A stretch of DNA of 32,138 nucleotides from an uncultured Candidatus Nitrosopumilus sp. (GTDB taxonomy: Archaea > Thermoproteota > Nitrososphaeria > Nitrososphaerales > Nitrosopumilaceae): positions 1-32,138 of the forward strand of contig CAJQRM010000053.1 of the NCBI GenBank assembly GCA_905612275.1, read 5' to 3'. The first letter of the stretch is position 1, and every line of letters begins with the position of its first letter. Positions 1 through 32,138 of the stretch are shown piece by piece. The notes under the pieces are model-generated. The model searched no databases. It saw nothing but the letters and a program-made list of their open reading frames with translations, and was not told the DNA's origin. A program made the position numbers and the translations under genes.

Positions 1-1
1 A

Positions 2-1123
2 CACAACAATGGCGAAAACACAATCAACTTTGTTGCACACGGTTGGTTTGAAGGATCAGTTCCTGCAAACGATGCAATAGCATTAGAGTTTCCAATAGTA
101 AACTGTGGAACCACTTGTTTTGGTGCAGGTACATACTACATCAATGACCTAAACGGTGGAGATTTCAGTACAATTACTATTGAGAAACCATACGTTGCAC
201 CAACACCTACATACCAAACAACAAAAGATGGAATAACAACAGTTGATGTATTTACCATACCATTTGATGTAACAATTACAGAAAATGGAAGCGTAACTAT
301 ACACAATACTGATTCTGTGGACCATGTTGTATCACATACAGGTACTACTGGAACTTCAAAATCTGGAACGTTTTACAAAGTGATTCCAACACAACAGCAA
401 GTAACTATTGAATTTCCAATTACAGGAAATACAATTTATGAGTCTGGAGTGTATGTCTTTGAAGATACTGTAACTGGCAAGTCTGGAAGCATAACTATAC
501 TCCCATGGAGTGGAAGCAAACAGGTTATCCAAGATGATACCGTTACTGGAATCTCACAGGGAATTGTAGAGCAAGTAGGAATACAAGAAAGTATTGTAGT
601 AGTTCTTACACCAGAACCAACTCCTGAATTAATTGTTAATGAAGGAATCTACAACGTAGCAAACTATGACGGTGAAGTGGACTTGATTACTATGCAAACA
701 CAACTTGCAGAAGTAACAGCACAATTCAATGAGTCTATTACAAAACTTGCAGACCAAAAACTTGCAATAGAGAATCATAGTACAACGGTACAATCACTAA
801 ACACACAGATTGGATCACTAAACGCAACAAGTACTGAAGTTTCAACATTAGAACAGACTGTTTTATCTCTACAATTAGAGAAAGACACCCTTAATGCACA
901 AATCCTCACACTAGGAAATACAACAGCAACACAACAAACAACAATTGAACAGTTGAATGCTCAAGTAAATGATACATCAATTCTAGATAGTAAAATTACT
1001 AATCTAGAATCACAAGTAGTATCACTCACTAGTGAAAGAGATCAATGGAAACAACTTGCCAATAATTGGTATGCTGTAGCCATGGAACAACTAAACGTAA
1101 TGATCAATGTACTAGGACTCTAG
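2..1123 (+). CDS. Secreted beta-domain/coiled-coil surface protein, 5' end cut off by the window
   Basis: The reading frame is open from base 2, so the true start lies left of the window; the GTG at 317 is internal. About 373 residues are visible. Two similar beta-rich modules come first (about bases 2-190 and 220-510), with phrases such as SVDHVVSH, ESGVYVFED and SGSITI. They recall archaeal cupredoxin-like repeats, but I see no Cys/His/Met copper site. A linker rich in Pro and Thr follows, then a long coiled coil (about 690-1095) with heptad-like Leu, Ile and Val and five N-x-S/T sequons. No C-terminal membrane anchor is present, so attachment would be through partner proteins or the missing N-terminus. 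An S-layer-associated role is inferred from composition. Confidence 0.7.
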   Translation, partial: HNNGENTINFVAHGWFEGSVPANDAIALEFPIVNCGTTCFGAGTYYINDLNGGDFSTITIEKPYVAPTPTYQTTKDGITTVDVFTIPFDVTITENGSVTIHNTDSVDHVVSHTGTTGTSKSGTFYKVIPTQQQVTIEFPITGNTIYESGVYVFEDTVTGKSGSITILPWSGSKQVIQDDTVTGISQGIVEQVGIQESIVVVLTPEPTPELIVNEGIYNVANYDGEVDLITMQTQLAEVTAQFNESITKLADQKLAIENHSTTVQSLNTQIGSLNATSTEVSTLEQTVLSLQLEKDTLNAQILTLGNTTATQQTTIEQLNAQVNDTSILDSKITNLESQVVSLTSERDQWKQLANNWYAVAMEQLNVMINVLGL

Positions 1124-1130
1124 TTCATTA

Positions 1131-1150
1131 CGCCTATTTTTTTTATTTTT
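1131..1150 (+). terminator. T-rich tract after the surface protein gene
   Basis: Ten bases after the stop codon there is a run of eight T (1137-1144) followed by further T clusters. Archaeal RNA polymerase stops at such T tracts without needing a hairpin. The next gene converges from the right and ends at 1205, so a stop signal is expected here. Confidence 0.45.
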
Positions 1151-1204
1151 CTAACATTTTTAATAATTTTTTATCTAAATAATATGTATTGTATGCAGAC
1201 GAAA

Positions 1205-3436
1205 TTAGATTTTTAATTCTAAAATATTTTCTAATTTTTCTCTAATTGTTTTTTCTCTAGCCTTGACAAATCCCCCAAAATCATCATTTAACATACACTC
1301 AAAAGCTTCAGATGAAATGAGGTGTGTTGCTAAACGTTCTTTCATTTTTTCTTTGGTAATTTTTTGATCATTCATGATTTCAGTTATGTATCTAGAGGGA
1401 TCTTTATTGCTAATGTAACGATTTGTTTTCTCAAAAATTAGAGTACGATTCAAAATTGAATCAATTAAATCACCAGTATTGAATTTTTTTGATTTTGATT
1501 TTGGGAAAATATGGTGATCTTCTAATCTACTAAAATCAGGAGGATCATCTCTGACAAAATCTAGCGCACCTTCTTTTGCAATTAAACACATAACTGCTTT
1601 GTAAATTGAACTACTACTTTTTGATTTAGGGAAGTTATCAGGAATAGTTTGTTGTTGTACAGTTTGTTCTCCACCCTCAAACCAAACATTCATCTCTTTA
1701 AGATCAGATTCCATTGCAGTATCTGTAGAACCAGAATATTCGTCATCAATTACATTATTCCAATACCAAAAACTAATTTTATCAAGACATTTGGTTCTAT
1801 CTGCTTTTTCTTCTGAAATTCTCAATAATGCTGCAAGAATTGGAACCATGGTTGTATATGGAATGAAGTCATAATTTGCAGCGCCAAATCCTTTAGAGGT
1901 AGTCAAAATTAGCCTTGTAATTGCATCCTCCACCCATTTTGACATTTCATGCCAGTCTTTTTCAAATTCATCCTTGTCAAATTTTCCTGAGATTGTATAT
2001 GATTCATCTAATCTCAATAGATAACGTCTTCTGGCATAACCTTGTTTGTATAGAGACATAGCTTGAAGAATGTATTGTGGTAATTTTTCATTTTTAAATT
2101 TTTCAAACCATGTGAGAATATTTTCCTGGTTTTCCAAAGTTTCACTCCAAAGATCTCTTAATATAATATCATGAATTCTAAATCGTGCATTTAATAAATC
2201 AAAGACGTCTAATCTAGTTCCCTTACTGTTGATTCTCTCAAAAACTTCAACTACGTTATCTAATGACAGGTTTTCAGGTAATTTTACAATCGGAATTTCA
2301 AAATGTGACCAGACATAATTGAATATTGATTCTAAAGTACTACGATATTTTTTAGCTGTCTCTTTTTCAAATTTTTCTGTTTCCATTAAATATTCATAAA
2401 AATCAAATACCCAATCGGTGTATCTTTTATCATTCAGTTCTGACAGTGGAAATAATTTTTTTCTAAATTGTGTCTTCTGTTCTAAAAGTCCAAGTCGTTC
2501 TACTTTCTTAATTCTATAACTACTGACAATATCTGTAGGTGGCCTACTTGGATCAAGTAATGCATTGATATCCAGAAAAAATAAGTAAGGATGATCAGTA
2601 TTGGGTAAACTAAGATCTGGTGCTTTTAATGGATAATATATTGCCGTGGTTCTTTGTTGTCCATCTAGAATCATATCAGGATGATCAGACAATTTGTCAG
2701 CACCTGAAACAGGATTTGAAGCAAGATCTTTTCCTCTTCCATCCCAAACTAGGATTGATCCGATATAGTACCCTCTGAAAATTGATTCCCATAACTCTTC
2801 TATTTGACCTCTACTCCAAGTCCATGCTCTTTGGAAATCAGGAATTGCAAATATGCCCTTATCCGCATCTCGGAAAATATCTCCGATTGATTTTTTGTCA
2901 GGTGTGGGAAGTTTTTCAATTTCAAATGAAGTATCTGGTAACTCTACTAATTCTTCTGGTTCATCAGTTTTTTCTTTTTCTTTGTTGAAATTTGGTTCTG
3001 TTTGTACTGCTTTTAGTTCTTCGAAAATTAAATCATAATCTTCTTGAGAGACTGGTTTAGCTGAGTTTGCAGGACCCATAGGCGTTCCTCTTAAATAAAG
3101 ACCAGTGTGTCCTTTCTTTTTTTCAATAAAATTCAAAGAAGATAATAATTTATGCACACTTGCATATCCTAATTGTATTATTTCTAAATCAATTTCTGCA
3201 CCAGTCTCTAAAACTTCTGAACCATGTTTTTGATCAGGCCATACTGTTATTCGATCATGCCAATCACTTTTTACTTCAAAAATTCCATGAAAATGCATAG
3301 TTCCGTTAACATAGAAGATAATTCTGTCTCCCTTTTGGACCCTTTTTCCTTTTCCTTTTTTACCGACTGCCCAAACTTTTTTCTCTTTTACAGTAGGCCA
3401 ACTTTCAGATTCTGTGGGCCAAATCCAATTACTCAA
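1205..3436 (-). CDS. EVE-DUF262-HNH protein, probable modification-dependent restriction enzyme (GmrSD-like)
   Basis: This 743-residue protein has three parts. Residues 2-145 resemble an EVE (PUA-like) domain: NWIWPT start, KGKGKRVQKGDRIIFYV, and the LGYASVHKLLSSL stretch. EVE domains bind modified bases in DNA or RNA. After an acidic linker, residues 183-420 match DUF262/GmrS: IPDFQR (198-203), LDGQQRTT (257-264) and VFERINSKGTRLDVFDLLNA (398-417). The DGQQR motif is the known nucleotide-handling core. Residues 638-680 carry the DUF1524/HNH nuclease signature EDHHIFPKS with a following N(S)ILNRT stretch. Members of this type cut DNA with modified bases using NTP. Modified-base specificity here is inferred from the EVE domain. 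An AT-rich TATA-like box lies at about 3458-3467. The gene stands alone on this strand, divergent from the Fe-S gene pair at 3751. Confidence 0.88.
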   Translation of the reverse strand: MSNWIWPTESESWPTVKEKKVWAVGKKGKGKRVQKGDRIIFYVNGTMHFHGIFEVKSDWHDRITVWPDQKHGSEVLETGAEIDLEIIQLGYASVHKLLSSLNFIEKKKGHTGLYLRGTPMGPANSAKPVSQEDYDLIFEELKAVQTEPNFNKEKEKTDEPEELVELPDTSFEIEKLPTPDKKSIGDIFRDADKGIFAIPDFQRAWTWSRGQIEELWESIFRGYYIGSILVWDGRGKDLASNPVSGADKLSDHPDMILDGQQRTTAIYYPLKAPDLSLPNTDHPYLFFLDINALLDPSRPPTDIVSSYRIKKVERLGLLEQKTQFRKKLFPLSELNDKRYTDWVFDFYEYLMETEKFEKETAKKYRSTLESIFNYVWSHFEIPIVKLPENLSLDNVVEVFERINSKGTRLDVFDLLNARFRIHDIILRDLWSETLENQENILTWFEKFKNEKLPQYILQAMSLYKQGYARRRYLLRLDESYTISGKFDKDEFEKDWHEMSKWVEDAITRLILTTSKGFGAANYDFIPYTTMVPILAALLRISEEKADRTKCLDKISFWYWNNVIDDEYSGSTDTAMESDLKEMNVWFEGGEQTVQQQTIPDNFPKSKSSSSIYKAVMCLIAKEGALDFVRDDPPDFSRLEDHHIFPKSKSKKFNTGDLIDSILNRTLIFEKTNRYISNKDPSRYITEIMNDQKITKEKMKERLATHLISSEAFECMLNDDFGGFVKAREKTIREKLENILELKI

Positions 3437-3750
3437 TAAAATATCAACATAGATAATACTAATAAAATGATCTTAGAATTTTAACATGCTTAAATTCATA
3501 AGAATGGAAGACAAACCATAGCATTAACAAATTAACACACAAATTTCCACGAGCAATAAAAGAGATAATGGTATAATCGAGTCTACACACAGAATTTTGA
3601 AAATTTCTGTAGAAAAAATGAATTATAAATCTATAATTTTAGAACTAAAGACTGACTTTTGAATAACCACAATGTTCAGTAGAAAAAATTAATATTTTTG
3701 TTATTATTTCTAAACATGTTAAACAAACTATCAGTATTATAACGAAATTT
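3437..3750. other. Divergent intergenic region between the EVE-DUF262-HNH gene and the Fe-S gene pair
   Basis: About 314 bases without a credible ORF. It should hold the two divergent promoters: TATA-like boxes near 3458-3467 (minus strand) and near 3719-3724 (plus strand). A small hairpin is possible at 3621-3638 (arms AATTATA and TATAATT, four-base loop). Two strings here recur downstream of the gene pair: the 21-base segment at 3540-3560 and TCTTAGAATTTTA at 3471-3483. Confidence 0.5.
3540..3560 (+). repeat. Short direct repeat, left copy flanking the Fe-S gene pair
   Basis: This 21-base segment begins CAAATTTCCACGAGCAAT. It recurs at 4911-4931 with 19 of 21 bases the same and in the same orientation. 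The two copies enclose the two-gene unit 3751-4825. Confidence 0.5.
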
Positions 3751-4452
3751 GTGTTAAAAATTATAAAAAAGATTGATTTTAAATTTAATTCAATTATGCC
3801 AATTTTTAAAAATGGTAATTATTCTGATTTTCTTAAAGGAAAATATCCTGAACCTGAAGACGTTTTAGTTTGTCCAACAGATGCACTAGATATAGATCAA
3901 AAGGAGATAAGTCTAGAAAAATGTGTTGAATGTTTATTGTGTCCATATTATTTACCTTCTAAAACTATAAAGTATTCTGAAGAAAATTCATTAGAAAAAT
4001 TTATGGAATTTGTAAATTCAGATAAAAAATATCTCACAAAATGGATTGGTCAAGCGATTTCTACATCAAACAGCGACATAAAATGTGGATTTGATGTGAA
4101 AATACAAAGTGGAAGTAGAACAAAACGGATTCCTTTATTGATAATAATTGAAAACAAACCATTAATTTTGAAAATTGTTGATTCATTCAAAGATATAGAG
4201 TATGGAGTTTTGAGTCTTGAAGAAATTGAAGAGGGGATTAAACAGTATGATTTACAACTACCTGGAAAAATTATTGTGACAAACGAAATAAAAATAAAAT
4301 ATGATGAGGAATTGCAAGAAATGGTTACTAAATTGAAAGAAAAACACAACTTTGAATTGGTATTTGCTGAAAGTATTTGGAATACTGTGAAAGAAGGTTG
4401 GCTTGCAACACAAGTAGAGTGGAAAAAGATATTTTGTCTTGAAACTAGATAA
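3751..4452 (+). CDS. Fe-S cluster protein with a possible PD-(D/E)xK nuclease core
   Basis: A 233-residue protein from a GTG start; an ATG at 3796 is an alternative. Residues 41-65 hold C41-P-T-D-A-L, then C58-x2-C61-x2-C64-P. This is the ligand set of one [4Fe-4S] cluster as in the second half-site of bacterial-type ferredoxins (C4-P plus C5-x2-C6-x2-C7). The C-terminal half has the spacing of a restriction-endonuclease fold: D115 in CGFDVKI, a beta strand IPLLIII, then E134-N-K136, followed by the helix and strand pattern LPGKIIVTN. Fe-S plus PD-(D/E)xK occurs in Cas4 and AddB, but there the cysteines bracket the nuclease; here they all precede it. Its stop lies four bases before the next gene, so the two are probably co-expressed. 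I do not recognise a named family. The nuclease assignment is inference; the cysteine motif is plain. Confidence 0.6.
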   Translation: MLKIIKKIDFKFNSIMPIFKNGNYSDFLKGKYPEPEDVLVCPTDALDIDQKEISLEKCVECLLCPYYLPSKTIKYSEENSLEKFMEFVNSDKKYLTKWIGQAISTSNSDIKCGFDVKIQSGSRTKRIPLLIIIENKPLILKIVDSFKDIEYGVLSLEEIEEGIKQYDLQLPGKIIVTNEIKIKYDEELQEMVTKLKEKHNFELVFAESIWNTVKEGWLATQVEWKKIFCLETR

Positions 4453-4456
4453 TAAT

Positions 4457-4825
4457 ATGGCAGTTTTAATTAATAGAAATCCTAATGGTCGATTAATTTG
4501 TCTTCATGCATTAACAAAAACTTTAGATAAGAAATTTGACGCTGTAGATTTTACAATAAATGATCTAAAATATGATGAGGAATTGTCAGTCAACATTACA
4601 GATTTTTGTGAACTTTTAACAAAAATTTCATCGGTTAAAGATCCAGTTTGTCCGTATTTAGATAATCCATTAAGTAAAGCCAAATGTTATTTGACACAAA
4701 GTAAACAATCCGATACTCAAAAAAATAAATCTGCAAGTGATGCAATGAATGCATTAGACGGATTAGGGTTTGTTACACTTTGTAATTTTTGGAAATTGAT
4801 TTTATGTTTTTTGATTTTAGGTTGA
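4457..4825 (+). CDS. Hypothetical protein, partner of the Fe-S protein
   Basis: The ATG at 4457 lies four bases after the upstream stop. An in-frame TTG at 4439 would overlap that gene and is less likely. The 122-residue product has a mixed N-terminal part (MAVLINRNPNGRLICLHAL), a DPVCPYL...KAKCYL segment with two Cys, and a phrase ASDAMNALDGLGFV that looks like the helix-turn of a small winged-helix domain. The last 17 residues (TLCNFWKLILCFLILG) are suddenly hydrophobic. Either this is a C-terminal membrane helix, or the original C-terminus has been lost and the frame runs through unrelated DNA. No known function. Its close coupling to the Fe-S gene suggests they act together. Confidence 0.55.
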   Translation: MAVLINRNPNGRLICLHALTKTLDKKFDAVDFTINDLKYDEELSVNITDFCELLTKISSVKDPVCPYLDNPLSKAKCYLTQSKQSDTQKNKSASDAMNALDGLGFVTLCNFWKLILCFLILG

Positions 4826-5081
4826 TAAGTCATCTTATGTACTAATGTGAGTTTTTAATCATTTTATTTGTCTCTATGTATTTTTGATTGACTTTTACCT
4901 TACTATAAAGCAAATTTCCACAAGCAATTAATTTAGACATAACTTCAGAGGATAAGAAATTGAATCTTCTAAATGAAATTACAATATCCATAAAATCTTA
5001 GAATTTTACGCCTAAAACCATATGAAAATATCATAAATAATAAACTAAATTTGGATTTCAATCATGAATAATAGTATGTAC
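4826..5081. other. Gene-poor AT-rich stretch after the Fe-S gene pair
   Basis: No ORF worth reporting. It holds the right copies of two short strings also found at 3471-3560: the 21-base repeat at 4911-4931 and TCTTAGAATTTTA at about 4996-5008. The shared operator motif begins at its right edge. It may be decayed sequence from an older insertion. Confidence 0.4.
4911..4931 (+). repeat. Short direct repeat, right copy flanking the Fe-S gene pair
   Basis: This matches 3540-3560 at 19 of 21 positions (CAAATTTCCACAAGCAAT here), in the same orientation. It lies 86 bases after the second gene of the unit. Confidence 0.5.
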
Positions 5082-5101
5082 AGTATGCATACTATTGACA
5101 T
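5082..5101 (+). promoter_or_regulatory. Shared operator, copy 1: AGTATGCATACT palindrome next to a TATA-like box
   Basis: A 12-base perfect palindrome (5082-5093) followed by ATTGACAT. The identical 20 bases recur at 6248-6267. The segment ends 34 bases before the ATG at 5136. Directly after it comes CATATTATTATC, which sits where a TATA box for a leaderless transcript should be. A dimeric regulator could bind here and act on recruitment of TBP/TFB. Confidence 0.7.
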
Positions 5102-5135
5102 CATATTATTATCTCTGATTATTGTATAATAACCA

Positions 5136-5360
5136 ATGACAGAACAAAACGAAACACAAGACGTACAATCAAGTACAAATGAATCCAAAGTAAGAGAAGT
5201 ATTCATTGTAAAAAGAAGTACCAAAATGGATTCAGATGAATATGTTTCAGTGCAACTCAAATCATCTGATGACAGTATTGAAAAATTACTTAAAAAAGCA
5301 GTACTAGCATCTGTTTTGAATATTCCTCAAAAGAGTATCACAACCAAGGGGGTTCAATAA
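5136..5360 (+). CDS. Small hypothetical protein under the shared operator
   Basis: A 74-residue, soluble, rather acidic and Ser/Thr-rich protein starting MTEQNETQDVQ. The first 20 residues look disordered. The rest (VREVFIVKRSTKMDSDEYVSVQLKSSDDSIEKLLKKAVLASVL) reads as strand-strand-helix. I do not recognise a family. Its promoter carries the same operator at the same distance from the ATG as the small-gene chain at 6301, so the two units are likely controlled together. It ends just before a long A/T palindrome that may stop transcription. Confidence 0.65.
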   Translation: MTEQNETQDVQSSTNESKVREVFIVKRSTKMDSDEYVSVQLKSSDDSIEKLLKKAVLASVLNIPQKSITTKGVQ

Positions 5361-5361
5361 C

Positions 5362-5385
5362 TTTTTTTATTTTAAAATAAAAAAA
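5362..5385. terminator. Perfect 24-base A/T palindrome, likely terminator
   Basis: Seven T, ATTTT, then the mirror AAAAT and seven A. It lies one base after the stop codon of the gene at 5136 and 13 bases before the next ATG. It provides a T tract on both strands, and the arms can fold. Confidence 0.5.
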
Positions 5386-5398
5386 ATGAAAAAAAACT

Positions 5399-5605
5399 AT
5401 GGTGAGTAAATTTTGGTTATATCTTGGAATAATTTTAGCATGTAGTGGAATAGGAACCGGGGTAGGAATTTTTCTAATCATTCTTTATGTTTGGGGTGAC
5501 ATTAGGGGCGCAATTGACACCAATAATGTAACAAACAATAATGTAGAAGAAGAACAGTACAATGCTAATTATTATAGTGAAGATACTGCAGAGGAAATGA
5601 GATAA
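5399..5605 (+). CDS. Small single-span membrane protein
   Basis: A 68-residue protein. Residues 5-33 form one hydrophobic helix (WLYLGIILACSGIGTGVGIFLIILYVW) with a Gly-rich centre, of a sort that supports helix packing. The remaining 35 residues are polar, Asn- and Glu-rich (NNVTNNNVEEEQYNANYY), probably disordered. Gene context is the small-gene accessory region. Function unknown. Confidence 0.55.
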   Translation: MVSKFWLYLGIILACSGIGTGVGIFLIILYVWGDIRGAIDTNNVTNNNVEEEQYNANYYSEDTAEEMR

Positions 5606-5648
5606 TATGTTTTTAATATAATTTGATTAACTCTAATTTACATATTTT

Positions 5649-6197
5649 TTATTTTAATTCTTTTTCCCATAACTTTCTTAACTCTGGCATTTCTTTATGT
5701 AACCACATATACCATTTTACAAATTCTGTAGTTTCATTTTTAATATAATCTATAATCTCATCATATTTTTTTACATCGTACCATGCAACAACTGGGTGGC
5801 CACTGTGAGTTTTTCCTGTTAGTTTATCTAATCCTGATCCTCTGAACTCTCCTTTGTTCATCATGATGGCAATAGCATGTAAATCAATACAAGGTCTCGT
5901 TAGAATTGAAATTGGAAACAACTTATATTTTTCAGATCTGGCCTGTAAAAATATATGCTCAAAATTTAAATTAAATCCGACTGGAATAAAATCCCACTCA
6001 TACTTGTTTGTAATGGTTGTTTTTTCTATGAATTGTCTAAGCATCTCCTCTTCTCCCAACTCCCATTCTTTGAGTATGGTTAATTCTCCTAGTTGCTTTC
6101 CTGTATCACGTTCAAGTTCTACGTATTGGATAGTTGTTATCTTATTTTCAAATTCATTCAAGCCTGTAGTTTCAATATCTAGGTAGTAATTTCCCAT
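5649..6197 (-). CDS. RNase H-like 3'-5' exonuclease-type protein (DnaQ/DEDD superfamily)
   Basis: A 182-residue protein that starts with the Exo I motif YLDIETTGL (D7, E9). The segment VGFNLNFEHIFL (73-84) fits Exo II, with E80 where Asp is usual. IIDYIKNETTEFVKWY (148-163) fits Exo III, with Y151 and E155 in place of the usual Tyr-x3-Asp. It resembles the single-domain ribonuclease H-like proteins found in archaea and phages rather than a polymerase proofreading subunit. Two-metal hydrolysis of nucleic acid 3' ends is the expected activity; the Glu substitutions make this less certain. It is divergent from the small-gene chain at 6301, and the shared operator lies between them, so it could be under the same control. 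Confidence 0.75.
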   Translation of the reverse strand: MGNYYLDIETTGLNEFENKITTIQYVELERDTGKQLGELTILKEWELGEEEMLRQFIEKTTITNKYEWDFIPVGFNLNFEHIFLQARSEKYKLFPISILTRPCIDLHAIAIMMNKGEFRGSGLDKLTGKTHSGHPVVAWYDVKKYDEIIDYIKNETTEFVKWYMWLHKEMPELRKLWEKELK

Positions 6198-6244
6198 ACA
6201 TAACGTGTGTTTTGAGATATTTTACTATGATCATTAATAGTATT

Positions 6245-6267
6245 AATAGTATGCATACTATTGACAT
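6245..6267 (+). promoter_or_regulatory. Shared operator, copy 2: extended 18-base palindrome
   Basis: AATAGTATGCATACTATT (6245-6262) is a perfect palindrome, and 6248-6267 equals 5082-5101 base for base. The segment ends 33 bases before the ATG at 6301, against 34 in copy 1. A TATA-like CCATAATAATAC follows at once. A direct repeat TAATAGTAT TAATAGTAT precedes the core. The site lies in the divergent region between the exonuclease-like gene (start 6197) and the small-gene chain. Confidence 0.72.
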
Positions 6268-6300
6268 GTCCCATAATAATACTAACTTCGTATATTATAC

Positions 6301-6414
6301 ATGAAGCAACAAGTAATTCAAAAGAAATCAAACTCTAAGATTTCATTTTTTCCAAGAATAATTAGAGAGTTTGAAGACGACGATGAACCAATGTATTGGG
6401 CAGGAAAGGCATGA
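6301..6414 (+). CDS. Very small protein, first gene of the overlapping chain
   Basis: A 37-residue product (MKQQVIQKKSNSKISFFPRI... ending EPMYWAGKA), basic at the N-terminus and acidic later. The ATG lies at the spacing from operator and TATA-like box expected for a leaderless transcript, and the stop overlaps the next ATG (ATGA at 6411-6414). That coupling is the main evidence that it is real. No known family. Confidence 0.55.
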   Translation: MKQQVIQKKSNSKISFFPRIIREFEDDDEPMYWAGKA

Positions 6415-6608
6415 GCGAAATATTTGGAAATATTCCAAAAAGAATAGAGGTCCTGCAAATAAAACATGACATTTCAAAAATGGAATGTGAAATGCAATAT
6501 CATCAAGGGATGACACAGTTATTTGATGAAAAGCTCTGTCATCTGCAATCTATTTTAGAAAAATCATTAGAGCAATGCACTATTCAAAAACAGGAGGAAT
6601 CAGTTTGA
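6411..6608 (+). CDS. Small helical hypothetical protein
   Basis: Starts at the ATG that overlaps the previous stop; an upstream TTG at 6396 is less likely. It encodes 65 residues (MSEIFGNIPKRIEVLQIKHD...) that are almost wholly helical with heptad-like spacing, compatible with a short coiled coil or a dimerising protein. It contains three Cys without a CxxC pattern. The stop overlaps the next start in TTGA. Confidence 0.55.
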   Translation: MSEIFGNIPKRIEVLQIKHDISKMECEMQYHQGMTQLFDEKLCHLQSILEKSLEQCTIQKQEESV

Positions 6609-6796
6609 GAAATAAGGAACTAAATTCAAATGATTTACAATCAATTCTTTATTGGTACAGTAAAGCATTCACTAATCATGAAGACGATGATGTTGAAGTA
6701 TATCAAAAAACATTGATCAAAATTCAAGCATTAGCAGTGTATGCACAAGAAGAAGAAGAATGGAGTGATAAGTTCTTCAATAGGAGAAAGAATTGA
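6605..6796 (+). CDS. Small acidic hypothetical protein
   Basis: I chose the TTG at 6605, which overlaps the previous stop and has a good Shine-Dalgarno sequence (AGGAGG just upstream at about 6592-6597). The ATG at 6575 would give a 10-residue longer product but lacks such a site. The 63-residue protein has the phrase LQSILYWYSKAFTNHEDDD and a run of acidic residues, and is probably helical. Function unknown. Confidence 0.55.
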   Translation: MRNKELNSNDLQSILYWYSKAFTNHEDDDVEVYQKTLIKIQALAVYAQEEEEWSDKFFNRRKN

Positions 6797-6948
6797 AAGT
6801 TTTAGATTTAGGACATTTAGAAGCACAATTCGGATTAATTATTCGTGAAAAAGAAAATCATGATAATTATGCATTACTTCGATTTGAGGACCTTCATAAA
6901 GTAGTAGAATATTATAATTCATTCAAAGAGGAAGATAAACATGACTGA
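6793..6948 (+). CDS. Very small hypothetical protein in the chain
   Basis: A 51-residue frame from the TTG at 6793 (MKVLDLGHLEAQFGLIIREK...), overlapping the previous stop as TTGA. It is preceded by AGGAGA at about 6782-6787, a usable Shine-Dalgarno site. The product is Glu- and Lys-rich and helical. Its stop (6946-6948) overlaps the next ATG (6941). It was found only by reading the sequence directly. Confidence 0.5.
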   Translation: MKVLDLGHLEAQFGLIIREKENHDNYALLRFEDLHKVVEYYNSFKEEDKHD

Positions 6949-7116
6949 GTGTCCAAAGTGTGGGGGAACTGACATTGCAATGATTTTGTGGGGGTTACCT
7001 CACATGTCAGAAGATTTAGAAAAAAAGTCAAAGAAAAGAAAATTGTTTTTGGTGGTTGCTGTGTTAGTGGAAATGATCCTCAACTAGAATGCAATGACTG
7101 TGGATGGAGATATTAA
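6941..7116 (+). CDS. Small zinc-ribbon protein split by a -1 frameshift at A AAA AAG
   Basis: The ATG frame starts MTECPKCGGTDIAMILWGLPHMSEDLEKK and then runs into a tag stop at 7085-7087 with a non-zinc tail. A shift of -1 at 7021-7027 gives instead VKEKKIVFGGCC, then VSGNDPQLECNDCGWRY and a stop at 7114-7116. The shifted product (58 residues) is a complete zinc ribbon (C4-x2-C7 and a C-terminal C-x2-C), close in form to a common family of small CPKCGSTDI...GGC...C.DCG proteins. The site A AAA AAG, in the right frame, is the heptamer used for programmed frameshifting in E. coli dnaX. A lost A in the seven-A run, real or from sequencing, would give the same picture. I see no strong hairpin after the site. 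Confidence 0.6.
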
Positions 7117-7118
7117 AA

Positions 7119-7406
7119 ATGACCATGCTTGATTCTAAAAAGAAAAGTGCATCTGAAGCATTAGTTAATTCCTTAGGAGGTTATCCTATAGGGTATGGAG
7201 TGGGAATTATTATTTTACCTCTATCTACGGGTTGGATTCAAGAGGATCCATACATGGCAAACATTGCAATTACAGGAGCATTTGCTGTTACTTCCTTTGT
7301 AAGATCATATTTTTTGAGAAGAATATTTGAGAAATATGGAATTGATGATAATTTTATTCGTCTAGGTAGAAAAAGTATTCAAAAATTAATTGAGAGATTA
7401 TCATGA
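7119..7406 (+). CDS. DUF7220-like small membrane protein (phage type)
   Basis: About 95 residues with two hydrophobic segments: LVNSLGGYPIGYGVGIIILPL and MANIAITGAFAVTSFVRS, then the basic SYFLRRIFEKYG. The pattern EA-x-N-x3-G-(Y/F)-x-I...ILPL...S-x-VRSY-x-LRR is what I know from DUF7220, a family common in tailed phages and prophages. I chose ATG 7119 because GGAG lies nine bases upstream; ATG 7104 and ATG 7125 are also in frame. The stop overlaps the next ATG (ATGA, 7403-7406). The phage link is one of the reasons to suspect a mobile origin for this chain. Confidence 0.65.
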   Translation: MTMLDSKKKSASEALVNSLGGYPIGYGVGIIILPLSTGWIQEDPYMANIAITGAFAVTSFVRSYFLRRIFEKYGIDDNFIRLGRKSIQKLIERLS

Positions 7407-7723
7407 CAGATGACTTTAATCCACAAATTCATTCAGATGCTCCTCATGTACAAATTTGTCATTATTGCAATGAACTAAAGAGATTTTGTGGTAGAGTAAA
7501 TTTTGGAAATTATTATTATTGTACAGGATGTACTATCAAAATTGGTAAATTAGATATAGATTATTGGAAAGAATGCTCGAACATTGAATTTTTTAATGGC
7601 ATGCTCAAAGAGATGAGAAAATTCAGCGAAGACAGCGAAGACAGAAAAAATAGAGAAACCAGATCTTCTGATACGCCTAAGAAAAAGAAAACTAGGAAAA
7701 CAACGTGGGGATGTGGAAAATAA
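7403..7723 (+). CDS. Small zinc-ribbon protein with basic tail
   Basis: A 106-residue product. C19-x2-C22 and C40-x2-C43 in a HYCNELKRFCG...YYCTGCTIKIG context form a classic four-Cys zinc ribbon. The last 30 residues are highly charged, ending with a Lys/Arg-rich segment (TPKKKKTRKTTWGCGK) that could bind nucleic acid. It is translationally coupled to the DUF7220-like gene by ATGA and overlaps or abuts the next gene. A DNA- or RNA-binding role is inference. Confidence 0.6.
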   Translation: MTDDFNPQIHSDAPHVQICHYCNELKRFCGRVNFGNYYYCTGCTIKIGKLDIDYWKECSNIEFFNGMLKEMRKFSEDSEDRKNRETRSSDTPKKKKTRKTTWGCGK

Positions 7724-7724
7724 A

Positions 7725-8237
7725 ATGATTAAAAAATATCTTGTAAATTATTTTGATAAAATTAAAGATACAAAAAAAGTTGCTAGAGATAAAAATGTTG
7801 GAGTCTGGTGGTTACCTGTATTTGATTCATTTTTAATTACAATTTATTTGTCCTGGCAGTTATCTGTGGGAGTTTGGATTGTGTTAGATGCATGGCAAGG
7901 TGGTCAGACATACATCCCTTGGTACATGGATTCACTGTGGGAGGTCTCATCCTTTTCACTAACAATCTTCATGAGCATAATCACATTTACAATCCTTGAT
8001 AAGATAATTTTATTTTTCATTTACGTTCATTCGTATGCAAATAAACTGGTGTTACGAGGAATCACCAAACTTGACATGTATTTGTGGAGAAAGACAGGAC
8101 GAGATACTGTAATCACAAATGCAATATGGAAACTACAAAGAAAATACATGAGTCGTTCTAAAAGAGAGAGAAAAATAATGACTATGGCGTTTGTTGGATT
8201 AATTGGGACATATTATGGTTGGATGATACTAACATGA
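7725..8237 (+). CDS. Three-span membrane protein, last gene of the chain
   Basis: A 170-residue protein from ATG 7725; GTG 7713, which overlaps the previous gene, is an alternative. Hydrophobic segments lie at about 33-56 (FDSFLITIYLSWQLSVGVWIV), 76-102 and 151-169. Long basic cytoplasmic-type stretches lie between and after them (KLQRKYMSRSKRERK). It is Trp-rich. I do not recognise the family. As the last member of the small-gene chain it may be an anchor for the other products. Confidence 0.6.
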   Translation: MIKKYLVNYFDKIKDTKKVARDKNVGVWWLPVFDSFLITIYLSWQLSVGVWIVLDAWQGGQTYIPWYMDSLWEVSSFSLTIFMSIITFTILDKIILFFIYVHSYANKLVLRGITKLDMYLWRKTGRDTVITNAIWKLQRKYMSRSKRERKIMTMAFVGLIGTYYGWMILT

Positions 8238-8376
8238 GTTTGATGAATTAATGTTGAAAATTAGTTAATTGAAAATTTCGAGTCCTGAAAAGATATGACG
8301 TATCGACGTTCTTTATCTCACCAAGACTATCTAATTGTAGATCGCACTCCTATATTTAGATCGCTATTCTATTGAA

Positions 8377-8604
8377 TTAGCCATTTTTAGCGCCTGATGC
8401 CCCATGTGCAGATGTGACATAATGAAAAACTTCATCAATTAACTCCACACTTAATTCTGATTTGATATCCTCAGGAATCACTTTTAGAACAAAATCATAC
8501 ATTGTTGTATTTTTAGGTAGTTCATCTCTTTCTTGTAATAAAGAAAAAACAGCAATACCGTTTGAAATGATAGATATTATTTTTTCTTTATTGTTTAAGG
8601 GCAT
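8377..8604 (-). CDS. Small hypothetical protein
   Basis: A 75-residue frame on the minus strand (MPLNNKEKIISIISNGIAV...) of amphipathic helices, with a Gly/Ala-rich C-terminus (SAHGASGAKNG). It is not covered by another credible gene. A plausible globular protein of unknown role. The 139 bases to its left hold a short repeated TAGATCGC (8337-8344 and 8358-8365) and no gene. Confidence 0.45.
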   Translation of the reverse strand: MPLNNKEKIISIISNGIAVFSLLQERDELPKNTTMYDFVLKVIPEDIKSELSVELIDEVFHYVTSAHGASGAKNG

Positions 8605-8743
8605 GATTGTAATGAAATACCCCCCTTCTAATTAATCTAAAACTATTGAAAAATTAATTTGTTTAACTAATTCTCTTACTACATCTGATTTACAGAATAA
8701 CCCATTCCTCATTAACTAAAATTCAGTATTACTCTTGTAGCCT

Positions 8744-8875
8744 ATGTTTATTCCATGCACTCTTTGCAAGAAAATCATGCCTTTTGATGAACGAAGAATC
8801 AGGAATCAACATTCCTATCATAGGTCATGTGTGTGGCACGTTGCTCACTTGATACGATTGGAGAATTTCTTTTGA
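8744..8875 (+). CDS. Mini zinc-finger protein A (43 residues)
   Basis: MFIPCTLCKKIMPFDERRIR... carries C5-x2-C8 and H23-x2-H26-x2-C29. It is a clear paralogue of the next gene: both share CTLCKK, a D-x-R-(R)-I-R-N segment, H-x-YH and C-V. The stop overlaps the TTG of the second gene in TTGA. Two linked paralogues with conserved metal ligands support both as real genes. The fold is probably a small treble-clef-like finger. Function unknown. Confidence 0.6.
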   Translation: MFIPCTLCKKIMPFDERRIRNQHSYHRSCVWHVAHLIRLENFF

Positions 8876-8982
8876 TTATTCATTGTACTCTTTGTAAAAA
8901 GGAAATTCGACTAGATCCAAGAATCAGAAATGCGCACTGGTATCATAAGAAATGTGTTATGAAAGTGGATTTAATTATCTAG
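8872..8982 (+). CDS. Mini zinc-finger protein B (36 residues)
   Basis: A TTG start overlapping the stop of the previous gene. The product MIIHCTLCKKEIRLDPRIRN... has C5-x2-C8 and H22-x2-H25-x2-C28. It repeats the ligand pattern of its neighbour with one residue less in the loop. It is likely a tandem duplicate and co-translated. Confidence 0.58.
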   Translation: MIIHCTLCKKEIRLDPRIRNAHWYHKKCVMKVDLII

Positions 8983-9123
8983 ATTTTAACAAACTAAAGT
9001 GTATTGTAGATATTTTGATGTAACAATATTTCTTCTTTGTTTTTGCCATAATCCATACGCTTAAGTCCATACAATTTGTCAATTATCTACTTGGCTAGTT
9101 TTAAGAAAATCACCGTTGATCAA

Positions 9124-9561
9124 ATGAATCAAACACAAAAAAAGATTCGTGATAATATTTTAAGCATGTTGGATTTCCTTGACAGATGTGTAGGACAACC
9201 TGATAAACCAAATCAAGAAATGTCAGAAATTCACCTAAATGAAATGTATTCAATATTTGCTAATGCCATAGAAGAATATGGAAAATTAGTCTACATGAAA
9301 TCAATAATTCAGGATTCAGATAACAATTATGAAATTAATTATCGACACAAATTTCGTGATCATACAACAAAATATCATCTTGCACTAACAGAATTACCTA
9401 AATCCATTGGAGATGTATTTGAAGATGGATTTACTAAAATGCCAATGAATATTCTAAACGTAGATTTAGATGATAAAGGCGACCCCAAATGGATTGAATT
9501 TGATATAGATATCGATACATTAAGAAAATGTGTATTTGATTTTAGAAATCAGCTAGTTTAG
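9124..9561 (+). CDS. Hypothetical protein upstream of aspS
   Basis: A 145-residue soluble protein starting MNQTQKKIRDNILSMLDFL; an in-frame TTG at 9076 would add 16 residues. It is mainly helical in the first half and has an acidic C-terminal part (DVDLDDKGDPKWIEFDIDID). No motif I know. It ends 59 bases before aspS, which has its own promoter-like box, so the two are probably separate units. Confidence 0.6.
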   Translation: MNQTQKKIRDNILSMLDFLDRCVGQPDKPNQEMSEIHLNEMYSIFANAIEEYGKLVYMKSIIQDSDNNYEINYRHKFRDHTTKYHLALTELPKSIGDVFEDGFTKMPMNILNVDLDDKGDPKWIEFDIDIDTLRKCVFDFRNQLV

Positions 9562-9620
9562 TAAAGAAAAATCACCTACAAAAATTAATTATACGAGAAA
9601 ATATGCAATAATTGTAAATT

Positions 9621-10931
9621 ATGATAGAAACTGAATTAGGGCAATTACGTAGATCTCATTATTCTGATGAATTAAACGCATCAATGGATGGTACTCAAGT
9701 CACTGTAATGGGTTGGGTCTTAACTGTAAGAGGTCATGGGAATATCAGTTTTGCAACTGTTCGAGATAAAAATGGTGATCTATCTATTGTTGCAAAAAAG
9801 GGGGATTGTCCTGATGAAATACGTGAAAAAATTTCTTCGCTAAAAGCACATTCATCTATTGGTATTATTGGAATCATAAAGGCATCTGAAAAAGCACCAA
9901 GTGGATTTGAAATTATTCCAACGGAGCTACGTGTATTTTCAGAAGTAACTAAAATTCCTCCATTTGAGCCAACTGCAAAAACTGTCAAAAATATTGATAC
10001 TCGTTTAGAAGTAAGACCAATTGATCTTAGACGCAATGTATTACAACATGTTTTCAAAACTAGAAGTTTAGTTTTAAAAACAATTAGAGATTACTTTATT
10101 GATCAAAATTTTATTGAAATTAATACTCCAAAAATGATTGCAACAGCTACTGAAGGTGGAGCTGCATTGTTTCCAATATTTTACTATAACAAGGAAGCAT
10201 TTTTAGCTCAAAGCCCACAATTGTACAAAGAACAATTGACAATGAGTTTTGAAAAAGTTTTTGAGATTGCACCAATTTTTAGAGCAGAACCATCTAGGAC
10301 TAATAGACATTTAGCTGAAGCAATATCCATAGACTTGGAAGAGGCTTTTGTGGATTACAATGATGTGATGAGCAGAATAGAGGAAATTATAAAAGTTTCA
10401 ATCAATGCAGTTAATGATTATATCAAAAATAATCCTGATTCAGAATTTACACCAACTCCAGTACCTGAAAGTATTCCAAGATACACATATGATGATCTTG
10501 TAGATAGAATGCAAAAAGCAGGGGCAAAAACAGAATGGGGCGATGACTTGTATCCATCAAATCTTAAAAAAATAGGTCTAGATGGTTTTTACTTTATTAC
10601 TGATTGGCCTTTAGGACCAAAACCATTTTACGTAAAAGATAGTAAATCTAATCCAAAAATTTCTGAGTCCTTTGATTTAATGTTTGGGGATTTGGAATTA
10701 TCTTCAGGTAGTACAAGAATTGAAAAACGTGATGAGTTAGCCCAAAGAATGAGCAACAAAGGTATGAAAACAGATTCCTTTGAGTACCATCTTAATGCAT
10801 TTGATTACGGTGTTCCACCACACGCAGGTTGTGGTATTGGTCTTGAGAGATTAATTATGGCTTTAACTGGAACTGAAAATATTCGTGATACAACATTTTA
10901 TCCAAGAGATGTTGATAGACTAACCCCATAA
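9621..10931 (+). CDS. aspS: Aspartyl-tRNA synthetase, archaeal type
   Basis: This enzyme charges tRNA-Asp with aspartate in the cytoplasm. The 436 residues match the short archaeal/eukaryotic class IIb form without the bacterial insertion. The OB-fold anticodon-binding domain is at about 1-110 (GWVLTVRGHGNISFATVRDK). The class II core follows: motif 1 around INTPKMIATATEGGA, motif 2 IFRAEPSRTNRHLAE (about 219-233) and motif 3 GCGIGLERLIM near the C-terminus. GatCAB is encoded 2.7 kb downstream. In archaea that pair often means a non-discriminating AspRS that also makes Asp-tRNA-Asn for amidation, but I cannot prove that from this sequence. A TTATAC box at 9589-9594 fits a leaderless start at 9621. 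The YwbE-like gene follows eight bases after the stop. Confidence 0.95.
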   Translation: MIETELGQLRRSHYSDELNASMDGTQVTVMGWVLTVRGHGNISFATVRDKNGDLSIVAKKGDCPDEIREKISSLKAHSSIGIIGIIKASEKAPSGFEIIPTELRVFSEVTKIPPFEPTAKTVKNIDTRLEVRPIDLRRNVLQHVFKTRSLVLKTIRDYFIDQNFIEINTPKMIATATEGGAALFPIFYYNKEAFLAQSPQLYKEQLTMSFEKVFEIAPIFRAEPSRTNRHLAEAISIDLEEAFVDYNDVMSRIEEIIKVSINAVNDYIKNNPDSEFTPTPVPESIPRYTYDDLVDRMQKAGAKTEWGDDLYPSNLKKIGLDGFYFITDWPLGPKPFYVKDSKSNPKISESFDLMFGDLELSSGSTRIEKRDELAQRMSNKGMKTDSFEYHLNAFDYGVPPHAGCGIGLERLIMALTGTENIRDTTFYPRDVDRLTP

Positions 10932-10939
10932 TCTCTGCA

Positions 10940-11134
10940 TTGAACGATATACCGCCAAGAAACAAGATATCCATAGGAATTATGGTTCAGATAGTCCAAA
11001 AACAAGATCAACGTACAGGTAAATTAACTGAAGGTAAGGTAAAGAGAATTCTCACTTCAAGTCAAGTTCACCCACATGGAATCAAAGTTGAATTGGATAC
11101 TGGAAAGATTGGTAGAGTTCAACAATTGTCATGA
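10940..11134 (+). CDS. YwbE-family protein (DUF2196)
   Basis: A 64-residue protein from a TTG start eight bases after aspS, so likely the second gene of that transcript. The pattern IGIMVQIVQKQDQRTGKLTEGKVKRILTSS...HPHGIKVELDTGKIGRVQ is the KOW-like core of the YwbE family, seen in bacteria and archaea with no established function. The small beta-barrel form and its place next to a tRNA synthetase suggest an RNA-related role; that is inference. Confidence 0.85.
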   Translation: MNDIPPRNKISIGIMVQIVQKQDQRTGKLTEGKVKRILTSSQVHPHGIKVELDTGKIGRVQQLS

Positions 11135-11177
11135 AGCAGAACAATTTCCTAAATATCCCTAAAAATTAGACAATAAC

Positions 11178-11390
11178 ATGCCAAATTCAGGGAATTTTCA
11201 CATGTCAAAATCTAATTCTCCCAAGATATTTTGTGCATGGTGTCAGAAATGGAAAACTGGTCACATAGTTTTGAAATTCACAAAGGGTGCAAATTGGAAA
11301 ATTCACAAACATTCCAAAGGTGACAAAGCTTGCAAAGGTTCAGATAAAGTTGTCATGAAACCAAATCCTCCTGTACCATCTGAAAAATAA
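11178..11390 (+). CDS. Small Cys/His protein, probable zinc finger
   Basis: A 70-residue, basic protein. Potential ligands are C19-x2-C22 (IFCAWCQKWKTGH), H43-x-H45 and C52 (IHKHSKGDKACKG). An ATG at 11202 is an alternative start. No family recognised. The high Lys content would allow nucleic-acid binding. Confidence 0.5.
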   Translation: MPNSGNFHMSKSNSPKIFCAWCQKWKTGHIVLKFTKGANWKIHKHSKGDKACKGSDKVVMKPNPPVPSEK

Positions 11391-11490
11391 TCTTGAAAAT
11401 CATATTTTATCTAAAATTTGACCTGTATTGGTAAGTTTTAACTTGGTCTTTTATGCTCATCTCCAAACAAAATGTAAATTTAATGTTCTT

Positions 11491-11751
11491 CTATTTGAGA
11501 GGGTCTAAATCTAACAGTTCTTGAAGTTCTTTTTCTAATCTTACATGATCTCTTTCATTTTCTTTTATCAATGAAGTGATGATGAATATCCTATTGCTTT
11601 TTTCTTCTTCTGATATTTTTTCCATTTTTCCAATATCTGATAATTCTTCAAGTTCTTTTTCTAATCTTACGTGATCTGTTTCATTATCTCTTATCAAATT
11701 CTTGATAAAATCTATTCTCATTTTTCTTTCTTCTTCTGATATTTTTTCCAT
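11491..11751 (-). CDS. Internally duplicated helical protein
   Basis: An 86-residue protein made of two copies of one unit: residues 1-42 and 43-86. Both begin MEKISEEE and share DHVRLEKEL and the following EL. The period of 126 bases is also visible in the DNA: the string reading (minus strand) for DHVRLEKEL occurs near 11524-11553 and 11650-11679. The whole protein is charged and helical, probably a coiled-coil hairpin or dimer. The second Met at the unit boundary means that a single-unit protein could also be made. Confidence 0.55.
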   Translation of the reverse strand: MEKISEEERKMRIDFIKNLIRDNETDHVRLEKELEELSDIGKMEKISEEEKSNRIFIITSLIKENERDHVRLEKELQELLDLDPLK

Positions 11752-11796
11752 TTAAAATTAAATGCATTTAAATCCATTTAAATCGATCTAAGGATT

Positions 11797-12000
11797 ATGA
11801 CAAAAACAATTAGTTGTAATTTTACAGGCAAAGATTGTAGTTGGTCAGCAGAATCAACAAGAAATGATGATGAGGAATTAATGTCAATGGTTAAAGAACA
11901 CGTTTTAGCAGAACACAAAGAAATTGAATTGAATTCTGAAAACATTACAAATATCAAATCACTAATCAAAGTAACTAAGAGATTTTGGTGGTGGGGGTAA
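11797..12000 (+). CDS. DUF1059-like small protein
   Basis: A 67-residue protein: MTKTISCNFTGKDCSWSAEST...DEELMSMVKEHVLAEHKE. The order C-x(6)-C-x-W, S-x-(N/D)-(D/E)-(D/E)EL, V-x-EH, A-EH is the DUF1059 pattern, a family frequent in ammonia-oxidising archaea and of unknown function. The conserved Cys and His could bind a metal. The C-terminus ends in an unusual FWWWG. Divergent from the duplicated helical protein. Confidence 0.6.
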   Translation: MTKTISCNFTGKDCSWSAESTRNDDEELMSMVKEHVLAEHKEIELNSENITNIKSLIKVTKRFWWWG

Positions 12001-12053
12001 ACATAATTGGAATCCTAATTGAATAAATTTTTATGATAAATTTTGATCTACTA

Positions 12054-12093
12054 ATCAATTTTTTCATTGTTTTTTTATTTTATCAAAATTTAG
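12054..12093 (+). repeat. 40-base intergenic direct repeat, copy 1
   Basis: ATCAATTTTTTCATTG followed by a T-rich part and AAAATTTAG. It matches 12209-12248 at 39 of 40 bases; the only difference is C versus G in TAT(C/G)AAAA. The copies are 155 bases apart. The T runs could also stop transcription of the DUF1059-like gene. Confidence 0.8.
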
Positions 12094-12208
12094 AAATAGA
12101 AATCAAGCCAAGATTACAAAGGAACATGAAAAGAAAGGGGATTTGAACCGAACTGGAATTCATGTTAATCTAGGCATAAATTTTGTATAAACCAAAATTA
12201 CTGTTAAG
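12094..12208. other. Unique segment between the two direct repeats
   Basis: 115 bases with no ORF. It contains GGGGATTTGAACCG (12137-12150), which on the minus strand looks like a tRNA T-loop with its G-G/C-C pairs, but the rest of the stem does not pair. It may be a decayed insertion or simply spacer between duplicated sequence. Confidence 0.3.
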
Positions 12209-12248
12209 ATCAATTTTTTCATTGTTTTTTTATTTTATGAAAATTTAG
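12209..12248 (+). repeat. 40-base intergenic direct repeat, copy 2
   Basis: Second copy of the sequence at 12054-12093, 39 of 40 bases the same, ending 115 bases before the ATG of the CFI-box surface protein gene. Confidence 0.8.
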
Positions 12249-12265
12249 TGAAACATAGTATTGCC

Positions 12266-12342
12266 ATGGGTGATGCTGGGCTGCGATAATTCAAACTAAC
12301 GCATCTTTTGGGATTATCGCTCTACCTTGTGGCTATTCCCAT
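12266..12342. other. Foldable, less AT-rich leader segment, tRNA-like on the minus strand
   Basis: Nested inverted repeats: ATGGG (12266-12270) with CCCAT (12338-12342), and GCGATAAT (12283-12290) with ATTATCGC (12313-12320). On the minus strand it shows GGTAGAGCG (12326-12318), as in a tRNA D-arm, and TAGTTTGAATTA (12298-12287), similar to a T-arm. The acceptor and anticodon stems are too poor and the length too short for a working tRNA. It could be a decayed tRNA, a small RNA, or an mRNA leader for the next gene. Confidence 0.35.
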
Positions 12343-12363
12343 AAATATCGGACATATTTGAAG

Positions 12364-13494
12364 ATGATATTGAAACCTGTATTCATTATTGCAATAGCAG
12401 TTGCTGCTATGATTGGAGTTATGGTTCCAAGTGCTTTTGCACAACAATTTGATGATTTTGATTATACTATTCGGGGTGGAGAAGTTTTAGACTTTGAACT
12501 TGATTTTGAGAATACATCTCTACTTATTTTCATTGATGCTAGGGCAAGAGGGGAATTAATCATAACATTGCCCAGAGCTATAATTGATGCAAAAATTGGT
12601 TCTGAAGACACTGACTTTGGTGTCTTTGTTCGTGGAATGTCACTTACTTCGTATGATGAGACCATTACTCCTTATGATAGAACAATTACTATTCCTTTCA
12701 AAAGATCAAATGATGAACTATCTATTGTGGGAACACATATTTTTTCACAACCCGCTGTTACTGTTCAGATACAATCAATAGATCAAACTGTACAATCTGA
12801 ATTAAATGAAAAGATACCTGACGGACAAGCAAAATTATTGATATTTTCTGATACTGAATGGACTGGTGCATTCCAATCTTCAAGTGTTGATTTTACTGAA
12901 ATAGCTGGTCAAAATGATGATGATATTCTTTTTGAATGTAATTCTACTTTTGGACAACAGGCTATGTTTGGTACAAAAATTCAAAAATCAACACAAGATG
13001 GCTACTTGGAAATTTTTGTAATTCAAAATCAAAAAATAATATCACAAGGTTCTACTGAAGCAAACTTTGGTGAAGTATACCTTACTGACAATTGTGTATC
13101 TAATTCTAGTTCTGCCCCTATTCCTGTAGGTGGTGGTTGTCTAATTGCAACAGCAACATATGGTTCTGAAATGGCACCGCAAGTTCAACAACTTCGAGAA
13201 CTTCGTGACAACCAATTACTAAACACAGAATCTGGAACTGCATTCATGGGAATGTTTAACGATGTGTACTATTCATTCTCCCCATACATTGCAGACATGG
13301 AACGAGAAAACCCATTATTCAAGGAAGCAGTCAAGTTAGCTATTACTCCAATGATTTCCACATTATCATTAATGGAGAATGCCGAATCTGAAAGTGAGGT
13401 TTTGAGTATTGGAATGTCTATAATTGCACTCAATTTGGGAATGTATCTTGGGGTTCCAGCCATAGTTATAATTGGAATTAGAAAGAAATTCTAA
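12364..13494 (+). CDS. Secreted CFI-box surface protein
   Basis: The ATG at 12364 begins a signal peptide: MILKPVFIIAIAVAAMIGV ending in PSAFA, with cleavage expected before QQF. A TTG at 12358 would add only two residues. The mature part is beta-rich, with low-complexity patterns typical of archaeal exported proteins. Near residue 259 the sequence GGGCLIATATYGS, followed by EMAPQVQQLRELRDNQLL, is the CFI-box motif found in many ammonia-oxidising archaeal surface proteins. About residues 346-372 form a C-terminal membrane helix followed by RKKF, so the protein is anchored with its bulk outside the cell. The binding partner or enzyme activity is unknown. The upstream foldable segment might affect expression. 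Confidence 0.8.
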   Translation: MILKPVFIIAIAVAAMIGVMVPSAFAQQFDDFDYTIRGGEVLDFELDFENTSLLIFIDARARGELIITLPRAIIDAKIGSEDTDFGVFVRGMSLTSYDETITPYDRTITIPFKRSNDELSIVGTHIFSQPAVTVQIQSIDQTVQSELNEKIPDGQAKLLIFSDTEWTGAFQSSSVDFTEIAGQNDDDILFECNSTFGQQAMFGTKIQKSTQDGYLEIFVIQNQKIISQGSTEANFGEVYLTDNCVSNSSSAPIPVGGGCLIATATYGSEMAPQVQQLRELRDNQLLNTESGTAFMGMFNDVYYSFSPYIADMERENPLFKEAVKLAITPMISTLSLMENAESESEVLSIGMSIIALNLGMYLGVPAIVIIGIRKKF

Positions 13495-13608
13495 AAAATT
13501 AAGCATATTTTGAGTTCTCTGCCTTGTGGATAAACAAGAAGATCAAAGTATTTTGTGCCTACCATTTTATAGTAAGATTGATAGATTAACCTCATAGGAG
13601 TATGGAAA

Positions 13609-13872
13609 ATGGTTACCGTTGAAGAAATTGAACATGTTTCAAAATTAATGAAAATAGATGTAGATGATCATAGTGAATATCTAGAAAAAGTTCAAACAAT
13701 GATTAGTTATTTTGATATCTTGGATTCTGCAGGTGTTGAATCTGAAGAAATATCCATGCCAGAAATTCCGATTGAAGAATTACGACACGATGAACACATA
13801 CCATTTGGTGAAAAACTTATTGAAAAAATGAATCATTACAAAGGAACCTATGTACGAGCACCAAAGATGTAA
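13609..13872 (+). CDS. gatC: Glutamyl/aspartyl-tRNA amidotransferase subunit C
   Basis: The 87-residue small subunit of GatCAB, which stabilises GatA on GatB. Recognised by its start, VTVEEIEHVSKLMKIDVDDH, and the central segment MISYFDILDSAGVESEE, as well as by its place before gatA. A Shine-Dalgarno-like TAGGAG (13595-13600) precedes the ATG at 13609, and a TTTATAG box at about 13566-13572 can serve as promoter for the cluster. The stop overlaps the gatA start. Confidence 0.92.
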   Translation: MVTVEEIEHVSKLMKIDVDDHSEYLEKVQTMISYFDILDSAGVESEEISMPEIPIEELRHDEHIPFGEKLIEKMNHYKGTYVRAPKM

Positions 13873-15320
13873 TGATGAATCTAAAAATCTCTGCCCTTGA
13901 ATTTGTTGAAGAAGCTAAAAATGGAAATGTTTCTGTAGAAGAATTTATTGGAAAAACACTTGAAAGAATAAATGATGTTGATGATAAACTTCATGCATTT
14001 TTATCTATAAATGATAAAGCAATTGATCAAGCACGTGACATAGACAAGAGAATTAAATCTGGAGAAAAGGTTGGAGCATGTTTTGGAATGCCAATATCAA
14101 TCAAGGATAATATGTGCATCAAAGATAGTAAAACTACATGTGCATCAAAAATGCTCGAAAATTTTGTAGCGCCTTATGATGCAACAGTAATTTCTAAATT
14201 AAAAAAACAAGATGCAATTTTTATTGGAAAAACAAACATGGATGAATTTGCCATGGGTCTATCTACTGAATTTAGTGCATTTGGTCCAAGTAAAAATCCA
14301 TGGAATATAGAACATGTTCCAGGAGGTTCATCTGGGGGCAGTGCAGTATCAGTTAGTTCCTATGAGTGCATTGCATCATTAGGTTCTGATACTGGTGGTT
14401 CTGTTAGAAACCCCGCAAGTTTTTGCTCAACTGTAGGATACAAACCAACTTATGGTCTAATCAGTAGGTATGGACTTATTTCATATGCCAACAGTATTGA
14501 ACAGATAGGACCACTCACTAGAACGGTAAAAGATACAGCATTCATGCTAAATCTAATTGCAGGAATAGATCCTAATGACAGCACTACTGTAAATAACAAC
14601 AATGAAGATTATTTGGCAAATATTGATTCAGGTATTGAAGGTAAAAAAATTGGAATAATTACTGAGATGATTGGAGATGGAATTGATCCAGAAGTGATGG
14701 CAGCTACAAAAGAAGCAATTTCAAAACTTGAAGGGCTAGGAGCAATTTGTGAAGAGGTTTCATTGGAGATGGTGAAATATTCTGTTGCAGCATATTATAC
14801 AATTACAGCTACAGAAGCAGGTAGTAATCTGGCCAGGTATGACAATTTGAGATATGGGTATGATCTCCCAGTTGAAGGTTATGAGTTTAATTCTTACATT
14901 TCAAAAGCTAGAAAAAACTTTGGACCTGAAGTAACGAGAAGAATGATTATCGGAGGATTTGTACCATCTGCAGGTCATGCTGGAAAATATTTTCTTAAAG
15001 CTATGAAAGTAAAAAGTAAATTAACCAAGGAAATCAATGAAGCATTTAAAAAATTTGATTTATTGATTGCACCCACAGTTCCAATTTTACCATTTAAGAT
15101 TGGAGAAAAAATAGACGATCCTGTATCTCTATTTTTAGTTGATATCAATACAGTTACAGCTAATTTAACTGGAAAACCTGCAATTTCAATTCCATTTAAA
15201 ATAGTAAATGGATTACCAATTGGAATTCAATTATTGGCAAATTCAATGAATGATAAATTGTTATTACAAGCAGCACATGCACTGGAACAAACTGTTACCT
15301 TACCTGAGGTGCCAATATGA
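13872..15320 (+). CDS. gatA: Glutamyl/aspartyl-tRNA amidotransferase subunit A
   Basis: The catalytic amidase subunit of GatCAB (482 residues). It releases ammonia from glutamine or asparagine for conversion of mischarged Glu-tRNA-Gln or Asp-tRNA-Asn. The amidase-signature Ser-Ser-Lys triad is intact: K78 (PISIKDN), S153 in PGGSSGGSA and the nucleophile S177 in DTGGSVRNP. Two in-frame ATGs (13872, 13875) are possible starts, and both keep coupling to gatC. The stop overlaps gatB by ATGA. The length is normal for the family. Confidence 0.96.
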   Translation: MMNLKISALEFVEEAKNGNVSVEEFIGKTLERINDVDDKLHAFLSINDKAIDQARDIDKRIKSGEKVGACFGMPISIKDNMCIKDSKTTCASKMLENFVAPYDATVISKLKKQDAIFIGKTNMDEFAMGLSTEFSAFGPSKNPWNIEHVPGGSSGGSAVSVSSYECIASLGSDTGGSVRNPASFCSTVGYKPTYGLISRYGLISYANSIEQIGPLTRTVKDTAFMLNLIAGIDPNDSTTVNNNNEDYLANIDSGIEGKKIGIITEMIGDGIDPEVMAATKEAISKLEGLGAICEEVSLEMVKYSVAAYYTITATEAGSNLARYDNLRYGYDLPVEGYEFNSYISKARKNFGPEVTRRMIIGGFVPSAGHAGKYFLKAMKVKSKLTKEINEAFKKFDLLIAPTVPILPFKIGEKIDDPVSLFLVDINTVTANLTGKPAISIPFKIVNGLPIGIQLLANSMNDKLLLQAAHALEQTVTLPEVPI

Positions 15321-16723
15321 CAAAAATTGGTTTAGAGATTCACTGTCAGTTGACAAATTTACAAAGTAAATTATTTTGTTCATGTAAAGCAAATTATCGA
15401 GCATTTGAACCAAATGAAAATATTTGCCCTGTTTGTGCTGGAATACCAGGAAGTTTACCTAGGCTAAATCAAGAAGCAGTAAAAAAGGCAACAATGATTG
15501 CAATGGCTTTGAATTGTTCAACACCTGAAAAAATTGCATTTTTTAGAAAAAATTATTTTTATCCTGATTTACCTAAAAATTTTCAAATTACTCAATTGAA
15601 TATTTATGGAGATACTAGTGTGGGGGGTTCTGGAACAATATCTGTTGGTGATAAAAAAATTAGAATTACTAGAATTCAATTAGAAGAAGATCCGGGTAGA
15701 TTAATCTATGAAGGTAGTTCTTCAAAAAATCAAATTACTCTGGTAGATTATAATCGTGCAGGTACCCCACTAGTTGAAATTGTGACTGAACCTGACTTTG
15801 AAACTCCAAAAGAAGTTCGTGATTTTCTCAACATATTATCTGATTTACTTAAAAATCTAGGCGTGGCTGACCCTAGTTTGGAAGGAGCTATGAGGGCAGA
15901 TGCCAATGTGTCGGTATATGGAGGAAACAAAGTTGAGATTAAAAATATTGGATCATTTCATGATTTAGAAAAAGCATCACATTTTGAAATAACAAGACAA
16001 GAAAGTCTACATGATAGAGATATCCCCATAGCCCAAGAAACACGTCATTGGGATGATAAAAGAAAGATTACTGTATCTTCTCGTTCAAAAGAAGAAGATT
16101 TAGATTATCGTTATTTTCTTGAAGGCGATATACCATGGGTAAAAATTAATCCTGAAATTAGAAATGAATTAAAATTACAAATGCCTGAAAGTATTAGTTC
16201 TAAAAAAGAAAGGTATGTTGCTAAATATCAAATACCTGAGCAAGTTGCAGATGTTTTATCTTCAGATAAGTTTTATTCGGATTTATTTGAAAATGCACAT
16301 ACTGAATCTAATGCAAAAGAGGTTGCAAATATCATAACAACTGAATTAATGGGGTTAGAAGACACTAGAGAAAAACGGGAAGTATCTAAACTTACTTCAA
16401 TTCATCTAAGGGATTTAGCTGATTCTATTCAAACGGGAAAGGTATCACGAAATTCATCTAAAAATGCTTTACATGAAATTTTAAAAACAGGAAAAAGTGT
16501 TTCCCAAATAATTTCTGAATTGGATTTAGGTAATGTATCTGATGAAAGCGAATTACTAAAAATCATAGACAAAATAATTTCTGATGAATCCGAAGCGGTA
16601 GATCAAGCAAAATCTAATCCCCAAACAATCAATTATCTAGTAGGTAAAGTAATGCAGGCCACTAAAGGAAAAGCTGATCCTACATTAACATTAAATTTAT
16701 TGAAAAAACAAATTGGCATATAA
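15317..16723 (+). CDS. gatB: Glutamyl/aspartyl-tRNA amidotransferase subunit B
   Basis: The tRNA-binding kinase/transferase subunit (468 residues). It begins with the family signature KIGLEIHCQL. A zinc site C21-x-C23 and C37-x2-C40 (FCSCKAN...ICPVCAG) marks the zinc-containing form. The segments FFRKNYFYPDLPKNFQITQ, QLEEDPG and DYNRAGTPLVEIVTEPD, and ALRADANVS (here AMRADANVS), are all present. The C-terminal 150 residues are the helical YqeY-like tail that reads the tRNA. It starts inside the gatA stop codon, so gatCAB is one translationally coupled unit. This is the B subunit rather than the archaeal GatE. Confidence 0.96.
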   Translation: MTKIGLEIHCQLTNLQSKLFCSCKANYRAFEPNENICPVCAGIPGSLPRLNQEAVKKATMIAMALNCSTPEKIAFFRKNYFYPDLPKNFQITQLNIYGDTSVGGSGTISVGDKKIRITRIQLEEDPGRLIYEGSSSKNQITLVDYNRAGTPLVEIVTEPDFETPKEVRDFLNILSDLLKNLGVADPSLEGAMRADANVSVYGGNKVEIKNIGSFHDLEKASHFEITRQESLHDRDIPIAQETRHWDDKRKITVSSRSKEEDLDYRYFLEGDIPWVKINPEIRNELKLQMPESISSKKERYVAKYQIPEQVADVLSSDKFYSDLFENAHTESNAKEVANIITTELMGLEDTREKREVSKLTSIHLRDLADSIQTGKVSRNSSKNALHEILKTGKSVSQIISELDLGNVSDESELLKIIDKIISDESEAVDQAKSNPQTINYLVGKVMQATKGKADPTLTLNLLKKQIGI

Positions 16724-16725
16724 CG

Positions 16726-16986
16726 ATGGATTTATCCCTAGAAGATATTGAATTTATTAAAATTCTTGCCACATCAGACTCAACTATTTTACAAGCAGGC
16801 ATGAATGATGCTACAAAAAAGAGATTAGATGACCGTGTGGGTATGATTTTAAGAGAATATTATCAAGAAAATACCCAAAATACAGGTACAAAAATGACTG
16901 AACAGTTAATGAAATATGGTATTACTGAAGATGATGGAAAATCTGCAATTGCATGTGCAAGACGTCTTGGAATAGATATATCATAA
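16726..16986 (+). CDS. Small hypothetical protein co-transcribed with gatCAB
   Basis: The ATG lies two bases after the gatB stop. The 86-residue product (MDLSLEDIEFIKILATSDST...) is soluble and helical and ends with ACARRLGIDIS. No known motif. Its tight packing behind gatB suggests a stable member of the cluster, possibly related to aminoacyl-tRNA metabolism; that is inference from position only. Confidence 0.7.
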   Translation: MDLSLEDIEFIKILATSDSTILQAGMNDATKKRLDDRVGMILREYYQENTQNTGTKMTEQLMKYGITEDDGKSAIACARRLGIDIS

Positions 16987-17272
16987 ATTAAATATTTTAT
17001 TATAGCCATATTTTTACGCTTATTTTATAAACAATATTGATAGAAAATCAAAACCACATGGTTACCAACGGGTAACTAGCATCACACTAGTTTTACAACT
17101 TACCGTGTAATGTTTTGGAATTATTTGATTTCTATCTTAACTTAGTATGGAATTATGGAATAAAAATATAATTTTAAAAAATTTAACATTCATTCAATTT
17201 TTTCTTTTAAATTTAATATTTGATTAATTTACTCATCCTATAATTAATCAATGATAAAAGATAATTTATTTC
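16987..17272. other. Gene-free spacer after the gat cluster
   Basis: No ORF. It contains the inverted repeat GTTACC-AACG-GGTAAC (17061-17076) and just after it ACTAG...CTAGT (17075-17079 with 17087-17091), which could form a small structure. TATAA at 17239-17243 lies about 30 bases before the mini zinc-ribbon ATG at 17273. Confidence 0.4.
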
Positions 17273-17416
17273 ATGTCTGAGGAACAGCAAAAAGTTTGCA
17301 ATGACTGTAATCATGAAGAAAACATACATGATGTACTTAGAGAACCCTATGGACGTCTATGTACTGGATGTTTAGATGGCGGCAACAATGATCCATGTAG
17401 AAATTTTTCTCAATGA
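17273..17416 (+). CDS. Mini zinc-ribbon protein (47 residues)
   Basis: MSEEQQKVCNDCNHEENIHD... with C9-x2-C12 and C30-x2-C33 (RLCTGCLDG), plus C42. The four-Cys spacing is that of a compact zinc ribbon. A TATA-like box lies about 30 bases upstream, as expected for a leaderless gene. It stands alone. Function unknown. Confidence 0.6.
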   Translation: MSEEQQKVCNDCNHEENIHDVLREPYGRLCTGCLDGGNNDPCRNFSQ

Positions 17417-17494
17417 TTACAAATTATTTTTTTAATTGGGGATATGTAAATTTTAAAATATAAAAAATTTATATAATTTGGATGTCTTATTGTT

Positions 17495-17714
17495 ATGATG
17501 ATTTCACCACCAAATAGCGAAAAGATTATCACAGAATTTCAAGAGAAAATTGATTCATTGAATACAGTAAAACAAATAACATTTCTAGAAAAAAAAGAAT
17601 TAGTTTTGAAAGATAATGATACTTTAAAGCGCCCTAGTTATCATTTGTAGTGCAGATATTCTTATGAAATGTACTCATAATGGACATATGATTATTGAAA
17701 AATATGCTATGTAA
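17495..17714 (+). pseudogene. Small gene probably broken by a one-base insertion
   Basis: The first frame (ATG 17495) gives 51 residues, MMISPPNSEKIITEFQEKID... to RPSYHL, then tag at 17648-17650. From that point the +1 frame reads SADILMKCTHNGHMIIEKYAM to a stop at 17712-17714. Removing one T near 17646 would join PSYHL to SADILMKC in a single 72-residue protein. The joined tail has a C-x-H-x-x-H set. A TTATATAA box precedes the start. The first frame alone could still be a real 51-residue protein. Confidence 0.4.
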
Positions 17715-17739
17715 AATATTAAAATTGGGTTGAGAAAAT

Positions 17740-18969
17740 TTATCTCTTTGATCTTTTTCTAATTTGTTGGACCACCATTGGTAAAAAGGCTCCAACATCA
17801 GATACAATTCCAAGGGCTTGCCATGTACCTCTATCCATCAATTTAGTTACTGTTGGTTGACTAATATCTACAACAATTACTTTTACACTAGCAGGTAACA
17901 TATTTCCAGTTGCAATAGAATGAAGCATAGTTGAAATCATTATTACCATATCTACACCTTTGAGAACTTTTTTGTATTGTCTTTGAGCTTCTGCAACATC
18001 AGTAATTACATCAGGTAATGGTCCATCATCACGAATAGATCCTGCCAATACAAATGGAATTTTATTTTTTACACATTCATACATAATTCCCTTAGTTAAT
18101 TTTTTAGCTTTAACCATATTAGCAATTGAACCTGCTTTAAACACCGCATTGATGGTATCCATATGATTTCTATGACCATGATAGGCCAAGGTTGCATCTT
18201 TAACATTCATTCCTAGTGAAGTTCCAAGTGTTGCATATTCTATATCATGAACAGCAAGAGCATTTCCTGCTAAAACCCCATCGATGTAACCTGATCTAAT
18301 TAATTCAGATACTGAATCATCAGCACCAGTATGTACAATTGCAGGACCTCCAACAATTATGATTTTGCCTCCTTTCTTTTTTGTATTAAAAATATCATCC
18401 GCTACTTGTTTTGCAATATGCTGAGTTGGTCTTTCACTGGAACTTGAACTTCCCATAAATTCAAATACATTAACTCCTTCTCTTGGACGCTCTGGTGGCG
18501 TGATTTTAATTCCATCTTCGCCAACAATAATTTGATCACCTTTTTTTACATCTCTTACTGGAACACAAAATGCCTTATTTCCTTTAACAACAATACATTT
18601 GTCCATCATCATATCTTCAACAGAAATCCATTTTCCTTTTAGGAAAACTTGAGTGTGATTATTAGTAGTGCTGTAAAAATTATCAGGCATAACAAAATTT
18701 TTTGGTGATTTTTTTAATTTAATTTCTTTTTGAGTTTTTGAAATTGCACCCTCTCGATAAATGGTATTTAGAATTTCATCCAAGTGAGATTGATTTTTCC
18801 CCGTAACTGTTAATTTTGCATAAGAGTGATCTTTTTTCTTTGTTCCAATATTAATTTCATCAACATTAAACTCTCCTTTCAAATCCATGATTTTATCAAA
18901 AATTTTAGTTAGAATTGAGGAATCTATTAGATGTCCACTAACTTCAATTTCCTGGGAGAATTTACTCAT
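17740..18969 (-). CDS. Archaeal ornithine cyclodeaminase (TIGR00300 / LOR-SDH-like family)
   Basis: A 409-residue protein of the family that includes the characterised archaeal ornithine cyclodeaminase of Methanococcus. That enzyme uses NAD+ to turn ornithine into proline and ammonia. The N-terminal 100 residues are the ACT-like/LOR domain (FSQEIEVSGHLIDSSILTK...), followed by a short beta module (MDKCIVVKGNKAFCVPVRDV) and a Rossmann-like C-terminal half: GGPAIVHTGADDSVSELI, GYIDGVLAGNALAVHDIE and YHGHRNHMDTIN. The length fits the family. It would supply proline in an organism lacking the usual ProABC route, but I cannot see the rest of the genome. It stands alone on this strand. Confidence 0.85.
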   Translation of the reverse strand: MSKFSQEIEVSGHLIDSSILTKIFDKIMDLKGEFNVDEINIGTKKKDHSYAKLTVTGKNQSHLDEILNTIYREGAISKTQKEIKLKKSPKNFVMPDNFYSTTNNHTQVFLKGKWISVEDMMMDKCIVVKGNKAFCVPVRDVKKGDQIIVGEDGIKITPPERPREGVNVFEFMGSSSSSERPTQHIAKQVADDIFNTKKKGGKIIIVGGPAIVHTGADDSVSELIRSGYIDGVLAGNALAVHDIEYATLGTSLGMNVKDATLAYHGHRNHMDTINAVFKAGSIANMVKAKKLTKGIMYECVKNKIPFVLAGSIRDDGPLPDVITDVAEAQRQYKKVLKGVDMVIMISTMLHSIATGNMLPASVKVIVVDISQPTVTKLMDRGTWQALGIVSDVGAFLPMVVQQIRKRSKR

Positions 18970-19066
18970 TTTCTTACTATTTCATAATCATAACTAAAGG
19001 TTTTCTTTGTATAATTTCATTAGAATTGACTTCAAGCTCTAAAATCATGTGTCTAAATCATAAAAT

Positions 19067-19423
19067 TTACACTGGAAGTATTACTTTTCCTTCAAATTTT
19101 TGAATATTGTCTTTTTCAAATATTTTTTCTAAATTCTCTTTTTGTAATTTTGTTACCCCTTGAACTATAGTTTTTGAGGATCCTGATTTATCCACTAAAG
19201 CAAGAATGTAACCGCTATTATCAGTTAAAATGAAACCAGCAGATTCATCTACAAATGCATAGAGATTTTCTTCTCCAACAGCTTGCCACACATTAGATTT
19301 TGTATCAGTAAGTGCCAAGGCAGGCATAGCTTTACCATTAGTTAACGTGTTCAGATATTCTCTAGATGCTGCAACTCGTTTTTGTCCTAGTTTTAGTGCT
19401 TGAAAATATTGCATATTCATCAA
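19067..19423 (-). CDS. Conserved hypothetical protein
   Basis: A 118-residue soluble alpha/beta protein (start MMNMQYFQALKLGQKRVAAS; ATG three codons in is also possible). The middle reads VDESAGFILTDNSGYILALVD, as in a small PAS/roadblock-like sheet, but no signature is clear enough to name. No Cys and no membrane segment. It may share a transcript with the ornithine cyclodeaminase, 97 bases downstream. Confidence 0.6.
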   Translation of the reverse strand: MMNMQYFQALKLGQKRVAASREYLNTLTNGKAMPALALTDTKSNVWQAVGEENLYAFVDESAGFILTDNSGYILALVDKSGSSKTIVQGVTKLQKENLEKIFEKDNIQKFEGKVILPV

Positions 19424-19486
19424 ATTATTTGATTGTTATAAAAACATCACAAAAGATAGTTATAGAAACTATGCCTCCCAGATACT

Positions 19487-19780
19487 GTGCCTTTAACAAA
19501 TCCCGTTATAATAAAATTAAATGAAATTACAACAATGGTTGAAGATAAATCAAAACTAACAGAGCATGAAGTTGATGAAATTAAAATTATTTTTAAAGAA
19601 TTAGTTAAAAAAAATGAACGTTATGATCTGGATGAAATTGAATTTTGGTTTGAAAATGAAGGTAGTTGGAAAATAAAAGAGCCAAGAGTGCGCATAACCA
19701 ACCTTGCAAATTATGTTCAAGATAAATATCAACAAACTGCACATTTGAGAATTATTTCTGATGATGACTGTGGTTGTTAA
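19487..19780 (+). CDS. Hypothetical protein with C-terminal CGC
   Basis: A GTG start at 19487 is supported by TTATA at 19460-19464, the right distance for a leaderless transcript; ATG 19535 is the alternative. The 97-residue product has an acidic helical first half and ends in ISDDDCGC. The C-x-C end could bind a metal or form a disulfide. No known family. Its stop overlaps by four bases with the convergent gene on the other strand. Confidence 0.6.
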   Translation: MPLTNPVIIKLNEITTMVEDKSKLTEHEVDEIKIIFKELVKKNERYDLDEIEFWFENEGSWKIKEPRVRITNLANYVQDKYQQTAHLRIISDDDCGC

Positions 19781-20019
19781 GTTTCTAATTGCTCCAATAA
19801 TCTACCAACAATTTTAGAATTTTCTTCCCGTTCATTTATGATATCTTGAATTCTTTTATTATTTTTATCATCTTTTTGCATAATTTTAAAATATTCTTCA
19901 TCAAGATCATTGTTTGTTTGAAGTCGTTTTATTACTTCAAACAAGATACCTATAACTTCCTTTTGAGCATCAATTAATTGATCTTTTTCAGATTCAGACA
20001 TTTTTTCATTTTCAGACAT
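19777..20019 (-). CDS. Small coiled-coil protein
   Basis: An 80-residue, highly charged, wholly helical protein (MSENEKMSESEKDQLIDAQK...) with heptad spacing of Ile/Leu. It lies five bases after the HD-domain gene on the same strand and is probably co-transcribed with it. It converges with, and overlaps by four bases, the plus-strand gene. A later Met (residue 7) could be the start. Function unknown. Confidence 0.6.
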   Translation of the reverse strand: MSENEKMSESEKDQLIDAQKEVIGILFEVIKRLQTNNDLDEEYFKIMQKDDKNNKRIQDIINEREENSKIVGRLLEQLET

Positions 20020-20024
20020 TGTAA

Positions 20025-20558
20025 CTATTCTTCTTCAATAATCTTTGTAAATATTTCTTTTAATTTTGGATGAATAATCTCACTTTCTGCTGATTTAAAA
20101 AAAGACACAACTGCCTCTGTAGGTGCCCCTTTTTTTTGATACATTTTTGCTTGTAATACCATTTCTAATTTATCAATTTGATAAACAATTTTAGATTCAG
20201 GAGACTCTTGTTTTTGATATTCTTCCCAAATTTCACCATATTGTAATTTTATGGTATCGGGTAACATGTTAATTATTTCATCATAGGCATTATTTTCAAT
20301 TTTTGTTTTATTTTCTTTACTTATTTGGTTGGGAGTATAATCTCCAATTTTTGATTCAGCCAAATCGTGTAATAATATCATTTTTAACATTTTTTCAGAA
20401 TCATAATTTTCTAAATCAGATATCACCATACCAATTATGGCCATAGAATAACTATGGTCTGCCACAGATTCTGGATACTCTATAGATAACTTATCTATCC
20501 ATCCCTGCCTGGCGATATTTTTTAAATTTACTGCAGTTTTAAAAAAATCTAAAATCAT
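20025..20558 (-). CDS. HD-domain phosphohydrolase, 5'-deoxynucleotidase-like (HDDC2/YfbR type)
   Basis: A 177-residue HD protein. R17-x-GW (ARQGW), PESVADHSYSMA with H35, the HD pair in LLHDLAESKIGDYTP (H64, D65, E68) and a later D129 (YQIDKLEM) reproduce the HDDC2/YfbR pattern. Members of this group hydrolyse nucleoside 5'-monophosphates with a divalent metal in the cytoplasm. Substrate preference cannot be read from the sequence. It is divergent from the cobalamin adenosyltransferase gene. Confidence 0.85.
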   Translation of the reverse strand: MILDFFKTAVNLKNIARQGWIDKLSIEYPESVADHSYSMAIIGMVISDLENYDSEKMLKMILLHDLAESKIGDYTPNQISKENKTKIENNAYDEIINMLPDTIKLQYGEIWEEYQKQESPESKIVYQIDKLEMVLQAKMYQKKGAPTEAVVSFFKSAESEIIHPKLKEIFTKIIEEE

Positions 20559-20645
20559 TATACATTATGTATATTATTTTCTCCTAATGAATTTTCATGT
20601 TTAATTTTTCGAATTATATAATAGGTAAAGAAGAATAGGAAAAAT

Positions 20646-21182
20646 ATGAAAATCTATACAAAAACAGGAGATGATGGAAATACTGGATTACAAGGTAATT
20701 TTAGAATTGCAAAATCACATCCAAGAATTATGGCATATGGAACAGTGGATGAAGCAAATGCTGCAATAGGTATTGTTTTAACAAATTCACTAGATGATGA
20801 TGTTAGTCAACTTTTAAGTCAAATTCAAAATGATTTATTTTTGCTTGGTTCTGATTTATCTAACCAGAATCTAAATGATCTTAAAAATAGAGTATCATTA
20901 GATATGATTGAAAAGTTAGAAGGATCTATTGATAAATTTGAATCAGAATTACCGGCAATAACAAATTTTATTTTACCTGGAGGTAATGTGGCTGCTGCTC
21001 AGATACATCAAGTTAGAACAATTGTACGTAGAGCAGAAACTTTAGTGGTAAAATTAAGCGATAAAGATGAAATTAATTCTAATTCTATCAAATATCTCAA
21101 TAGACTATCAGATTTGATGTTTGTAATGGGCCGTTTAATCAATAAACGTAATGGTGTAGAAGATATTATTTGGAAACCATAA
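20646..21182 (+). CDS. pduO: Cob(I)alamin adenosyltransferase, PduO type
   Basis: This enzyme transfers adenosyl from ATP to cob(I)alamin to make coenzyme B12. The 178 residues show the ATP site TKTGDDGNTGL (5-15), RIAKSHPRIMAYGTVDEANAAIG (20-42), QNDLFLLGSDL, and the later ILPGG and HQVRTIVRRAE (with the conserved Arg and Glu), followed by YLNRLSDLMF. Ammonia-oxidising archaea make cobalamin, which fits. A TTATATAAT box (20614-20622) lies at leaderless-promoter distance. It ends 42 bases before tRNA-Phe. Confidence 0.93.
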   Translation: MKIYTKTGDDGNTGLQGNFRIAKSHPRIMAYGTVDEANAAIGIVLTNSLDDDVSQLLSQIQNDLFLLGSDLSNQNLNDLKNRVSLDMIEKLEGSIDKFESELPAITNFILPGGNVAAAQIHQVRTIVRRAETLVVKLSDKDEINSNSIKYLNRLSDLMFVMGRLINKRNGVEDIIWKP

Positions 21183-21224
21183 AAAGACAAACTTTAATGC
21201 CTCATCTAAAGTATTTTTTTTAGT

Positions 21225-21298
21225 GCCAAGGTAGCTCAGCCTGGAAGAGCACTCGGCTGAAGACCGGGCTGTCGCTTGTTCAAATCATGCCCTTGGCA
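21225..21298 (+). tRNA. tRNA-Phe (GAA)
   Basis: A cloverleaf of 74 bases. The acceptor arms GCCAAGG (21225-21231) and CCTTGGC (21291-21297) pair fully, with discriminator A at 21298. D-arm GCTC...GAGC. Anticodon stem CTCGG/CCGGG with loop CTGAAGA, giving anticodon GAA at 21259-21261. T-stem GCTTG/CATGC with one T-T mismatch and loop TTCAAAT. No CCA is encoded and there is no intron. A T-rich run precedes it. Confidence 0.96.
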
Positions 21299-21382
21299 CT
21301 CTTATTTTAGTTCAAATCTGATCGGGGTGTTCCACAAGACATAATCTTTAAAAGCCACCCCCTCCCAAGATTTTCGATATTA

Positions 21383-21610
21383 ATGGCAGAAAAAAAAGTT
21401 ACAAAGAAAACTACTGTAAAAAGTAAAAAAATATCTAAATCCACTAAGGTAAAATCAACGAAATTAACGAAGAAGAAAATTAAAAATGAACCAATTGGGG
21501 ATGGTGGAATTGTAATTGTGGATGATGATATTGTTATTGACCAGGATAAGATAAATGAGGAACGAAGAGCGTATTTGGAAGAAGCCAGATCACAAGAAGC
21601 TGTAGACTAG
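21383..21610 (+). CDS. Lys-rich small protein
   Basis: A 75-residue protein. The first 35 residues are nearly all Lys, Thr, Ser and Val (KKTTVKSKKISKSTK...), like an alanine-poor histone tail, and probably bind nucleic acid. The rest is an acidic strand pair (GGIVIVDDDIVID) and a helix (KINEERRAYLEEARSQEA). A TTTAAAAG box lies at 21347-21354. No known family; likely lineage-specific. Confidence 0.6.
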   Translation: MAEKKVTKKTTVKSKKISKSTKVKSTKLTKKKIKNEPIGDGGIVIVDDDIVIDQDKINEERRAYLEEARSQEAVD

Positions 21611-21644
21611 AAATCTTTAACACATTCAACGGCATGATGGATTT

Positions 21645-21884
21645 ATGCATGCATTATGTCTGATTGCAGTTAAACCAGGAAAAGTAGATTTAGTAGTTGA
21701 AATATTACAGAAAAAAAGAAAAATAGTCAAACAGGCAATGGTAGTTACAGGTAGAGCAGATATCAGTGTAATTTTGCAAGGCAATATGGAACAAATTAAT
21801 CAAATGGTAATTGATTTTAAAAAAATTAAAGACATTGTGACCACAGAAACTCTAATTGAAGTGGAGGTGGATTTAGGATGGTAA
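21645..21884 (+). CDS. Stand-alone RAM (Lrp/AsnC effector) domain protein 1
   Basis: A 79-residue protein that is only the ligand-binding alpha/beta domain of Lrp/AsnC regulators, without the helix-turn-helix. LIAVKPGKVDLVVEIL, the central MVVTGRADISVILQG and TTETLIEVEV match the domain. Such stand-alone RAM proteins form rings, bind amino acids, and may control full-length partners or enzymes. TTTAA at 21616-21620 fits a leaderless promoter. The stop overlaps the start of a second RAM gene, suggesting a hetero-complex. Confidence 0.8.
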   Translation: MHALCLIAVKPGKVDLVVEILQKKRKIVKQAMVVTGRADISVILQGNMEQINQMVIDFKKIKDIVTTETLIEVEVDLGW

Positions 21885-22096
21885 GAGCAATAATTTTAGT
21901 AAAATCTCCAAAAAAACTCATAGCTGCTAAATTGAGAAAACTGTCAACCGTAACAAATTCATTTCCAACAAGTGGTCAATTTGATGCAGTGGTAATGATT
22001 GATGTCAAACAATTAGGGGAAATAAGGGAAATTACAAATCAAATTCAAAAAATTAGTGGAGTAGAACGAACTGAAACTATGGTTGAGGTTCAATAA
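21878..22096 (+). CDS. Stand-alone RAM (Lrp/AsnC effector) domain protein 2
   Basis: A 72-residue protein whose ATG lies within the last codons of the preceding gene. RAIILVKSPKKLIAAKLRKL, FPTSGQFDAVVMID and ERTETMVEVQ repeat the same fold as its neighbour, with clearly different side chains. The two are paralogues that have diverged; translational coupling suggests equal amounts of both. Confidence 0.75.
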   Translation: MVRAIILVKSPKKLIAAKLRKLSTVTNSFPTSGQFDAVVMIDVKQLGEIREITNQIQKISGVERTETMVEVQ

Positions 22097-22182
22097 TTAT
22101 TAATAAAAATTTAAAAAGACTTTTTTAAAAAATTTAAAATTTTAATGGTAATTGATTTAAGCAACTTTCACCCATATTGTTT

Positions 22183-22596
22183 GTGAATATCAAAAAAGTT
22201 GGAAATGTAATATTGGCAGTCAAGGATTTAGAAAAGTCCATACAATTCTATAACGAAGTAATTGGGCTTCCAATCAAAGACCAAAGAAAAACATGGGTAG
22301 ATTTAGGTACATCCGGAGCTTTGTTGAGTTTACACCCCGCATCATCAACTGCTGAACATGTTGGTAGCTCTATTGAAAATGGAATAAGTATAGGGTTTCT
22401 AGTTGGAGATTTAAAATCTGCACTTGAAGAATTAAAAGCAAAAGGCGTTACAATTCATCGTGACATTGTTGAAAAAGATGTAGGTAAAAATGCAGTGATC
22501 TTAGATCCAGATCAATATCTAATTTCATTGTTTGAACCAACATACGAAGACAAAGATCAACAAACTAGTGGATATCAAGGATTTACTCCAGCATAG
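22183..22596 (+). CDS. Glyoxalase/VOC-superfamily protein
   Basis: About 137 residues. VGNVILAVKDLEKSIQFYNEVIGLPI is the classic start of a vicinal-oxygen-chelate module, and the second half repeats the beta-alpha-beta-beta-beta unit (GISIGFLVGDLKSALEELKAKG...VILDPDQYLISLFEP). I chose GTG 22183 because TTTAAG (22156-22161) is at leaderless distance; TTG 22177 is also in frame. Metal ligands are not clear: there is no His at the usual first position, and the final Glu in LFEP is kept. The substrate cannot be assigned. Confidence 0.82.
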   Translation: MNIKKVGNVILAVKDLEKSIQFYNEVIGLPIKDQRKTWVDLGTSGALLSLHPASSTAEHVGSSIENGISIGFLVGDLKSALEELKAKGVTIHRDIVEKDVGKNAVILDPDQYLISLFEPTYEDKDQQTSGYQGFTPA

Positions 22597-22664
22597 ATTG
22601 TTTTTTAAAAAGCAATCCCAAAATCTTCTTTTTTAAATTATTATACATGAAATCTTAATTAAAA

Positions 22665-23264
22665 TTATTTATTTAATTTTTCAAAATATATTTTTCTATG
22701 AACAATAATTTTAATGGATAAAACTATCAGTATACCTGAACCTAACACCATTACCCAATCATTTGCTTGAAAAGTTAAGAAACTATTACTAATTGGAGTG
22801 AATAATGGAAATGAAGATCCGCCTCCCAATAATATGTCAAATGAAATATGAGATAATATTGCAGCAAATGAAATTACACCCAAAAAATAATCTTTTTTTC
22901 CAAACAAGAACATCATAATGATAATAATCAAAATAGCAAAAATGAAACTATGTCCCATTCTAGCAATATTTTCAACACCAAAAAATTGTATTAAATGATC
23001 AGCATCTAACAGTATTGCAAATCCACCTGATGCTACAATATATCGATATGCAAGAGTTGGAAGGGCAACAACCATACCAAATACAATATGTCCAAACACG
23101 TGTTCTAATGAAGCAGTTTTTAAAATATCACTACCAATTTTAGCATCTTTTTCAACATCATTGAAAAAATAATCTAATGTAATACCAATCAGAGAGAAAG
23201 ATAAAGACAACAACCCATATACCAAAAATGTCTTAAACCAAAATTTTATAGTATTATTCAACAT
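22665..23264 (-). CDS. Membrane-bound metal-dependent hydrolase, YdjM/DUF457-like
   Basis: A 199-residue protein with about five hydrophobic segments. Conserved-looking polar residues sit in or near them: H55-x3-H59, D87-A-D89-H90, GHS (H105) and LSHISFDILLGGGSSFPLFTP (H139, D143). The order D-x-DH, (T/G)HS, LSH-x3-D, G-x3-FP is that of the YdjM/DUF457 family of predicted membrane metal-dependent hydrolases. Activity and substrate are unproven for most members. Single gene with its own promoter region. Confidence 0.65.
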   Translation of the reverse strand: MLNNTIKFWFKTFLVYGLLSLSFSLIGITLDYFFNDVEKDAKIGSDILKTASLEHVFGHIVFGMVVALPTLAYRYIVASGGFAILLDADHLIQFFGVENIARMGHSFIFAILIIIIMMFLFGKKDYFLGVISFAAILSHISFDILLGGGSSFPLFTPISNSFLTFQANDWVMVLGSGILIVLSIKIIVHRKIYFEKLNK

Positions 23265-23324
23265 TCAATATTTTTAAAAACATTATTTGTAGTTTAAGTT
23301 ACAGGCATATCAACTAAAAAAATA

Positions 23325-23711
23325 CTAAATAGTTTTTTTTATTTTAGACACAAGTTGTTCAAAATTTTTCTCTTTAGGATTAATTGAAATATAGAAAGTA
23401 ATTTCTTTTTTATGTAAAATTATAATATGAACTTTTGAATGTTTTAAAAGCATATAATCCAATTTTCCTACTGAACTATCACTGGCTTGTCTTAATGAGA
23501 TTAATGTAGAAACTATAAAAAATTCATTTTTTACTTCTTCAGATTTTAACAGGGGTGTTAGTTTTGGTTTAATTACACCCGTTAAAGTTCGACCATATGC
23601 ATTGATTACACCAGCATATCTAATATTGTTAGATAATTTTAGAATATTTTGACATTTTTTTTTATAATTTGTTATTGTATTTTGCCATCTATCTGTAGGA
23701 GTTTTTTTCAT
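23325..23711 (-). CDS. Conserved archaeal protein, DUF6659-like
   Basis: A 128-residue soluble protein. IRYAGVINAYGRTLTGVIKPKLTPLL followed by a central beta segment (VHIIILHKKEITFYISI) is a pattern I associate with DUF6659, a family of ammonia-oxidising archaea, with a roadblock/profilin-like sheet. Function unknown. It lies 56 bases before another minus-strand gene; whether they share a transcript is unclear. Confidence 0.6.
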   Translation of the reverse strand: MKKTPTDRWQNTITNYKKKCQNILKLSNNIRYAGVINAYGRTLTGVIKPKLTPLLKSEEVKNEFFIVSTLISLRQASDSSVGKLDYMLLKHSKVHIIILHKKEITFYISINPKEKNFEQLVSKIKKTI

Positions 23712-23767
23712 ATCAAAAATTAAAATGGGAATGTAATAAGGCTTATCAATATTTTAAAATTAAATTT

Positions 23768-24148
23768 CTATGGATTATGTTTACTCGAAGGTCTATTTTC
23801 TAATTTTTTTCTTAATTCTAAATTTTCTTTAACTAATTTGTCATTTTGAGTTTTTAATGTTTGAACGGAATTTTTGCTAGTGAATAATGGATGTCCTGGA
23901 GGAATTACTGGGGAATTTTTAGACAGTAAACCCGAAGCATATTCTTGATACATTGTTTGAAATCCTTGAAGTTTTTGATTTAGTGTTTCATTATGTTGTA
24001 CCAATTGTGGCTTCATTTGATTTTGATGAACTGGAGATAAAGGATGAGTTAATCCTGGAGGTAATCTTGGAAATTGAAATGCCATATGAGGTATGTTTGG
24101 ATTTAATCCATAGAGGTCTTGTAAATGTCTCATTACCATATTATCCAT
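23768..24148 (-). CDS. Pro/Gln-rich protein with C-terminal coiled coil
   Basis: A 126-residue protein. The first 45 residues are rich in Pro, His and Met (NIPHMAFQFPRLPPGLTHPL), the middle in Gln, and residues 92-118 form a short coiled coil (VQTLKTQNDKLVKENLELRKKLE). No enzyme motif. It looks like a scaffold or adaptor, but that is inference. The opposite strand has a 65-residue frame that I take as a shadow. Confidence 0.55.
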   Translation of the reverse strand: MDNMVMRHLQDLYGLNPNIPHMAFQFPRLPPGLTHPLSPVHQNQMKPQLVQHNETLNQKLQGFQTMYQEYASGLLSKNSPVIPPGHPLFTSKNSVQTLKTQNDKLVKENLELRKKLENRPSSKHNP

Positions 24149-24285
24149 AATATCTGTCTAAATTTGGCATATTTGTGGCTTACTTTAGGCATTTCATATA
24201 CCCTTTAGTCTAATCTCAGTCATTTTTGCTCAATTTGAGTTGATCGCAGATCCTTATAGTTCACTATTTTTGATCGAAATTAATC

Positions 24286-24432
24286 ATGATGAAATTAAAA
24301 AAATCCTGCTTAAAATGTAAAAAGGATATCAAAGGAGAGGAACTACATAAAATTGTAATGTATGTGGTTCAAGAAAAATTTACAGAGCACCACTATGAGC
24401 ATGTTGAATGCCCAGAAAAATTTACAATCTAA
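24286..24432 (+). CDS. Mini zinc-finger protein (48 residues)
   Basis: MMKLKKSCLKCKKDIKGEEL... has C8-x2-C11 and, near the end, HH-x2-H39-x2-C42 (EHHYEHVECPEKF). The C-x2-C...H-x2-C pairs suggest one zinc site, similar in layout to the pair at 8744-8982 but not obviously homologous. CTTATAG at 24253-24259 lies at leaderless-promoter distance. It faces the cyclase gene end to end. Confidence 0.6.
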   Translation: MMKLKKSCLKCKKDIKGEELHKIVMYVVQEKFTEHHYEHVECPEKFTI

Positions 24433-24453
24433 CTAGAAAATTGAGAAATATAA

Positions 24454-25233
24454 TTATCCTTTAAATCCAAACACGTCATACATTTCTCCAGTTGATCGAG
24501 AACGATATTTCCATTCATCATTTTTCCAAACTATTTGTTGAAAATGATTTTTTAAAGTTGGATGTATGCGATTGCAGACATCACCGCCAATTAAAATTTG
24601 ATTAGGTTTTGCCATATTTTGAATTTTTGCTGCAATATTCATTGCAGGACCCATTAAATCTACATGAGAATTTTTTTCATCAGAACCATATCTGACAACA
24701 ATATTTTGACCAAAATCGACGCCAATTTTTACCATTAAATCAGGGTAATCATATTGATTTAGTATAGGATTAATTCCTTTTTGAATAACTGTAATCATAG
24801 ATTTTGCACAATTAACTGCATTATCTGCGGTAAGTAACGAATTACCTTCTGCAACAAAATAACCAATAACTGCATCTCCAACAAATTTTAAAACATATCC
24901 ATGATGTTGTCTGATTACTGCGGCCATTTCTTGTGCAAAGGAACTCATAATAATTGCAATTTTTTCTGAAGGCAGCTCTAAAGCCATTGTTGTTGAACCA
25001 ACCAAATCCACATACAAAACAACCATGTCTAATTTTGCAAATACATGTTTTCTAAGAAAGTCATCAGATTCATCTATAACACCTAAATATTCATATCCTT
25101 TTTTTAAAGCCCCCCAAACCCTCTTTTGAGTTTCTAAAATCATTGTTTCAGAATCTACAACTTCTTCAACATGCCTACTAAGTAGCATGTCCACTACGGC
25201 ATTATCTTTTTTATCATTAATTTTTTCAGTCAT
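24454..25233 (-). CDS. Class III adenylate/guanylate cyclase
   Basis: A 259-residue soluble protein. A 65-residue N-terminal helical part precedes one catalytic domain. Both metal aspartates are present: D76 in YVDLVGST and D120 in FVGDAVIGYF. In the later DLMGPAMNIAAKIQ the transition-state Asn is kept, but the Arg four residues on (N-x3-R) is Lys. Such enzymes turn ATP (or GTP) into cyclic nucleotide as homodimers. The Arg-to-Lys change may lower or alter activity. A 40-residue zinc-ribbon gene lies ten bases upstream on the same strand, and both may be one operon. Confidence 0.88.
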   Translation of the reverse strand: MTEKINDKKDNAVVDMLLSRHVEEVVDSETMILETQKRVWGALKKGYEYLGVIDESDDFLRKHVFAKLDMVVLYVDLVGSTTMALELPSEKIAIIMSSFAQEMAAVIRQHHGYVLKFVGDAVIGYFVAEGNSLLTADNAVNCAKSMITVIQKGINPILNQYDYPDLMVKIGVDFGQNIVVRYGSDEKNSHVDLMGPAMNIAAKIQNMAKPNQILIGGDVCNRIHPTLKNHFQQIVWKNDEWKYRSRSTGEMYDVFGFKG

Positions 25234-25243
25234 TTTTGTTCAA

Positions 25244-25366
25244 TCACTCCAACGGAAAATCAATGTTACAAACGATACATTTACCTCTATTACCCCTATA
25301 TCCATCATCATAATACTCAATAATCACATTATTACAATTATCGCACATAATTTTTGATTCCGCCAT
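25244..25366 (-). CDS. Mini zinc-ribbon protein (40 residues) upstream of the cyclase
   Basis: Read on the minus strand: MAESKIMCDNCNNVIIEYYD... with C8-x2-C11 and C30-x2-C33 (GKCIVCNIDF), a minimal four-Cys zinc ribbon. The stop is ten bases before the cyclase ATG, so co-transcription is very likely. It was found by direct reading. It could be a regulator or partner of the cyclase. Confidence 0.65.
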   Translation of the reverse strand: MAESKIMCDNCNNVIIEYYDDGYRGNRGKCIVCNIDFPLE

Positions 25367-25489
25367 GACTAAAAATAGTAATGAATCTATTTAGATATTG
25401 TTGAACATTATCGAAATGTACCAGAATTATTAAAATTTAGAATGATTTTGATAATGAAGGTTTAAGGAGAGCAATATCTTGGAATTTTT

Positions 25490-26329
25490 GTGCGGTTAGA
25501 TTCAAGATCACAAGATGATTTCATCCAAATACTGAATAAAAAAAATGAAGATATTCAACAAGAATTACTATCCAAAATTTTAGAATTAACAAAAACAGTA
25601 GAAGTGAAAGTTATGATGGGAGATTCAACAATTACGGAACAAAAAACATTTGATCCTAAACAAATTATGGATTATCTGGAAAAAATAAGTCAAAAATTAA
25701 CAGATTGGTCATTACATGATGTATCAGTTACTAACAATGAAGATCTTAGAAGAATATTTACAAAGTTTGAAATTAATGAAGGAAATTATTTAATATCAGG
25801 ACACATATCATTACAATTTCACGTATTATTATTTTATAAACCACTTCAAAGGGTAATTGACTGCCAAAAAGAACTAGCAGAAATTGTTGATAAAACAAAA
25901 AATAAAGAAACAGAATTATCGGATAATAGTGATCAACATGTATTAGATAAATTAAAAAAAATGGGATACAAAGATTTTGATCATCAAAAATTATTTGAAA
26001 TATTTTATGAAAATGAAGAATTTAGTAAAAAAGTATATGAAGAGATTGAAAAAGATGCAGGAGAGGAATTTAAAAAATTAACAGAAAAAAAGAATGAGTT
26101 ATTCAAAGAATTAGATTCATTGTTAATTGAAACATATCAAACAAGTTCTGTACTTATTGATGATACCAGATTAGTTGCAGGAGAGGAAGGTTGTTTGTGT
26201 ACATTAGATATAGAATTTATTAAAAATAATAATCGGGAAGGTCTATTTGATCCAAGAAAAATGTCAAATACAGTAAAAGAAAATATTGTAAAAAAATTAG
26301 AAAATTTAGAGGAAATAATTAAAAAATAA
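25490..26329 (+). CDS. Hypothetical helical protein
   Basis: A 279-residue soluble protein from GTG 25490, supported by TTTAAG at 25461-25466. The first third is helical (FIQILNKKNEDIQQELLSKI), the middle has a beta segment (YLISGHISLQFHVLLFYKP), and a long charged coiled coil lies at about 170-225. Near the C-terminus is EEGCLCTLDIEF with C-x-C. I recognise no family. Divergent from the cyclase/zinc-ribbon unit. Confidence 0.65.
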   Translation: MRLDSRSQDDFIQILNKKNEDIQQELLSKILELTKTVEVKVMMGDSTITEQKTFDPKQIMDYLEKISQKLTDWSLHDVSVTNNEDLRRIFTKFEINEGNYLISGHISLQFHVLLFYKPLQRVIDCQKELAEIVDKTKNKETELSDNSDQHVLDKLKKMGYKDFDHQKLFEIFYENEEFSKKVYEEIEKDAGEEFKKLTEKKNELFKELDSLLIETYQTSSVLIDDTRLVAGEEGCLCTLDIEFIKNNNREGLFDPRKMSNTVKENIVKKLENLEEIIKK

Positions 26330-26508
26330 TCATAAAAACTGAAAATTTAGAAATATAGAATTTCATTAAAAAAATACACATCGATAGACATATCCAATAA
26401 GTGAAAAATATGAACAGGTATATTTCTAAAAAAATACGCACGAAAATTAAATAAATGAAAATAGCATATCGATGAACTCAAATACACCAAAAAATTAGCA
26501 ACATCTCA

Positions 26509-27717
26509 ATGAATCCAACATATGATGAAATAGTAAAGGCAAATTCATTACGAGGAGACGAAATTAAAAAAACTCCATTAATTTACTCTTCTACATTTAG
26601 TGATTTAACAAATTCCGAAGTATATTTGAAAGCAGAATTTAGACAAAAAACTGGTTCATTTAAAATCAGAGGGGCATATTATAAAATTAAATCATTATCA
26701 GAAGAAGATAAAAAACATGGGGTGGTTGCAGCATCAGCAGGAAATCATGCACAAGGAGTGGCATTTGCATCATCGTTAGAAAAAATCCCATGTACCATTG
26801 TAATGCCTAAGAATGCATCACCAGCAAAAGTTGCCGCAACCAGAGGTTATGGTGCAAATGTAATATTACAAGGAATAAACTATGATGAATCATATTCTAA
26901 AGCAAAAGAAATTGCAGAAAAAACAGGTGCCACAATAATACAGGCGTTTGATGATCCTCAGATTATCGCAGCACAAGGAGTTGTAGGATTAGAAATTTTA
27001 GAAGATTTACCTGATGTTGATGAAATCTATTTACCCATAGGGGGCGGAGGTTTAGCTGCAGGAATAGTTATTGCAATTAAAGAAAAAAATCCAAATGTCA
27101 AAGTAATAGGAGTACAATCAAAATCATTTCCATCAATGTATGAATCAATTAAACAAAATACACGAACTATGATTAGAGGAGAAAAAACGATAGCTGACGG
27201 AATTGCTGTAAAAATCCCAGGAGAGTTAACATTTGAAATTGTGAAAAATCTAATTGATGACATTGTATTAGTAGATGATAATGAAATAACAAAAGCAATG
27301 TTTTTGCTTATGGAACGAATGAAATTTGTGGTGGAGCCTGCTGGAGCAGTGGGTTTGGCTTATTTAATTTCAAAAAAACCATCACCCGGTAAAAAAGTAG
27401 TTGCAGTTTTAGCTGGTGGTAATGTTGACATGTATCTGTTAGGCCAAATAGTTGACAAGGGATTAGCCGCAATGGGAAGGTTACTAGTAATATCCATGGC
27501 ATTGCCAGATAGACCCGGAATTTTTAAAGAAATTGTGGATGAAATTGCTTTAGCAAATGCAAATATTGTGGAAGTTGTTCACGATAGATTAAGTTCAAAA
27601 GTAAACGCAGGTTCAGTGACTGTTACACTTAGTCTTGAAACTCAAGGTAAAGAGCAATCCGAAAAATTGATTGAAAAATTAAGAGAGAAAAAGATTAAAT
27701 TTGAATTACTAACTTAA
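26509..27717 (+). CDS. ilvA: Threonine ammonia-lyase with ACT domain
   Basis: A PLP enzyme that turns threonine into 2-oxobutanoate and ammonia, the entry to isoleucine synthesis or threonine catabolism. The 402 residues show the PLP lysine K52 in GSFKIRGAYY, the SAGNHAQGVA loop (76-85) and the phosphate-binding GGGGLAAG (178-185). About residues 325-402 form one ACT domain (LLVISMALPDRPGIFKEIVDE), as in the single-ACT form. No strong Shine-Dalgarno site precedes the ATG. It converges with purE with no bases between the two stop codons. Confidence 0.95.
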   Translation: MNPTYDEIVKANSLRGDEIKKTPLIYSSTFSDLTNSEVYLKAEFRQKTGSFKIRGAYYKIKSLSEEDKKHGVVAASAGNHAQGVAFASSLEKIPCTIVMPKNASPAKVAATRGYGANVILQGINYDESYSKAKEIAEKTGATIIQAFDDPQIIAAQGVVGLEILEDLPDVDEIYLPIGGGGLAAGIVIAIKEKNPNVKVIGVQSKSFPSMYESIKQNTRTMIRGEKTIADGIAVKIPGELTFEIVKNLIDDIVLVDDNEITKAMFLLMERMKFVVEPAGAVGLAYLISKKPSPGKKVVAVLAGGNVDMYLLGQIVDKGLAAMGRLLVISMALPDRPGIFKEIVDEIALANANIVEVVHDRLSSKVNAGSVTVTLSLETQGKEQSEKLIEKLREKKIKFELLT

Positions 27718-28296
27718 TTATTTAAATTTTTTTTTGGCAAATTTTGAAAGACCTTGTTTTTTCAATTGATCAGATTCGGCCATAACAGAATCATGTTGAT
27801 TGGATTTATGGGTTTTTAATTTTTTTTGTAAGTCTAAAAATTCATTTGCAAGTATTTTCATTGCATATATTGCAGCATTTGCTGATTTGTTAACTCCAAC
27901 TGAAACAACTGGGGAACCTGAAGGCATTTCAGTTATTGATAACAATGAGTCTAATCCACCAAATGCAGAAAATTTTGAAGTGTCAGATTTTTTTGCGTCC
28001 TTATCATTGTATACTAAAATTGGTACACCAATAACAGGAATAATTGTATGTGAAGCAATCATGCCAGGTAAATGTGCAGCACCTCCAGCACCCGCAATAA
28101 TTACTTTAAATCCCATCTTTTCAGCATGTTTTGCATATTCAGATAATCTAGCAGGAGTTCGATGTGCAGAAACAATTTGATCTTCATGTTTAATATTAAA
28201 TTGATCTAAAATTTCGGATGCACCCTGCATGATTCTACTATCAGAACTAGATCCCATAATAATGCCAACTAGAGGTTTTTTTGAATATTCCAACAC
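27718..28296 (-). CDS. purE: N5-carboxyaminoimidazole ribonucleotide mutase (class I PurE)
   Basis: This enzyme moves the carboxyl group of N5-CAIR to give CAIR in purine synthesis, and needs PurK. The motifs are intact: GIIMGSSSDSR (11-21), VSAHRTP with H45, and AGAGGAAHLPGM (68-79). GTG at 28294-28296 is the start. The C-terminus carries about 30 extra Lys- and Gln-rich residues beyond the usual core (KTHKSNQHDSVMAESDQLKK...), unusual for the family. purK lies nearby but on the other strand. Confidence 0.94.
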   Translation of the reverse strand: MLEYSKKPLVGIIMGSSSDSRIMQGASEILDQFNIKHEDQIVSAHRTPARLSEYAKHAEKMGFKVIIAGAGGAAHLPGMIASHTIIPVIGVPILVYNDKDAKKSDTSKFSAFGGLDSLLSITEMPSGSPVVSVGVNKSANAAIYAMKILANEFLDLQKKLKTHKSNQHDSVMAESDQLKKQGLSKFAKKKFK

Positions 28297-28364
28297 TTTA
28301 GAAAAAGATTGAGAATAATTAACAATTTCGATTTAACTAAATAACACAAGGATTATGCTAAGTA

Positions 28365-28592
28365 ATGCCTCTTTTTTGTAAGCAGTGCACAAGTAGGAGA
28401 TTACCTAAAACCGTAATGCCAGAAAATAGAACATTATGGTTATGTGAAAATTGTAAAAATTTTGTAGATTTGGAAGATTTCATAGTACGAGAAGCAAAAC
28501 AGGATGAATACAATTCATCACAAGAAGATTATAAGAAATGGGTGAAATCCATCCCCCCTACAGACGGTACAAAAGATTCTTTTCGCTATTAA
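28365..28592 (+). CDS. Small zinc-ribbon protein (75 residues)
   Basis: C5-x2-C8 (LFCKQCTSRR) and C27-x2-C30 (WLCENCKNF) form a zinc ribbon in the first 35 residues; the rest is a polar, acidic helix and a short tail. Divergent from purE, with the start codons 69 bases apart. No known partner. Confidence 0.7.
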   Translation: MPLFCKQCTSRRLPKTVMPENRTLWLCENCKNFVDLEDFIVREAKQDEYNSSQEDYKKWVKSIPPTDGTKDSFRY

Positions 28593-28598
28593 GAGAAA

Positions 28599-28694
28599 TT
28601 AAAAATTAAGTTCAATTCCTAAAACCAGTAATTCAACAAGTAATCCAACACCCAATAATGCAGATCCTAAAAGAATTTTGAGGATTTTAGACAT
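28599..28694 (-). CDS. Single-helix membrane microprotein (31 residues)
   Basis: Read on the minus strand: [20 protein letters not shown] then [11 protein letters not shown]. It is one continuous hydrophobic helix with a basic start, as in small membrane peptides that regulate or stabilise larger proteins. It fills most of the gap between the zinc-ribbon gene and purK, and faces the former tail to tail. The ORF is short, so chance cannot be excluded. Confidence 0.45.
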
Positions 28695-28736
28695 TTTACA
28701 TTAGATATTTTTAGTGCTTTTTAATGAATTCATCTA

Positions 28737-29879
28737 ATGGTAAAAATTTTGGGAATTATAGGAGGAGGTCAACTTGGAATGATGTTAACTGAAGCAGCTA
28801 AAAAAATGCCTGAGCATATTTCCAAAGTAATAGTTTTAGATCCAAATCAAAATTGTTCAGCATCACTAGTTGGAGCAGAACAAATAATTGCAGATTTTAA
28901 AAATAGAGATGCAATCATAGAGTTATCAAAAAAAGTCGACATAATTACATATGAAATTGAATCAGGAGATAGTGATGTACTAAAATCAGTAGAAAATAAT
29001 TCGCAAGTAAGTCCATCACCTGAAACATTAAAAATAATTCAAGATAAACTACTGCAAAAAAAATTCCTAATGGATAATAATATTCCAGTTCCAGAATTTG
29101 TAGAAGTTAATGATATTAATGAATTAAAAATAGGGTTAGAAAAATTTGGTTTTCCTGCATTACTAAAAGCACGAAGAGATGCATATGATGGAAAAGGGAA
29201 TTACAAAATTGATTCTAATAATGATGTCCAAAAGGCATTTGATTATTTTAAGGGGAATTCACTGCTATTGGAAAAATTTATTCCATTTGAAATGGAAGTT
29301 TCAGTAATATCTGCAAGAAATACAAAAGGGCAAATTAAATCATATCCACTTGTTGAGAATATACATGAAAAAAATATTTTACGTCAAACAATAGCTCCTG
29401 CACGAGTTTCAAAACAAATTATAGATGAAGCAGATCAAATTGCAGAAAAAATAATGTCAGTTCTTAAAGGTGCAGGAATTTTTGGTATTGAAATGTTTGT
29501 AACAAATGAAGATCACATTCTAATTAATGAAATTGCTCCAAGAGTGCATAATTCAGGGCACCACACATTACAATCAGGAAAAACATCTCAATTTGAGCAG
29601 CATTTACGAGCAATTTTAGGATTAGAGTTGGAAAGTACTGAATTAATTTACAATACTATAATGTACAATATTTTGGGAAATCTAGATTTTGAAGGAGAAT
29701 ATAAAAAAATAGATTTTTTAGAAAAAAACATATTTTTAAAAATGTATGAAAAGAAAATTTCAAAACCATTAAGAAAATTAGGTCATTTGAATTTAGTTGG
29801 AAGTGATAAGCAAACAATTGATGAATTATTAATTGAGCTATCGCACATCAAAGATAAAGTGGAAGTCAAATCCATCTGA
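28737..29879 (+). CDS. purK: N5-carboxyaminoimidazole ribonucleotide synthase (PurK)
   Basis: An ATP-grasp enzyme that carboxylates AIR with bicarbonate and ATP to give N5-CAIR, the substrate of PurE. The 380 residues show the Rossmann start ILGIIGGGQLGMMLTEAA, YEIE, the KARRDAYDGKGNY loop, LLEKFIPFEMEVSVI and the ATP-grasp metal site INEIAPRVHNSGHHT. A TATA-like stretch at 28700-28713 fits a leaderless start. It is not in an operon with purE, from which it is separated by two small genes. Confidence 0.95.
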   Translation: MVKILGIIGGGQLGMMLTEAAKKMPEHISKVIVLDPNQNCSASLVGAEQIIADFKNRDAIIELSKKVDIITYEIESGDSDVLKSVENNSQVSPSPETLKIIQDKLLQKKFLMDNNIPVPEFVEVNDINELKIGLEKFGFPALLKARRDAYDGKGNYKIDSNNDVQKAFDYFKGNSLLLEKFIPFEMEVSVISARNTKGQIKSYPLVENIHEKNILRQTIAPARVSKQIIDEADQIAEKIMSVLKGAGIFGIEMFVTNEDHILINEIAPRVHNSGHHTLQSGKTSQFEQHLRAILGLELESTELIYNTIMYNILGNLDFEGEYKKIDFLEKNIFLKMYEKKISKPLRKLGHLNLVGSDKQTIDELLIELSHIKDKVEVKSI

Positions 29880-29912
29880 TTAGTTTTTATGTTGTGAGTA
29901 GTAAATTCTAGT

Positions 29913-30299
29913 ATGGCACTAAAGGCAGCAATGATATTAGCAGGAATATCTATTTTATTATTAGTATTATACGGTGCAGATGTTGTATCCAGCATAAATA
30001 TGGATGGTGAGATTGGTGTGAAAAGTGACGGATTTCTACCGCTAAATGATATGCAACGAGGTATGGGACTTGGAGGTCCAGCAATAATTTTACCAATTAT
30101 AGCATTTTTCATTTCGCTTAGAGAAAAATCAAAAGGATTAGGAGGATTAATAATAATTTCAGGAGTTTTAATTCTAATTGGAGGTTTAGCAATGATAGGA
30201 ACTCCTGCACCAGAAGGAGTAGAAAGAAATCCTCTAATGCTATTTGCACCAGCAATAATTCAAATTGCACTAGGTGCAATTAAGATAGTAAAATCCTAG
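29913..30299 (+). CDS. Small four-span membrane protein
   Basis: A 128-residue protein with hydrophobic segments at about 5-25, 53-69, 75-93 and 108-126. An outer loop (SSINMDGEIGVKSDGFLPLND) follows the first. The Gly/Ile-rich helices carry no catalytic residues that I can see. It ends at AGGAGG, the Shine-Dalgarno site of the next gene, so it is probably part of that transcript. Function unknown. Confidence 0.65.
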   Translation: MALKAAMILAGISILLLVLYGADVVSSINMDGEIGVKSDGFLPLNDMQRGMGLGGPAIILPIIAFFISLREKSKGLGGLIIISGVLILIGGLAMIGTPAPEGVERNPLMLFAPAIIQIALGAIKIVKS

Positions 30300-30303
30300 G
30301 AGG
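30298..30303 (+). promoter_or_regulatory. Strong Shine-Dalgarno site overlapping a stop codon
   Basis: AGGAGG overlaps the TAG stop of the membrane protein gene and lies nine bases before the ATG at 30313. It decides the start of the otherwise easily missed zinc-ribbon gene and shows it is translated internally in a longer mRNA. Confidence 0.75.
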
Positions 30304-30312
30304 ATTATACTC

Positions 30313-30459
30313 ATGCCAATTTGTGCAAAATGTAGCAATGATGTAAAAAAAGTATATGATTGTGATCATACAAAATTTGAAGATTATTGTGTAGAATGCT
30401 ATACAGAACTGCATTACTACATAACGGAGAATAATAAAGACGAAGATGTTAACTGCTAG
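30313..30459 (+). CDS. Mini zinc-ribbon protein (48 residues)
   Basis: MPICAKCSNDVKKVYDCDHT... with C4-x2-C7, then C17-x-H19, and C26-x2-C29 (DYCVECYTEL). There are enough ligands for one zinc ribbon and perhaps a second site. Strong Shine-Dalgarno site upstream. It overlaps the next gene by 14 bases, so the three genes from 29913 to 30688 form an operon. Confidence 0.7.
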   Translation: MPICAKCSNDVKKVYDCDHTKFEDYCVECYTELHYYITENNKDEDVNC

Positions 30460-30688
30460 AGAAATTGCAATCTATGCATTAGGTAAAACTGAAGGAGTGA
30501 ATTCACTTGCAGAAACACTTGGAAAAGGAATGGAGGATGAAAAATATATTGAATCATGGAATAAAACGTTGAAATTATTGGGAATTGAAATGAAATTAGA
30601 GGATCTGGAAATCATTTATAATGAATTTGCCAAGAAAATCGAAGAAGTTGTTAACGATATAGAAACTAATGAAATAAAGAAAAAATGA
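30446..30688 (+). CDS. Small helical hypothetical protein
   Basis: An 80-residue protein (MLTAREIAIYALGKTEGVNS...) made of amphipathic helices with a Lys-rich end. The start lies inside the preceding zinc-ribbon gene. No family recognised. Operon membership with a membrane protein and a zinc ribbon suggests a shared role, but none is known. Confidence 0.6.
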   Translation: MLTAREIAIYALGKTEGVNSLAETLGKGMEDEKYIESWNKTLKLLGIEMKLEDLEIIYNEFAKKIEEVVNDIETNEIKKK

Positions 30689-30725
30689 GAAAATTTTGAT
30701 ATAGTCGAAAAATATTGAATTATCA

Positions 30726-31394
30726 TTGAAAGCAATTATTTTAGCAGGGGGTAGAGGTAATAGACTTAGACCAATTACAGATTATGTTCCAAAACCACTA
30801 ATTTCAATAAAAAATATTCCAATAATTGAATGGCAAATAAAATATTTAAAAAAATTTGGTATTTCAGAGGTAATAATTTGTTCAGGATACAAAACAAAAA
30901 TGATTGAAAATTATCTTAAAAATAAAAAATTAGGAATTAAAATTACTTTCTCAATAGAAAACAAACCTCTTGGAACAGGAGGAGCAATTAAAAAAGCAGG
31001 TAAAAAAATTAAGGATAAATCATTCATAGTAATTAACGGTGACATAATAACAAATATTGATTTAAAAAAAATGATGGAAAAAGAAAATTCCATAGCTTCA
31101 ATTCAATTAAAAACAAAATTTGGGATATTACAAACAGATGGAAATAAAATAATAAAATTTGATGAAAAAAAAGAGATAAAAAACACATGGATGAATGCTG
31201 GGATTTATAATCTCAAAAAAGAAACCATTAAAAAATTACCAACTGTAGGAGATATTGAAAAAACATTATTTCCAGCTTATGCAAAAAAAGAAAAATTATC
31301 TACAATAAAATTTACAAATTCAGAATGGTATTCAGTTGATTCCTTCAAAGATATGGAAGAATGCTCACTAGTAATAGAGAAAATAATAAAATAG
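30726..31394 (+). CDS. Sugar-phosphate nucleotidyltransferase
   Basis: A 222-residue single-domain NTP transferase. It starts with KAIILAGGRGNRLRPITDYVPKPL, the nucleotide-binding signature with the conserved Lys. NKPLGTGGAIKKAG and IVINGDIIT (metal Asp) follow, and then the late MNAGIYNL. It is the short form without a left-handed helix domain, as in mannose-1-phosphate guanylyl- or glucose-1-phosphate thymidylyl-transferases; the base and sugar cannot be told by eye. It likely supplies activated sugars for S-layer glycans or lipids. TTG 30726 is the start, with GATATAG 27 bases upstream. Confidence 0.88.
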   Translation: MKAIILAGGRGNRLRPITDYVPKPLISIKNIPIIEWQIKYLKKFGISEVIICSGYKTKMIENYLKNKKLGIKITFSIENKPLGTGGAIKKAGKKIKDKSFIVINGDIITNIDLKKMMEKENSIASIQLKTKFGILQTDGNKIIKFDEKKEIKNTWMNAGIYNLKKETIKKLPTVGDIEKTLFPAYAKKEKLSTIKFTNSEWYSVDSFKDMEECSLVIEKIIK

Positions 31395-31405
31395 AATTAC
31401 AAATT

Positions 31406-31537
31406 TTATGCACCGGTTCGGTGTAATGTGACCATCATGTATGCTACTTCGTCAACAAATGATTCATCATCACTAGTAGAAGCATATTTTGTTGCATTAT
31501 GCCAAAATATACCATGATTACTGGATTTTTTAATCAT
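31406..31537 (-). CDS. Very small hypothetical protein
   Basis: A 43-residue minus-strand frame (MIKKSSNHGIFWHNATKYAS...) ending at 31406; a TTG at 31552 would add five residues. It has a reasonable globular composition (two His, one Trp, an acidic DDESFVDEVAYMM helix), but no homology that I know. The end of the frame contains CACCG-GTT-CGGTG (31411-31423), a hairpin that may also serve as terminator for the nucleotidyltransferase gene. Confidence 0.35.
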   Translation of the reverse strand: MIKKSSNHGIFWHNATKYASTSDDESFVDEVAYMMVTLHRTGA

Positions 31538-31653
31538 ACTTTGTTCCGTCAATATTTTTAATTAACAAATAATGGGATAATGATCAGCCTCAATCAAAAT
31601 TAACCTATTACTAAAAGAGATACACTAGAATATCCATTATTCATACTAATTTC

Positions 31654-32138
31654 ATGCGTATAGCATGTAGTTTAGGCTCATTACTTTCAGTGGAACAAGT
31701 TATTGAGTGTACAAAGATGATATCTGAAACAAAAATTGATTCTATTTGGATTCCTGAAACTTGGGGAATGGAGAATTTTTCAATGTTGGGGGCAGTATCA
31801 AGTGAGACTAAAACTCAAAAAATAGGCTCGTCAATTATCAATATCTACTCAAGAAGTCCATCAACAATTTCAATGGGTGCTGCAACTACAGATATTTTAT
31901 CAAATGGACGATTAATACTAGGTTTAGGCACCAGTAGTGTACCAATAGTTGAAGATTTTCATGGAGAAAAATTTGAAACCCCAGTTCAAAGAATGCGAGA
32001 ATATGTAGAAATTATTAGATTATCATTAAGCAAAAAACAAATCAATTATTCTGGAAAAATTTTTAATTTAAAGAATTTTACTTTATTGATAGAACCAAAA
32101 AGACAATCAATTCCAATTTACTTAGCAGCAATTAATCC
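31654..32138 (+). CDS. LLM-class flavin/F420-dependent oxidoreductase, 3' end outside the window
   Basis: The frame from ATG 31654 is open to the window edge (161 residues seen). MRIACSLGSLLSVEQVIECTKMISETKIDSIWIPETWG, GSSIINIYSRSPSTISMGAATTDILSNGRLILGLGTSS and the later EYVEIIRLSLS are the first half of the bacterial-luciferase-like (LLM) TIM barrel. Archaeal members include F420-dependent methylene-tetrahydromethanopterin reductase (Mer). The SRSPSTISMGAATTD stretch resembles the Mer group, but the cofactor and substrate are not certain. A normal member is about 330 residues. Confidence 0.85.
   Translation, partial: MRIACSLGSLLSVEQVIECTKMISETKIDSIWIPETWGMENFSMLGAVSSETKTQKIGSSIINIYSRSPSTISMGAATTDILSNGRLILGLGTSSVPIVEDFHGEKFETPVQRMREYVEIIRLSLSKKQINYSGKIFNLKNFTLLIEPKRQSIPIYLAAIN

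Follow-up and report, generated by a model that had tools for sequence, protein, structure and literature searches.

A ferredoxin-fusion gene and its partner, without detected homologues and separable from the neighbouring type IV restriction gene, in a Nitrosopumilus-like archaeon

Several described systems bear on the locus presented here. In Cas4 and AddB, four cysteines flank the nuclease core and staple the nuclease fold. The 7Fe/8Fe bacterial-type ferredoxins, such as FdxA and Azotobacter FdI, are another point of comparison. Degenerate REase folds are known in BREX and BREX-related helicases, and a nucleotide-sensing role has been proposed for them (PMC12839542). Fusions of EVE to GmrSD are rare and have been described (PMC7641849), and a DUF262-DUF1524 layout is also on record (PMC4619093). 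We analysed a 32,138-nucleotide stretch of DNA from an uncultured Candidatus Nitrosopumilus sp. (contig CAJQRM010000053.1; hereafter the window), in which two adjacent genes, A and B, stand next to a divergent restriction gene. On balance, A and B are best described as an orphan pair of genes, the first a ferredoxin fusion that may include a dead endonuclease fold, and as cargo that can be separated from the type IV restriction gene next to it. The genes and domains concerned are these:

1205..3436, minus strand: EVE + GmrSD_N (DUF262) gene with a C-terminal EDHHIFPKS HNH-like motif (Pfam, PADLOC)
3751..4452, plus strand: gene A, GTG start, 233 aa; N-terminal Fe-S domain with one cluster, C-terminal alpha/beta domain, family unassigned
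3835..4014, plus strand: ferredoxin-like domain of A, residues ~29-88 (phmmer to 2fd2; Fer4, VhuB and FdxA matches)
4066..4404, plus strand: alpha/beta domain of A, residues ~106-218, possible HsdR-N/REase-like fold (custom HSDR_N_2 profile)
4457..4825, plus strand: gene B, ATG start, 122 aa, four bases past the stop of A

A and B are probably real coding sequences, because their in-frame codon score (+0.19 per codon, with 15 core genes from the same window as the training set) equals that of the neighbouring genes and the other two forward frames are strongly negative (-0.5 to -0.7). An alternative in-frame ATG at 3796 would give an A of 218 aa, and a TTG frame at 4439 for B would overlap A. 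A first-pass annotation of this DNA had given coordinates and residues for both genes that were correct on re-check, including the four-base distance between the stop of A at 4452 and the ATG of B at 4457. An exact 20-bp repeat, which exceeds chance expectation within 1.7 kb, is common to A (4295-4314) and B (4566-4585), and KYDEEL is encoded in both.

Sequence comparison gives good support to the N-terminal part of A being of ferredoxin type, with a single cluster left. The complete set of cysteines in A is C41 (followed by proline), C58, C61, C64, C112 and C229. By phmmer, the 7Fe ferredoxin 2fd2 (Azotobacter FdI) aligns to residues 29-98 of A with an E value of 0.059, and C41, C58, C61 and C64 fall on C20, C39, C42 and C45, which are the four [4Fe-4S] cluster ligands of 2fd2; the ligands for the 3Fe-4S cluster are missing from A in this alignment. 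The ligand pattern of CxxCxxC with a distal Cys-Pro is present. A fragment of A matches Fer4 with an E value of 0.0019 and 18.3 bits against a curated cut-off of 21.1, and among NCBIfam families A matches VhuB (7e-4) and FdxA (1.2e-3, 19.1 bits against a cut-off of 135). A therefore scores below the curated cut-offs of Fer4 and FdxA, and all of its ferredoxin profile matches are sub-threshold, yet they are concordant and ferredoxins dominate the weak hits. The Cys pattern of A is beyond chance, the arrangement C-x(10,25)-CxxCxxC arising in 79 of 200,000 shuffles of the protein. The alignment to the 2fd2 ligands bears out the first-pass claim of one full [4Fe-4S] ligand set, and all four ligands do lie N-terminal to the second domain of A, with C112 and C229 isolated. 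The accompanying comparison with Cas4 and AddB is misleading, because the cysteines of A belong to a distinct ferredoxin-type domain fused to the rest of the protein and do not staple a nuclease fold. A does not have Fe-S cysteines on both sides of a nuclease core; the idea that it is a Cas4 relative was dropped.

For the C-terminal domain of A, a PD-(D/E)xK nuclease core built on D115, E134 and K136 had been proposed. All three residues are found in the translation of A. When the C-terminal domain is shuffled, 87% of the shuffles contain at least one instance of D followed by (D/E)xK 9-31 residues on, and A has four, so that the D115...E134-x-K136 pattern is probably due to chance. No nuclease family was matched by A in Pfam, NCBIfam, PHROGs, PADLOC or PDB; with the C-terminal domain, the Pfam search was empty even at E<=10 and the PDB sequence search returned nothing. 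Two custom profiles were tried, built from archaeal HSDR_N_2 (PF13588) and Mrr_cat proteins. The HSDR_N_2 profile gives the domain 7.8 bits, which tops 960 scored shuffles (maximum 7.2) and 274 other real segments (maximum 5.4; 275 segments in all) and is far below any standard threshold, lacking absolute significance. The Mrr_cat profile gave no signal on the domain (rank 32 of 288).

The HSDR_N_2 alignment places the family segment evpirvgtkekkvDiilyqegkPvifvevKkf over DVKIQSGSRTKRIPLLIIIENKPLILKIVDSF of A, so that residues 115-146 lie opposite the strand-turn-strand which surrounds D and ExK in the family. The catalytic D, E and K positions are held by P127, I142 and D144, which thus stand where a PD-(D/E)xK protein has D...(D/E)xK on its core strands, and E134-N135-K136 sits in a beta-turn between strands. 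The HsdR-N-like match is suggestive only; should A have this fold, it would be catalytically dead, since the D, E and K positions are substituted. With hhalign, the domain gave only degenerate one-column alignments to the HSDR_N_2 and Mrr alignments. AlphaFold without homologues, run on full-length A and on residues 79-233, returned pLDDT values of 38-39, too poor for use; the low-confidence models of the domain (pLDDT <40) show a helix, three strands and a helix, where the core of PD-(D/E)xK nucleases is alpha-beta-beta-beta-alpha-beta. Foldseek with the model of residues 79-233 found nothing significant, the model being too poor for a meaningful comparison, and fold comparison is uninformative because homologue-free structure prediction is unusable for this protein. 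With a motif expected by chance, no nuclease family matched and the catalytic positions substituted in the one suggestive alignment, the proposed core is not supported: an active nuclease core in A is unlikely, and the D115/E134/K136 motif should not serve as a basis for annotating the protein.

B contains the DGLGF phrase, and SDAMNALDGLGFV...NFWKL reads by eye like a recognition helix and wing; a winged-helix segment at the C-terminal end of the protein is possible. The C terminus itself, TLCNFWKLILCFLILG, lies over a 13-15-bp tandem duplication (4796-4823), which fits the damaged-looking end noted earlier. Neither the profile searches (Pfam included) nor a PDB sequence search gave a match for B. 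The idea that B is a frameshifted longer gene was dropped, there being no continuing frame after 4780.

The divergent gene, which the first-pass annotation called restriction-like, matches GmrSD_N (PF03235) at 3e-34 and EVE at 2e-8 in Pfam, and PDC-M55C/HEC-05 in PADLOC. Both DGQQR and EDHHIFPKS are visible in its translation, so that the gene has the DUF262/GmrSD_N domain, the DGQQR motif and the C-terminal HNH of GmrSD type IV proteins. Its domains and motifs identify the product as a type IV (modification-dependent) restriction protein. The viral search returned no relatives of this EVE-GmrSD gene.

The relation of A and B to the restriction gene is best seen by comparison with one other genome, that of the closest relative, G029, in which the EVE-GmrSD gene is 92% identical and aspS is 97% identical to those of the window. 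The segments and repeats involved are these:

~1180-1198: half operator-like copy at the left edge of the cassette
1199..5062, no strand: whole cassette, EVE-GmrSD + A + B, between half and full operator-like copies; G029 has this site empty and intact
3486..5066, plus strand: A/B segment missing in G029 (blastn of the window on L080 of G029, junction sequences)
5056..5101, plus strand: full copy of the palindrome repeat, TAGTATGTACAGTATGCATACTATTGACAT, upstream of ORF 5136; its part 5067-5101 bounds the cassette on the right
6222-6267 in the window, 4870-4904 and 8087-8118 in L080, and L093-L118: further operator-like copies
Operator-like site, written as AGTATG-n3-AGTATGCATACT: putative site of the CARF-wHTH regulator encoded at L080 9835-10602
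9076-9561, adjoining aspS: AbiV-like ORF, 161 aa; weak AbiV/HEPN matches (NCBIfam 1e-3, below the cut-off; Pfam 0.007)

The G029 assembly is 63% complete, and the A/B junction is internal to one of its contigs. There the equivalent of window position 3485 abuts the equivalent of 5067, a clean 1.6-kb indel with A and B gone and the restriction gene kept. Close to the two ends of the A/B segment, the window has an exact 14-bp direct repeat, ATCTTAGAATTTTA (3470-3483 and 4995-5008). Comparison of the two genomes leaves the indel as either a gain in the window or a loss in G029. Because the EVE-GmrSD gene is kept without A and B in G029, the pair is a separable module, and A, B and the restriction gene do not form one obligate system. 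Conserved co-occurrence of the three was not found, the sole close relative with the restriction gene having it without A/B, and the three-gene defence unit suggested in the first-pass annotation is not supported.

The restriction cassette as a whole also differs in position between the two genomes. In the window it lies between ORFs 317 and 5136, in G029 between the equivalents of 5649 and 6396/6575 (L080 4905-7209, the counterpart of window 1199-5062), and each genome has the other's cassette site, empty and intact. At both sites TAGTATGnAnAGTATGCATACTATTGACAT bounds the cassette, as a half copy on one side and in full on the other. Recombination between operator copies probably shuffles cassettes. 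No transposase is apparent at the EVE-GmrSD cassette.

The palindrome, which is conserved, probably serves a CARF-type regulator as its operator, because it is found mostly in the divergent promoter of that regulator near a TATA-like element. The 20-base core of TAGTATGnAnAGTATGCATACTATTGACAT (<=2 mismatches) occurs in 17 of 95 genus genomes, and the reversed control never does; the operator-like AGTATGnAnAGTATGCATACTATTGACAT followed by a TATA-like element is likewise present in 17 of the 95. In most of those genomes the core falls in a divergent promoter, usually at the start of the gene for a CARF + winged-helix regulator (HFX_2341_N/DUF6293), where it is adjoined by the TATA-like element; the operator-like sequence also precedes other genes of the island. 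In IMG/VR the motif, taken as an exact 30-base pattern, is absent. The arrangement resembles a non-CRISPR CARF regulon with autoregulation. Perhaps the more general point of this locus is that cassettes appear to be exchanged at palindrome repeats marking CARF-type regulator promoters across the genus.

A and B lie in a variable island with many defence genes: with the restriction gene go the AbiV-like ORF and, as island cargo in relatives, McrC, CARF proteins and a Cas4-like PD-(D/E)xK protein that has AAA and VWA proteins beside it. The spacer holding the AbiV-like ORF (8646-9580) is ~930 bp in the window and only ~260 bp in G029. Because the island carries defence-like genes, a defence cargo role for A and B is plausible, by association only. 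Other island genes were also seen. The same island in G014 has an operon-like set of Cas4-like PD-(D/E)xK protein, AAA ATPase and VWA protein genes at L082 3456-7046 and an McrC gene at L082 10329-11597. In the window, 7104-7406 encodes a DUF7220 protein (Pfam 1.3e-17, phrog_4276 3.6e-14) of a phage-associated family, which is kept in the island of G029, G014, G023 and others, and 5649-6197 is an RNase_H_2/DEDD-type exonuclease-like ORF (Pfam 2.6e-7) kept in the islands of several relatives.

A and B are without detectable homologues in the genomes and collections searched. We found no full-length relative of A in 250 family genomes, the genus included, or in 398 sampled phylum genomes, nor was A found in GTDB contigs, IMG/VR, plasmids or phages; for B, no homologue was found in 400 order genomes, 300 phylum genomes, IMG/VR or plasmids. 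The matches returned were ferredoxin motifs or chance hits only. Because the GTDB and IMG/VR scans are based on short exact peptide patterns, they detect close relatives only. Wider scans of both with pattern alignments (A1 and A2), which include artificially edited ferredoxin fragments purely as a pattern device, returned nothing.

The best explanation as a whole, to which we assign a probability of about 0.4, is that A and B are strain-specific cargo on an exchangeable island of a Nitrosopumilus-like archaeon, beside and yet separable from the EVE-GmrSD gene. Protein A would combine a one-cluster ferredoxin-type domain with what is most likely a degenerate, catalytically dead REase-like fold of the HsdR-N kind, and protein B would be a small partner, probably co-transcribed, with a possible winged-helix end. 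The Fe-S domain may be a structural or redox-sensing module, and the dead nuclease fold and B would bind DNA or nucleotide ligands; on this view A/B would act on or with the local defence genes as a regulator, sensor or accessory, and not as an enzyme that cuts. The Fe-S motif, the coding character of both genes, their order, the clean indel against G029 and the island setting are observed; the dead REase fold, DNA binding and any part in defence are inferred. It is a tenable but tentative alternative that the pair is ORFan cargo outside defence, a ferredoxin-fusion redox or regulatory protein and its partner with no functional tie to restriction. Ferredoxin is indeed the sole identifiable domain of A and B, the pair is absent from all relatives and it is separable from the restriction gene; this reading is made less likely by the fact that the pair shares its exchanged cassette with the EVE-GmrSD gene, in a defence-rich island.

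Decay is a further consideration. The small tandem duplication that encodes the last residues of B, the loss from G029 of the A/B segment, whose ends in the window lie close to the 14-bp direct repeat, and the 20-bp exact repeat common to A and B would all suit a decaying remnant of a larger locus, in which B has lost its C terminus and the pair is being lost, as in G029. We consider this unlikely, since the frames of A and B are open with good codon statistics up to the end region of B, all four cysteine ligands of A are intact and the sequence contains no out-of-frame continuation of B. Very unlikely is the reading in which A is an active Fe-S PD-(D/E)xK nuclease (D115, E134, K136) and, together with B and the divergent gene, makes up a new defence system of archaea. 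The three residues are at permitted spacing, LLIIIENK is superficially like an llviEvK strand and the neighbour is a restriction gene, but such motifs turn up in 87% of shuffles, the best fold alignment puts E134-N-K136 in a turn between strands, no nuclease family matches and the restriction gene occurs without A/B. Supported in the first-pass annotation are the Fe-S ligand set and the restriction-like neighbour, in surroundings that are a defence-rich island; the nuclease core and the three-gene unit are not supported. Returning to the island-cargo explanation with a dead HsdR-N-like fold, its boldest form makes A and B a new two-gene module, in which a fusion of one-cluster ferredoxin and dead REase fold is paired with a winged-helix protein. 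In marine ammonia-oxidising archaea such a module would sense redox state or ligands as an accessory of type IV restriction; this we regard as distinctly doubtful. What the evidence shows at present is that a defence-rich island can carry an Fe-S gene pair as cargo specific to one strain.

Compared with known systems, the 1205-3436 gene is like the EVE-GmrSD type IV proteins in its EVE, DUF262 and HNH-like C terminus, and A and B are both outside that family. With HSDR_N_2 (PF13588), A may have in common a strand-turn-strand segment with a conserved G and P, whereas its catalytic D, E and K are all substituted and the match is too weak for membership. The inactive REase domains of BREX and BREX-related helicases offer a possible likeness, but A/B lacks a helicase or NTPase, and the passages on inactive REase domains in that paper do not mention an Fe-S domain fused to REase (PMC12839542). 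In the open-licence literature we found no description of a ferredoxin-REase fusion with the architecture of A. The four [4Fe-4S] ligands of the 7Fe/8Fe bacterial-type ferredoxins (FdxA; Azotobacter FdI) stand in the same order and at similar spacing as those of A, which differs in having a single cluster, in the loss of the 3Fe-4S ligands and in the ~145-residue C-terminal domain fused on. What A has in common with Cas4 and AddB is an Fe-S ligand set in a protein with a possible nuclease-like fold; in A that set belongs to a separate ferredoxin-type domain placed in front. If A does couple a ferredoxin-type cluster with a dead nuclease fold, it would link Fe-S chemistry to restriction-like proteins in a way unlike the Cas4/AddB staple and would point to redox sensing in the defence of archaea.
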